Origin: Spirochaetota bacterium | GTDB taxonomy: Bacteria > Spirochaetota > UBA12135 > COTS27 > JAFLEE01 | Reading direction: 5' to 3' | Length of the DNA stretch: 50,335 nucleotides | Assembly: GCA_017302015.1 (NCBI GenBank) | Contig: JAFLEE010000031.1 | Location: 1-50,335, forward strand | Part shown: piece by piece, positions 1 to 50,335 of the stretch | Layout of the letters: the number at the start of each line of letters is the position of its first letter | How positions within the stretch are numbered: position 1 is the stretch's first letter | Made by a program: the position numbers and the translations under genes | Notes under the pieces: generated by a model | Seen by the model: only the letters and a program-made list of their open reading frames with translations | What the model was told of the DNA's origin: nothing | Databases searched by the model: none

Positions 1-14
1 CCCCCCGCGGACGG

Positions 15-20
15 TATAAT
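15..20 (+). promoter_or_regulatory. -10 hexamer just before lpxC start
   Basis: A perfect TATAAT lies 7 bases before the ATG at 28 and overlaps the alternative ATG at 19. If it is a real -10 box, transcription would start at or next to the ATG at 28, giving a leaderless mRNA. The -35 region is outside the window. The inference rests on position only. Confidence 0.45.
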
Positions 21-27
21 GACGGCG

Positions 28-1290
28 ATGAAGCGCGTGCTCATCGTCGACGACGAACCCAATATCCAGAAGGCGGTGCGCGCGGTGCTGACCGACGCCG
101 GCTACGAAGCCGTCTCCTGTGCGGACCCGACACGCGTCGAGGGCCTCGTCGCCACCGAACCATTCGACCTGGTCCTCCTCGATATCTGGATGCCGGCTCT
201 CGACGGCCATGCGGTCCTCAAGCAGGTGAAGGCGCGCCGTCCCGCCCTGCCTGTGATCATCATGAGCGGCCACGCAAGCGTCAGCACGGGGGTCGAAACC
301 GCCAAGAGCGGGGCCGAGGACTTCCTCGAGAAGCCCTTCTCCAGCGATCTCCTCCTCTCCAAGGTCCAGGGCGTCCTCGAGGGGTTCGAGGAACCCAGCG
401 GGCCGGGTACCAGCCGCAATCCCTTCCGTCAATTCAAGAAAGACTCCGGCCTTCGCCAGCGCACCCTCGCCAAAAGCGGCGTCCTCAAGGGGAAGGGGCT
501 CCATACCGGCGAGAATACGGGCATCATCCTCTCCCCCCTGCCCCCCGGCAGCGGCATCCTGTTCGAAGACATGCCCTCGGGCATGCGCACGCGCGCCCTT
601 GCACAGGCGGTCGATTCCACGGCCTACGCGACCATCCTCCGCATCGGCCCGGTGCAGGTCGTCTGCGTCGAGCACCTGCTCTCCACCCTCCACGCCTACG
701 GGGTCGACAACGCCGCGGTGAAGGTGAACAAAGAGATCCCCATCCTCGACGGCTCTTCCGCCCCGCTGTGCGCCTTCCTCGATGAACTCGGGGTCGTCGA
801 ACAAGATGCCCCCAAGCGGGCCGTCTACCTCGACCGCGCCGTCGAGTACGTCGACCCGAAAGACCCCACCCGCGTCATCCGCGCCGAGCCCTGCGACCGC
901 CTCGAGATCGATTATTTCCTCGAACTCCCCGACGCGTTCGGCGACCAGCGCGTCCAGATCGTCCTCCCTGCCGACCCCGTCGCCCGGGCCGCCGTCTACG
1001 CCAAAGAGGTCGCCCCCGCGCGCACCTTCGGCTTCCTCGAGGAACTCAAGGCGCTCCAGGCCGGCGGCCTGGGCCAGGGCGGCAATCTCGAGAATTTCCT
1101 TCTCCTCGACAAGGGCCGCCTCCTCAACACGAGTTTCCGCCTCGAGCACGAACTCGCCCGGCATAAGATCCTCGACATCATCGGCGATCTCTACCTCGCC
1201 GGCGGCGAGGTGCGAGCGCGCATCACCGCCCGCAAGACCGGGCACCGCCATAACGTGGCCCTGCTGCGGGCCCTCCTCGAGTCGCCCTGA
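28..1290 (+). CDS. lpxC: Receiver domain fused to LpxC deacetylase
   Basis: The C-terminal part is UDP-3-O-acyl-N-acetylglucosamine deacetylase, the zinc enzyme that commits precursor to lipid A in the cytoplasm. Counting from the ATG at 28 (420 aa), residues 1-120 are a response-regulator receiver: acidic pair D8/D9, phosphoacceptor D52 in LLDIWMP, S80 and K102 in EKPF. After a linker of about 25 residues, LpxC runs from about 145 to the end. It has E215-H216 in VEHLLSTL, T333 in ARTFGF, H379 and D383 in RHKILDIIGD, and H406 in KTGHRHN, so the zinc and catalytic residues are all present. Standalone LpxC is about 300 aa, so both halves look complete. The start at 28 puts KRVLIVDDE at the N-terminus and sits 7 bases after TATAAT; ATG at 19 is the alternative. 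The stop overlaps the recN start by one base. Phosphorylation control of LpxC is inference. Confidence 0.93.
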   Translation: MKRVLIVDDEPNIQKAVRAVLTDAGYEAVSCADPTRVEGLVATEPFDLVLLDIWMPALDGHAVLKQVKARRPALPVIIMSGHASVSTGVETAKSGAEDFLEKPFSSDLLLSKVQGVLEGFEEPSGPGTSRNPFRQFKKDSGLRQRTLAKSGVLKGKGLHTGENTGIILSPLPPGSGILFEDMPSGMRTRALAQAVDSTAYATILRIGPVQVVCVEHLLSTLHAYGVDNAAVKVNKEIPILDGSSAPLCAFLDELGVVEQDAPKRAVYLDRAVEYVDPKDPTRVIRAEPCDRLEIDYFLELPDAFGDQRVQIVLPADPVARAAVYAKEVAPARTFGFLEELKALQAGGLGQGGNLENFLLLDKGRLLNTSFRLEHELARHKILDIIGDLYLAGGEVRARITARKTGHRHNVALLRALLESP

Positions 1291-2975
1291 TGCTCGTCCA
1301 GATCTCCATCCAGAATTTCCTGTTCATCGAGGGCGCCAAGCTCGATTTCCATGCGGGCTTCAACGTGGTCACCGGCGAGACCGGGGCCGGCAAGAGCGTC
1401 TTCCTCGGCGCCCTCTCGGCCACCCTGGGCGAGAAACTCGGCGCCGACCGCATCATGCCCGGGAAGACCTTCGCCCGCGTCTCCAGCGTCTTCGATGTCC
1501 GAAAGCGCCCCGAAATCCTCGAACGCCTCGCCGCGCTGGGCATCGAAGCCGAAGACGGCCTCATCACCGTCCGCCGCGAGGTCGATCTGGAGGGCAAGGG
1601 AAAGTGCCTGCTCAATGACCAGATCGTCCGCATCGGCGCCCTCAAGGAGCTCGGCGAACTCCTCCTCGACCTCCACGGGCAGCACGACAACCAATTCCTC
1701 TTCCAGGTGCGCGAGCACGCAGCCCTCTTCGACCGGTTCGCCGGCCTCGAGGCCCAGGCCACGGAGTACCGGGCCTCCTGGAAAGATCTCTCCCGCCTCG
1801 TCGAAGAGAAGAAGGAACTCGAGAAGCGCGAGGCCGAGGTGCGCCGCGAAAAAGAGTTCCTCGAGTTCACCATCCGCGAACTCGGCGACCACCTGATCTC
1901 CGAGGACGAATACCAGAAGCTCCGCGACACCGTGCGCCAGCAGGCCGCCGCCGAAAAGTCCGGGCGCTTCCTGGCCAAGGCCGACGAGCAGCTCTCCCAG
2001 GCGCGCACCGCCCTGGGCGAGGCGATCAACCATTTCGTCGAACTCTCCAAACTCGACCCCGCCTTCGACCCCGGCCTCTCCAAACTCCGCGAGGCCGACG
2101 CCGCGGTGGAAGAGGCCGCCGACCTGGCCGCGGAGCGCCTCACCGGGGCCGAGACCGGGGTGGATGTCGACGCACTCCAGGCCCGGCTCTCCCGCACCGA
2201 ATCCCTCAAGAAGAAGTACGGCCTCGATTTCGAGGGCCTGCGCCTGCGCCTCGAGGAGGCCCGCGGCAAGCTCGCCTTCCTCGAGGATGTCGCCCTCCAG
2301 AAGGAGGATTGCCTCAAGGCCCTGCGCGCCCAAGCCGCCCGTACGGTGGCCGTCGCCGAGGCGCTGCGGGAAGCGCGGAAGAAGGCCGTACCCGCCTTCG
2401 AGAACGCGCTGCGGGGCGAGCTCGAGTTTCTCGGCATGAAGGGTTCGCGCCTCTCCTGCGCCTTCACCCCCAACCCCGCCGGGCTGACCCTCACCCACGA
2501 CGGTAAGAGCCACGTCCTCGACGACCGCGGCCTCGACGGCGCCGAGTTCGTCTTCGCCCCGGTGCGCGAGACCGCCACCCGCAAGCTGCGCGAGATCGCC
2601 TCCGGCGGCGAGATCAGCCGCATCATGCTCGCCTTCAAGAAGGTCCTGGGCGCCGACGTCCCCGCCCATACCCTGGTCTTCGACGAGATCGACGTGGGCA
2701 TCGGCGGGGAGACCGCCCTCAACGTGGGCCGCAAGATGGCCGAGATCGCCTCCACCCGGCAACTCATCGTCATCACCCACCTGCCCCAGATCGCCCGCTA
2801 CGCCGCCCGCCATTTCCGCGTGGCGCGCTCCATCGAAGACGCCGGGCGCACCCATACCCGCATCTCGCTCCTCGAGAACGACGACCGGCTCGCCGAGATC
2901 GCGCGCATGCTTTCCGGCAAGAGCGGCGACAGCGACCTGGCCTTCGCCAAAGACTTCATGGAAAATAAATCCTGA
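1290..2975 (+). CDS. recN: DNA repair ATPase RecN
   Basis: RecN is an SMC-like ATPase acting in recombinational repair of double-strand breaks. The 561-aa length is normal for the family. Walker A is GETGAGKS at residues 29-36. A long coiled-coil middle follows, rich in Glu, Lys and Arg. The C-terminal half has the ABC signature ASGGEISRIMLAFK, Walker B in TLVFDEIDVGIGG and the switch motif ITHLPQIA. The ATG overlaps the lpxC stop (TGATG), so translation is probably coupled and the two genes share a transcript. Pairing a lipid A enzyme with RecN has no clear functional logic and may just reflect shared housekeeping expression. Confidence 0.96.
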   Translation: MLVQISIQNFLFIEGAKLDFHAGFNVVTGETGAGKSVFLGALSATLGEKLGADRIMPGKTFARVSSVFDVRKRPEILERLAALGIEAEDGLITVRREVDLEGKGKCLLNDQIVRIGALKELGELLLDLHGQHDNQFLFQVREHAALFDRFAGLEAQATEYRASWKDLSRLVEEKKELEKREAEVRREKEFLEFTIRELGDHLISEDEYQKLRDTVRQQAAAEKSGRFLAKADEQLSQARTALGEAINHFVELSKLDPAFDPGLSKLREADAAVEEAADLAAERLTGAETGVDVDALQARLSRTESLKKKYGLDFEGLRLRLEEARGKLAFLEDVALQKEDCLKALRAQAARTVAVAEALREARKKAVPAFENALRGELEFLGMKGSRLSCAFTPNPAGLTLTHDGKSHVLDDRGLDGAEFVFAPVRETATRKLREIASGGEISRIMLAFKKVLGADVPAHTLVFDEIDVGIGGETALNVGRKMAEIASTRQLIVITHLPQIARYAARHFRVARSIEDAGRTHTRISLLENDDRLAEIARMLSGKSGDSDLAFAKDFMENKS

Positions 2976-3069
2976 CTTCGCCTTTCGATGCAACGGGCAT
3001 TCCGATGGGTGCCCCCTGTTTGGGATCGTCGATCAGAGACCGCTCACCGATTGATCCCATCGTCGGCGA

Positions 3070-3085
3070 ATGAAAACGATTTCAT
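3070..3085. promoter_or_regulatory. LacI/CcpA-type operator-like palindrome
   Basis: ATGAAAACGATTTCAT has 6-bp arms around ACGA and fits the cre-type consensus WTGNNARCGNWWWCAW at every position. It lies about 180 bases upstream of the first LamG lipoprotein gene, in a 288-base gap that otherwise shows no gene. LacI-family regulators bind sites of this kind. The binding protein here is unknown; the LacI gene at 20296 has a differently spelled operator in front of its own operon. Confidence 0.4.
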
Positions 3086-3263
3086 GCGCCGTGTGGGACG
3101 AGCATGAAAGCGAAACAGGAGATGGGTCCCTCCTAGAATAACCAAACAGCCGCAAGGCAACCACGCATTCAAATGACGAAAGATTTTTTTTGAGGTGCTT
3201 CACGATTGTTCACCATCGTACCCCGTAGTAGAGTCACCGCACAAATCTTTTCCAGGAGTTCCT

Positions 3264-4310
3264 ATGCGTCGTTTCATCGCCAGCGCCCTGGCCCTATCGG
3301 CCATCGCGTTTCTTTCCTCGTGTTCGCCTACCAGCAGTCCGCTACAGCCGAGCCTCACGGATACGGGCTCCGTTTCCTTGAATGTCTCGTTTTCGAAACC
3401 GAACGCCGCCATGGGCCTATCCAAGGCCCCCGCGAGCGACTTCACCACCGGCACGCTGACCCTCACGAAAGGCGCCACGGTCATTACGCAACCCCTCACA
3501 ATCGCAGGAGGCCATGCCCTCGCCACCATTTCCAACCTCGAGTCCGGGGTCTGGTCGGTGTCCGTGAAATTCTATAACGCCACTGCGGACCTGACCTATC
3601 AAGGGAATTCTACGGTCGTCGTCCAAAACGGCAAAACCACCGTGGTTTCCGTCACGGTCACCTCGACGGGCGGCACCGTCACCCTCGATTTCGAATTGCC
3701 CCTCGATTCCGCCCCCCCCGTGCTGTGGAACCGCATGGAAGGCGTCGCCAGCGAAGTCGGTCTGTCGCTGATTCCCTACGGAACGCCGACCTATTCCGCC
3801 AGCCTCTATGGAAATGGACTCGATTGCCTTGCGAATACCGGATATCTCGACATCCCTGCCGCCGCCCTTCTCCTTGACAAAGGCACGGTGGAGTTCTGGT
3901 TCACCCCGAATTGGTCCGCGCCCCAGGATGGGGGCCGGCATGAATTGATTTGCTCCGTCAACAACCCCAATGGCCTTCGACTCGTTTACTACGACAATGG
4001 GAATGCTTACTTCTCGGTCTGGAACGATAACTATCCCATGGATCAATCTCTCATGCCATTGACATTAGGCACGCCCGCTCATTTCGCCCTGGTTTGGGAT
4101 CGGAATGGAATCGCAGGCTCCCCCGATACCGCTCGACTCTATTTAAACGGCGCCTTGGTCGGCAGCAATAGCCAAGCCCTCAACTCGAGCTCGATAAATG
4201 AAGATGTGCGAATCGGTACCGATGGCACGTCTCATTCCATGGGTGTATTTGACAACCTCAAAGTATACGATTTCGCCAAATTAGACTTCGGCGACCGTTT
4301 CGTTGAATAA
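3264..4310 (+). CDS. LamG-domain lipoprotein, copy 1
   Basis: This is a predicted surface or periplasmic lipoprotein of 348 aa. The N-terminus MRRFIASALALSAIAFLSSC has a basic n-region, a hydrophobic stretch and lipobox LSSC. Residues about 35-135 form a beta-rich domain (ending TVTSTGGTVTLDFELP). The C-terminal 190 residues look like a LamG/concanavalin-A-type jelly roll, with GTVEFWFTPNW, HFALVWDRNG and ARLYLNGALVGSNSQ. The ATG at 3264 is chosen for the signal peptide and the upstream CCAGGAG; an in-frame start further upstream would bury the signal sequence. It is a paralogue of the next gene and has the same length. Binding of a glycan or of another cell is plausible but not shown. Confidence 0.85.
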   Translation: MRRFIASALALSAIAFLSSCSPTSSPLQPSLTDTGSVSLNVSFSKPNAAMGLSKAPASDFTTGTLTLTKGATVITQPLTIAGGHALATISNLESGVWSVSVKFYNATADLTYQGNSTVVVQNGKTTVVSVTVTSTGGTVTLDFELPLDSAPPVLWNRMEGVASEVGLSLIPYGTPTYSASLYGNGLDCLANTGYLDIPAAALLLDKGTVEFWFTPNWSAPQDGGRHELICSVNNPNGLRLVYYDNGNAYFSVWNDNYPMDQSLMPLTLGTPAHFALVWDRNGIAGSPDTARLYLNGALVGSNSQALNSSSINEDVRIGTDGTSHSMGVFDNLKVYDFAKLDFGDRFVE

Positions 4311-4330
4311 ATAGCACCCCTGTGCCTTCG

Positions 4331-4358
4331 CGCAACCCCGCCCCTTGGCGGGGTTGCG
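4331..4358 (+). terminator. Strong hairpin after LamG lipoprotein 1
   Basis: A perfect 12-bp stem (CGCAACCCCGCC and its complement) with a 4-base loop CCTT begins 20 bases after the stop codon. The following ATCATTCTCC is only weakly T-rich, so it is a good hairpin with a poor U-tract. It separates the two paralogous lipoprotein genes. Confidence 0.75.
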
Positions 4359-4448
4359 ATCATTCTCCTCCCTGATCATCAAAAAGGGTCATGGCCTCCC
4401 CGTGACACCCGATCGGCTCTACATCCTTGACCTCCACGGAGTCATTTT

Positions 4449-5495
4449 ATGCGTCTTTCCCTCCCGAGTCTCCTCTCTTTAGCGGCCTTCGCGCTCCTCG
4501 CCTCGTGCAGCCAAACGACGAGCTCGCTTCAACCTGATTCGACGGGAGGGAGCGCTCTTTCGCTTAAGATCACATTTACGAAAGCCTCCGCGGCCCCCGG
4601 GCGGGCCCCCGCGACCGACTTCGTGACCGGCGCCGTGACCTTGAAAAAAGGCGCGGTGACGCGCGTGGAACCCGTGTTGGTCGCCGGTTCCCACGCTTCA
4701 GCGGCCATTTCTTCGCTGGAAGCCGGGGTATGGGCGGTCTCCTTGGAATTCATGAATACCTCCGGAATCATCACCCATACCGGGTCGACCACCGCCACCC
4801 TCCAAAACGGCCAAACACTGGCCCTGTCCCTCACCGTCAATGCGGTCACGGGGAGCCTCTCCCTGGATTCGGATCTGCCCATTGACGTTTTCCCTCCCAC
4901 CCTTTGGAATCGCATGGAAAGCGAAATCAGCGAGGTAGGCTTGCCGCTACTGGTCATCGGCACCCCGAGTTACATGCCCGGCTTATTTGGGAACGGTCTC
5001 TCTCCGACGCCGGTTGGAGATCTCACCATCCCCGCCGCGGCATTCGACCTCGATAAAGGCGCCCTGGAATTCTGGTACACCCCGAATTGGTCCACGCCCA
5101 ATTCGTATTACCACGAGATCCTGCGTTCAGAGGGCTCCTATGATGATATACGCCTCGTCTACTATGATCTGACTCGCGTCTATATTTCTGCTTGGAACGG
5201 ATATTGTCCCGGCCCGGCGGCCAACATGCCGATGAGGGCCGGGCAACCGAATCATTTCGCCCTCGTCTGGAACCGTCTCGGCATCAATGGAAGCGCCGAT
5301 ATCGCGCGCCTTTACTTCAACGGGACCCTCGTGATGAGCAATAGCCAACCCATCATTTCATACGCTCCGAAAAATGTGCGATTCATGGAATTTTCCTACA
5401 CGAATCCGGAGGCGAGCGCCTTTGGGGGGGTGATCGACAATCTGAAGATCTACAACTATTCCAAAATTGATTTCAGCGATCGTTCTCTCGAATAG
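4449..5495 (+). CDS. LamG-domain lipoprotein, copy 2
   Basis: This 348-aa paralogue of the preceding gene has the same architecture. The signal peptide is MRLSLPSLLSLAAFALLASC with lipobox LASC. A beta-rich domain follows (VTGAVTLKKGAVTRVEPVLVAG), then a LamG-like domain with GALEFWYTPNW, HFALVWNRLG and ARLYFNGTLVMSNSQ. The start is supported by CGGAG 8-12 bases upstream. Sequence divergence from copy 1 is spread along the whole length, so the duplication is not recent. Each copy has its own hairpin terminator, so they may be expressed separately. Function is unknown beyond a likely adhesive or carbohydrate-binding role. Confidence 0.85.
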   Translation: MRLSLPSLLSLAAFALLASCSQTTSSLQPDSTGGSALSLKITFTKASAAPGRAPATDFVTGAVTLKKGAVTRVEPVLVAGSHASAAISSLEAGVWAVSLEFMNTSGIITHTGSTTATLQNGQTLALSLTVNAVTGSLSLDSDLPIDVFPPTLWNRMESEISEVGLPLLVIGTPSYMPGLFGNGLSPTPVGDLTIPAAAFDLDKGALEFWYTPNWSTPNSYYHEILRSEGSYDDIRLVYYDLTRVYISAWNGYCPGPAANMPMRAGQPNHFALVWNRLGINGSADIARLYFNGTLVMSNSQPIISYAPKNVRFMEFSYTNPEASAFGGVIDNLKIYNYSKIDFSDRSLE

Positions 5496-5509
5496 AGGAT
5501 GCCCATGGA

Positions 5510-5545
5510 GGCCAAGAAACCCGGCCTCGGGCGGGTTTCTTGGCC
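5510..5545 (+). terminator. Strong hairpin after LamG lipoprotein 2
   Basis: A perfect 13-bp stem (GGCCAAGAAACCC and its complement) with a 10-base loop starts 14 bases after the stop codon. It is followed by GTGTTCTCC, so the U-tract is weak, as for the hairpin after copy 1. Confidence 0.75.
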
Positions 5546-5629
5546 GTGTTCTCCCCGGACATCGCGGGATTCTGGTTTTCACAGGGGAACGCGGGGGGGG
5601 AAATAGCCTCTAAACCCAAATTCAAGCGC

Positions 5630-5658
5630 TTTACTTTCCCTTCTCCGACCGCTAAAAT
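5630..5658 (+). promoter_or_regulatory. Candidate sigma-70 promoter of trxB
   Basis: TTTACT (5630-5635) and TAAAAT (5653-5658) are separated by 17 bases, and the trxB ATG is 30 bases downstream of the -10 box. The stretch is more AT-rich than its surroundings. Confidence 0.55.
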
Positions 5659-5688
5659 CTCCTGCGCCTGCATCCCTCGGAGACTCCC

Positions 5689-6636
5689 ATGGCTGAGATC
5701 GAAAACGTCGTCATCATCGGCTCCGGCCCCGCCGGGCACACCGCCGGCATCTACGCCGCCCGGGCCAACCTGAAGCCGGTCCTCTTCGAGGGCCTCATGG
5801 CGGCCGGCGTCGCGGCGGGCGGGCAGCTCACCACCACCACCGAGATCGAGAATTTCCCCGGCTTCCCCAAGGGCATCTCCGGGCCCCAACTCATGGAGAA
5901 CATGCGCAAGCAATCCGAGCATAACGGCGTGCGCATCCTCACCGAGACGGTCACTGAGGTCGAATTGGGGGCGCGGCCCTTCAAGATCCACGCCGACAGC
6001 GGCGAGGTCCTGGCGCGCACCCTCATCATCGCCACGGGCGCCACCGCCAAGCGCATGAACGTCCCCAGCGAACCCAAGTTCTGGCAGCGGGGCATCAGCG
6101 CCTGCGCCGTCTGCGACGGGGCGCTCCCGATCTTCCGCAACGCCGTGGTCGCCGTCATCGGCGGCGGCGACACCGCCATGGAAGAGGCCACCCACCTGAC
6201 CAAGTTCGCCTCCCAAGTGCTCGTCATCCACCGCCGCGACACGCTGCGGGCCAGCAAGGCCATGCAAGAGAGGGCCCTGGCCAACCCGAAACTGAAGTTC
6301 GTCTGGAACACCGCGCTCCTCGACGTCGCGGGCGATACCCAACTGCGCAAGCTCCTGGTCCAGAACCTGAAGACCGGCGAAAAGAGCGAGCTCGTCGTCG
6401 GCGGCCTCTTCTACGCCATCGGGCACGAACCCAACACGGCCTTCCTCGGGGGCCAACTCAAGACCGACGAAACAGGCTATCTTCTCACCAAGCCCGGCAC
6501 CACCCAGACTTCGGTCCCCGGGGTCTTCGCCGCCGGCGATGTGCAAGACCACGTCTTCCGCCAGGCCATCACGAGCGCGGGCACCGGCTGCATGGCCGCC
6601 CTCGAAGCCGAGAAATTCCTCGTCGAAAATCCCTGA
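5689..6636 (+). CDS. trxB: Thioredoxin reductase
   Basis: TrxB is an FAD enzyme that passes electrons from NADPH to thioredoxin in the cytoplasm. The protein has 315 aa, normal for the low-molecular-weight type. The FAD motif is [10 protein letters not shown] at 11-20. The redox-active pair is C139-A-V-C142 followed by DG. The NADPH-binding motif is [12 protein letters not shown] near 157-167. The C-terminal FAD motif is [15 protein letters not shown]. Every signature residue is present. It has its own candidate promoter, and the downstream gene is convergent, so it is probably monocistronic. Confidence 0.96.
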
Positions 6637-6662
6637 GTTCCGGTCGGGGCCCGAAGAAGGCC

Positions 6663-7607
6663 CTACGGGGCCGCGGACAGGCAGCCAGAAGGCAGGGGGG
6701 TCTCCCCATCGGCGGTCGCGAAGCACGCCCGGCCCCGCTCGTAGGAAATGCGGCTCCGACTGGGCTCCAGGACCTCCGCCTCCAGGGGCGTTTTGGCGGT
6801 GAGCCGCCCGGTCTGGAGGAACCACGACTGATCGGAGGCCTTGAGGTACCAGCCGAAACGCTCCGTTCCGTCCGCCAGCGCGTAGCGGAAGGCGGCCCCC
6901 GGCCAGAACGTCATGGTTTCTCTGCCCTCGCCCGAGCCCGGGGCCAACCAGATCCCGACGAGCCAATCGGGAGTATTGTCGGTCCGCCAATCCTGGATGG
7001 ACTCCACCAAGCCCGTCTCCGGGTGCTCGCCATCCGGTACCACCTCTTTTTTCCACGCCCCATCGAGCAGCAAGGGCATGCGCGGCTCCCCGGGGTTCAC
7101 CGCGTAGAAGCGCCACCATCTGCGGTCGCTGGAGGCGTCATCGCGGACGTCGGGGGTGGGGAGATAGCGCACGCGCACCACCTCGCGGGAAGGCCCTCCC
7201 GGGATCCGCAGCACAATGCGGTCGGCGGAGGTGACCACCGCGGGGCGCGTCATCACGAACCACGCCTGGAGGAGCGCGGGGACGGGTACGCTCCCCGCCT
7301 CCGGGGGGCGCAACCAGAGGCGGCCCAACGAGGCGCCCTCCGCGGGGCCCTTGTCGGCCAGCAGGATGGCCGCCATGACATTGCTGCCATCGGCGAGGAT
7401 ATTCGTTGCGCGCGTGGCCTGGACCTTAAGCGGCGTGCCCAAAGCCGCGCTGAAAAGTTTGGAGAGGGCGCCGTAATTGGAGGAGGGGTCCCAGTGGGGG
7501 ATGGTGTTGCTTTCCTCCTTCCCCGATTTCACCGCGGGACCGCAGCAAACGGCCAGGAGCGCCCAACTCAGGGCGAAGAAGATCTTCCAAGGTCCGGGGT
7601 TCCTCAT
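6663..7607 (-). CDS. Hypothetical lipoprotein
   Basis: I do not recognise the family. The 314-aa protein starts with MRNPGPWKIFFALSWALLAV followed by Cys-Cys, which fits a lipoprotein signal (lipobox AVCC or LAVC). The mature part is moderately rich in Trp, Pro and Arg, is predicted globular, and has no repeated motif that I can see. The C-terminal part (FRYALADGTERFGWYLKASD) could be a small beta domain. It is convergent with trxB 26 bases away and is transcribed away from the palindrome array at 7821. The start is supported by the signal peptide. Confidence 0.72.
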   Translation of the reverse strand: MRNPGPWKIFFALSWALLAVCCGPAVKSGKEESNTIPHWDPSSNYGALSKLFSAALGTPLKVQATRATNILADGSNVMAAILLADKGPAEGASLGRLWLRPPEAGSVPVPALLQAWFVMTRPAVVTSADRIVLRIPGGPSREVVRVRYLPTPDVRDDASSDRRWWRFYAVNPGEPRMPLLLDGAWKKEVVPDGEHPETGLVESIQDWRTDNTPDWLVGIWLAPGSGEGRETMTFWPGAAFRYALADGTERFGWYLKASDQSWFLQTGRLTAKTPLEAEVLEPSRSRISYERGRACFATADGETPLPSGCLSAAP

Positions 7608-7723
7608 CGTGATGCCTGCTCGGATTTGACCATTAAAACGTCAGGTGATGAAGGGGCGGGGGCCATGCATGGCGCCGCTTTATGCGGATGGAAAGCTTCG
7701 GTGGATGTAACTCGCCTACGCGC

Positions 7724-7738
7724 GCCTCGCGGCGAGGC
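7724..7738. terminator. Short GC hairpin followed by a T-rich run
   Basis: GCCTCG and CGAGGC flank a 3-base loop, and AAATTTATTTTC follows on the plus strand. It looks like an intrinsic terminator, but no plus-strand gene is directly upstream, so its role is unclear. It sits in the 544-base gap between the divergent genes at 7607 and 8152. Confidence 0.35.
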
Positions 7739-7820
7739 AAATTTATTTTCCTCGGACCACCTAAGCCCGTATGCTTTCATCCTCCAACATGAGGGCCGAT
7801 GGCCACCCCCGAGTGCTCCG

Positions 7821-8082
7821 GACATCTTCTAGACGGCTGTTCGCGGCCTCCTGCCGCCCCGTCTGCATCCCTGCCATCCGGGCATCTTCGTAGACGGCTT
7901 ATTGCGGCGTCCTGCCGCGCCGTCTACATTGCTGCCTTCCGGGCATCTTCGTAGACGGCTTATTGCGGCGTCCTGCCGCGCCGTCTACATTGCTGCCTTC
8001 CGGGCATCTTCGTAGACGGCTTATTGCGGCGTCCTGCCGCGCCGTCTACATTGCTGCCTTCCTGGCATCTTCGTAGACGGCT
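7821..8082. repeat. 61-bp tandem array of palindromic units
   Basis: Four full units and one partial unit are present: a diverged 60-bp unit at 7821, near-identical 61-bp units at 7881, 7942 and 8003, and a 19-base partial unit at 8064. Units 2-4 differ only at the last base. Each unit holds a hairpin in which TAGACGGC pairs with GCCGTCTA and an inner GCGGC pairs with GCCGC around a GTCCT loop, with TTATT bulged. In the diverged first unit, AGACGG pairs with CCGTCT and the inner stem is also kept. No gene lies inside. The array fills most of the gap between two divergent genes. Confidence 0.9.
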
Positions 8083-8127
8083 CTGCTCCCGCAATTCGTG
8101 AAAGCGACCGTATCTCGGGAACGATCA

Positions 8128-8133
8128 TAAAAT
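8128..8133 (+). promoter_or_regulatory. Candidate -10 box of the amidase gene
   Basis: TAAAAT lies 18 bases before the ATG at 8152, just downstream of the palindrome array. No convincing -35 box is seen at normal spacing, and no strong ribosome-binding site is seen in the short leader. Confidence 0.35.
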
Positions 8134-8151
8134 AGGGCTCTGAGAAAACCC

Positions 8152-8940
8152 ATGCGCATCCTCCTCGTTCAGCACGACCCCGCGGGCGGAGAACCCGAAA
8201 GGGAACGCGTTCGCCTCCGGGAACGCCTCGATGCGGAACTCCCCCGCCCCGGAGACCTCGTGCTCCTTCCCGAACTCGCCACCACCGGCTTCCAGCCCGG
8301 GATGGCCGATTCCCTCGAATTGCGCGAGTCGGCGAAGAAGGATCTCGCGTTCTATGCCGATCAGGCAAAACGCCGAGAATCCTGGGTGCTCGCGGGGATC
8401 CTCGACGCCTCGGAAGGCCCCGGTAAATGGCGCAATCTGGCGGTGCTCTTCGACCCGACCGGCGCCGAGGCCGGGCGCTACGAGAAGATCCATCCGTTCT
8501 CCTTCAGCGGCGAGCACGAGGCCTTCCCGGGGGGGGAGACGACGACGGTGTGGGAGGTCGACGGTTGGCGCCTCCAACCCGCCGTGTGCTACGACCTCCG
8601 CTTTCCCGAACTCTTCCGGGCGCGCCTGGGCGATGGGGTGAACGCCTTCGCCGTCATCGCCAATTGGCCCGAATCGCGCCGGCGCCATTGGGAGACACTC
8701 CTCTCCGCCCGCGCCATCGAGAACCAGGCCTTCCTCTTCGCCGTGAACACCACCGGCACGGCCTTCGGCACCCGCTATTTCGGCGGGTCGCGCGTGGTGA
8801 ATCCGAAGGGCGAGACCATGCTCACGGCCGACGGCGATCCAGGGATCTACGCGGTGAACGCCTATCCCGACGAAGCCGCAAAATGGCGCGAGGCCTTTCC
8901 CGCGCTTATGGATCGGAAACGCGGCGGATTTTACGCCTAA
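8152..8940 (+). CDS. Nitrilase-family carbon-nitrogen hydrolase (omega-amidase-like)
   Basis: Members hydrolyse amides through a Glu-Lys-Cys triad. All three residues are visible: E41 in LPELATTGF, K112 in YEKIHPFSF and C146 in VCYDLRFPELFR. The 262-aa length and the CYDLRFPELFR motif are closest to the YafV/NIT2 omega-amidase group, which acts on alpha-keto acid amides such as alpha-ketoglutaramate. True nitrilases usually have a different residue pattern around the cysteine. The gene follows the palindrome array and precedes a regulator on the same strand by 92 bases. Substrate is inferred from family only. Confidence 0.88.
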   Translation: MRILLVQHDPAGGEPERERVRLRERLDAELPRPGDLVLLPELATTGFQPGMADSLELRESAKKDLAFYADQAKRRESWVLAGILDASEGPGKWRNLAVLFDPTGAEAGRYEKIHPFSFSGEHEAFPGGETTTVWEVDGWRLQPAVCYDLRFPELFRARLGDGVNAFAVIANWPESRRRHWETLLSARAIENQAFLFAVNTTGTAFGTRYFGGSRVVNPKGETMLTADGDPGIYAVNAYPDEAAKWREAFPALMDRKRGGFYA

Positions 8941-9032
8941 GCCGGGATCCGTGCGCGATCCCGGCGAAACGGCACCCGATCGCGCCTCCCCCGCCGAAAC
9001 GCCCCCACCCTGATTTGAGGACGCCCCTGCAC

Positions 9033-10268
9033 ATGCTGAAGATCGCCGTGATCAACGGCTATAACCACTGGAGCCATTCCCTCCCCAACGAGTATTGGGT
9101 AAAAATTCTTTCCGGCATCCACGATATCGTTTCGGCCGAGGGCCTCCCCCTCGCCTGCCTCGATTTGGGGGACCTCGCGGGGCGCGCTTGGAGCGCGTCC
9201 CCCTTCGCCGGATTCATCGGGGCCATCCCGAGCAGCCATGCGGCCCTCGGCGCCGAGTGGGCCCGCGCCCGCAAGAGAGTGCCCTGCGTCTCGATCATGT
9301 CGTGCGAGGACGGAGACCGTGTGGCCTATGTGGGCCCCGACGAAGCCCTCGCGATGCGCGAGATCGCGGACCATCTCGCGCGCGAGGGGCACGCCTCCTG
9401 TTTCTTCGCGGCATTGAGCGCGGAGCGCTTCAGCGCCGCGCGGCGCGCGTCGTTCCTACGCTTCGCCGGGGAGAAGAAGATCGCCGCCGAGGCCCTCGAC
9501 TACGCGCCCCTATACGGAAAAGTCCGCGACCGCGCCCCCGACGAGGCGGCCAGGGAACTCCTCAAGATGGCCCTTCGGCGCCGTCCGCGCGCGATCGTCT
9601 TCGATTCCGACTTTTTCGCTTCGCGGTTCCAACGGGCGGCCATCGCGGGGGGGATGCGCGTCCCCGAAGACTTCGCCCTGGTCGGCATGAATGATGCCCC
9701 CGAGCATCCCTTGAAGGTCCCCTTAAGCACGATCCGCCATGACGGCGCCATGATTGGACGGGAAGCCGCGCGTCTTCTCCTCGCTCGCCTGAGGGGCGAA
9801 CCCACGAGGCCGCGGGTCTTGGTGGCCTCGTCCCTCATCATCCGGCGTTCTTCCCTGGGCCGGAGCCTCCTCGGAGGATCGCCGGCCCAATTCAGGGAGT
9901 TCGTCCAGGCCCAGATCCGCGAGCATTTCGCCTTCCCCGAGACCCTCCGCCTTTTACCCCAGACGCTGGCGATGACGCCGGCCACCTTCTCCCGGAGGTT
10001 CAAGGAGGCCTTCGGCGCGGGCTTCGTATCGCACGTCAACCGCCACCGCATCGCCCAGGCCGCCCACCTGCTCGCGTCCACCGACGATTCGATCCTCACC
10101 ATCGCGCTGGGCACCGGCTTCAATAGCCACACCCATTTCATGACGTTCTTCCGCAGGGAGAAGGGCTGCACCCCCAGCGAGTTCCGCGCGAAGCGGGGCC
10201 TCCGATGGAAGAAATCGTTGGATCGCGATGGCAAAGAACTTGTAGCCGGGCGCCACGAAAGGGACTAA
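9033..10268 (+). CDS. XylR-like AraC-family regulator with sugar-sensor domain
   Basis: The 411-aa protein joins a LacI/periplasmic-binding-type sensor to an AraC DNA-binding domain, the layout of E. coli XylR. Residues 1-270 form the sensor: IAVINGYNHW at the start and, near the end, the family motif VPEDFALVGMNDAPEHPLKVPLSTIRHD. The last 110 residues carry two helix-turn-helix units, with LAMTPATFSRRFKEAFGAGFVSHVNRHRIAQAAHLL and ALGTGFNSHTHFMTFFRREKGCTPSEFR typical of AraC. The ATG at 9033 is preceded by TTGAGGA 12 bases away. A longer in-frame reading overlaps the amidase gene and is not credible. It probably activates the adjacent glycoside hydrolase gene in response to a sugar. Confidence 0.88.
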   Translation: MLKIAVINGYNHWSHSLPNEYWVKILSGIHDIVSAEGLPLACLDLGDLAGRAWSASPFAGFIGAIPSSHAALGAEWARARKRVPCVSIMSCEDGDRVAYVGPDEALAMREIADHLAREGHASCFFAALSAERFSAARRASFLRFAGEKKIAAEALDYAPLYGKVRDRAPDEAARELLKMALRRRPRAIVFDSDFFASRFQRAAIAGGMRVPEDFALVGMNDAPEHPLKVPLSTIRHDGAMIGREAARLLLARLRGEPTRPRVLVASSLIIRRSSLGRSLLGGSPAQFREFVQAQIREHFAFPETLRLLPQTLAMTPATFSRRFKEAFGAGFVSHVNRHRIAQAAHLLASTDDSILTIALGTGFNSHTHFMTFFRREKGCTPSEFRAKRGLRWKKSLDRDGKELVAGRHERD

Positions 10269-10301
10269 GCTTCTGCAACCCCCCTGTTCCCGGAGTTCGC
10301 A

Positions 10302-12659
10302 ATGCCTTTCCCCCGTTTGCATCGGCCTCTTTGCAATTTGATCCTCTTCCTCATCTTGGCCGAGGCCGCCCTTTTCCCCCAGCAGACGGCGGGCTGGAGG
10401 TGCTGGTTCAATGAGGGGAAAATTCCCGCAGGCTGGTCCAAGACCTCGGCGCTCGCCCTCACTCCATCAGCGGATTCCATCCAACTCCAAGGATCCAGTT
10501 GGGATGCCAAGATGTGGACCGCCCTCACGCTTCCGGCCGGAGAATACCTCCTTTCGGGGAAGGGTTCCGGTAAACTGAATGTCTACGTCCTCAGCAATAA
10601 CCCCTTCAAAGGGGGGAATTGGGGGAAAATCGCGGGCCTGATCAATCTTTCGGGCGCGACGGCGCGCATCGAGGAGAGGCCGTTCCGTTTCCTCGGGGGA
10701 GATACGATCATCGTCGCCCAGATCCAGGGACCCGCGGATTCGGCGGCCCTCCATTGGCTCGAGATCACCCCAAAGGCCGCGCCTCCCGCGGAGATCGCAC
10801 CCGTCGCCTCCGGTTCTCCCGTCGAATCCGTCATCACGGCCTTCCGTAAGGCGGTCGATGCTCCGACCCCATCCGCCACGGGGAAGCCCGTCCTCGACCT
10901 CGCGCGCCGCCTCGCCGCGCCGGGGGTGATCTCGATGGTCCCATTGGCCCCGCCGATCGTCATCGATGGGGACGCGGCCGATTGGGATTCCGTCCCCCTT
11001 GCCGGTTCCCTATCGACCGTCATCGGCCAACCCCCCGCATCGGAGAGCGACGCCTCCGTCACCTTCAAAGCGGCGATGTCCGAGGACTCGCTCTTCCTCC
11101 TTGTGCGCGTCTCCGATGACGCCCTCCAATTCGCGAAGCAGGCCGCGCCCTATATGAACGACTGCATCGAGTTGTTCTTCGATCCGTTGCTATCCCGCGC
11201 TCCCCGCTACGATGACAGCGCCATGCAGGTCTTCGTCACTTCGGAAACCGACGACCCCCGAGATCTCGTGGCGAAGGGAAAGGTCGCCATGCACGTCAAG
11301 GCGGTGCCCATGCGCGGGGGATGGGCCTTCGAGGCCTCCCTCCCCCTCTCCAATGACTTTTTCATCGCGCGCCCCGGGAACGGGCTCCCCATCGGCTTCA
11401 ATATTTCCTACAACGATAACGATCGCGGCCCCGGCCGCCTGCACAAACTGACCTGGAGCCGCCAGGACACCGGCGACGCCTCCTGGCAACGCACCGATGT
11501 CTTCGGCCTCCTCGTCGCCGAGGGCGAAACGCGGCGGGCGCTCACGCCCACCCTCCCCTCCCCCATGGTGGTGGTCCGTCGCCAAATGCGGTCCGCCGGC
11601 GAATCCTTCACGAACGCGGCCCTCCTCGGGAGCCTTCGGCCCGAGCCGCCCGTGGTGCGCGGCTTCATGTCCGGCCAACTCCAGGAAGGAAAGGCGTTCC
11701 GGGACATGCGGTCCTGGGGCGCGAATGTAGTGCGCCTCCAATTCGGGCCCGGCTACACGAACAAACGCGACCCCGATTACTGGAAGCCCGACCACCTCCC
11801 GCCGTTCCTCGATTGGCTCGAGCGCGCCGTCTCCAACGCCCGTGACGCCGGCATCCAGGTCGTCCTGGATTGCCATGGCCTCCCCACGGGGAAGGCCCCC
11901 GAGAGCGCCGCCTATTGGGGAGACCCCGATCTCGAGGGGGCGTTTTGCGGTCTTTGGAAAGCCATCGCCGCGCGTTTGACCCCGTACCGTAGCGCCATCT
12001 GGGGCTACGACCTCTACAACGAACCCCTCGACCGGGGCCAACTTCCCTACGCGCCCCGCGAGTGGCGCCCCCTGGCCGTGAAGATCATCAAGGCGATCCG
12101 AAGCGTCGATCCGAAGACGTGGATCATCTACGAGGTCGGCCCCGGCGGCGGGAACCGCGGTTTCGACGATTTATTGCCGCTGCCCGATGCGCGCGTCATC
12201 TATAGCGCCCACTTCTATGAGCCGGGCACCTTTACCCACCAGGGCGTTGAGAATCTCATGGATGCCGGGCTGCGCGTCGATGCCTCGCCCGCCGCCGTCG
12301 TCTACCCCGGCCTCATCAGCGGCCGGGAAATGAACCGGGAGGAACTCGAGCGGTCCCTCTCCGGGGTCATCGCCTTCCAAAACAAATGGCGGGTGCCCAT
12401 CTTTATCGGGGAGTTCAGCGTCATCGCTTGGGCCCCGGTTCCCAGTGCCGTCGCCTGGTTGACCGACGTCATCGGTCTCTTCGAGAAATACCATTGGTCT
12501 TGGGCCTACCACGCCTTCCGTGAATACACCGGATGGAGCTTGGAACACGAGGAAGGCCTCTTCCCCGGGAAGGGCAAATCGCCCGCGCCAGCGACCCGGG
12601 AGACCGAACGCGCCAAGGTCGTCAAAGCCGGCCTCGCCCGCAATCGCGGCGCACCCTAG
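10302..12659 (+). CDS. Secreted CBM9-like / GH5-like glycoside hydrolase
   Basis: This 785-aa exported enzyme starts with a hydrophobic signal segment (NLILFLILAEAALF). A beta domain spans about 31-155. Residues about 215-405 resemble a family 9 carbohydrate-binding module (PPIVIDGDAADWDSVPLAG ... DDALQFAKQAAPYMNDCIELFFDP). The C-terminal part, about 440-760, is a TIM-barrel of the GH5 cellulase type. It has GANVVRLQFG, VVLDCHG, the acid/base E574 in YDLYNEP, SAHFYEPG, and the nucleophile E704 in FIGEFS. Both catalytic glutamates are present. The start is supported by CGGAG 7 bases upstream. GH5 members act on cellulose, mannan or related beta-glycans; the exact substrate cannot be read from the sequence. 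Confidence 0.88.
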   Translation: MPFPRLHRPLCNLILFLILAEAALFPQQTAGWRCWFNEGKIPAGWSKTSALALTPSADSIQLQGSSWDAKMWTALTLPAGEYLLSGKGSGKLNVYVLSNNPFKGGNWGKIAGLINLSGATARIEERPFRFLGGDTIIVAQIQGPADSAALHWLEITPKAAPPAEIAPVASGSPVESVITAFRKAVDAPTPSATGKPVLDLARRLAAPGVISMVPLAPPIVIDGDAADWDSVPLAGSLSTVIGQPPASESDASVTFKAAMSEDSLFLLVRVSDDALQFAKQAAPYMNDCIELFFDPLLSRAPRYDDSAMQVFVTSETDDPRDLVAKGKVAMHVKAVPMRGGWAFEASLPLSNDFFIARPGNGLPIGFNISYNDNDRGPGRLHKLTWSRQDTGDASWQRTDVFGLLVAEGETRRALTPTLPSPMVVVRRQMRSAGESFTNAALLGSLRPEPPVVRGFMSGQLQEGKAFRDMRSWGANVVRLQFGPGYTNKRDPDYWKPDHLPPFLDWLERAVSNARDAGIQVVLDCHGLPTGKAPESAAYWGDPDLEGAFCGLWKAIAARLTPYRSAIWGYDLYNEPLDRGQLPYAPREWRPLAVKIIKAIRSVDPKTWIIYEVGPGGGNRGFDDLLPLPDARVIYSAHFYEPGTFTHQGVENLMDAGLRVDASPAAVVYPGLISGREMNREELERSLSGVIAFQNKWRVPIFIGEFSVIAWAPVPSAVAWLTDVIGLFEKYHWSWAYHAFREYTGWSLEHEEGLFPGKGKSPAPATRETERAKVVKAGLARNRGAP

Positions 12660-12721
12660 CCAACGACGCATGAAACCCACCCCATGATCCAAGGCGGAAA
12701 AGGTGCGCGCCCGTCGCGTGC

Positions 12722-12750
12722 TTGACATGTAATATAACATTTGTTATATT
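12722..12750 (+). promoter_or_regulatory. Consensus promoter of the TetR gene
   Basis: TTGACA (12722-12727) and TATATT (12745-12750) are spaced 17 bases apart. The tetR ATG is 9 bases after the -10 box, leaving a leader of about two bases. It is the closest match to a sigma-70 promoter in the window. Confidence 0.8.
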
Positions 12751-12756
12751 ACATGT
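12725..12756. promoter_or_regulatory. TetR-type operator covering the promoter
   Basis: This is a perfect inverted repeat with 14-bp arms (ACATGTAATATAAC and its complement) around ATTT. It covers part of the -35 box and the whole -10 box, as expected for autorepression by the TetR-family protein that starts at 12760. The AT-rich palindrome stands out against high-GC surroundings. Confidence 0.8.
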
Positions 12757-12759
12757 GTT

Positions 12760-13341
12760 ATGCCCCCAAAGGAAATGTTCACCCTCGAAAAAGTCGTCGA
12801 CGCCGCCTTTTCCATCCTAAGAAAATCGGGCTGGCCGGCGGTCACCGCGCGGGCCATCGCCAAGGCCCTGAAATCCTCCACCATGCCGGTGTATTCCGCC
12901 ATGGGCTCGATGGAGGCCCTCGAGGCTGCGCTCAAGAGAAAAGCCCTCGTGCGCCTCGCCGAATACCAGGCCCGGCCCTACACCGAGAATGAATTCCTCA
13001 ATCTCGGCGTCGGCCAGGTGCGCTTCGCCCGGGATGAACCCTCGCTCTACCGGTTTCTCCTCCTCGAGAGCCCCATCCCCCTTTCGGCCCACGACCAAAA
13101 GGAACTACGCGGGGAGGTGGTGCGCCTCCTCGGCCGGCCCTTCCCGGTGAAGACCTATTTCGGCGGGCTCCAGACCGGCGCCTTCGACGCCATCGCGCTG
13201 AAGGGATGGATCTTCACCCATGGCTTGGCCATGGGCCTGATGAACGGCAACCTTCCCCCCATGGACGATGCGCGGCTCATCGAACTCCTCTCCGATGCCG
13301 GGCTCGCCTTCTTCGAATCGGAAAAAAAAAAGAACCCCTAG
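12760..13341 (+). CDS. TetR-family transcriptional repressor
   Basis: The 193-aa protein has a TetR DNA-binding domain at residues 5-55. LEKVVDAAFSILRKSGWPAVTARAIAKALKSSTMPVYSAMGSMEAL matches the family layout, including the recognition helix and the Tyr-containing start of helix 4. The C-terminal 130 residues form the variable ligand-binding part. The start codon lies only a few bases downstream of the expected transcription start; ATG at 12775 is an alternative with an AAAGGA that is too close to be a good ribosome-binding site. The gene probably represses itself and the membrane protein that follows 9 bases later. The ligand is unknown. Confidence 0.88.
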   Translation: MPPKEMFTLEKVVDAAFSILRKSGWPAVTARAIAKALKSSTMPVYSAMGSMEALEAALKRKALVRLAEYQARPYTENEFLNLGVGQVRFARDEPSLYRFLLLESPIPLSAHDQKELRGEVVRLLGRPFPVKTYFGGLQTGAFDAIALKGWIFTHGLAMGLMNGNLPPMDDARLIELLSDAGLAFFESEKKKNP

Positions 13342-13350
13342 GAGCGCCCC

Positions 13351-14247
13351 ATGTCCCCCACCCGAATGGCCATCCGTTTCCTCGGCCTCTGGCTCGCCTA
13401 CACGGCGGGCTACCTCGCCAGTTCTGGCCTTGCCTGGATGGGCATGGAACTCCCCATCCCCCCCGGCCAAGCCGCCACCACCTTCGGTCTGACTTGTGTC
13501 CTCACCGGCGCCGACGCCCTCTTGGCGGGCTTCCTCACGCTGCGCTCCGCCTGGCGGGGCCCGAAACTCGTCCTGGGCCTCTTCACCGCCTATTTCGGCG
13601 TCGCTGGCCTGCTTGCCCAAATCGAAACGCTGGTATTCCTCAAGCAACTCGTCAATGTCATCCCCGATGGGGCCTTTCCCCACATCCTAGCGGGGATCGC
13701 GATGCACGCGGCCCTGCTCGCGGTACTGGCGCCCCTCTTCTTCGGGAAGCTCCGTGGCGCCAGCGAGGCCAATCCCGACGCCGCCTGGCTGCGTATGCCC
13801 ATGGGCGCCTGGGCCTGGAAACTCGCGCTGGGCGCCGCGGGCTACGTGGTCATCTACCTGGCGTTCGGGATGTGGGTCGCGGTGCCCCTCGCCGGGGACG
13901 TGTTCCAACAATTCTACAAGGGGCTCGTCCTTCCCCCCTGGTTCCTCCCCTTCCAATTCGCCCGCGGTCTCGGGTGGGTCGCGGTGTCTCTGCCGGTGTT
14001 CTTCCTCATGCGCGGCTCGCCCCGCGTGGCGGCCGTGGCGGTGGCGATCCTCTACCCGACCTTCCTCGGGCTCCCCTTGATCCTGCCGAACCCGTTCTTC
14101 CCCGACCGCATGCGCCTCGCCCATTTGGCGGAAACCCTCAGTTCCGGGATCGTCCTGGGGGGATGGGTGTACTTCGTCCTCTCCCTCGGCCGGCGAAACC
14201 AAACGATCAAGAACCCCGCCGGCGCTCCGGCTTCGACCGTTCCCTGA
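13351..14247 (+). CDS. Integral membrane protein of unknown function
   Basis: I do not recognise the family. The 298-aa protein is hydrophobic along most of its length, with about eight likely membrane segments, for example around residues 7-30, 40-62, 67-90, 112-130, 160-180 and 215-245. It has no signature of a known transporter family that I can identify. It starts 9 bases after the TetR stop with TAGGAG as ribosome-binding site, so the two genes form an operon. Membrane proteins linked to a TetR gene are often pumps or lipid-related proteins, but that is inference. Confidence 0.75.
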   Translation: MSPTRMAIRFLGLWLAYTAGYLASSGLAWMGMELPIPPGQAATTFGLTCVLTGADALLAGFLTLRSAWRGPKLVLGLFTAYFGVAGLLAQIETLVFLKQLVNVIPDGAFPHILAGIAMHAALLAVLAPLFFGKLRGASEANPDAAWLRMPMGAWAWKLALGAAGYVVIYLAFGMWVAVPLAGDVFQQFYKGLVLPPWFLPFQFARGLGWVAVSLPVFFLMRGSPRVAAVAVAILYPTFLGLPLILPNPFFPDRMRLAHLAETLSSGIVLGGWVYFVLSLGRRNQTIKNPAGAPASTVP

Positions 14248-14289
14248 TCCGTCCACGCGGCGGGGCCGCGGAACCCGAGCCGATGGGCC

Positions 14290-17200
14290 TTACGGCCCCG
14301 TCGCCTCCAACTCGAAATAGAGGGCCGGGCCCGATGCCAGGGCGGCGGTATCGATGCGCACGCTCGCCTGGCCCGGGCTCACGGCGACCGACAGGGGCTC
14401 GCGGCGGGCCCCGTTGATCGCCAGCACGTGTCCCTTCATGGCGGCTGCGCCCTCCCTTTGGAAGGTCAATTCAAGTTTCCCGGTCTCGACCAGTACCGGC
14501 AGGGTACCCAGGCGCTTCAAGACGACGCGGTCGGCGCTCGTCTCATGCCCCGAGTTCACCGCATCGGTGGCGTAGACGAGCAGGAGCCGACGGCTTCGGG
14601 GGATGTCGAGACCGTCGAGGGAAAAGAGCCCGATCGCGGCGGCCGTGCTGGTGCCCCCCTTCAGGATCGCCCCCGCCTTCCCGGTCACCCCCGGCTTGAT
14701 CGCCACGCCGCAGGCCGTGGGGCTGGCGACGCTCATGCGCTGGATCCCCGTTTCGAGGAAGATCTCGCCGGTATCGCTTTCGTATTGGCCGCGCTCCACA
14801 TCGCTGCGATTCTCGGCGGGCAGGATCCCGCGGGCGCGGAGGGCCGAGAGGATCTGCGCCATGGTGTCGCTCGAGCCTTCGGCGGTGGTGGCCGTGAGGC
14901 TCGTGGCGAGGACCTCGCCCACGCGCTCGGGCCGGAGGCTGAGATGGGCCTTCGGCGCCGGCGGGATCCCCTCGGGTACGGGCCGCCCCTCGTAGCGCAG
15001 GCCGAGCCCGCAGACGAGGGCGGCGCGGGTCACCCCGCTCTCGATGGCCTTGAGGGCGTTGGCGCCCTTGAATACCCAAGCGTCGTCGAGCACCTGCTCC
15101 ACCCGATGGGTCGATGGGCGCAGCACCCCCGGGGCGAAGAATCGGGTCGCCATCACCTGCGCGGCCCGGCTGATGGGGTCCCGTCCCACGCAGAAATCTT
15201 CCATCTGCATCTCATGGCGGAGGATGACGGCTTGGGCGTGCACGGTGATGGCCGGGATATCCTGGAGGGCGGCATAGGCCGGGAAGAGGATGCCTTCCTC
15301 GTGGCGATAGCGGCCCCAATAGGGCGCGCCGTACTCCGTGATGAAGAAGGGCCGGTCCCAGAAGCGCGCCGCGAGCCGGGTGCGGAAATAGCCGCCGGCC
15401 CCGGCGATCATGCCGTCTTGCTGCCCCCGCGAACCCGGGTTCGCCTTGTCGGAAGGATGCCCGTGGTAGCCATGGTTGGCCACCGCCGTGGTGCGGCAAT
15501 GGACCGCATGGTGCAGGTACTGGCTGAGCACGTCGAATTGGACGACGAGGCCCCGGTAGCCGATCGCCTTGAGTTCCCCGAGGTACCACGCGGCCATCCC
15601 GTCCACCAATTGGAAAAGGAAGCCGCAGATATCCTCGGCCCGCTCCCCCCCGGCGGCGAGATCCCCGGAAGTGTAGAAGGCGGCTTCCTGGGCGGAGGCG
15701 GCCTTCCAGCGTTCGGCCAGGAGGCCCTGCTTCCCGGCGTACCGGGCGGCCAAATAGGCGCGCCACTTCGCGAGGGCGGCGGGCTGGAAACCGGGATGAT
15801 TGAAGGTGAGATTCCCCCCGAGGCCCAAGTCCTGCTCGTTGAAGCAGGTGAAATAGACGACCATGGGATCCTTGGCCAAGCTCGTGCGCGTGTAGGGGTT
15901 CTCGTGGGTCAGGAGCCTGCGCACGCCCTCGCTCCAGGATTTCCGCGCGCCCTCCTCCACCAGGAGCCGCTCGTAATTTCGCTCGGCCATGCCCTCCGTC
16001 CAGCCGACCGCCCGGTAGCCGATGAAGCTCGCCCCATCGATCCCCACATAGACCCCCGCGGCCTTGAGCCGCGAAACGAGGTACTCGAAGCGATCGTGGT
16101 GGACCGGGTTGAACTCGGCGTCGCGCGTCGCCTTGGACATCAGGTAGAGGTCGACGGCCTGCAGCCGGACCTGGTTATAGCCCTGGCGGCGCACCAGGGC
16201 GACCCATTGGTCGATATTCGACCGGGTCTCCTCCTCGGTGGCGGCCGCGAGGTTCGCCCCCCGCTTCTCGAACAGGTGGTTGACGAGGATCTGGAAGGAA
16301 AAGAAACGCAGCGGGGATTTCGGGCGTCCCTCGAAAGCCAGCCCCCCGCCGGGCAGCACTTGGACCGCTCCGAAACGCCCGGCCGGGCCCTCCTCCACTT
16401 GCCGCGAAAAATCCAGGGCGCTGCCGGGAACCACCTGCACATCCGTGAGATCGATCACCTTCCACTGGTCGCCGACCTGGGGCCGCCAGAGATTCTCCTT
16501 GGGCAGCGGCAAATCGCGGGCGCTGAGGGTGGCGCCTACCACGATCCAGGTGGAATCCCCCGCGGTGGCCAGGGTCACGGCCTCCACCGCCAGCGCCTCG
16601 CCCAAGTCGAACCTTGAAAGGTAGAGCCCCACCGAACTGCTGCGGTTCGGCTGTCGATAGACCACGGCGCCGTTGCTCACCGTGCCGGCGCCCCACCAAT
16701 CGGCCACATCCCGCCCGCTTAAGACCTCGAAGGTCTTTTCCGCGCCGCCCGAGAGTCGGACGCGGACGGTGCCCACGGGCCCCTTGCCCGAGTTATAGCA
16801 GGTGGTATGGAGCAGGTAGAGATAGCGCGCCGTCACCGCCGCCTTCGGGGCGAGGCGCGCCTCGGAAAGGGCCGATGAAAACCGCGCGCCGCGGAAACTG
16901 AGCACCGAGCTCCCCCCGTTCGATTCCGGGTCGATGACCTGGAACGGCACGCCGCCGAAATCGTCCTGTCGGAAATCGAATTGCCGGAGATCGTTGTCGG
17001 GGCCCTGGTCGCTCCAACCGCCCCGGCCATCGCCGGCCACCTCGTCGCGGAACCCCATATTGGCCTGGGACCTAAGGTCGAGGCAGGTCGCCCAGCCCTC
17101 GGCGATGGAGAGGTCCATGGCGTTGGGTTTGCGCGCCCAAAAACTAAGGGCGAGGGTCTCGCCTTTCTTCACCGGGATGCTCTGGTGGAGGACCCCGTCG

Positions 17201-17760
17201 TGCCAGGTGAGCACCGCGTTCGCGCCCCCGTAGCCCCGGCCAAGGAGCACTTGGGGTTTTAGCCCCGCTGAGTTCCCCGGCAGCCAGAAATCCCAGCCGG
17301 CGGGAAGTTTGGCGGTCCGGTCCGCGTTCTCCACGACCTTTTCGAGCGCTTCATTATTTAGGAAGGCTCCGGCGAGGCGCAATCCGCTATAGAGCATGGG
17401 CACCTGCTTGCGCGCCTTCCCCTCGGGGATATATGGCCCGAGGAGCGTGATCTGGAGCCGGCCATCGGCCTCGGGCCGCACGCTGAGGGAAACGGGCGTC
17501 CATCGATCCGGACGCACCACGACCTCGAGATCGATCCCCTGGCGCCGTTGGGCCTCGGGCCGCCAGGTCTGGTAATTCACCCGGGCGTTGCTGGAACTGC
17601 TCACCGTGCTCAGCACCATGCCCTGGCTATCGCCGCTCAGGTTGAGGCTGACGCGGGCCAGACCCTCCATCCCGAGCTCATTCTGGGCGGTGAGGGGCGC
17701 CATGAACCCGTAGACGAGGATACCCAGGAGGGCGTTGCGATACCGATTGGAACGATTCAT
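14290..17760 (-). CDS. Large secreted glycosidase-like protein
   Basis: This 1156-aa protein has a signal peptide ending near residue 25 (ILVYGFMAPLTAQ). The N-terminal half is beta-rich, with domains of the carbohydrate-binding type (VLHQSIPVKKGETLALSFWARK; TARYLYLLHTTCYNSGKGP). The middle looks like a clan-A TIM barrel: INQ-type strands YNQVRLQAVDLYL and VYVGIDGASF, a candidate acid/base Glu in VYFTCFNEQDLG, and a candidate nucleophile in FFITEYGAPYWGRYRHEEG. A C-terminal beta region follows (LALLVYATDAVNSG-like stretch). I cannot assign a GH family. The start has AAAGGAG 8 bases upstream. It is divergent from the oxidoreductase operon at 18169, separated by 408 bases. A polysaccharide-degrading role fits the context. 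Confidence 0.78.
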   Translation of the reverse strand: MNRSNRYRNALLGILVYGFMAPLTAQNELGMEGLARVSLNLSGDSQGMVLSTVSSSSNARVNYQTWRPEAQRRQGIDLEVVVRPDRWTPVSLSVRPEADGRLQITLLGPYIPEGKARKQVPMLYSGLRLAGAFLNNEALEKVVENADRTAKLPAGWDFWLPGNSAGLKPQVLLGRGYGGANAVLTWHDGVLHQSIPVKKGETLALSFWARKPNAMDLSIAEGWATCLDLRSQANMGFRDEVAGDGRGGWSDQGPDNDLRQFDFRQDDFGGVPFQVIDPESNGGSSVLSFRGARFSSALSEARLAPKAAVTARYLYLLHTTCYNSGKGPVGTVRVRLSGGAEKTFEVLSGRDVADWWGAGTVSNGAVVYRQPNRSSSVGLYLSRFDLGEALAVEAVTLATAGDSTWIVVGATLSARDLPLPKENLWRPQVGDQWKVIDLTDVQVVPGSALDFSRQVEEGPAGRFGAVQVLPGGGLAFEGRPKSPLRFFSFQILVNHLFEKRGANLAAATEEETRSNIDQWVALVRRQGYNQVRLQAVDLYLMSKATRDAEFNPVHHDRFEYLVSRLKAAGVYVGIDGASFIGYRAVGWTEGMAERNYERLLVEEGARKSWSEGVRRLLTHENPYTRTSLAKDPMVVYFTCFNEQDLGLGGNLTFNHPGFQPAALAKWRAYLAARYAGKQGLLAERWKAASAQEAAFYTSGDLAAGGERAEDICGFLFQLVDGMAAWYLGELKAIGYRGLVVQFDVLSQYLHHAVHCRTTAVANHGYHGHPSDKANPGSRGQQDGMIAGAGGYFRTRLAARFWDRPFFITEYGAPYWGRYRHEEGILFPAYAALQDIPAITVHAQAVILRHEMQMEDFCVGRDPISRAAQVMATRFFAPGVLRPSTHRVEQVLDDAWVFKGANALKAIESGVTRAALVCGLGLRYEGRPVPEGIPPAPKAHLSLRPERVGEVLATSLTATTAEGSSDTMAQILSALRARGILPAENRSDVERGQYESDTGEIFLETGIQRMSVASPTACGVAIKPGVTGKAGAILKGGTSTAAAIGLFSLDGLDIPRSRRLLLVYATDAVNSGHETSADRVVLKRLGTLPVLVETGKLELTFQREGAAAMKGHVLAINGARREPLSVAVSPGQASVRIDTAALASGPALYFELEATGP

Positions 17761-18099
17761 TCAATATTCTCCTTTCGCCTAAGGACGTTTCCTTGAGCCC
17801 GCCACCGAGTGCGCAGAAATAGTACACCCTTACCTGCGGGTGTCCATGCAGATTCCGGTTTTGCCCCGATGCACAAAGTGGCTTGGCGGGTCGGTCCGCC
17901 GCGAGGGGAGGCGTGGCGCCTTTGCTGAGTCCATTTTCCGAATCCCCCCTTTCAAGGAGGAATGGGGGCGACCGTGAGAGGCTCTGGATTCAATATTGAT
18001 TTCCTTTCGAAGAGGGGGTAGGGAGGGTATTTCAAGCGGATTCCTCTGGTTTTTAGTCGCCCTGTTTTGGGTCGATTTTGGGTGAGGCGATGCCGCCTC
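17761..18099. other. Intergenic stretch between divergent genes
   Basis: No gene is seen here. Small features: an ACACCC/GGGTGT inverted repeat at 17824-17843, and at about 17989 a partial copy of the ribosome-binding region of the adjacent minus-strand gene (TTCAATATT followed by TTTCG in both places). The plus-strand promoter and operator are listed separately. Confidence 0.5.
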
Positions 18100-18127
18100 T
18101 TGACATCCAGGGAATTTGGACTATTAT
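18100..18127 (+). promoter_or_regulatory. Promoter of the oxidoreductase operon
   Basis: TTGACA (18100-18105) and TATTAT (18122-18127) are spaced 16 bases apart, followed by the operator at 18135 and the ATG at 18169. Confidence 0.7.
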
Positions 18128-18134
18128 TAGCACA

Positions 18135-18154
18135 GTAGATAAACGTTTATCTAC
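18135..18154. promoter_or_regulatory. LacI-family operator, 20-bp perfect palindrome
   Basis: GTAGATAAACGTTTATCTAC is a perfect even palindrome with the central CG typical of LacI-family sites. It begins 7 bases after the -10 box, so it covers the expected transcription start and would block initiation when bound. The LacI-family gene at 20296 in the same operon is the obvious candidate binder. Confidence 0.8.
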
Positions 18155-18168
18155 AAGGAAGTCCCCCC

Positions 18169-19233
18169 ATGAGCGAAGTGCGAGTCGGCATCGTCGGAGG
18201 CGGCATGATGGCCCAGGCGGCCCATATCCCCTGCCTGGCGGCCATGAAAAATGTGCGCCTCGAAGCCCTTTGCGAACCCCGCGCCGACCTCGCCGCAAGC
18301 CTCGCGGCGAAATGGCATATCCCGAAGACCGTCCCGCGTCTCGACGAACTCCTGTCCCTCGACCTCGATGCCGTTCTCATCCTCACCCGGGTGGAACTCC
18401 ATAAAACCCAGGTCCTCCAAGCGCTTCGGGCCGGCAAGCACGTCTTCGTTGAGAAGCCCCTGGCCATGTCGGCGGCTTCCATCGACGAGATCCTCCCCAT
18501 CGCCAAGGCCTCCGGCAAGGTGCTGCGCGTGGGCACCATGAAGCGCCACGACCGGAACGTGAAGCAGGGCCTCGCCAAACTCGCCGCCGGGAATCCGGGC
18601 AAACTCCTCCACGCCCGCATGAGCGCCTTTATCGGCGCCCATTGGGATGCGCGCCTGACGGCCACCCATCCCCTCCTCCAATCGAAGGAAACGGTGGCCT
18701 TCGACCCGAAGGCCGTCGACGCCGGTCCCGCTTGGCTTTCGGCCCCCCGCGACGCGGCCTTCTACTCCTTCGACAACCCCTACTACGGTTGGCTCGACAC
18801 CGGGGTGCACCTGGTGAACTTCATCCGCTACGCCACCGGGTGCGAGCCGACGGTCGCCGGCTCCTGGAAGCACGGCGGGATGCGCACGGTGCAACTCGAT
18901 TTCGCCGGCAGCGCGGGCTCCCTGGAGTTCTGCGTGAACTTCGCCATGAAGCGCTGGGAGGAGACGACCGAACTCCACCACGAACGGGCGACCCTGCGCA
19001 TCGAAACCCCGCCGCCGCTCGACATGCAAACCGCCTCGCGGGTCGAACTCTACCGCGAAGAAGGCGAGAACCTCGAGACTTGCGTCCTCGGCGACAACCG
19101 GCGTTGGGCCTTCGCCGAGCAGCTCGAATCCTTCGTCGCGGCCGTGGGCGCCGGGCGCCCCGATTCCACCGACCTCGAGCACGCCCGGCACGACCTCGTC
19201 CTCATCGAAGCCATCCACCGCAACGCCCCCTAA
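18169..19233 (+). CDS. Gfo/Idh/MocA-family oxidoreductase
   Basis: Family members are NAD(P)-dependent enzymes that usually oxidise or reduce sugars, inositols or sugar acids in the cytoplasm. The 354-aa protein starts with the Rossmann motif VGIVGGGMMAQAAHIP. It has the family hallmark VEKPLAMS near residue 100 and a C-terminal alpha/beta domain with YGWLDTGVHLVNFIRY. The ribosome-binding site is AAGGAAG 7 bases before the ATG. It is the first gene of an operon with the alcohol dehydrogenase 16 bases downstream, under the LacI-type operator. Substrate is not readable from sequence. Confidence 0.9.
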   Translation: MSEVRVGIVGGGMMAQAAHIPCLAAMKNVRLEALCEPRADLAASLAAKWHIPKTVPRLDELLSLDLDAVLILTRVELHKTQVLQALRAGKHVFVEKPLAMSAASIDEILPIAKASGKVLRVGTMKRHDRNVKQGLAKLAAGNPGKLLHARMSAFIGAHWDARLTATHPLLQSKETVAFDPKAVDAGPAWLSAPRDAAFYSFDNPYYGWLDTGVHLVNFIRYATGCEPTVAGSWKHGGMRTVQLDFAGSAGSLEFCVNFAMKRWEETTELHHERATLRIETPPPLDMQTASRVELYREEGENLETCVLGDNRRWAFAEQLESFVAAVGAGRPDSTDLEHARHDLVLIEAIHRNAP

Positions 19234-19249
19234 AACCCCGGAGAGACCC

Positions 19250-20239
19250 ATGAAAGCAGCATTCCATACCGGCGCGAAAGAAATCACCGTACGCGACGTC
19301 GAGATCCCCAAGCCGGGCCCGGGGGAAGTCCTCGTCAAGATCAGCGCCTGCGCCATCTGCGGCTCCGATACCTGGTGGCCGAAGGATCCCGGCGCCGGCG
19401 AGGGAATCCATGGCCACGAATCCGTGGGCCTCGTCGCCGAAAATGGCCCCGGCGCTTCCCGATTCAAGAAGGGCGAGCGGGTGGTGTGCTACGCCATCCA
19501 GGGCTGCGGCGCCTGCCCGGCCTGCAAGGCCGGCTACGTCACCGCCTGCCCGACCAAGCGCTTCATCGAGAACGGCTTCGCCGAGTACGCCGTCTACCGG
19601 GAAGACATGCTCTTCCCGGCCCCGAAGGAGTTCGACGACGTCACGGCGACCCTGCTGAGCGACGCCATCGGGGTGCCGCTTCGCGCCCTGCGCCGCCTGC
19701 CGCCTTCGAAGGGCGATACGGTCGTGGTGTGGGGGATGGGGCCCCTCGGCCTGCTGCAATCCATCTTCCTCAAATCCCGGGGCGTGAAGACCCTCATCGG
19801 CGTCGATCGGGTGGACGAGCGCCTCGCCGTGGCCCGCGAGTTCGGCGTCGGGGTCACCATCAACCCCTCCAAAGAGAACGCGGTGGAGGCCATCGCCCGC
19901 GCCACCGGCGGGAAACTCGCCGACAAGGCCTACAATTACGTGCGGGTCCCCGCGGTCACCCACGACGCGTTCAACGGCGTCAAACTCGGCGGGTCCATCT
20001 GCACCCTCACCGGCCTCGACGGGCAGTACCAACTCGGCGAGTGGGTCGAGCGCACCCTCGTGTGGTCGTTCTATTTCCTGCCCTCGGAGTACAAGGAAAA
20101 CGTCGCCATCGCCAAACGCCACCACGCGGAACTGAAGCGCACCGTCAGCGGCGTGTTCCCCCTCGCGCGCATCAACGAGGCCTTCGCCAGCCGCTTCGAC
20201 GCCCAGGACAAATCCATCAAGATCGTGGTCACGCCGTAG
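19250..20239 (+). CDS. Zinc-dependent alcohol dehydrogenase
   Basis: A medium-chain dehydrogenase of 329 aa, probably acting on a polyol or sugar. The catalytic zinc site is visible as ACAICGSDTWW (Cys) and IHGHESVG (His, Glu). The structural zinc site is GCGACPACKAGYVTAC, with four cysteines in the usual spacing. The NAD-binding part is VVVWGMGPLGLLQSI followed by an Asp in LIGVDR, which suggests NAD and not NADP. The ribosome-binding site is CCGGAGAG. Its place between a Gfo/Idh/MocA enzyme and a LacI regulator suggests sugar or polyol catabolism. Confidence 0.92.
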   Translation: MKAAFHTGAKEITVRDVEIPKPGPGEVLVKISACAICGSDTWWPKDPGAGEGIHGHESVGLVAENGPGASRFKKGERVVCYAIQGCGACPACKAGYVTACPTKRFIENGFAEYAVYREDMLFPAPKEFDDVTATLLSDAIGVPLRALRRLPPSKGDTVVVWGMGPLGLLQSIFLKSRGVKTLIGVDRVDERLAVAREFGVGVTINPSKENAVEAIARATGGKLADKAYNYVRVPAVTHDAFNGVKLGGSICTLTGLDGQYQLGEWVERTLVWSFYFLPSEYKENVAIAKRHHAELKRTVSGVFPLARINEAFASRFDAQDKSIKIVVTP

Positions 20240-20295
20240 GGGCCGGCGGCAAGGTAAGATCCTGCGCCCCGCCCAGGCGGGGCGGGGATGGACCC

Positions 20296-21315
20296 ATGGC
20301 CGTCACGCTCCGCGACCTCGCCCGGGAATGCGGCGTTTCGATCTACGCCGTCAGCCGGGTGCTCTCCGGCAAACCCATCTATCTGGTGGCCGAGAAGCGC
20401 GAGCGCATCCTGGCCGCCGCGAAGAAGCGCCAGTTCACCCCCAATGCCGCCGCGCGCACCCTCAAGACGCGCAAGGCGAGCACCGTCGGCCTCGTGGTCA
20501 ACCACATCACCGATTCCTATATCCTGCGCATCATCGAAGATTTAAGCCTCGCCCTCTGCGAACTCGATTTCGCCCTCCTCCTCGGCAACGCCCGCGACGA
20601 CTTGGGCCGCGAAATGGCGGAGATCGAGGCCATGGGCCGCCGCCAATGCGATGCCCTGGTGGTCATGAGCAGTTTCGACGTCGTGAAAGACCGCGGGCGG
20701 CGCGCCGCCTACGGGAAACTCCTCGAACAATCGGGGGCCGTGTACTTCATCGACTCCCCGCCGCCCCTCCCGCAGGCGCGCTTCGCCATGAGCGATAACG
20801 AGGGCGGCGCCTTCCGGGCCGTCGACCAACTTTTGAGCCGCGGAAAGGCCCCCGTCTACTACCTTTGCGGCGACAAGACCTACCGCGTCACGGCGGCCAG
20901 GCAGGAGGGCTGCCGCCGCGCCGCCGAGGCCCATGGGGTCCCCTGGCAACGCCTCCGCCTCGATCCCGAGGGGGTCGATTCCCTTCCGGGGGCGCTTACG
21001 CAGATGGAGCAAGGCTCGATCCTTTTCTACGAGAGCCTGGGGAATCCCCTTGAACGGCAGCTTTCTTTTTTGAAAAAAGCCGGGCGGCGTATCCCGCAAG
21101 ATCTCCGCGTGTGCGGATTCGACGCCCCGGTCGCGGGCGACGCCCTGTTCTTCCTCAAGGAGAACGCGGGGGTGCTCACCTCGCCCATCCCCCACATGCT
21201 CCAGGACCGGGGCCAAATGGTCGCGGCCATCGTCGGGGCCCTGAAGCGGGTCATCGCCGGGGAGGCGCCCCCTCCCTTGGCGCTTGCCATCCCGCCCATC
21301 GCGGTGGATTTTTAG
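20296..21315 (+). CDS. LacI-family transcriptional regulator
   Basis: The 339-aa protein has the LacI helix-turn-helix and hinge at residues 3-60 (VTLRDLARECGVSIYAVSRVLSGKP ... RQFTPNAAARTLKTRKASTVGLVV). The rest is a periplasmic-binding-type sugar sensor ending with QDLRVCGFDAPV. The ATG at 20296 is chosen because the DNA-binding domain begins there; longer in-frame readings lie over the preceding gene. It follows the dehydrogenase by 56 bases. It probably represses the operon through the palindrome at 18135 and is relieved by a pathway sugar. Confidence 0.9.
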   Translation: MAVTLRDLARECGVSIYAVSRVLSGKPIYLVAEKRERILAAAKKRQFTPNAAARTLKTRKASTVGLVVNHITDSYILRIIEDLSLALCELDFALLLGNARDDLGREMAEIEAMGRRQCDALVVMSSFDVVKDRGRRAAYGKLLEQSGAVYFIDSPPPLPQARFAMSDNEGGAFRAVDQLLSRGKAPVYYLCGDKTYRVTAARQEGCRRAAEAHGVPWQRLRLDPEGVDSLPGALTQMEQGSILFYESLGNPLERQLSFLKKAGRRIPQDLRVCGFDAPVAGDALFFLKENAGVLTSPIPHMLQDRGQMVAAIVGALKRVIAGEAPPPLALAIPPIAVDF

Positions 21316-21420
21316 GTCGCCCTTCGGGCGCTCCATCATCAAGGGCGATTTGGCGCACCGGGCCGCCGGGGCCGAGTCTCCACCGCCCACCGATGCGATA
21401 CTTCCCCGCGGAAGCGCGCC

Positions 21421-22341
21421 ATGGGCCAAGTATTCTGGGGGATCTTCTTCGGTGCGCTCGCCGCCCTTTGCCAATCGTTTTCCTATCTTTTTTCCAGGCG
21501 CTTCCTGGCGCAGGTGCGCCCCAGCGGCCGCCTGCTCTTCGGCATCAGCCATATCCAGATGGGGGCGATCTCGCTGGTGGCCCTGCCCTTCCTCTTCGAC
21601 CGCCTCCCCGAATCGTGGGGCGCCGTCATCCTTCCCCTCCTCTCCGCCTCCGGATTCTACCTCTTCGCCCAGTGGCTCCTCTTCCAGGCGCTCAAGACCA
21701 CCGAATCCTCCCAGATCGCGCCGCTTCTGGGCCTCAAGATCCCCATCCTCGCCATCGCGACCCTCCTCATCCTCGGCAAGGCGACCTCGCCTTTGGGTTG
21801 GGTCGCGGTGCTCCTGTGCGCCTGCGCCGGGTTCCTCATCTCGCCCCCCGGCCGAATCCGCGGCCTTCGCGTCATCGGCCTGGCCCTCCTCATGTGCCTG
21901 GGCTACGCGGGAAGCGATTTCAGCATCCCGATCCTCGTGCGCGCCCTGGAATCCAGTTCCAGCCACCCGGTCTTCGCCGCCGTGGCCGCCACCTACTCGT
22001 TCTGCGGGCTCGTTGGGCTCCTCATGCTCCTCTCGGGGGCCCTGGGCCCGTCCGAGGCCCTGTTCGAGCGCGAGGTGCACCTGGGGGCCCTTCCCTATTC
22101 CCTGGCGTGGATCTCCGCCATGGCCGTGCTCTTCGCCTGTTTCACGCTCATCGGCGTGGTCTTCGGCAATATGATCCAGTCGACGCGGGCCCTGCTCTCC
22201 GTGCTCCTCGGCCTCGCCGTCACCCGCGCCGGCTACCTGAAGATCGAGAACCTGCATTCCCGGGCGGTCTTCTATTCGCGCCTCGGCGGCGCGGCGCTCA
22301 TGACCGGGGCGATCCTCCTTTATTTCTACACCCGGCGCTGA
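21421..22341 (+). CDS. EamA/DMT-superfamily transporter
   Basis: The 306-aa protein has about ten membrane segments arranged as two five-helix repeats. The first repeat starts with FWGIFFGALAALCQSFSYLFSRRF and the second with LRVIGLALLMCLGYAGSDFSIPILV, the usual layout of drug/metabolite exporters. The ribosome-binding site is GCGGAAG. It follows the LacI gene by 105 bases that include a small CGCCC/GGGCG hairpin, so read-through is possible but not certain. The substrate is unknown. Confidence 0.82.
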   Translation: MGQVFWGIFFGALAALCQSFSYLFSRRFLAQVRPSGRLLFGISHIQMGAISLVALPFLFDRLPESWGAVILPLLSASGFYLFAQWLLFQALKTTESSQIAPLLGLKIPILAIATLLILGKATSPLGWVAVLLCACAGFLISPPGRIRGLRVIGLALLMCLGYAGSDFSIPILVRALESSSSHPVFAAVAATYSFCGLVGLLMLLSGALGPSEALFEREVHLGALPYSLAWISAMAVLFACFTLIGVVFGNMIQSTRALLSVLLGLAVTRAGYLKIENLHSRAVFYSRLGGAALMTGAILLYFYTRR

Positions 22342-22342
22342 A

Positions 22343-22475
22343 GGCGCGGCCATCCGGTTTCGTGACTTCCTGGCGCGGCCATCCGGTTTTGTGAACTCCT
22401 GTCACTCCGCCGGATGGCCCATCGCGCCTTCCTGGCGCGGCCATCCGGTTCCGTGACTTCCTGTCACTCCGCCAT
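22343..22475. repeat. REP-like palindromic repeats
   Basis: GGCGCGGCCATCCGGTT occurs three times, at 22343, 22372 and 22434, with GTGACTTCCTG or a close variant after it. An inverted copy of the core (CCGGATGGCC at 22410-22419) pairs with GGCCATCCGG at 22377-22386. GTGA and TCAC form an inner stem, giving a stable hairpin. The element lies between the convergent ends of the transporter gene and pgl, as REP/BIME elements often do. Confidence 0.8.
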
Positions 22476-22480
22476 CATTC

Positions 22481-23182
22481 TCAAATCGAAAGGTCCGTGA
22501 GTACGACTAAGCCCGGGTGGGTCCGCAGCAGCCTGCTAGGGCAATCCGTGAAGTCATCCCCATCCTCCAGAAAACGGGCGAGGGCCCCGCGCTTCCCCTC
22601 TCCCGTGAACAAAAGGACGACCCCAGCCGCATCGCGAATGAGCGCCGGGCTCGCGGAAATCCTCCGGGATGGGGGCTTCGGGCTAGTTACTTCCGCGAGG
22701 TATTTTTTCTCCGTCTCCGCCAAACTCGCGTGCCCCGGGAAAAGGGAGGCGACATGCCCGTCTTCGCCGACCGAAAGGAGCAAGAGGTCGAGACGCCCTC
22801 CCCGCTCCGCCAATCGGGAGGTATAAGCTGCAGCGCCGCCGTCCGGCGACGCTTCATCCGCGAGGAAGGGATGCCATTGGGATTCCTCGAGCCTCCCGCG
22901 GTCCGTCAAGGGGCCGATCAGGTGCTCCTCCACGAGGGCCCCGTTCCAGTCCGCGGACGTCCGGGGAACCACCCGCTCGTCGGCCATGAAAAGATGGACG
23001 CCGGTCCAATCCAACGAGGCCTGGTCGGCGAGGCGCTTGAAGATCTCGGCGACCGTACGGCCGCCGCAGAGGCCCCAATGGAGGCCCGCCCCCGCCTTCC
23101 GGCGCGCGGCCGTTGCCTCCGCCAGGAAGGCCGCCGCCTTGGAGCAGACCTCGTCGATCGAGGCCAAACGCAGGAGTTCCAT
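22481..23182 (-). CDS. pgl: 6-phosphogluconolactonase
   Basis: Pgl hydrolyses 6-phosphogluconolactone in the oxidative pentose phosphate pathway. The 233-aa protein matches the short DevB-type family. It has LCGGRTVAEIFKRL, the phosphate-site motif FMADERVVPRTSADWN, LLLLSVGEDGHVASLFPG and PPSRRISAS. It lies 40 bases after asd on the same strand and is probably the last gene of a lipA-asd-pgl transcript. The purine run directly against the ATG (GGGGAAGGG) leaves unusually short spacing for a ribosome-binding site. No zwf or gnd is in the window. Confidence 0.9.
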   Translation of the reverse strand: MELLRLASIDEVCSKAAAFLAEATAARRKAGAGLHWGLCGGRTVAEIFKRLADQASLDWTGVHLFMADERVVPRTSADWNGALVEEHLIGPLTDRGRLEESQWHPFLADEASPDGGAAAYTSRLAERGGRLDLLLLSVGEDGHVASLFPGHASLAETEKKYLAEVTSPKPPSRRISASPALIRDAAGVVLLFTGEGKRGALARFLEDGDDFTDCPSRLLRTHPGLVVLTDLSI

Positions 23183-23222
23183 CCCTTCCCCGCGACCGGA
23201 CCTCGCCCGCGACCCGGCTCCC

Positions 23223-24227
23223 CTATTTCGCCAGGATCTCCGCGATCTGCACCGCGTTGAGCGCGGCGCCCTTGCGGATCTGGTCGCCGACGACCCACAG
23301 GTCGAAGGTGTTCTCTTGGCTTAAGTCCTTGCGGATGCGGCCGACGAGCACGTCGTCCTTGCCCGAGGCGTCCAGGGGCATGGGCCAGCGGTTCTTGGCG
23401 CGGTCTTCCATGATCTGCACCCCCGGCACGCCCTTGAGGGCGGCGTAGAGTTCCTCCACCGAGGCCTTCTTCTCGAGTTCGAGGTTGATGCTCTCGCTAT
23501 GGGCGCGCAGCACGGGCACGCGCACGCACATCGCGGTGATGCGAAGGCCGTCGGCGCCGAGGATCTTGCGGCTCTCCTTGGTCATCTTGATCTCCTCCTC
23601 GCAATACCCGTTATCGGTCATGGGCGAATTGTGGGGGAAGAGGTTGAACGCGTAGGGATGGGGGATGACGGTGCGCGCGAAGGGCTTGCCGTCGAGGTGG
23701 GCCCGGGTCTCGTCGCAGAGCTCGTTCATGGCGGTCTGGCCGGCCCCGCTGGCGGCCTGGTAGGTGGAGACCACCGCCCGCTTCAGGCCGAACTTCTTCC
23801 AGATCGGAAACACGGGCATGAGGAAGATGATGGTCGAGCAATTCGGGTTGGCGATGATGCCCTTGTGCTTGGCGATCGCCTGGGGATTGATCTCGGGAAC
23901 CACCAGGGGGACGGTCGGGTCCATGCGGTAGTGGCTGGTGTTGTCCACCACCACGGCGCCCGCCTTCACCGCCGAGGGCGCGTAGGTGGCGCTGATCTTG
24001 CCCCCGGCGCTGGCGAGGACGATATCGACGCCCTTGAAGCTGTCGTGGGTCAGCTCCTCCACGGGGAGCTGTTCGCCCTTGAACGGGAGGCGCTTGCCCG
24101 CGCTCTTGGCCGAGGCCAGGAGCTTCAAGCTCGCCAGGGGGAAGCGGCGCTCGGCGAGGATCTCGAGGAGTTCGGTGCCCACGGCGCCGGTGGCGCCCAT
24201 GATGGCGACGTGTACATTGCGTGACAT
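23223..24227 (-). CDS. asd: Aspartate-semialdehyde dehydrogenase
   Basis: Asd reduces aspartyl phosphate to the semialdehyde, the branch point to lysine/diaminopimelate, threonine and methionine. The 334-aa protein starts with the NADP motif VAIMGATGAVGTELL. The catalytic cysteine is C130 in ANPNCSTI. TYQAASGAG, HPYAFNLFPH and CVRVPVLRAHSE are family signatures. The ribosome-binding site is AAGGA 8 bases upstream. It lies between lipA and pgl on the minus strand with a 99-base gap to lipA. Confidence 0.96.
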   Translation of the reverse strand: MSRNVHVAIMGATGAVGTELLEILAERRFPLASLKLLASAKSAGKRLPFKGEQLPVEELTHDSFKGVDIVLASAGGKISATYAPSAVKAGAVVVDNTSHYRMDPTVPLVVPEINPQAIAKHKGIIANPNCSTIIFLMPVFPIWKKFGLKRAVVSTYQAASGAGQTAMNELCDETRAHLDGKPFARTVIPHPYAFNLFPHNSPMTDNGYCEEEIKMTKESRKILGADGLRITAMCVRVPVLRAHSESINLELEKKASVEELYAALKGVPGVQIMEDRAKNRWPMPLDASGKDDVLVGRIRKDLSQENTFDLWVVGDQIRKGAALNAVQIAEILAK

Positions 24228-24326
24228 GAGGGGTTCCTTGGATTTATTTTTCGCGTTCGGTTTCGGACCGATGGCCGGGCTCCCTCGTCGTGTCGTCGGG
24301 GCCGGTCCTGGTGGAGGCCTGTGTGC

Positions 24327-25286
24327 TCAGGCCGGCCCGTGTTTGTCTTTGTCTTTCTTCCCGCCTTCCGTTTTCGTCGCCGTGCCCGGGGCCGCGTCCC
24401 GGCTCTCCAGGTGCTGGTGCAGGAAGAGTTCGGCCGCGCGGTAGGAACTGCGCACGAAAACCCCGCTGGCCACGTAGAGGAAGCCGAGCGCCCGGGCCCC
24501 GGCCTCGAGGGCCTTGAACTCGTCGGGGTGCCAATAGCGGCGCACCGGCAGGTGCTTCGCGCTGGGCCGCAGGTACTGGCCGAAGGTGACGATATCGACG
24601 CCGGCGGCGCGCAATTCGCGGGCGCTCTCCAGCACCTCTTCGAAGGTCTCGCCCAGCCCCACCATGATGGAGCTCTTCGAGAGGCGGGTCGAATCGAGTT
24701 CCTTCACGCGGCGCAGCAGGGCGAGGGACTGGTCGAAACTGGCCCGGGGGTCGCGCACCTCGGGGGTGAGGCGCCTCGCGCACTCGACGTTATGGGCGAC
24801 CACGTCGGGCCCGCTTTCCACCACGGTGCGCAGCGACTCGAGGGAGCCCCGGTAATCGGAGATGAGGGTCTCGACGCGGAGTTCGGGGCGGCCCGCCTTG
24901 AGGCGCCGCACCGTATCGGCGAAGACGAAGGCGCCGCCGTCGGGGAGGTCGTCGCGGTCGACGCAGGTGAGCACGACGTATTTCAGGCGGCTTTCGATGA
25001 TCTCGCCGGCCACCCGGGCGCTCTCCTCCAGGTCGACCACGCCCCGGGGGTTCCCGGTCTTCACGTTGCAGAAGCGGCACCCACGGGTGCAGACCTCGCC
25101 GAGGAGCATGATGGTGGCCGTGCCCTGGGCCCAGCATTCGCCCATATTGGGGCAGAGGGCCTCTTGGCAGACGGTGTGGAGGGAGGAGACTTTCAGACGG
25201 GAGCGCAGGTCGGCGTAGACCGGACCGGAGGGCATCGGCACCCGGACCCACTCGGGCTTGGGGAGGAGAGGCTCGTCGCGGCGCAT
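24327..25286 (-). CDS. lipA: Lipoyl synthase
   Basis: LipA is a radical-SAM enzyme that inserts two sulfurs into octanoyl groups on lipoyl-dependent enzymes. The 319-aa protein carries the auxiliary-cluster cysteines C40, C45 and C51 (CQEALCPNMGEC). The radical-SAM cluster cysteines are C66, C70 and C73 (CTRGCRFC). The C-terminal RSSYRA motif that supplies the serine ligand is also present. A charged tail of about 25 residues (rich in Lys and Asp) follows and is longer than usual. TACAAT ends 9 bases before the ATG, so the mRNA may be leaderless. Confidence 0.96.
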   Translation of the reverse strand: MRRDEPLLPKPEWVRVPMPSGPVYADLRSRLKVSSLHTVCQEALCPNMGECWAQGTATIMLLGEVCTRGCRFCNVKTGNPRGVVDLEESARVAGEIIESRLKYVVLTCVDRDDLPDGGAFVFADTVRRLKAGRPELRVETLISDYRGSLESLRTVVESGPDVVAHNVECARRLTPEVRDPRASFDQSLALLRRVKELDSTRLSKSSIMVGLGETFEEVLESARELRAAGVDIVTFGQYLRPSAKHLPVRRYWHPDEFKALEAGARALGFLYVASGVFVRSSYRAAELFLHQHLESRDAAPGTATKTEGGKKDKDKHGPA

Positions 25287-25295
25287 AGCGGATAA

Positions 25296-25301
25296 ATTGT
25301 A
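25296..25301 (-). promoter_or_regulatory. -10 box close to the lipA start
   Basis: Read on the minus strand, TACAAT is followed by 9 bases and then ATG. This puts the expected transcription start within two or three bases of the start codon. No ribosome-binding site lies between them. Confidence 0.4.
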
Positions 25302-25352
25302 GTATGGGCCCCCCCGGCGGGGGGATGCGCGGGTCCGGTCTCTTCCTTAATA

Positions 25353-25361
25353 TGCTAAAAT
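25353..25361 (+). promoter_or_regulatory. Extended -10 promoter of the rhomboid gene
   Basis: TGCTAAAAT matches the extended -10 form (TGN then TAAAAT). The ATG at 25383 is 21 bases downstream. Confidence 0.5.
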
Positions 25362-25378
25362 GTCCTGAAAATCAGGAC
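25362..25378. promoter_or_regulatory. Perfect palindrome over the rhomboid transcription start
   Basis: GTCCTGA and TCAGGAC flank AAA directly after the -10 box. The right arm contains AGGA, the only ribosome-binding-site-like sequence before the ATG at 25383. As DNA it could be an operator over the transcription start. As RNA the left arm would be transcribed only if the start is earlier than expected. Confidence 0.45.
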
Positions 25379-25382
25379 TTTC

Positions 25383-26456
25383 ATGGCACGACCACGCTTC
25401 AGCCTCGGAATTTTCGACTATCTGCCGGTGTCCGTTCGCACCATCCTCCTCGTCAATTTCATCCTCTTCCTCCTGGCCCAATTCGACGGGACCGGCGTGC
25501 CCATCCGCCTGTTCCTGCCCCTGAACTTCCAGGCCTTCTTCCACGGGGCTCTCTGGCAGCCGCTGTCCTATTTCTTCATCCACACCGACTTCTTCCACAT
25601 CCTCTTCAACATGCTCGCCTTCTACTGGATGGGGAAGGAGCTCGAGGAGCTCTGGGGGACGAAATCCTTCTCCTACTTCTACCTCTTTTGCGGCATCTTC
25701 TCGGGGCTCTTCATCCTCTTCTGGGATAGCGTGGGCCTCCTCGGCTCCGCCGCCTGGGATTGGTTCGGCGATTTCCGCGAGATCCCCAACGTGGGCCTGC
25801 TCGCCCTCGGGAAGGCGATCGGGGTGAAGTTCACCGCCGCCATGGCCGTCCCCGGAGACCTGGAACCGCTCGCGGCCGCCGGGTTCGGGTCCTCCACCCT
25901 CGGGGCCAGCGGCGCGGTCCTCGGACTGCTCATCGCCTATTGCCTCTACTATCCCGACCGACAGATCCTCTTCTTCTTCGTGATCCCCATGCGCATGGCC
26001 ACCTTCATCTACATCTCCATCGCCATCTCGTTCTTCTTCATGGTCTTCCCCGGCCTGTGGCCCTTCAAGGTGCAGGTCAGCCACGCGGCCCATTTCGGCG
26101 GCATCCTCGCGGGATTCTTCGCGGTGCGCCTCTTCAAGGCCAACCCCCGTTTCCGCCCGGCCAATAATTCCCTCGATTCCTTCTTCCAGGGCGTGCGCGC
26201 GCGCCTCGGCATGGGCCGCCGCACCGTGTGGGCCTACGAGACCCCGGTGAAGAAGCCCTCCCTCTTCGCCCGGCTCTTCGGCAAGAAGCCCAAGGCGGTC
26301 CTCGACGAGAGCCGCATGAGCGACCGGGAGATCGAGGAGAAGATCGACGACCTGCTGGGGGTCATCTCCCGCAAGGGCCTCAAGGGCCTCTCCATCCAGG
26401 AGCAGCTCTTCCTCGACCGCGTCGCCACCCTCTACCGGCATAAATTCCCCGATTAA
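25383..26456 (+). CDS. Rhomboid-family intramembrane serine protease
   Basis: Rhomboids cleave membrane proteins within the bilayer. The 357-aa protein has six or seven membrane segments in residues 15-255. It has HIDFF-like FFHILFNMLAFYWMG (TM2), the catalytic serine motif GASGAVLG and the catalytic histidine in SHAAHFGGILAG. The C-terminal 95 residues are soluble and charged, ending in DREIEEKIDDLLGVISRKGLKGLSIQEQLFLDRV, a common tail in one bacterial rhomboid group. It is 13 bases from the M23-like gene and shares its transcript. Confidence 0.9.
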   Translation: MARPRFSLGIFDYLPVSVRTILLVNFILFLLAQFDGTGVPIRLFLPLNFQAFFHGALWQPLSYFFIHTDFFHILFNMLAFYWMGKELEELWGTKSFSYFYLFCGIFSGLFILFWDSVGLLGSAAWDWFGDFREIPNVGLLALGKAIGVKFTAAMAVPGDLEPLAAAGFGSSTLGASGAVLGLLIAYCLYYPDRQILFFFVIPMRMATFIYISIAISFFFMVFPGLWPFKVQVSHAAHFGGILAGFFAVRLFKANPRFRPANNSLDSFFQGVRARLGMGRRTVWAYETPVKKPSLFARLFGKKPKAVLDESRMSDREIEEKIDDLLGVISRKGLKGLSIQEQLFLDRVATLYRHKFPD

Positions 26457-26469
26457 GTTAGGGCCCGCG

Positions 26470-27396
26470 ATGACCGATCCACAAGGGATGGAGAAAAGGG
26501 GATTCTGGGAGCGGCTGCGCGCCGCCCTGCGCGCCTTCGTGGAGCAGGGGCGGCGCAAATGGACCGTCATGGTCATCCCCCATTCCGAGCAGCAGAGCCG
26601 CAATTACCGCCTTTCCAATTTCGTGCTCTGGGCCGTCCTGGGCTCCTTCACGCTGGCGGCCATCGTGGCCGCCGTCTCCCTGGTGGGCTACACCGTCCAA
26701 TTCAAGGAACTCCTGCGCCTGGAGCGCTCGAAAGACCTCCACGCGGCCAATCTGGCCGCCTATGGGCGGGAGGTCGATCGACTGGGGCGCGGCATCAAGC
26801 CCTTCCAAACCCAGATGGCCTCGTTCCTCTCCAAGGCGCCCGCCTCGGGCCCCCGCTTCCAGGGCATCGGCGGCCGCGACCTCAGCCTGGATGAACTGGG
26901 CGGATCCCTCAAGTCCTACCTCAACCAGCAAACCCGCCCCCAGGAGGCCACCCGGGGCGTCGCCGACCACGAAGATTTCCTGCGCGATTGCGCCGACCTC
27001 ATCCGCCAGAGCGCCCGCTTCGCGGAGAAGCGCAAGGGGTTCTTCGCCGTGCTGCCCACCCTTTGGCCCGTGAAAGACGGCATCGGCTCCGTCACGCGGG
27101 AGCCCGGCAGCGAAAACCTCCTGCGCCTCGGCCTGCCTCCCGGCACGCCCATCGTCGCCAGCGGCGACGGCCAGGTGGCCGCCATCGCCCCCGGGGAACA
27201 GGGCCTGCTCACCGTGCGCCTCGACCACGGCTTCGGCTTCTTCACCGAATACCGCGCCCTCAACCACACGCTGCTGTCGCCCAAGGACCACGTGAAGAAG
27301 GGCGAGGTCATCGGCCTCTCCTCGTCCCGCCTCGTCTATATCGTGCAGGTCGCCGGCACCTGGGTCGACCCGCTCTATTTCTCCACGGTCCGCTAG
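26470..27396 (+). CDS. Membrane-anchored M23-like protein, probably inactive
   Basis: The 308-aa protein has one N-terminal membrane segment (residues about 50-75, LWAVLGSFTLAAIVAAVSLVGY). A helical stretch follows, then a C-terminal LytM/M23 fold, recognisable from PGTPIVASGDGQVAAIAPGEQ, LTVRLDHGFGFFTEYRALN and VKKGEVIGLSS. Active M23 peptidases need an HxxxD and an HxH zinc motif. Here the first is replaced by NLLRLGL and the second by a segment with SRLVYIVQV, so the zinc ligands are missing. The role may resemble EnvC-like regulators of peptidoglycan enzymes. It is cotranscribed with rhomboid. Confidence 0.8.
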   Translation: MTDPQGMEKRGFWERLRAALRAFVEQGRRKWTVMVIPHSEQQSRNYRLSNFVLWAVLGSFTLAAIVAAVSLVGYTVQFKELLRLERSKDLHAANLAAYGREVDRLGRGIKPFQTQMASFLSKAPASGPRFQGIGGRDLSLDELGGSLKSYLNQQTRPQEATRGVADHEDFLRDCADLIRQSARFAEKRKGFFAVLPTLWPVKDGIGSVTREPGSENLLRLGLPPGTPIVASGDGQVAAIAPGEQGLLTVRLDHGFGFFTEYRALNHTLLSPKDHVKKGEVIGLSSSRLVYIVQVAGTWVDPLYFSTVR

Positions 27397-27409
27397 AACC
27401 CCCGCGGCA

Positions 27410-27685
27410 TCAAGCCGACCAATGGGTCTTGATCGCCTCGTGGTCGCCTTGGGCGGCGCGCAGGCGGCGTAGTACATCGCGGCGCCTGCGGGAAAGCAGG
27501 GACAAATTATGGTCGAAGAGGCGGCGCACGTGGGCCAGCCGGTGGGCGTCGAGGCGCCCCTCGCGCCGCTCCTCCTCCATGCGCTCCGTTAGGAGCGCGC
27601 ACAGGTTCCCGGCCAGGAAGGCCTGCCCCGCCTCTACCGCCCGCCGCTGGAGGTCGAGTAGGAAATCGACATCGCGGAAGGACAT
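27410..27685 (-). CDS. Small protein downstream of fliS
   Basis: I do not recognise the family. The 91-aa protein is Arg- and Leu-rich and predicted helical (RAVEAGQAFLAGNLCALLTERM; LFDHNLSLLSRRRRDVLRRL). It starts 14 bases after the fliS stop on the same strand, the place where many flagellar operons have fliT or another small helical chaperone, so a FliT-like role is possible. Nothing in the sequence proves it. Confidence 0.55.
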   Translation of the reverse strand: MSFRDVDFLLDLQRRAVEAGQAFLAGNLCALLTERMEEERREGRLDAHRLAHVRRLFDHNLSLLSRRRRDVLRRLRAAQGDHEAIKTHWSA

Positions 27686-27699
27686 GGGGCGCGCCGCCT

Positions 27700-28125
27700 T
27701 TAGCCCTTGAGGGAGAGCCCACCGAGGGGCGCCCTGCCGGGCCGGGATTCGGTCTTGGAGGAGGCAATCGTCCGCCAGGCGGAGAGCAGGTCTTCGAGCA
27801 GGTCGCGCACCTCCGCCAGGGGCTCCTTCTTCTTGTCCATATTGCCCTTCGTCAGCCGCTCGATCATGTAGGCGTAGATGCTCTTGAGGCGCACGGCGAG
27901 TTCCCCGCCGGCCTCGAGGTTGAGGCTGGAACGCAGTTCATCGAGGATCTCGGTGGCCTTCTGCAGGTTGAGGTTGACCTGGTCGTAGGTGGAGAAGTGC
28001 ATCTTGTCGATGGCGAGGTCGATGTAGCGGATGGCGCCCTCGTAGAGCATGACCACGAGGCGGCCCCCGTCGGAGGTCGCGATCTGGGTCTGTTGGTACT
28101 GCTTGAGCAGGTCTTTGGGGTACAT
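27700..28125 (-). CDS. fliS: Flagellar export chaperone FliS
   Basis: FliS binds flagellin in the cytoplasm and stops it from polymerising early. The 141-aa protein has the family start (YPKDLLKQYQQTQIATSD), the conserved GGRLVVMLYEGAIRYIDLA, and NLQKATEILDELRSSLNLEAGGELAVRLKSIYAYM. Length and motifs are typical. It follows xseB by 39 bases and precedes the small gene at 27410. It shows that the organism is flagellated, though no other flagellar gene is in the window. Confidence 0.94.
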   Translation of the reverse strand: MYPKDLLKQYQQTQIATSDGGRLVVMLYEGAIRYIDLAIDKMHFSTYDQVNLNLQKATEILDELRSSLNLEAGGELAVRLKSIYAYMIERLTKGNMDKKKEPLAEVRDLLEDLLSAWRTIASSKTESRPGRAPLGGLSLKG

Positions 28126-28164
28126 CGGCGTTCTTCTTAAGGATCGGCTTTTGGGCCCGGAGGT

Positions 28165-28449
28165 TTAGCCTTCCGCCGGCTCGTCCTTCTCGGGGAAGGG
28201 CTCGGAAATCGGCTTGCCCTCGGCGTCGACCCCGGTGACGAGCTCGATCTTGCGCTCGTAGGCGTCGAGGCGCTTCTTGAGGGACCGGCTGATGCGCACG
28301 GCCTCCTCGAACTTGGCGAAGGAACTATCGAGGTCGAGGCGGCCGCCCTCCAGGGCCTCGACGATGGCCTCCAAGGTCTTGAGGGACTCCTCCACCGGCT
28401 TCTCGTCGGCGGCCGCCTGCGCGGCCTCGGGTTTCGCTTTCGCGCTCAT
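28165..28449 (-). CDS. xseB: Exodeoxyribonuclease VII small subunit
   Basis: XseB is the small subunit of a single-strand exonuclease. The 94-aa protein has the conserved core VEESLKTLEAIVEALEGGRLDLDSSFAKFEEAVRISRSLKKRLDAYERKIELV. The start at 28449 is chosen because the family homology begins just after it and the ATG overlaps the upstream stop (ATGA), indicating coupled translation. Longer in-frame readings cover the upstream gene. No xseA is in the window. Confidence 0.9.
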   Translation of the reverse strand: MSAKAKPEAAQAAADEKPVEESLKTLEAIVEALEGGRLDLDSSFAKFEEAVRISRSLKKRLDAYERKIELVTGVDAEGKPISEPFPEKDEPAEG

Positions 28450-29165
28450 GTCCGCTTCTCCTCTTCCCGCCGCCAGGGTCCGAGGGCCTTGCGCACCCGC
28501 TCCAGCAGCGCCCCGCCGGATTCGGCGAGGTTTTCCATCTCTTTTTCGGCGTCGGTGAGGGCCTTGAGCCCCTCGAGGAGGGCCTCCACCTGGGCGCGGT
28601 CCTTGATCCGCTCGCGGTCCTGGCGGAAGGGCTCGACGAGGCCCTGGAGTTCGGGGAACTCGGAGAACCGGTTCAGGTACTTCCGGTAGAGTTTGATCTT
28701 CTGGAACCCGTCGCGGGCGGATTTGAGTTCCTCGCCCAGGCGCATGAGCACCCGGCGCATGGCCAGGCGGCGCTCCACCCCGTGGAGGCCCTCGGCCCAT
28801 TTCGAGAGGGTGGCGAGTTCGGGGGTGAGGCTATCGAAGGCCGCGGCCTTGGCCGCCGTTTCCCCGAGATCCGAAGGATCGACTTGGGCCAGCAATGTCT
28901 GCACCTGGGCCTTGAGCGCTTCGCGCTCGTACTCGGCCCGTTCCCGGGCCTCCTTCGCCAACCCCGCTTGATAGCGGGCTTCGGCCAATTCGCCCTTGAG
29001 TTTCTCGAAGGTTTCGGGGGCCTCGGTGGCCCGCTCCCCCATCAATTTACGCCACCAACTCCGCAGGCGCTCCCGGCGCTGGGTGCTGCGGGCTTGGGAG
29101 CGGGAACGCCTCAGATTGCGGGAGAGTTCGAGTTCGCCGGGATGGGGCAGTCGCAGGGATTCCAT
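28446..29165 (-). CDS. Coiled-coil protein of unknown function
   Basis: I do not recognise the family. The 239-aa protein is strongly charged and mostly helical, with coiled-coil character at about 45-95 (FEKLKGELAEARYQAGLAKEARERAEYEREALKAQVQTLL) and again in the C-terminal half (ALLEGLKALTDAEKEMENLAESGG). It has no signal peptide. The ATG directly follows the stop of the lipoprotein gene with no gap, and its own stop overlaps xseB, so all three are translated from one transcript. Confidence 0.72.
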   Translation of the reverse strand: MESLRLPHPGELELSRNLRRSRSQARSTQRRERLRSWWRKLMGERATEAPETFEKLKGELAEARYQAGLAKEARERAEYEREALKAQVQTLLAQVDPSDLGETAAKAAAFDSLTPELATLSKWAEGLHGVERRLAMRRVLMRLGEELKSARDGFQKIKLYRKYLNRFSEFPELQGLVEPFRQDRERIKDRAQVEALLEGLKALTDAEKEMENLAESGGALLERVRKALGPWRREEEKRT

Positions 29166-30464
29166 CTAGCGCACCTCCAGGCTGAAGGCGAAGGGACACT
29201 CGGGGTCGAGCCGCAGCAAATGCCGCGCCAGGAGGTCGCTCGGGGCGAGTTCCTTGCGCGACTCATTGTAGTGGAAGAAGGCCGGACGCCCCAAGGCGTA
29301 GCGGGTATAAGGATTGTCGCGGGAGGAAGCCCGCAGCGCGATCTGCCCGTGGAGGGCATGCTGGAGCGCGATGCCCCGGCTTCGCCAGGCCTTCGCGGGA
29401 TGCCCGTTGAGGAAGGCCGCGGTCTTCTCGGCGCCGCGCAGGTACTCCCCCCGGTAATAATCGAGGACGATGCGGCGGAAGGCCCGGGCATCGCGGCCCT
29501 CGGGGGATTCGGGGCCGAGCCAGCGGGATTCCATGAAGCCGAAGCGCCCATCCCCGAAGCGGATGCGGACCCAGGGCCGGGGCCAGATCGTGGCGTTGGT
29601 GACCACGGAAGGCTCGACCTCGTTGGAGGCGCCCTCGGAGGCTACGGGATCTTCGTCGCAGAACGAGAGCACCGCGACCTCCTCCCAGGGGGCGAGGGAA
29701 GCCAGGATGCGCGACTTCACGGTATGGGGCCGATTGCGCGCCTTGGCGAAGGCCCCCGTGACCGCGTGCATGCGCGCAGCCCCATCGCGGGTCTGGGCGC
29801 ATTGGCCCGCCAGATTGGTGGCGTCGCGCCAGCGCTCGAGGCGCTTCCCGGTGAGGTTCGAGGCGGGGAAAAAGCCGGGGTCGAGGAGGGCGCTCGAAAG
29901 ACCCGGCGTATCGGGATAGCGGCGCACCAGGAAATCGGCCAATGCGAGATTGCTTTTCGCGTCCCCAGCGTCGACGACCTTCTGGAAGGCGGGCATCCAC
30001 AGGAGGGCGGCCACCCTCTTCTCGAGTTCGTAATTGAGGCGGCTATCGCAGAGGGCCTGGAGGTGGGCGTTGGAATAGGAATAGCCGCCCGACTCGCGGT
30101 TGGAGACCACCTTGAAGAGGGTGCGTTGCCCCCTGTCGAGGCGGAGGTACCAGGCGGCGAACGCGGGGGTCTCGGCGGCCTCGCGCAGGGTCAAGCCCAG
30201 TTCGTAGCTGAGCGCGCCGGTATTATCGCCGCCGACGGAACGCTCGAGGTATTGGAGGGCGTTGGAGAGGGCCCCGAGGGGGTCTTTACGGACGCGGAGG
30301 TCCCGAACCCTGGCGGCGGCCAATTCCTCGGCGTAGAGCGACGAGTTCACCTCTTCCGTCTCGGGGATGGACGCGGAGAACTCGGGGAACGGCGAGCGCA
30401 GGCAACCCGTGGCGATCAAGAGGGCCGCGGTGGCGAAAAGGAGGCGGAGGCGGGGTTCGGGCAA
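29166..30464 (-). CDS. Lipoprotein of unknown function, TTG start
   Basis: The 432-aa protein begins with a lipoprotein signal: PEPRLRLLFATAALLIATGC with lipobox ATGC. The mature part is helical and has a tetratricopeptide-like look around residues 60-230 (ALSNALQYLERSVGG; SNLALADFLVRRYPDTPGL). A more beta-like stretch at about 280-330 (VRIRFGDGRFGFMESRWLGPE) resembles an SH3 fold. No ATG or GTG fits, so TTG at 30464 is the likely start. It lies 9 bases after the tgt stop and 8 bases after TATAAT. The function is unknown; the layout suggests an envelope protein cotranscribed with tgt, xseB and fliS. Confidence 0.72.
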   Translation of the reverse strand: MPEPRLRLLFATAALLIATGCLRSPFPEFSASIPETEEVNSSLYAEELAAARVRDLRVRKDPLGALSNALQYLERSVGGDNTGALSYELGLTLREAAETPAFAAWYLRLDRGQRTLFKVVSNRESGGYSYSNAHLQALCDSRLNYELEKRVAALLWMPAFQKVVDAGDAKSNLALADFLVRRYPDTPGLSSALLDPGFFPASNLTGKRLERWRDATNLAGQCAQTRDGAARMHAVTGAFAKARNRPHTVKSRILASLAPWEEVAVLSFCDEDPVASEGASNEVEPSVVTNATIWPRPWVRIRFGDGRFGFMESRWLGPESPEGRDARAFRRIVLDYYRGEYLRGAEKTAAFLNGHPAKAWRSRGIALQHALHGQIALRASSRDNPYTRYALGRPAFFHYNESRKELAPSDLLARHLLRLDPECPFAFSLEVR

Positions 30465-30472
30465 GACGGTGG

Positions 30473-30478
30473 ATTATA
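30473..30478 (-). promoter_or_regulatory. Internal -10 box at the tgt/lipoprotein junction
   Basis: On the minus strand TATAAT overlaps the tgt stop codon and lies 8 bases before the TTG start of the lipoprotein gene. No ribosome-binding site is seen. It may start a leaderless transcript inside the operon. Confidence 0.4.
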
Positions 30479-31643
30479 GCGTTGCGGAATTTTCCGGGGC
30501 AAGTGGCTCGGAAGCGGCCCGATAGCCCTTGTGGAAATCGGCGCGCCACTGGGGAAAGCGGCCCTCCAGGATGGAAGCCCGCAAATCGGTCATGAGGCGC
30601 TGGAAGAAGGCCAGGTTATGGAGGGTCGCCAGGGTGCAGGCGTTCATTTCATCGCATTTAAACAAGTGGCGCAGATAGGCCCGGGTATGGCGTCGGCAGG
30701 CCGGGCACGGGCAGCCCGCCTCGATGGGCTCGTGGGCGTGCTCATGGCGCGCATTGCGCAGGTTCAGGCGCCCGGCGCGGGTGTAGACCGTGGCGTTGCG
30801 CGCATTGCGGGTGGCCAGCACGCAATCGAACATGTCGATGCCCCGGGCCGCGCCTTCCACCAGGTCTTCGGGTGCGCCGACGCCCATGAGGTAGCGGGGC
30901 TTCTGGGCCGGCAGCAGGGCGGCGGTCTCCCCGCACACCCGGTAGAGGGTCTCCTTGTTTTCCCCGACGCTTAGGCCCCCGATGGCGTAGCCCGGCAGGT
31001 CGAGTTCGACGAGGCCCGCGGCGCAGCGGGCCCGTTCTTCGGCGATGCCTTCCCCCTGGACGATCCCGAAGAGCGCCTGGGGTGAGGGATCCCCCTGTGG
31101 GCCGGGATGGCGGGCCATCTCATCCCGCGACCTCCTCGCCCAGGCCAGGGTTCGATCCACGCTGGTCGTCACCAGGGCGGGGGAACTTCCCCAGGCCAGG
31201 CACTGGTCGAGTTGCATGGCGATATCGCTGCCGATGGCGCGCTGGACCTCGAGGGCCCTCTCCGGGGTGAAAAAATGCCGGCTGCCGTCGATGTGGGATT
31301 GGAAGGCGTATCCCTCATCGCTCACCTTGCTTAGTTGCGCCAGGGAAAAGATCTGGAACCCGCCGCTATCTGTGAGGATCGGCCGCTCCCAGCCGCAGAA
31401 TTTGTGGAGCCCGCCCGCGCCCTTCAGCACCGCTTCGCCCGGGCGTAAGTACAGGTGGTACGTATTGGCGAGGGTGATGGGAACCTCGAGGGCCATGAGT
31501 TCGGGGTAAAGCACCCCTTTGATGGCCCCGAGCGTGCCCACGGGCATGAACACCGGCGTCGGGATCTTGCCCCGGGAAGTGAGGACTTCCCCGGCGCGGG
31601 CGGAAGTTTCGGAGCAGCGGTTGGCTAATTGAAAGGAAAACAT
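30474..31643 (-). CDS. tgt: tRNA-guanine transglycosylase
   Basis: Tgt exchanges guanine 34 of certain tRNAs for the queuosine precursor preQ1. The 389-aa protein has the substrate motif LTDSGGFQIFSLAQL, YAIGGLSVGE, the catalytic region GIDMFDCVLATRNARNATVYT and the zinc site CPCPACRRHTRAYLRHLFK with a later His (LATLHNLAFF). Length is normal for the bacterial enzyme. It lies downstream of tRNA-Val, separated by a 243-base stretch holding two hairpins, and heads the minus-strand run to fliS. Confidence 0.96.
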   Translation of the reverse strand: MFSFQLANRCSETSARAGEVLTSRGKIPTPVFMPVGTLGAIKGVLYPELMALEVPITLANTYHLYLRPGEAVLKGAGGLHKFCGWERPILTDSGGFQIFSLAQLSKVSDEGYAFQSHIDGSRHFFTPERALEVQRAIGSDIAMQLDQCLAWGSSPALVTTSVDRTLAWARRSRDEMARHPGPQGDPSPQALFGIVQGEGIAEERARCAAGLVELDLPGYAIGGLSVGENKETLYRVCGETAALLPAQKPRYLMGVGAPEDLVEGAARGIDMFDCVLATRNARNATVYTRAGRLNLRNARHEHAHEPIEAGCPCPACRRHTRAYLRHLFKCDEMNACTLATLHNLAFFQRLMTDLRASILEGRFPQWRADFHKGYRAASEPLAPENSATL

Positions 31644-31675
31644 TCAGAGTGGAATTGTGCCATCACAACCCATTC

Positions 31676-31697
31676 CCCCCCTCATGAGTGAGGGGGG
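31676..31697 (-). terminator. C/G-rich hairpin upstream of tgt
   Basis: CCCCCCTCA and TGAGGGGGG form a perfect 9-bp stem around TGAG, between tRNA-Val and tgt. No U-tract follows on the minus strand. It may end the tRNA transcript or fold in the tgt leader. Confidence 0.5.
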
Positions 31698-31721
31698 ATT
31701 CCTCGTCACGCAAGCCAGGTG

Positions 31722-31852
31722 GGGATCCGCTGCGGGGCCGGAGCCTGTTGCGCGCCCAATTCGATTCGTAGCGGCCATCCACGGTTATCAGCAAGTTCGT
31801 GGACGATGAAACCGCGCAACCGAGCACCGGCGGAGGCCCCGCAGCGGATCCC
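31722..31852. repeat. 131-bp long inverted repeat
   Basis: An 18-bp perfect arm pair (31722-31739 with 31835-31852; GGGATCCGCTGCGGGGCC) encloses further pairs: GTTGCGCG at 31747-31754 with 31813-31820, and TCCAC at 31778-31782 with GTGGA at 31799-31803. The whole folds into one long interrupted hairpin. It contains no gene. It could be a small non-autonomous element beside the tRNA or a structured RNA. Confidence 0.75.
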
Positions 31853-31886
31853 TGATACCGAAGCGGGACGAGGAAGGGGAGTTGAT

Positions 31887-31959
31887 TGGATGCTGACGGG
31901 CTTGAACCGCCGACCCCCGCCGTGTAAAGGCGACGCTCTACCAACTGAGCTAAGCATCC
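31887..31959 (-). tRNA. tRNA-Val (UAC)
   Basis: The 73-base cloverleaf is complete on the minus strand. The acceptor stem is GGATGCT/AGCATCC with discriminator A. The D arm is GCTC/GAGC. The anticodon stem is TCGCC/GGCGG, with loop TTTACAC giving anticodon TAC. The T arm is GGCGG/CCGTC with loop TTCAAGC. The CCA end is not encoded. Confidence 0.95.
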
Positions 31960-32053
31960 GGCCGAGAAAACCCGCCGCGGGCGACGTGTACCTGGGGTCA
32001 TTTTATCCTGGGGCCGCGATTCTCCCCCAATTCCCTCTCGGCCATACTTGTTC

Positions 32054-32059
32054 TATAAT
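32054..32059 (+). promoter_or_regulatory. -10 box of the sensor kinase gene
   Basis: TATAAT lies 14 bases before the ATG at 32074. The base run between them is pyrimidine-rich (GCTTCCTCCC) with no ribosome-binding site. The expected leader is about 8 bases. The best -35 match, TTCCCT at 17-base spacing, is weak. Confidence 0.45.
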
Positions 32060-32073
32060 GGCTGCTTCCTCCC

Positions 32074-34251
32074 ATGCTGCGGTCCCTGATCCCCCACCTC
32101 CCGCTCCTGGCGGTGCTTTTAAGCGCGCTATTGGCCGTCTACGTGGCCCGCCGCGGGGTCGCGGGGAAAACTAATCGGCTCTATCTCCTCCTCAACCTCG
32201 CCATCGGCTTCTTCTCCCTGGGCTCGTGGATTTGCGCCAATGTCGGCGCCTGGAGCCAGGGCACCCCCCACCCGGAGCGGCTCTGGTACCTCGCCAGCAT
32301 GTTCGGGCAATGGGGGGATGTGCTCATCCCGATCTGGGTCATGTTCGCCGCTTCCTACGCGGGGCGCGGGGAATGGCTTAAGGGATGGCGCCTAGGCCTC
32401 GTCTGGGCCCCCTTCCTCGCGGGGGCGATCGCCGTGCCGACCGATCCCCTGCACCACCTTTGGCTGGGGGTCGGCCCGACGAGCGCCCATGCGAACGGGG
32501 CCTTCTTCACCTACTACTTCCTGCTCCTCGCCCTCGAGAACCTCCTCGGCCAATTCTTCTTCTTCCGCATGATCCTGGAGGCGGGGGAAGCGCGGTTCCG
32601 CAGGCAGGCGGCGCTCATGGCCGTGGCCTCCGCGATCCCGCTGCTCGCCAACTTGGCCTATTATTTCGGGCCCGAGGTCGTCCACCATCTCCATTGGAAG
32701 CAGGTGGACGTTTCGGTGCTTTCGTTCGTCCTCACGGACCTCTGCTTCTTCTACATCCTCTTCCGCCTGGAGTTCCTCGACCTCCTCCCCCTGGCGCTCT
32801 CCGAGGTCTTCAGCGCGATCTCCGACCCCATCTTCCTCGTCAATAACCGCATGGTCATCCTCCGCCTCAACCGGGCCGCCCAGAAACTCATGCCCCAGGC
32901 CGCCCCGGGCGACGCCCTCCACGAGCGCCTGCCCGACCTCTCCCTCAAGATCGCGGAGAGGACCCTCGAGCGCGGCGAAGCGCCCTCCCCCGAGCCCATC
33001 CAACTCCGCCTCGAGGAGCGCCATTACCTCGCGCGCATGATCGAGGTCCGCCCCAGCAACGAACGGGCGGGGCTCGCGGTGATGCTCACCGACGTCACCG
33101 ACCTCACGCGCGCCCGGGAAGAGGCCTGGGCGGCCGGCCAGGCGCAGACCCGCTTCCTCATGAAGATGTCCCACCAATTGCGCAACCCGCTCCAGGGCAT
33201 CATCGGCTACAGCGAGATCCTCGCCGGCCGCCTCGCCGAGCACGACCAATCCCTCGCCGCGCGCACCCTCGAGCAGGCCCGACGCATGCTGGTGCTGGTC
33301 AACGACCTCATCGATTTCAGCCGGGCCACCCGCGACCCCGGGAGCGGGGAGAGCAAACCCCTCTCCTTGCGCCGCCTCGCCGACGACCTCAAGGCCTCCA
33401 TGGGCGACAAGATCCAATCGAAGGGGCTGCGCTTCGACGTGGTCGTCGACCCCGCGCTCCCCGCCCAACTCCTGGGCGACCTCCGCCGCCTGCGCCAGGT
33501 GCTCCTGAACCTGCTGGAGAACGCGCGCCGCTTCACCGACCGGGGCCAGGTCGTGCTCCACCTCCGCCTCGAGCGCCGCGAGGGCCGGCGGGCCTCGGTC
33601 GCCTTCACCGTGGAGGATACCGGCCGGGGCATGAGCCCCGAGGAGCAGGCGGCCGCCTTCGATACCTACGGGCGCTTCGAGCTCACGGCCCGCATGAACG
33701 AGGGCAGCGGCCTCGGCCTCCCCTTGAGCCGCGAGTTGGTGCGCCAAATGGGCGGCGCCCTTTCCCTCGAGAGCCAGGTCGGCCGCGGCACCCGCGCGTT
33801 TTTCACCCTGGTCCTGGACGAAGAGCCGTCGTCCGCCCCCGCCGGCGAGCCGCCCTCGGCCCCCAAGCGCGGCGGCGTGCGCGTGCTCATCGCCGAGGAC
33901 CAGGCCATGAACCGGGAACTCATCCACATGCTGGTCACCGGCTGGGGCTGCCAGGCCGACGACGCCGAAGACGGCCGGCGCGCCTTCGAGCTCTTCATGG
34001 AGCACCAGTACGATATCGTCCTCCTCGACATCCAGATGCCCGAGATGAACGGCTTCGAGGTGGCCCGGGCCATCCGCTCCCTGCCGGACCCCGCCCGCAG
34101 CCGCATCCCCATCATCGCCCTCACCGGCCACACCTACGCCGACCGCGGCGACGGCGACACCTCGCTCATGGATGATTGGCTGATCAAACCCGTTCCGTCC
34201 CTCGACCTCCAGGCCACGCTGTGGAAATGGGCCGATCGGCGGCGCCCCTGA
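32074..34251 (+). CDS. Hybrid histidine kinase with 7TM sensor and receiver
   Basis: The 725-aa membrane sensor has about seven membrane helices in residues 1-235, resembling the 7TM histidine-kinase N-terminal domain. A PAS-like linker (SDPIFLVNNRMVILRLNRAAQKLMP) spans about 240-345. The HisKA box has H367 in KMSHQLRNPLQGIIGYSEIL. The ATPase domain has the N box NLLENARRF, EDTGRGM and GSGLGLPLSRELV. A C-terminal receiver has D652 in LLDIQMPEMNG and K705 in LIKP. All phosphotransfer residues are present. Output must go to another protein; the receiver fused to LpxC is one conceivable but unproven partner. The folP gene follows immediately. Confidence 0.92.
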   Translation: MLRSLIPHLPLLAVLLSALLAVYVARRGVAGKTNRLYLLLNLAIGFFSLGSWICANVGAWSQGTPHPERLWYLASMFGQWGDVLIPIWVMFAASYAGRGEWLKGWRLGLVWAPFLAGAIAVPTDPLHHLWLGVGPTSAHANGAFFTYYFLLLALENLLGQFFFFRMILEAGEARFRRQAALMAVASAIPLLANLAYYFGPEVVHHLHWKQVDVSVLSFVLTDLCFFYILFRLEFLDLLPLALSEVFSAISDPIFLVNNRMVILRLNRAAQKLMPQAAPGDALHERLPDLSLKIAERTLERGEAPSPEPIQLRLEERHYLARMIEVRPSNERAGLAVMLTDVTDLTRAREEAWAAGQAQTRFLMKMSHQLRNPLQGIIGYSEILAGRLAEHDQSLAARTLEQARRMLVLVNDLIDFSRATRDPGSGESKPLSLRRLADDLKASMGDKIQSKGLRFDVVVDPALPAQLLGDLRRLRQVLLNLLENARRFTDRGQVVLHLRLERREGRRASVAFTVEDTGRGMSPEEQAAAFDTYGRFELTARMNEGSGLGLPLSRELVRQMGGALSLESQVGRGTRAFFTLVLDEEPSSAPAGEPPSAPKRGGVRVLIAEDQAMNRELIHMLVTGWGCQADDAEDGRRAFELFMEHQYDIVLLDIQMPEMNGFEVARAIRSLPDPARSRIPIIALTGHTYADRGDGDTSLMDDWLIKPVPSLDLQATLWKWADRRRP

Positions 34252-34259
34252 GGATGCCC

Positions 34260-35117
34260 ATGGCCGAAACCTTCTCCCTCCGCCTGCGGGACGGCACCGT
34301 GCGCGCCTTCCCGCGGCCGACGCTCATGGGCATCCTCAACGCCACCCCCGATTCCTTCTTCGACGGCGATCCCCAGCAGAACAAGGCGCTCCTCCTGGCC
34401 CGCCTCGATCGGATGGTCCACGAGGGCGTGGCCCTGGTCGACCTCGGCGGCGAATCCACGCGGCCCGGCGCTACGCCGGTGCCCCTCCTCACCGAACTCG
34501 ACCGCGTGATCCCGCTCCTTCGCCACGCGCGCAAGGAGTACCCCGGCCTCCTTATCTCCATCGACACCACCAAGGCCGCCGTGGCCGATGCCGCCCTGCA
34601 GGAGGGCGCCGACCTCATCAACGACACCAGCGCGGGCGAAGACTCCGAGGGGCTCCTCTTCGAATCCTGCGCGCGCGCCGGCTGCCCCCTCATCCTCATG
34701 CACCGAAACGGGCGGCCCGACTCCATGCAAGACAATCCCGTCTACGGCGATGTCGTGGCCGAAGTCTGCGCCGCCCTCGCAGGGCGCGCCCGGCTCGCCC
34801 AAGCTGCGGGCATCCGCCGCGATCGCATCGTCCTCGATCCCGGCATCGGATTCGGCAAACTCGAGGCGCACAACCTCGCCCTCCTGCGCGGCCTCCCGGC
34901 CCTCAAGGCCCTCGGCTATCCGGTGCTCGTCGGCGCTTCCATGAAGCGCGTGGTGGGCGACCTCACGGGGCGCCCGACCGCCGAGCGCCTCCCGGGAACC
35001 CTGGGCCTCCATTTGGCCGCGAGCTTGCTCGGGGCCGATCTGTTGCGGCTCCACGAGCCCTGGGCGATGAAAGACGCGCTCATCGCCTTCCGTGCGCTCA
35101 TCCCCCAGGAGGTCTGA
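34260..35117 (+). CDS. folP: Dihydropteroate synthase
   Basis: FolP joins p-aminobenzoate to the pterin diphosphate in folate synthesis. The 285-aa protein has LMGILNATPDSFFDG, VDLGGESTRPGATPV, LISIDTTKAAVAD, LINDTSAG, LILMHRNGRPDSMQ, VLDPGIGFGKLEAHN and LVGASMKRV, all the family motifs in order. The ATG at 34260 is chosen because TGAGGA lies 5 bases upstream and overlaps the stop of the kinase gene; ATG at 34254 is an alternative. It is translationally close to the sensor kinase, so they likely share a transcript. The next gene downstream is convergent. Confidence 0.95.
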   Translation: MAETFSLRLRDGTVRAFPRPTLMGILNATPDSFFDGDPQQNKALLLARLDRMVHEGVALVDLGGESTRPGATPVPLLTELDRVIPLLRHARKEYPGLLISIDTTKAAVADAALQEGADLINDTSAGEDSEGLLFESCARAGCPLILMHRNGRPDSMQDNPVYGDVVAEVCAALAGRARLAQAAGIRRDRIVLDPGIGFGKLEAHNLALLRGLPALKALGYPVLVGASMKRVVGDLTGRPTAERLPGTLGLHLAASLLGADLLRLHEPWAMKDALIAFRALIPQEV

Positions 35118-35125
35118 GCCGCGGC

Positions 35126-35908
35126 CTAGGCCTTCCGCGCCGTCTTCTGGTCCGGCATGCGCCCGAGGGCGCGCAGGAAACCGTCGAGGATCGTGAGGGG
35201 ATGGGGCGGGCACCCCGGGATGAAATAGTCCACGGGAACGACCTCGGCGGCGCCGCCGAGTTGCTCTTTCTGCCCGGCGTAGGGGCCGCCGCTGATGGCG
35301 CAGGCGCCGACGGCGAAGGCGAGCTTGGGTTCGGGGATGGCCGCCCAAGTTTTACGCACCGCGAGGTCCATATTGCGGGTGACGGGGCCGCAGATCACCA
35401 TGCCGTCGGCGTGGCGGGGCGAGGCGACGTATTGGATGCCGAAGCGGGAGAGATCCCACACGATGGTCTGGAGGACGTTCACATCCACCTCGCAGCCGTT
35501 GCATCCCCCCGCGCTGACCACCCGCAGGCGCAGCGAGCGCCCGAGCACGCGCCGAAGTTCCTTCCCCATGGCCTCGGCCAGGACGAGGCCTTCGCCGGAG
35601 TCGATGCGGAGGTCTTTGCGGTCCGAGACGGCCAGCCGATGGTCCCCGGTGAAGCGCACGGCCCCCGTGGGGCAGGCGTCGGTGCAGGCGGTGCAGAAGA
35701 GGCATTTCCCGAGGTCGAGGTGGAGGCCCTTACGGGCGCTGATGGCGCCGGTCGGGCAGGCCGCCTCGCAGGCCCGGCAGCCCGAGGCGCAAGCTTTCGC
35801 GTCGAGGACGGGCAGGCCACGGAAACGGTCCGGCAGCGGCGGCGCCACGTTCGGCATGCGGTTGGTGCGGTGTCCCTGGGCGAGGCGGGTGAGTAGGATT
35901 CGGTGCAT
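35126..35908 (-). CDS. Ferredoxin-NuoB-like fusion of the Ehr-type complex
   Basis: The 260-aa protein joins two parts. Residues 30-90 hold a two-cluster ferredoxin (C40, C44, C47, C51 and C69, C72, C75, C79). Residues 125-245 match the complex I NuoB / hydrogenase small-subunit family, with GGCNGCEVDVN (C136, C139), VGACAISGG (C203) and IPGCPPHP (C233), so the proximal cluster is intact. The first ferredoxin motif has one extra residue between its first two cysteines. In E. coli hydrogenases 3 and 4 these are separate proteins. It is the last gene of the operon, 6 bases after the large-subunit gene, and should move electrons towards the membrane arm. Confidence 0.88.
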   Translation of the reverse strand: MHRILLTRLAQGHRTNRMPNVAPPLPDRFRGLPVLDAKACASGCRACEAACPTGAISARKGLHLDLGKCLFCTACTDACPTGAVRFTGDHRLAVSDRKDLRIDSGEGLVLAEAMGKELRRVLGRSLRLRVVSAGGCNGCEVDVNVLQTIVWDLSRFGIQYVASPRHADGMVICGPVTRNMDLAVRKTWAAIPEPKLAFAVGACAISGGPYAGQKEQLGGAAEVVPVDYFIPGCPPHPLTILDGFLRALGRMPDQKTARKA

Positions 35909-35914
35909 GGTGGG

Positions 35915-37453
35915 TTACAGGTCGACGCCGCAATACGACAGGTTGAAGCTCTTATTGCACAGGGGGAAATCGGAGATCTGGCCGCCGCGCATGGCCAGGG
36001 CGAGCCCGCTCCAATTGTGGAACGACGGGTCGATGACCTTATACAGCGAAAAGGCCCCGCCCGCATCGGTGACGGCGAGGTGGGCGATCTCGCCCCGCCA
36101 ACCTTCCACGAGGCTTAAGCAGACCTGATTGGCCCCGAGGGCGGGCCGATCGCGGCGCTCCGCCTTCTTCCCCTCGCCCAGGGCCCCGAGGGCGCTGACG
36201 GCTTTGGAGAGGAAATCGATGCTGTGGTGCATCTCGCGCCAACGCACCCAGGCCCGCGCGAAGACGTCGCCGCCGCTACCCGCCGGGTCGTCCCAGCCGT
36301 GGGGGATGAGCGACTGGGAGGATCCGGAAAGCGGATGCTGGAGCCGCACGTCCAACCGCAGGCCGGAGGCCCTTGCCGCGGGTCCGACGGCTCCGATCTC
36401 CTGCGCCTGCTCACCGGTGAGGAGACCCACCCGTTCGAAACGCTGCATGACCGTGGGCGCCTGCCAAAGGAGGTTCACGGCCGCCTGCGTTTCCGCCCAG
36501 GCCTTCTCCATTCGCGTACGGAGTTCGAGGCAGCGATCGCCGTCTAAGTCGAATCCGACCCCGCCCGGGCGGACGAGGTCGCGGCCCAAACGACTTCCGC
36601 ACAGCAGTGCGCTGAGGTTGAGCCAATCCCCCCGGATGCGCCCGCAAAAACTCGATGTGGGGAGGAACCCGACGTCTCCCGCGAGGGCGCCCAGGTCGCC
36701 AGTGTGGTTGGCGAGGCGTTCGAGTTCGAGGGCGATGGCGCGGATGAGGGAGGCCCGGGGGCCGGGCGCGATGCCCGAAAGCGCCTCGATATTCTGGCAA
36801 TAGGCCCAGGTATGCCCGATGGTGGTGTCGCCCGCGGCGCTTTCCATCATCTTGAGGGTCGCGGCGTGGGGCCCGCCGAGGAGGGCCCGCTCGATGCCGC
36901 GGTGCTGGTAGCCCAGGGCGATCTCGAGGTGGAAGACCTCCTCGCCGAGGCACTGGAAGCGGAAATGCCCGGGTTCGATCACCCCGGCGTGCACCGGGCC
37001 CACCCCGACCTCGTGGATGGAAGTACCCTCCACCCGGTAGAAGGGGATGAGGCCGGCGAGGACCTCCGCGGGTTTCCTCCCGAAGGGATCGGGCCCCGGC
37101 CGGCCCGGCAGGTGCCCGCGCACCGGCTTGAACCACGGGTGCCCCTCGGGCAGGAGGCCCTGCTGCTCGGCCATCTCGCGCTCGAAGAGTTGGGCCGCCG
37201 GGCACTCGGGGGTGAGCGCGGGGTACGCCGGCTTCGAAAGCGCCGTGCGGGCCATCCCCAGGATCCCGGCCTCGTCGTCGGCCATAATGGCAAATAGTTG
37301 TAGTTTTTCATCCGCGCAGAGCGCCACGAGGCGGCTGCCCGAGGCCACGGAGGCGATGACGCAGTCCCGGAACGCCCCCGGGGAAAGCTTGGGCACCTTC
37401 TTGAGGGGGAGCGCCGCGCCGTTGGACACCCGCGCGAGGTTCCCCGACATCAT
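35915..37453 (-). CDS. NuoCD/HyfG-like large subunit without nickel ligands
   Basis: The 512-aa protein fuses a NuoC-like N-terminus (about 1-130) to a NuoD / group 4 hydrogenase large-subunit body. Signatures include GVGPVHAGVIEPGHFRF, LEIALGYQHRGIERALL and ERLANHTGDLGALAGDVG. A hydrogenase would carry CGxC after the conserved helix; here the place reads A207-G208-D209-T210. The C-terminal DPCxxC is replaced by DFPLCNKSFNLSYCG (C499, C508). So this is not a functional [NiFe] hydrogenase. It matches the energy-converting-hydrogenase-related (Ehr) class, whose electron partner is not settled. It overlaps the upstream gene by 4 bases. Confidence 0.88.
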   Translation of the reverse strand: MMSGNLARVSNGAALPLKKVPKLSPGAFRDCVIASVASGSRLVALCADEKLQLFAIMADDEAGILGMARTALSKPAYPALTPECPAAQLFEREMAEQQGLLPEGHPWFKPVRGHLPGRPGPDPFGRKPAEVLAGLIPFYRVEGTSIHEVGVGPVHAGVIEPGHFRFQCLGEEVFHLEIALGYQHRGIERALLGGPHAATLKMMESAAGDTTIGHTWAYCQNIEALSGIAPGPRASLIRAIALELERLANHTGDLGALAGDVGFLPTSSFCGRIRGDWLNLSALLCGSRLGRDLVRPGGVGFDLDGDRCLELRTRMEKAWAETQAAVNLLWQAPTVMQRFERVGLLTGEQAQEIGAVGPAARASGLRLDVRLQHPLSGSSQSLIPHGWDDPAGSGGDVFARAWVRWREMHHSIDFLSKAVSALGALGEGKKAERRDRPALGANQVCLSLVEGWRGEIAHLAVTDAGGAFSLYKVIDPSFHNWSGLALAMRGGQISDFPLCNKSFNLSYCGVDL

Positions 37454-38880
37454 GGGAGCCCCCCGACGGCCTGGGACGCCTGGGACAGCACCGAGGCCAG
37501 GGGCTCGGGCAGCCAGAGCCCCAGGAGGAGGGCGAGGGCGAGGGCGGTGAGGATGGGCGCGGTGGTGCCGAAACGGTCGCGGAACGGGGCCTCCTTGGGT
37601 TCCGCGTTGGAGGGGCCCTGCACTGCCCGCAGCACCGAGGCGCTCATGCCAAGGAAGATCACGGCGAGGGTCACGAGGAAGATGCTCCCCAGGATCCAGC
37701 GCCCCCCGCCGAGGAGCGTCAGGATGAGGCCGAACTCGCTATAGAAGGGGGCGAAGGGCGGCAGCGCGGTGATGGCGAGGAAGGCGATGAGGAACGACCA
37801 GCCCGAGACGGGAAGCCGCCGCACCGCGCCGGTGACCTCGGGGAGGAGTTTCGTGAGGTAGGCCCGGTGGATGTTCCCGACGGAGAGGAAGAGGGCGCAT
37901 TTCACCAGGGCGTTGGCCGCCAGGTGGTAGAGGGCGAACCGCGCGGCGGCGCCGCCCACCCCGATGCCCAGGGCGATGATGCCCATGTGCTCGACGCTCG
38001 AATAGGCGAGGAGGCGCTTGAGGTCGGCCTGGCGCACGAGGAAGACCATGGCCCACACGAGGGAGAGGACGCCGAAGCCGATGAGGAGTTCCCGGGCGAA
38101 GGGCCCCTGGCTTCCGGGGAAGACGATGGACCCCGCGCGCAGGAGGCACGCGATGGCGCACGAGGTCACCCCGCCGGCGAGCACCGCGCCCACGAGGCCG
38201 GGCGCCTCCCCGTAGGCATCGGGCTTCCACGAGTGGAGCGGGGCGAGGCCCATCTTCGTCCCGTAGCCGACGAGGAGGAGCACGAAGCCGACCCGCACCC
38301 ACGGCGCCGAGAGGCTATCGGAGGCGGAGATGAGGCCGTGGATGAAGAGCGGCTCCTTCATCCCGGCCTGGTGCGCGGCGAAGGAGAGGCTGACCGTGCC
38401 CATGAGGGCCAGCGCGACCCCCACCGACCCGATGAGGAGGTACTTCCACGCCGCTTCGATGGACCGGGGCGTGCGGTTGAAGAACACCATGGGGGCCGTG
38501 GCGAGGGTGGTGGTCTCCATCATGACCCACAGCAGCCCGAGATGCTGGGCGGTGACCACCCCGGCGGAGAGGCCGCAGAAGGCGCACAGGCACATGAGGA
38601 GGATGCGGTCGTTGCGGTCCTTTCTCAGGGCCAGGTAGGCCGGGACGTACCAGGCGCAAAGCACCATGAGCACGTCGATCACGAGGAGGATCCAGGTGGC
38701 GAGGGCGTCGAGGGAAAGCCACGCCCCCAGGAAAGGGCCCGGATGGCCCCATTGGGAGAGCAGCACCGCGAGGTCGGCGAGGCTCACGAGGAGCGGCAGC
38801 CGCGTGCGGGCGGCCCGCCACGGCAGGAGGGCGGCGAGGAGGAGCCCCATGGCGGGGAAGAGGAAATGGAGCAGCATCAC
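37450..38880 (-). CDS. hyfF: Antiporter-like membrane subunit (HyfF/NuoN type)
   Basis: The 476-aa protein has about 13-14 membrane helices of the Mrp/NuoLMN family. The pumping residues are visible: E122 in VMMETTTLATAP (TM5), K209 in YGTKMGLAPLHSWKPDAYGEAP (TM7) and K288 in RQADLKRLLAYSSVEHMG (TM8). It should translocate protons or sodium as part of the complex. The ATG overlaps no gene upstream (4-base gap to the NuoK-like gene) and its stop overlaps the large-subunit start, giving tight coupling. Confidence 0.9.
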   Translation of the reverse strand: MMLLHFLFPAMGLLLAALLPWRAARTRLPLLVSLADLAVLLSQWGHPGPFLGAWLSLDALATWILLVIDVLMVLCAWYVPAYLALRKDRNDRILLMCLCAFCGLSAGVVTAQHLGLLWVMMETTTLATAPMVFFNRTPRSIEAAWKYLLIGSVGVALALMGTVSLSFAAHQAGMKEPLFIHGLISASDSLSAPWVRVGFVLLLVGYGTKMGLAPLHSWKPDAYGEAPGLVGAVLAGGVTSCAIACLLRAGSIVFPGSQGPFARELLIGFGVLSLVWAMVFLVRQADLKRLLAYSSVEHMGIIALGIGVGGAAARFALYHLAANALVKCALFLSVGNIHRAYLTKLLPEVTGAVRRLPVSGWSFLIAFLAITALPPFAPFYSEFGLILTLLGGGRWILGSIFLVTLAVIFLGMSASVLRAVQGPSNAEPKEAPFRDRFGTTAPILTALALALLLGLWLPEPLASVLSQASQAVGGLP

Positions 38881-38884
38881 GGCC

Positions 38885-39520
38885 TTATTCCTTGAGGTTG
38901 CTCAGGCGGCTGGTATCGGTGGAGGAGAACGCATTTTGGATATGGTTGATCACGATCCCCATGACGAAGATGCCCACCACGAGGTCGAGCAGCATGGCCG
39001 ACTCGACGAGGAGCGGGGCGTCTTCCACCACCAGCATGCCGAAGATGAAGATCCCGTTCTCGAGGCCGAGATAGCCGATGACCTGGGTGAGGGCCTTGCG
39101 CCGGGAGACCAGGAGGAGGAACCCGTTGAAGACGGTGGCCAGGGCGGTGGCCACGATGAGCGAGGCCGCGTGGCTGTTCGGCAGCGGCATCATCCCCGAG
39201 ACGAGGAGGCTGAAGCCCGTGCCCACCGCGCACACGAGCACCGAGGCCGTCGGCCCCAGGTAGGGGCTCCTTTCCCGCGTCACGCTTTGGCCGTCGAGGG
39301 CGCGGCGCAACAGGCGCGGGATGACCCAACCCTTCACCAGGGCCGTGATGGCGACCATGGCGAGGACGTACCAATGGAGGTGGTGGTGGACGGCGAGGAG
39401 GAGGGCGGCGAGGAGCCAACCCTGCAGGGCCGAGAATTGGATGTACTTGCGCAGGTCGTTGCTCGCGGCGACGAAGAAATTGCTGATCATCAGCACGGCG
39501 AGGAGGAGGCTTACGGTCAT
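38885..39520 (-). CDS. hyfE: HyfE/NuoK-like membrane subunit
   Basis: The 211-aa protein has about six membrane helices. The start at 39520 gives MTVSLLLAVLMISNFFVAA; longer in-frame readings run into the neighbouring gene. The NuoK-like core is LTQVIGYLGLENGIFIFGMLVVEDAPLLVESAMLLDLVVGIFVMG, with buried glutamates E154 and E173 that fit the NuoK ion path. Length is typical of HyfE, which is larger than NuoK. It sits between the NuoH-like and HyfF-like genes as in hydrogenase-4-type operons. Confidence 0.88.
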   Translation of the reverse strand: MTVSLLLAVLMISNFFVAASNDLRKYIQFSALQGWLLAALLLAVHHHLHWYVLAMVAITALVKGWVIPRLLRRALDGQSVTRERSPYLGPTASVLVCAVGTGFSLLVSGMMPLPNSHAASLIVATALATVFNGFLLLVSRRKALTQVIGYLGLENGIFIFGMLVVEDAPLLVESAMLLDLVVGIFVMGIVINHIQNAFSSTDTSRLSNLKE

Positions 39521-39528
39521 GGGAGGGC

Positions 39529-40470
39529 CTACCTTTTCACTAGGCTCAGGAGGAAGGCGAATCCGGTGAAGAGCGCCGCCGAGACGAGGAGCAGGGGGAT
39601 GCGCGGAAGCCGCAGCCGCGCGATGACCGACTCGACCACGCCGACGAGGACGGCGGCGGCGCCCACCCCGGCGAGGAACAGGCCCCAATCCAGGGGCGCG
39701 TTCCCGGTGCGCGGCAGGCAGAGGGCGAGGAGGAGGGAGATGAGGAGGAAGAGCTTCATCGACGCCCCGTAGAGGGCCATGGCCAAGAGGGGGCCGCTAT
39801 GGTCGAGGATCATCACCTCGTGGATCATCGTCAATTCGAGGTGGGTGTTTGGGTCATCGAAAGGGATGCGGCAATTCTCCACGAGGAGCACGATGAACCA
39901 GCCCAGCAGTACGAGCGCCAGGGTGCCGGCCTGGGCGCCCCAGGCTTGGCTCGCGGCGGCGAGCATGGGCGCCAGGGCCGCCTGGCCGCTTAGGACGACC
40001 AGGGCGCAGAGGCCGAGGAAGAGGCCGGGTTCGGCCAGGGCCGCGAAGGTGACTTCCCGGGCGGCGCCCATGCCCTCGAACGGCGAGCCGGTATCGAGGG
40101 CCGCGCCGACGGTGAGGAAGCGGGAGAGGCCGAGGAGCGCGACGAGCAGCACCATATCGCCGGCGAAGGAGACGGGCGCCCGGTGGTCGCCCAGGGGGAC
40201 GAGGAGGCTGACGAGCACCCCCACCACGACCGCGCCCACGGGCCCGGCGAAGAAGACCCACGAGGTGGTGCGGCTCACCACCATGCGCTTCTGGACCAGC
40301 TTGAAAAGATCGTAATACAGTTGGAGGACCGGCGGCCCCACCTTTCCCGCGAAGGCGGCCTTGGTTTTATTGATGATCCCGAGCACCAGGGGCGGGAGCG
40401 CCAGGGCCGCCACGACGTGGCAGAGGGTCTGGAACCAACCCATCGGGAAGAGCGCGCCGAGTTCAACCAT
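39529..40470 (-). CDS. hyfC: HyfC/NuoH-like membrane subunit
   Basis: The 313-aa protein has about eight membrane helices and belongs to the NuoH/HycD family, which links the soluble arm to the membrane arm. Signatures are KVGPPVLQLYYDLFKLVQKRMV near the N-terminus, GSPFEGMGAAREVTFAALAEPGLFL, and VENCRIPFDDPNTHLELTMIHEVMILDHSG, all typical of the family. It overlaps the upstream hyfB-like gene by 8 bases. Confidence 0.93.
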   Translation of the reverse strand: MVELGALFPMGWFQTLCHVVAALALPPLVLGIINKTKAAFAGKVGPPVLQLYYDLFKLVQKRMVVSRTTSWVFFAGPVGAVVVGVLVSLLVPLGDHRAPVSFAGDMVLLVALLGLSRFLTVGAALDTGSPFEGMGAAREVTFAALAEPGLFLGLCALVVLSGQAALAPMLAAASQAWGAQAGTLALVLLGWFIVLLVENCRIPFDDPNTHLELTMIHEVMILDHSGPLLAMALYGASMKLFLLISLLLALCLPRTGNAPLDWGLFLAGVGAAAVLVGVVESVIARLRLPRIPLLLVSAALFTGFAFLLSLVKR

Positions 40471-42415
40471 GGGAGGAGGCCCAGAAGAGGGTGAAGATCA
40501 AGGTGGCCGCCATATAGATCAGGTAGAGTTGGATGCGCCCCGGCTGGAGGAAACGGAGGCGATGGGTGATCCAAAGCACGCCGTTGGCGATGGGCGCCAG
40601 GCCCCTCTCCATGACGAGATCGGTGACGCGCACCACGCCGCGGCTGCTGGCGGGGAAGATCCCCTCCACCTTCGGCTTGCTTCGCTCGGGCCACAGGAAC
40701 CAGCGCAGATTCCGCACCAGGCCGTCGGCGTAGGAGACGGCGGTGTACTGCACGCGCGCGGAGGGCTGGGCGTAGCCGCAATCCCAGGTCACCTCGGCCC
40801 GGCGTCGCGTGCGGGCGAGGAGCCAGAGGAGGGGGAGGAGGACCGCTAAAAGCACCGCGTAAAGCAGGCTCATCATGGGGAAACCCGACCAGGAGGCCAA
40901 GCCATGGGCCGCATCGAACCCGGGCGCGAAGGCCCCCATGCTCGCCTTCAGCAGCGGCACCACCAAGGAGGGGGCGAGACCGATGGCCAAACAGAACCCC
41001 GCGAGAGCGGCCATGGGCCACCGCATCGTGCGGGGCGCCTCGCCCGCAATGTGGGGAGAGGCGACGCGCGGGTTCCCGAGGAAGACGGTGCCGACGACCT
41101 TGGTGAAGCACGCCAGGGCCAATGCCCCGATGAGGGCCAGCGAGGCGACCACCGCGCCCGCCCAGGGCCAATCGGCGAGGCCCTTGAACGCGCCGAGATA
41201 GACCAGGATCTCGCTGGCGAAACCGTTGAGCGGGGGAAGGCCGCAGATCGCCGCGGCCCCGAGGGCGAAAAGGAAGCCCGTCACCGGCATGAGCCTTCCC
41301 ACGCCGCCGAGCCGATCCATCTCACGGGTGCCCGTGGCCCGGATGACGGCGCCCGCGGCGAGGAACAGGAGGGATTTGAAGAGGCCATGGTTCCAGGTAT
41401 GGAGAAGCCCGCCAGCGAGGCCCAAGGCGACCAGCGCGGGGCGGCCGAGGGAGAGACCGGCCGCGGCGACGGCGATTCCGAGGAGTATGATACCGATATT
41501 TTCCACCGAGTGGTAGGCCAGGAGGCGCTTGAGATCGTGTTGACCCAGGGCCAGGGCCACGCCCCAGATTCCGGAGAGGGAACCGAGGGCGAGGAAGACC
41601 CCCGACCACCACAAGGGCGGGTGGGGCGCCCATTGGATCATGCGGAAAAACCCGTATATTCCCATCTTGATCACGATGCCCGACATGACGGCCGAGATAT
41701 GGCTGGGGGCCGCCGCGTGGGCGCTGGGCAGCCAGATATGGCCCGGGATCGCCCCGGCCTTGATGCCGAACGCCAGCGCCAGCAGGCAGAACGCCGGGAA
41801 AGCGACGGCCGAGTCGGCCCAGCGCGCCGGGTACGCGTCGAAACCGAGGCCCGCCCCGCCCCCGCCGAGTACGCAGAAGCCCGCCATGAGGGCCAAGGTG
41901 CCCACATGGGCCGCGGCGAGGTAGAGCCAACCGGCGCGGCGCGCCTCCTCGCTGGATTCATCGCCGTTGAGGAGGAACCAGGAAGCCAAGGCCGCGAGTT
42001 CCCATCCCGTGAGGAAGACGACCGCGTGGTGGGCGAGCACGATGAGCGCCATGCTCGCCGCGAGGATGCCGAGCCATAACCGCACGCGCCGGGCGCTTTC
42101 GGGGTGGTGGTCCTCATCCCAATAGGCTTTGCCATACCAGGCGGAGAGGGCCGGGAGTAAAAAAACCGGCACGAGGAACCACGCCGACAATCCGTCGCAA
42201 CGGAGGAAGCCCGCGCCCGCGATCGGCAGGGCCAACGCAACAGGCGCGCCTGACCCCCAAACGAGGGCGGCGGCCACTAGGGCCGAAGCGGCGGAGAGCG
42301 AGAGGATGAGCGGGCCCAAGAGCGCGCCCCGGCGCCGATCCCAATAGCCCGGGACGCCGGAGAGCGCGGCCCCCAAGAGGGCCGCCCAAAGGCACCCTTC
42401 GATCACGGGAGCCAT
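40463..42415 (-). CDS. hyfB: HyfB-like antiporter subunit, copy 2
   Basis: The 650-aa protein has about 15-16 membrane helices. Pumping residues: E139 in TGWELAALASWF, K219 in FGIKAGAIPGHIWLPSAH and K296 in GQHDLKRLLAYHSVENIG. A C-terminal extension (TWDCGYAQPSARVQYTAVSYADGLVRNL) is typical of HyfB/HycC proteins. The ATG at 42415 is chosen for the membrane-type N-terminus and overlaps the upstream gene by 13 bases; the longer in-frame reading is antisense-type low-complexity sequence. It is a paralogue of the next gene upstream. Confidence 0.9.
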   Translation of the reverse strand: MAPVIEGCLWAALLGAALSGVPGYWDRRRGALLGPLILSLSAASALVAAALVWGSGAPVALALPIAGAGFLRCDGLSAWFLVPVFLLPALSAWYGKAYWDEDHHPESARRVRLWLGILAASMALIVLAHHAVVFLTGWELAALASWFLLNGDESSEEARRAGWLYLAAAHVGTLALMAGFCVLGGGGAGLGFDAYPARWADSAVAFPAFCLLALAFGIKAGAIPGHIWLPSAHAAAPSHISAVMSGIVIKMGIYGFFRMIQWAPHPPLWWSGVFLALGSLSGIWGVALALGQHDLKRLLAYHSVENIGIILLGIAVAAAGLSLGRPALVALGLAGGLLHTWNHGLFKSLLFLAAGAVIRATGTREMDRLGGVGRLMPVTGFLFALGAAAICGLPPLNGFASEILVYLGAFKGLADWPWAGAVVASLALIGALALACFTKVVGTVFLGNPRVASPHIAGEAPRTMRWPMAALAGFCLAIGLAPSLVVPLLKASMGAFAPGFDAAHGLASWSGFPMMSLLYAVLLAVLLPLLWLLARTRRRAEVTWDCGYAQPSARVQYTAVSYADGLVRNLRWFLWPERSKPKVEGIFPASSRGVVRVTDLVMERGLAPIANGVLWITHRLRFLQPGRIQLYLIYMAATLIFTLFWASSHG

Positions 42416-44364
42416 GCGCGCACCACCGCCCACGAGAGGGCGAGCACCAGGGCCAACATGATGTAGAGCAGGTAGATCTGGAGTTGCCCGTGCTGAAGCC
42501 AATGCCAGCGCTGGAGGCGGGAGAGGACGCGGCGGGTGAGGGGCTCGACGAGCCATTCGCCGACCTGATCCGCGCCGCGGAGTTTCACGGCGACCGGCTG
42601 CACCGCCACCCCCGAACCCAGGGCCCCGCTCTTCTCCACGCTCGGCGCCGTCGGCCGAAGTTGGCGGGAGAGGAAATCGGCGAAGGAGGCGCCGGTATAC
42701 TGGATGCGCGGGCTCGCGGCGGCGTAGCCGCAATCCCACGTCGGCACGGCGGCCGACCGCGCGGCCCAGGCGCGGCGGGCCCATAAGCCCAAGGGCAGGG
42801 CCGCCAGCCACACGGCCGAGGCGGCCAGGGCCAGTTTCCAAAGGTCGCCGGACGCTTCCGGAAGCACCGGAGCGTCGAGCCGCCCCAGATGGAGCACGGC
42901 GCCGCGGAGGATCGGCCACGCGTAGGGCATCAAGACGGCCAAGGCGACGCAGGACGCGGCGAGCAGGATCATCGAAAGCATCATCGAGGCCTTGGGATCA
43001 TGCGCCGCGAGCCCGGTGCGCGGCTCGCCCAGGGCCACCACGCCGAAGAATTTTCCGTAGACGGCGGCCGCCACCGCCCCGGCGAGGGCTAGGGCGAAGA
43101 TTGAGACCACCGAGACCACGGCGTAGTGCGCCAAGCCGGCGCCCAAGAGGCCGCGGTAGAGGAGCCATTCCCCCACGAAGCCGTTGAGCGGTGGGAGGCC
43201 GCTGGCGGCGAGCACGCCGACGCCCAGAAGCACCACCGTCCAGGGCATGCGCCGCGCGAGCCCGCCGAGGCGGTCGATCTGCCGCGTTCCCGTGGCGTGG
43301 AGGATGGCCCCGGCGATGGCGAACAAGAGGCTTTTAAAGAAGGCATGGTTCCAGACGTGCACGAGGGCGCCGCCGAATCCGAAGACGACCCACGCGGTCT
43401 CGCCGGCGGTCCGCCCCAGCAGGCCCATCCCCACCCCGAGCAGGATGATCCCCATGTTTTCGATGCTGGAATAGGCGAGGAGCGCCTTGAAATCACCCTG
43501 CCCCAGGGCATTGGCAATGCCGTAAACCATGGTGACCGCCCCGAGGCACATGACCCCGATGGCGAACGCCATGGGGAGCGGGGGGAGGATGCCGGTGATG
43601 CGCAGGATCCCGTAGATCCCCGTGTTCAGCATCACCCCGGAGAGGATCGCCGAAACGTGGCTCGGCGCGCCGGCATGGGCCCCGGGCAGCCACACGTGGA
43701 ACGGGAGCAGGCCGGCCTTGATGCCGAAGCCCGCCAGGGCGCAAAGGGCGATGACCGGATCCAAGGCGGCGGCTTCGCCTGCGATCGGGAGCCACTCGGT
43801 GCCCCCGGTGCGCAGCGCCAAGAGCGCGGTCATGGCGAAAAGGAAGGCCGTTCCGATGTGGGTGGCGACCAGGTAGATCCAGGCGGCCCGGCGCACGTGG
43901 GCCTCGTGGTCTTCGATGGCGATGAGGAAAAAGGCGGAGACGGCCATGAGTTCCCAGGCGACCAGGAACGCGAAACCGCTTCGGCACACGAAGACGAGGA
44001 TGATCCCGGACATGAGGAGACCGAAGAAGAAACGCGAGGTGCGCGCATCGCGGGGCTTTTCCCGGGCCGGCAGATAGCCGGTCTGGTAGACCTGGAGGAT
44101 CCCGCCGACGACGAGGGTCGGCAGGAGGAAGACGGCGGAAAGGGAATCGAGGAGGAAGCGCGCGGAAAAGAGCCCCGCGTCAACCCCGAGGGGAATTTCC
44201 GACCCGTCCAACAGGGACATCGCGCAACCGACGAGGCCGATGAGGCTCGCCGCCACGCCGAGGAAAGCGGAAAAGCGGTCGGTGCGTGGCCCGCCCAACC
44301 CCGCCAGCGAAGCGAGGACCCAGACGAGGGCGCAACAGAGCACGAGAATCAGGCCGGTGGACAT
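42403..44364 (-). CDS. hyfB: HyfB-like antiporter subunit, copy 1 (first gene of the complex)
   Basis: The 653-aa protein has the same layout as the following gene. E138 in VAWELMAVSAFF, K216 in FGIKAGLLPFHVWLPGAHAGAPSH and K293 in GQGDFKALLAYSSIENMG are the expected ion-path residues. The C-terminus has the TWDCGYAAASPRIQYTGASFADFL stretch also found in copy 2. As the first gene of the seven-gene operon it has a 159-base upstream gap that is GC-rich; I see no clear promoter there. Two HyfB-type subunits plus HyfF give three antiporter-like modules. Confidence 0.9.
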   Translation of the reverse strand: MSTGLILVLCCALVWVLASLAGLGGPRTDRFSAFLGVAASLIGLVGCAMSLLDGSEIPLGVDAGLFSARFLLDSLSAVFLLPTLVVGGILQVYQTGYLPAREKPRDARTSRFFFGLLMSGIILVFVCRSGFAFLVAWELMAVSAFFLIAIEDHEAHVRRAAWIYLVATHIGTAFLFAMTALLALRTGGTEWLPIAGEAAALDPVIALCALAGFGIKAGLLPFHVWLPGAHAGAPSHVSAILSGVMLNTGIYGILRITGILPPLPMAFAIGVMCLGAVTMVYGIANALGQGDFKALLAYSSIENMGIILLGVGMGLLGRTAGETAWVVFGFGGALVHVWNHAFFKSLLFAIAGAILHATGTRQIDRLGGLARRMPWTVVLLGVGVLAASGLPPLNGFVGEWLLYRGLLGAGLAHYAVVSVVSIFALALAGAVAAAVYGKFFGVVALGEPRTGLAAHDPKASMMLSMILLAASCVALAVLMPYAWPILRGAVLHLGRLDAPVLPEASGDLWKLALAASAVWLAALPLGLWARRAWAARSAAVPTWDCGYAAASPRIQYTGASFADFLSRQLRPTAPSVEKSGALGSGVAVQPVAVKLRGADQVGEWLVEPLTRRVLSRLQRWHWLQHGQLQIYLLYIMLALVLALSWAVVRAWLP

Positions 44365-44523
44365 GGCGTCAACGGGGAAAAAATCGCCGTCGATCTCGAA
44401 CCAAGTGCCAAGACCGACGCGCCCCTAGCGTACACCCGGCGCGGATTTATTTCAAACCGAGGGGATCCCCGCGGGGCATCGGCGCACGCCCATCGGGGCG
44501 CCCCCGCCGACCCGGGGCGAGCC
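44365..44523. other. Gap between the membrane complex and the radical-SAM block
   Basis: 159 bases without a gene. Contains short perfect palindromes GGGGATCCCC and CCCCGCGGGG around 44461-44476. The promoter of the complex should be here, but I cannot identify it. Confidence 0.4.
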
Positions 44524-46539
44524 CTAGGACAATTTCAGGTCGATCGAGGAGACCTCGCTCATCTGGCCGGGATAGGGCCCTTCGCCGTAGAAGATCTCGT
44601 TGGAGATGAGGCCGCTCTTGCGGCCGAAGAGCACGCGCTCCTTCATGTAACGGTACTTATCCCCCCGGTAACCGGTCTCGCTCTTGAGCCGGACCCAGGT
44701 GGGCGTCTTGCTGACCTTGAGTTGCTGGGGCGTATGGAGCTTGTGGAAGTATTCGGGGATGTTCGTCTTGAACTCGATGAAGATGTCCTTCGGCTCGAAG
44801 AGGTCGGGTACGCGCAACGCCTGGTAACGGAAAACTTCCTGGAGGGTCTCTTCGTCATAGGCCACGCCCCGCTCGGCGAGGAGCGCCTTCACATCGACCA
44901 TGAGTTCCTTGAAGAAGACCTCCTTCTGGGCCGAGAGGAGGATGAAGGAGCCCTCGTCCACGTCGAGGTAGACGTCGGAATATTCCGGCAGGTGGGTCAT
45001 GCGGCCCCCGCCCGCCAGGATCGCGTCGAGATGGGCGCGCAGCCGGTCGAGTTCCCGCCGCAGCACGGTCGGCCGCGCGTTCACCGCGTCGGAGAAGCAC
45101 AGGTAGCAGATGAGGTCGGTATAGGTGATCTTCAGTTCCTCGTGGAGGTAGACGAGGAGGAAATAGCCGAGTTTCAGGGAGGCGAAGACCTGGATGAGCC
45201 AGGAGACCATCACCACCCGGCGGAAATCCGCCAGGGGCAGCGTGTTCGTCTGGACGATGATGTCCTCGTATTCCGTCACGAGGCCCGTTTCGCCCACGGA
45301 GCAGTGGACCTCCTGCAGGGGGATGCGCTGGGTGATCATGCCGTGCTTGGCGATGTACTCGGGCGCGGCCATCTCGGTATTGGGCAGCACCTGGCAGAAG
45401 TAGATGAAGAGCTGGTTCTTGATGCCCGCCGAGAGCAGGTCGTCGAGCCCCTTGATCCAGGAGGCGTAGGTCTCGCCGGGGAGCCCCATGATGAGTTCGG
45501 AATAGACGGGGATATCGTGGTCGTTGTAGAGGTACTACAGGCTCTGGAACGTCGAGAGTTTGATGTTCTTCCGCCCGATATTCTCGAGGGTCTGCTCGTC
45601 ATTGCTCTGGCGCGCCAGCGTCACGCTCTTAAGCATTTCACTTTCGCTTAATAATTTGCTTATTCGGAAAATTTTTTCGTCAGAATTTTTCCCGTAACAG
45701 GACCTGAACTTCTGCGGGAAACCAAATTTCTTCTTTGTCTCTACAAGGACCACTGCGATATCCATATCACGAGGCAGCATCCCAAAATTCGAATCCGCGT
45801 TGAAGACGTACTCGATCTTGTTGCGCGCGATCCACTCCACCTGCGCGCGGATGCGGTCCATGCTGAAGAAGCGGTACTTCGTGCTGAGCCCCCCCTGGCC
45901 CCAATAGCAGAAGGTGCAATTGAAGGGGCAGCCGCGATTGGTCTCGATGATGGCCTGGAAGGAGAACTCGGGATGGTCGCGAAGCAGGCCGTCGTACTTC
46001 CCCGTGAGGTAGGGGGAGGGGAAGCGGTCGAGATCGTCGACCTGCGGGCTGCTCGCCTCCACGCGCACGATCGACCCGTTCGGGTGGCGATAGGTCACGC
46101 TGGGGATGCCCTGGAAATCGCGGCTCTCGAGGAATCGGGAGAGGACGGCGGCGAAGGCCAATTCGCCCTCGCTGCGCACGGCGACGTCGATGAAGGGGTG
46201 CTTCGTCAGGTAGGCGTTCGACTGGAAGGGCACCTGGGGCCCGCCGAAGACGATGAGCACCCCGGGATGCCGCTGTTTGAGCGTCTTGGCGATCTCCAGG
46301 GAGAGGGATTCGTTCCACATGGAGACCGAAAAGGCCGCCACGTCGGGGGCCTCCCGATATTGTTCGAGGATCCGCTGGGGCGTGTCACGGTGGAACAAAT
46401 ACGGGAAAACCTTCACGGCATCGGCGAGTTTCGGATCGGTCTCGAGGTAGCTGTGGAGCAGGCCGGAAGACAGGGGCAGGTAGGCCGCCTTGCCCATCAG
46501 GAGATTGTACTCGTTGAAATAGAGGTTGAGGCGTTTCAT
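44524..46539 (-). pseudogene. B12-binding-type radical-SAM gene with in-frame amber codon
   Basis: One reading frame of 671 codons is interrupted by a single TAG at 45535-45537 (codon 335). The N-terminal part (about 1-160) resembles a cobalamin-binding domain (VLIVFGGPQVPFQSNAYL; IDVAVRSEGELAF). The radical-SAM cluster is ETNRGCPFNCTFCYWGQGG (CxxxCxxC). After the amber codon the same fold continues at once with YLYNDHDIPVYSELIMGLPGETYASW, the usual helix and GLPGET motif. CAG to TAG is a one-base change and Gln would fit. No frameshift is present. The ATG at 46539 has AGGGGAA upstream. Either a recent nonsense mutation or read-through; the reaction is unknown. An AT-rich patch lies at about 45635-45775. 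Confidence 0.82.
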
Positions 46540-46789
46540 CCGGGAGTTTCCCCTGGTGGTATGCGGTTCAAACGCGGGGCATCCAGGCACCGCGAATCCC
46601 TATTTTAACAGACAATGGCGCCTAAGGCACCCATTTCTTCTTACCTTTCGAGGTGCTACTCGGCGGCCTCCATAGGATAAGGCTACTACAGGGCGTATAT
46701 CCGACTTGTCTAGTTTGTCAAAAAATAGGTCCCCGCCTGCATTTCAATTTTATACAATAGGACACTTCAGTATGGATTCTACCGAGCCC
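46540..46789. other. Gap inside the radical-SAM block
   Basis: 250 bases with no gene. It is clearly more AT-rich than the window average and continues the AT-rich part of the next gene. A TAAAAT on the minus strand (46602-46607) is the only promoter-like element I see, with no good -35 box. Confidence 0.4.
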
Positions 46790-47773
46790 TCATGACTTAC
46801 CCGTTGCCGATGGCTTCCGAATAAAGAGATAAATTACCGCACCGAAAAGGCCCCAAAGAAAGGAGGCAATCTGACTCGCGCTTGCAATGGTCTCACCGAT
46901 TGGGAAATGCTGGCCCGTGTAAAGTTGGAAGAAATACAGGTAGGCGATCTGTCCAACACCGATTCCCCCTGGAGACACTGGAAAAATTTGTATTACGGAT
47001 CCCAAGGGCACGGCGAAAAAATATGCCGCAGGGTTGATCCCACCATCCCCCAGAGAAATTCCAATAAAAATAGCGAACCCAACCCCGAGGATCTGCGAGA
47101 GGAAACCAAAGAAGACAGATCCCAAAACTGCCCTGCGACAATATCGATAATCATGGGCATATTCATAGCATTTGATTAGGAACCGGCCTCCAGGCACACG
47201 TAATATGCGTCCTTTGATTCGGGGCGGAAATCTAAACCGATTTGAAAATGCTATAATCCAAAAAATAGACATAGCTAGTATTAAAATCCATGTTAACACA
47301 GTGACTAGCATGAGCTCGGGCTTTTGGCGCACCAGGGGGAAGAAGATGATTTCCACCGTCGCGGCCAGCGCCACCAGCACATAGACGCCCAGCAGGCGAT
47401 CCATGAGCACCGTCATCCAGGCCCGGCCTTGGCGGTCGGGAAAGAGCTTGCCGAGGGTGAAGGCCTTCACCACATCCCCGCTGACGGAACCGGGGAGCGC
47501 CTGGTTGAAGAAGACCCCGATGAGGGTGAGTTTGAAGGCGGCCCAGACGGTGAGTTCCAGGGACTGGGCGAGCACGAGGATCCGCCAGCGCCACGCCTGG
47601 AGGAAGACCACCCCGCCGATCATCCCGAGCCCGGGCCATAGGATGGCGGGATCCCGGAGTTTGAGGAGGCGGCGAAAATCGAAGCGGTCGAAATGGATGA
47701 GGAGCGCGATGAGCGCGGCCGCGAAGGCGAACCGGAAAAGGACCCCCCAGCCGGGCCCGCGCCCCGCCTTCAA
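46790..47773 (-). CDS. Flippase-like membrane protein (lysylphosphatidylglycerol-synthase TM family)
   Basis: The 327-aa protein has about eight membrane segments and family motifs of the UPF0104/LPG-synthase membrane domain: LIGVFFNQALPGSVSGDVVKAFTLGK, TVLMDRLLGVYVLVALA, and PLGSVIQIFPVSPGGIGVGQIAYLYFF. No catalytic C-terminal domain is present. The start is TTG at 47773, overlapping the TGA of the upstream gene (TTGA); no ATG or GTG fits. Codons change abruptly near 47300: the C-terminal half uses TTA, ATA, AAA and AGA codons that are rare before it, which suggests a recombination joint inside the gene. It may move a lipid-linked product of the neighbouring radical-SAM enzymes. Confidence 0.85.
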   Translation of the reverse strand: MKAGRGPGWGVLFRFAFAAALIALLIHFDRFDFRRLLKLRDPAILWPGLGMIGGVVFLQAWRWRILVLAQSLELTVWAAFKLTLIGVFFNQALPGSVSGDVVKAFTLGKLFPDRQGRAWMTVLMDRLLGVYVLVALAATVEIIFFPLVRQKPELMLVTVLTWILILAMSIFWIIAFSNRFRFPPRIKGRILRVPGGRFLIKCYEYAHDYRYCRRAVLGSVFFGFLSQILGVGFAIFIGISLGDGGINPAAYFFAVPLGSVIQIFPVSPGGIGVGQIAYLYFFQLYTGQHFPIGETIASASQIASFLWGLFGAVIYLFIRKPSATGKS

Positions 47774-49359
47774 CAGGCGGGAACCTCGGGGCCGCCCGAC
47801 CGCGGGGCGTTCCCTTTCTTGCCGGCCCGCGCGAAACGCCGCAGGAGCGAGAAGAACGTCGACAGCCGGATGGCCGTCTCCCGCTTCAGGAACAGGTAAT
47901 AGCCCAATTGGAGGAACTTCACCGACAGCATCGCCCCGAGGAAAAGGAGCGCCGGTAATTTCCTCGCGCGTTGGAGGAGCCCGCTCCCGAGGTTCATCCA
48001 GCGCGTCTTCTTCCCCGAGAAGAAGACGCTGCGGATCGTCTTGGGGAGATCGAGGTAGATCATGAAATGCGCCAAGAGGATGTCGCGGCGCAGCTGGCTC
48101 GCCGTGGTACCCTCGGGGATATAGGCGAAGGGCACCTTCTTGAAGGGGTTCTCGGTGACCCCGGAAACGGCGATGAAATTGCGGTACTGGCCCACGATAT
48201 TGAGGCGGTTCTCCCGCTTGGCGATGGCGTAGAGTTCGGTGCCCGGGTAGGGGATGGCGTTGTTGAATCGCACCATGTCGATCCCCAATTCCTTCGCCAT
48301 CACGATGGCGTCCCAGCGGTCTTCCTGGGTCTCTCCGGGCAGCCCGAAGACGAAGGTGGCGCCCACCTTGAGGCCGGCGGCCTTGGCCAGGCGCACGCCC
48401 GCGACGCATTCGGCGACGGTCTCGCCCTTTTGGATGCGCTTCATGACGGTCTCGGAGGCGGTCTCGAGGCCGAAGAGGACGTATTCGAATCCGACTTCGC
48501 GCAGGTCCTTGAAGAGTTCGGCGTCGGCGCCGTCGCCCCGTGCCTGGAAGGTGTAGCGCATCTTGTGGGCGAGGCCCCGCGCGACCAGTTCGGCGATGAG
48601 CTCCCGCACCCGCTTGGGGTTGACGAGGAAATTGTCGTCGACGAAGATGAGGGAATCGACGCCGCGCTTCTCGCGCAGGTACTGCACCTCGTCCACGATC
48701 GCCTTGGCGTCGCGGAAACGGTAGGTCGCGCTGCCGGGCATGGCCTTGGCGCTGCAGAAGATGCAGTGGTACGGGCAACCGCGGGAGCTGAGCACGAACC
48801 CCATATCGTAGCGCGGGTCGGTGAAGAGGTCGTAGGGAAACGGCGGGTAACGGCGGAAATCGTTCACGATGAAGGAGATGGGGTTGTTCACCACGGTGGC
48901 GCCCGAGCGGTAGGAGAGGTTCGGGATCTTCACCAGCGGCCCGCCGTCGCGGAAGGCGCGGTAGAGGTCGAGGAGCGGCTGCTCCGCCTCGCCGCGGATC
49001 ACCGCATCGACCGACGGATCGGCCAGCACCTCTTCGGCCACCAGGGTCGGGTGGATGCCGCCGCAGACGATGAAGCACCCGGGATAGCGCCGCTTCAGGG
49101 CCGCGGCGAGGCGCATGGCGCTGGCCACCGCCGAGGTGAGCACGCTGATCCCGAAGAAATAGGGGGCGGGCAGGCGGCGCACCCGCCGATCGATCTCGCC
49201 CTCGAAATCTTCGGAGACCTGCTCGTCGATGAAATCCACCTCGAGCCCCGCGGCGCGCGCGGCGCTCACGAGTTGGCCGACACCCACCGGGGGATGGATC
49301 GGGTAAAACGGTTGGAAGATCTTCACCGTATCCCGCGCGGAGGCGTTGATCAAAAGCAC
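47770..49359 (-). CDS. B12-binding radical-SAM protein
   Basis: The 529-aa protein has an N-terminal cobalamin-binding-type domain (VLLINASARDTVKIFQPFYPIHPPVGVGQLV; CFIVCGGIHPTLVAEEVL; IRGEAEQPLLDL). The radical-SAM cluster is SSRGCPYHCIFCSAKAM (CxxxCxxC). Barrel motifs are FVDDNFLVN, FGLETASETVMKRIQKG and FVFGLPGETQEDRW. The C-terminal 120 residues are basic and amphipathic (ALLFLGAMLSVKFLQLGYYLFLKRETAIRL) and may touch the membrane. GTG at 49359 is chosen: TAGGAG lies 5 bases upstream and the domain starts there. It follows the SPASM gene by 17 bases. Family members methylate or rearrange carbon skeletons; the substrate is unknown. Confidence 0.87.
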   Translation of the reverse strand: MLLINASARDTVKIFQPFYPIHPPVGVGQLVSAARAAGLEVDFIDEQVSEDFEGEIDRRVRRLPAPYFFGISVLTSAVASAMRLAAALKRRYPGCFIVCGGIHPTLVAEEVLADPSVDAVIRGEAEQPLLDLYRAFRDGGPLVKIPNLSYRSGATVVNNPISFIVNDFRRYPPFPYDLFTDPRYDMGFVLSSRGCPYHCIFCSAKAMPGSATYRFRDAKAIVDEVQYLREKRGVDSLIFVDDNFLVNPKRVRELIAELVARGLAHKMRYTFQARGDGADAELFKDLREVGFEYVLFGLETASETVMKRIQKGETVAECVAGVRLAKAAGLKVGATFVFGLPGETQEDRWDAIVMAKELGIDMVRFNNAIPYPGTELYAIAKRENRLNIVGQYRNFIAVSGVTENPFKKVPFAYIPEGTTASQLRRDILLAHFMIYLDLPKTIRSVFFSGKKTRWMNLGSGLLQRARKLPALLFLGAMLSVKFLQLGYYLFLKRETAIRLSTFFSLLRRFARAGKKGNAPRSGGPEVPAC

Positions 49360-49376
49360 ATGGACTCCTAGGCGGC

Positions 49377-50216
49377 CTAATACTTGAAGAGCAGCCCTTC
49401 GCGGGTGCAGGGCAAGCACACCGGGGAGCATTGTCTCCCGAGCTTCAGGTGCCCGAGGCGGTATTTTCGGACCTCGGCCCCGTTCCACAACGCGGAAAGT
49501 TCGGGCCCGCCGACGCGGTAGCGCAGGTAGGGCTTGGACCCCACCCACGATGTATAGTCGCAGCAGGGGAAGAGATCGCCGTTCCAATTGACCGTGACGG
49601 CCTCCCAGGGCCAGGTGCACCGCGAGGTGACACGCGTGGTGAACAGCGGCTTCTCCGGTTCCTCGGCGCCCATCCCCGTGGTGATGCCGGGTCGGACATT
49701 GAACAAGAACCCGCGCTCCTGGCAGAACGCGCGCATGAGCGGGAGCTCGTGGGCATTGTAGGCATAGGAGATATAGTCGACCATCACCACGAGGCCGCTC
49801 TTCCTCTGCCGGATGAGCTTCGACAGGATGTCGAGATAGCCCTTGATCCGTTCGATCTTCCCCTTCCGGTGCTGGCGCTGGTAGACGCCCTGGGTGAAGC
49901 CCGAAACGGCGATCTTGATGAAATCGAGCCCCGCGTCGAGGAGCTGGGAGGACGCCTTCTCGGTGAGGAGCATCCCATTGGTCGCGATCATGGTGGGGAC
50001 TCGGTGGCGCGTGCAGAGAGCGGCGGCCCGGTAGATGTCCTTATAGAGAAGGGGTTCCCCGCCGACATAGAGCACCGCGATGAGGAGGGAATCCTTGGCC
50101 TGTTCCAACAGGGCGGAAAAGGTCTCGAAGGGAAGGATGCCCTTGGGCACCGGCGTGGCCTTCCGCTTGGGGTTGATGTCGTAGATCTTCCCGTCGTGGG
50201 TGCGGCAAAGGGTCTG
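49377..50216 (-). pseudogene. SPASM radical-SAM gene, 5'-truncated
   Basis: The remaining sequence is the C-terminal part of a SPASM-domain radical-SAM protein. The barrel has VLYVGGEPLLYKDIYRAA and MIATNGMLLTEKA. The SPASM part has SRCTWPWEAVTVNWNGDLFPCCDYTSWVG and CSPVCLPCTREGLLFKY. The N-terminal CxxxCxxC cluster that makes the radical is missing. In frame upstream only QTLCRTHDGKIYDIN remains before TAA at 50217; the Cys in LCRT would be the last of the three. A GTG at 50150 could still start translation, but the product would lack the cluster. The upstream sequence changes to a likely insertion-sequence end at about 50214. Confidence 0.72.
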
Positions 50217-50335
50217 TTAGCCTAAGTGTGTCATAGCCACCAATTGCCTACAATAAGGAGGTAGGAAATGGATCAGACTATGACTAAATCTGACAAGGAA
50301 CCACTGGATTTCGTGGCTTTCGAAAAGAACGCCAT
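50214..50335 (+). mobile_element. Left end of a probable insertion sequence
   Basis: Homology to the SPASM gene stops at about 50214. The following sequence is AT-richer and contains AAGTGTGTCATAGCC, then a strong ribosome-binding site and a plus-strand start codon pointing away from the damaged gene. The other end, terminal repeats and target duplication are outside the window, so the type cannot be fixed. Confidence 0.5.
50268..50335 (+). CDS. Start of a probable transposase (partial)
   Basis: The ATG at 50268 has a near-perfect ribosome-binding site AAGGAGGT 5 bases upstream. The frame is open to the window edge and begins MDQTMTKSDKEPLDFVAFEK. Its low-GC codons (ACT, AAA, TCT) differ from the chromosomal genes. 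The short N-terminus loosely resembles IS256-type transposases, but 22 residues are not enough to assign a family. Confidence 0.5.
   Translation, partial: MDQTMTKSDKEPLDFVAFEKNA

What the first reader, a model, noticed from the sequence alone, without database searches (positions are those of the whole stretch)
28..1290. Receiver domain fused to LpxC
Both a complete receiver (D52, K102 present) and a complete LpxC active site (E215, H216, H379, D383, H406) are seen in one frame. In known diderms LpxC is a standalone enzyme whose amount is set by proteolysis. A phosphoacceptor domain on it would link a two-component signal directly to lipid A commitment. I know of no described mechanism of this kind; similar fusions may exist in databases.
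Basis: partly seen in the sequence, partly recalled or inferred. Interest (0 to 1): 0.75.

Follow-up and report, generated by a model that had tools for sequence, protein, structure and literature searches.

The report
Two-component receiver fused to LpxC
In a group of spirochaetes and a second bacterial phylum, the enzyme that commits the cell to making endotoxin (LpxC) is built into a two-component response regulator, apparently the regulator NtrX with its DNA-binding half replaced by the enzyme, so an envelope-sensing kinase could switch endotoxin synthesis directly instead of through gene expression or protein breakdown.

Summary
The fusion is real. Window 28-1290 is one frame with a complete NtrX-type receiver and a complete LpxC, and it is the genome's only LpxC. 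I found 79 distinct relatives: about 35 Spirochaetota genomes (own class, all Brachyspiraceae sampled, one more family) and about 45 of 182 LpxC-bearing genomes in a second, Binatota/'Deltaproteobacteria' phylum. Phosphorylation and catalytic residues are invariant, apart from one frame-damaged copy. All fused LpxC lie on one side of one branch (100/99), with no standalone LpxC among them.

Four findings point to a rewired NtrYX system. (1) In the second phylum an NtrY-type kinase often lies directly upstream. (2) In all 13 fusion-bearing spirochaetes examined, a kinase of the same clade is an orphan; in 12 standalone-LpxC spirochaetes it is paired with NtrX. (3) Some genomes carry full-length NtrX fused to LpxC, with AAA+ and DNA-binding motifs decayed. 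(4) Every fused LpxC lacks the C-terminal tail that carries the FtsH degron in E. coli.

Most likely, NtrY phosphorylates D52 and so controls LpxC activity or availability. Phosphotransfer and the sign of the effect are untested. I found no description of this in the papers searched. LpxC as a response-regulator output is a new variant of a known kind.

The parts
28..1290 (+). receiver-LpxC fusion gene (420 aa; possible earlier in-frame ATG at 19)
   Evidence: only LpxC of the genome
37..366 (+). receiver domain (residues 4-113), NtrX-type
   Evidence: PF00072 97.5 bits; best NCBIfam receiver match NtrX 5e-27; groups near NtrX receivers
181..183 (+). codon of D52, predicted phosphoacceptor
   Evidence: D in 79 of 80 aligned receivers, the exception being a frame-damaged ORF, L219
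49..54 (+). codons of D8 and D9 (Mg-binding acidic pair)
   Evidence: 79/79 aligned
331..333 (+). codon of K102 (conserved receiver lysine)
   Evidence: 80/80
382..450 (+). flexible linker, residues 119-141
   Evidence: pLDDT below 50 at residues 121-138; linkers of 22-64 residues across RR-LpxC fusions
457..1278 (+). LpxC deacetylase domain (residues 144-417)
   Evidence: PF03331 240.5 bits, TIGR00325 above cut-off, solved LpxC matches to 9e-44, Foldseek best match 6mae LpxC 7e-21
670..675 (+). codons of E215 and H216 (catalytic Glu and zinc-ligand His of LpxC)
   Evidence: 80/80
1162..1176 (+). HKxxD motif: H379 to D383 (zinc ligands)
   Evidence: 79/79 aligned
1243..1245 (+). codon of H406 (catalytic His of the TGH motif)
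   Evidence: 79/79 aligned
1290..2975 (+). RecN-like SMC-family gene; its ATG shares a base with the fusion's stop (TGATG), probably translationally coupled; order kept in G001 and G002

Best explanation
The gene encodes a response regulator whose output domain is LpxC, the committed-step deacetylase of lipid A synthesis. The receiver comes from NtrX. NtrX and LpxC became one protein; the AAA+ and DNA-binding part lost its motifs and was then removed, leaving receiver-linker-LpxC. An NtrY-type membrane kinase (in this genome C89:32386-34029, an orphan) most likely phosphorylates D52. The phosphorylated receiver then changes LpxC activity or availability, most simply through phosphorylation-dependent dimerisation or domain contacts across the flexible linker, so envelope state sets lipid A flux without a transcription step. 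Shown here: the architecture, its conservation, a single LpxC clade, kinase linkage and orphaning, decayed intermediates, loss of the C-terminal tail. Inferred: phosphotransfer, the kinase's signal, the sign and form of control.
For: Single frame with two complete domains and the sole LpxC of the genome, with the lipid A gene lpxB present in all 13 fusion genomes tested. 79 distinct fusions keep both active sites. LpxC tree: fused versus standalone split by one branch, 100/99 support, in all 200 bootstrap trees checked (wider tree). An NtrY-type kinase (NtrY_N, HAMP, PAS, HisKA, HATPase) lies directly upstream of RR-LpxC or NtrX-LpxC in many genomes of the second phylum. In 13 fusion-bearing Spirochaetota the kinase of that clade has no response-regulator gene beside it, while in 12 standalone-LpxC Spirochaetota it is directly next to NtrX; kinase clade 97/99 against other kinases, shared HEIKNPLTPI H-box. 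Ten NtrX-LpxC proteins have lost GAFTGA, the Walker B acidic pair and HTH consensus while keeping receiver and LpxC residues. C-terminal tail beyond the LpxC core: 1-10 residues in 59 fused, median 29 in 44 standalone. Precedent for the link at gene level: NtrYX represses lpxC in alphaproteobacteria (PMC7240162, PMC12444477), and a D. vulgaris response regulator has lpxC as its single target (PMC3333781).
Against: No biochemistry. The fused LpxC form one clade, so orphan kinases, tail loss and conserved residues are not independent events. One standalone-LpxC genome (G005) also has an orphan kinase, and G020 pairs a long-branch kinase of the orphan group with a regulator. In some genomes of the second phylum no kinase is adjacent. 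The receiver tree has only 116 columns; the window's four receivers fall just outside the main NtrX set. The predicted structure gives no reliable domain interface.
Confidence: 0.75

Rival explanations
1. The receiver controls the amount or place of LpxC rather than its catalysis: phosphorylation exposes or hides the protein from a protease (FtsH, Lon) or tethers it to the membrane kinase.
For: LpxC control elsewhere is largely by proteolysis or localisation (PMC12444477); the linker is long and flexible, which suits a tether or a degradation switch as well as allostery.
Against: All fused LpxC lack the C-terminal tail that carries the degron in E. coli. No protease adaptor was identified; the LapB zinc-ribbon search was uninformative, since the single strong match per genome has the length expected of RadA.
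Confidence: 0.17
2. The receiver is a relic or only a structural/solubility module left over from NtrX and no longer signals.
For: Fusions can persist neutrally; kinases of the orphan group have long branches.
Against: D8, D9, D52, S/T80, K102 are kept in 79 proteins of two phyla, while the AAA+ and HTH motifs of the NtrX-LpxC proteins decayed. The kinases keep H-box, N-box and G-boxes.
Confidence: 0.06
3. LpxC is a sensor rather than an output: enzyme occupancy by UDP-acyl-GlcNAc changes receiver phosphorylation and so feeds back on the kinase or other regulators.
For: Nothing seen here excludes it; it would need a second partner of the kinase.
Against: No second regulator is linked to the kinase in the fusion genomes.
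Confidence: 0.02
4. Assembly or gene-calling artefact: two neighbouring genes run together.
For: The window starts at a contig end; G003 shows a split at an assembly gap.
Against: Same architecture in about 80 genes of two phyla, including single-contig genomes such as G002, G117, G135.
Confidence: 0.003

Closest known systems
NtrYX two-component system (e.g. Rhodobacter sphaeroides, Caulobacter)
   Same: NtrX-type receiver, NtrY-type kinase partner, link to lpxC and envelope composition (PMC7240162, PMC12444477)
   Different: Known NtrX is a DNA-binding AAA+ regulator acting on lpxC through transcription (indirectly in R. sphaeroides); here the output domain is the LpxC enzyme itself
E. coli LpxC with FtsH, LapB and PbgA/YejM
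   Same: LpxC as the control point of lipid A synthesis
   Different: Control there is by degradation through a C-terminal degron; the fused enzymes lack the tail and carry a receiver
Response regulators with enzyme output (CheB, PleD, RpfG types; from general knowledge)
   Same: Receiver fused to a catalytic domain
   Different: Known outputs act on signalling proteins or second messengers; here it is a core biosynthetic enzyme
LpxC-FabZ fusion enzymes
   Same: LpxC in a fusion protein (PMC3087551; a FabZ-like extension also seen in L187 and L189)
   Different: Partner is a fatty-acid enzyme at the C-terminus, not a signalling domain
Desulfovibrio vulgaris DVU2934 regulator of lpxC (PMC3333781)
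   Same: A response regulator dedicated to lpxC; in S. fumaroxidans lpxC lies next to the regulator operon
   Different: Acts on the promoter, separate protein

Membership tests
LpxC (PF03331 / TIGR00325) | full-length domain above curated cut-off | tested here: met
   240.5 bits vs 27; 201.9 bits vs 187.25
LpxC (PF03331 / TIGR00325) | zinc ligands and catalytic residues (E215, H216, H379, K380, D383, H406) | tested here: met
   present and invariant across fusions
LpxC (PF03331 / TIGR00325) | deacetylase activity | not testable with these tools
   needs assay; it is the only LpxC in a genome with lpxB
Response regulator receiver (PF00072) | Asp phosphoacceptor, acidic pair, conserved T/S and K | tested here: met
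   D52, D8/D9, S80, K102
Response regulator receiver (PF00072) | phosphotransfer from a cognate kinase | not testable with these tools
   candidate kinase named, C89:32386-34029
NtrX | receiver related to NtrX | tested here: met
   best NCBIfam receiver match; groups near NtrX receivers, modest support
NtrX | AAA+ domain and DNA-binding HTH | tested here: not met
   absent in the window protein; present but decayed in NtrX-LpxC relatives. It is NtrX-derived, not an NtrX
NtrYX system | NtrY kinase adjacent to the regulator | tested here: inconclusive
   met in many second-phylum genomes; in the window genome the kinase is unlinked
FtsH-regulated LpxC (E. coli type) | C-terminal degron tail | tested here: not met
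   window protein ends 1 residue past the LpxC core; 59 fused have 1-10
FtsH-regulated LpxC (E. coli type) | LapB adaptor | tested here: inconclusive
   one strong zinc-ribbon match per genome, of RadA length

The most novel reading that the evidence does not exclude
A two-component transcription factor that governed lpxC was converted, through preserved intermediates, into a covalent controller of the LpxC enzyme, and this phosphorelay is the main control of lipid A synthesis in Brachyspira and in parts of a second phylum, replacing degron-based control.
Probability: 0.55. Interest if true: 0.9.

Novelty: new variant of a known kind. Interest (0 to 1): 0.83.

Why it matters
LpxC is the control point of endotoxin synthesis and an antibiotic target. 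Its regulation outside enterobacteria is poorly known. Here a signalling domain is built into the enzyme and its likely kinase is named, so the question of how lipid A synthesis is controlled in these bacteria becomes directly testable with two purified proteins. The NtrX-LpxC proteins with decayed activator domains also record how a transcription factor can turn into an enzyme regulator. Brachyspira, which can be cultured, carries the fusion in every genome sampled.

Tried and rejected
Artefact: rejected. Kinase next to the fusion in Spirochaetota: looked for in the flanks; Brachyspiraceae have a sigma factor and a radical SAM gene there, and own-order genomes have recN. In G162 a PAS-rich kinase lies 2.8 kb upstream but does not belong to the NtrY clade. 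A second kinase in G002 (C1:2316033) looked like a candidate and falls outside the clade. LapB zinc-ribbon search: uninformative because RadA has the same domain. AlphaFold model from 7 sequences: both folds are recognisable, but it is too weak for a domain interface (mean pLDDT 64). Paper searches for LpxC with receiver, CheY-like, output domain, Brachyspira: no description of the fusion; two recent reviews do not mention it.

Full report
OBSERVATION. Window 28-1290 (+) is one uninterrupted frame. It holds a full receiver (residues 4-113) and a full LpxC (144-417), and it is the only LpxC of the 5.4-Mb genome. The window starts at base 1 of contig C91, so nothing upstream is seen, and the frame is open to the contig start. 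The fusion's stop and the recN-like start overlap (TGATG), and recN follows the fusion in the two same-order genomes too.

DISTRIBUTION. In the window's phylum, 35 of 94 genomes with an LpxC match at E 1e-30 carry the fusion: G001 and G002 (same order), G003 (same class), all members sampled of family f12, and f43 (G146, G162). This count includes G003, where the two halves are split only by NN bases of an assembly gap, and G150, cut by a contig end. Three other genomes of the phylum (G007, G030, G040) carry the Leptospira kinase family HK_LIC11548 above its cut-off, and f12 is Brachyspiraceae, because the Serpulina variable surface protein family occurs only there among the genomes tested. 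The phylum is therefore Spirochaetota (inference from these two families). The first genome scan also gave full-length fusions in records titled 'Deltaproteobacteria' and 'Candidatus Binataceae', a family that NCBI places in Binatota. In that second phylum 19 genomes have a full-length match and 26 more have LpxC in a long frame, all with a receiver (L174 and L219 damaged), that is 45 of 182.

CONSERVATION. Across 79 distinct fusions D8, D9, D52, K102, and LpxC E215, H216, H379, K380, D383, H406 are invariant apart from gaps and one frame-damaged copy; position 80 is S or T.

ONE ORIGIN. On LpxC-domain trees all fused proteins lie on one side of a single branch: 59 rows, SH-aLRT 99; careful tree 36 rows, 100/99, and in every one of 200 bootstrap trees. 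No standalone LpxC falls inside. Standalone LpxC of other Spirochaetota are far away, which points to transfer between phyla or to an old split; the present data do not decide.

NTRX-LPXC INTERMEDIATES. Ten proteins of the second phylum are receiver-AAA+-LpxC of about 700-820 aa. L180 matches the NtrX model over residues 15-464 (354.7 bits) and lpxC (231 bits). In these the GAFTGA loop is deleted or replaced, the Walker B acidic pair is mostly lost, and the recognition helix of the HTH no longer fits the Fis consensus, while the receiver and LpxC residues stay intact (HTH_8 not detected by Pfam in L180). They are nested inside the fused clade and not one group, which suggests that NtrX-LpxC came first and the middle part was lost more than once; repeated gain is less likely but not excluded.

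KINASE. In L002, L003 and L005-L007, and in L154-L160, L163 and L167, a kinase lies directly upstream on the same strand; L002's has NtrY_N, HAMP, PAS, HisKA and HATPase domains. The same is seen upstream of two NtrX-LpxC genes, L209 and L240. In Spirochaetota the matching kinase has about 600 aa. In 12 genomes with standalone LpxC (G006, G007, G011, G016, G026, G027, G029, G030, G034, G039, G040, G136) it sits directly beside an NtrX-type regulator. In the 13 fusion-bearing genomes no regulator gene was found beside it within the stretch fetched; in G043 only a weak receiver-like ORF of 137 aa lies on the other strand, and in G003 the contig leaves only 0.8 kb downstream. The exception is G005, with standalone LpxC and an orphan kinase. 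On the kinase tree the NtrX-paired, RR-LpxC-adjacent and orphan kinases group together against other kinases (97/99), and all share the H-box AHE[IV][KR]NPL[TM]P. In the window genome this kinase is C89:32386-34029; it matches HK_LIC11548 over positions 39-589 with 141.6 bits, the next kinase scoring 101 over the core only.

RECEIVER. Fusion receivers and NtrX receivers separate from the other receivers sampled (SH-aLRT 91), with the window's own four just outside that set (116 columns, weak resolution).

TAIL. Residues beyond the LpxC core: 1-10 (median 3) in 59 fused proteins, median 29 in 44 standalone ones. In E. coli this tail carries the FtsH degron (PMC12444477). The comparison is between clades, so it counts as one event; some standalone proteins also have short tails.

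MECHANISM. NtrY-type kinase to D52 of the receiver to LpxC is the simplest reading. In R. sphaeroides loss of NtrYX raises lpxC mRNA 8.8-fold and LPS about twofold (PMC7240162), and NtrYX also represses lpxC in Caulobacter (PMC12444477). In D. vulgaris a response regulator has lpxC as its only target (PMC3333781). So the same signalling family already governed this enzyme at the gene level in other bacteria. By that analogy phosphorylation may restrain LpxC, but the sign is not shown. Whether control is by activity, oligomerisation, stability or place is open.

NOVELTY. Enzyme-output response regulators are a known kind; LpxC as the output was not found described in the open-access papers searched. 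Proteins of this architecture may well be present unremarked in databases.

Noticed in passing
window 3195-5495 (+): Two tandem paralogous genes for lipoprotein-like proteins (371 and 348 aa).
   Followed up: no
window 5689-6636 (+): Pyridine nucleotide-disulphide oxidoreductase, thioredoxin-reductase-like.
   Followed up: partly
L281 1887-3593 (G005): Kinase of the HK_LIC11548 type without a neighbouring regulator in a genome with standalone LpxC: the one exception to the orphan rule.
   Followed up: partly
L225 (G532) 1726-6221: Standalone lpxC directly downstream of a receiver gene, a receiver-kinase gene and a AAA+ gene on the same strand, like the lpxC-regulator neighbourhood reported for S. 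fumaroxidans.
   Followed up: no
L174 3372-3376 (G503): The receiver of an NtrX-LpxC gene is interrupted by a stop codon, natural or from assembly.
   Followed up: no
L187 and L189: LpxC with a C-terminal FabZ-like extension, apparently the known LpxC-FabZ fusion.
   Followed up: no
L106 3040-6201 (G162): Kinase with a solute-binding domain and several PAS domains 2.8 kb upstream of the fusion; not of the NtrY clade.
   Followed up: partly
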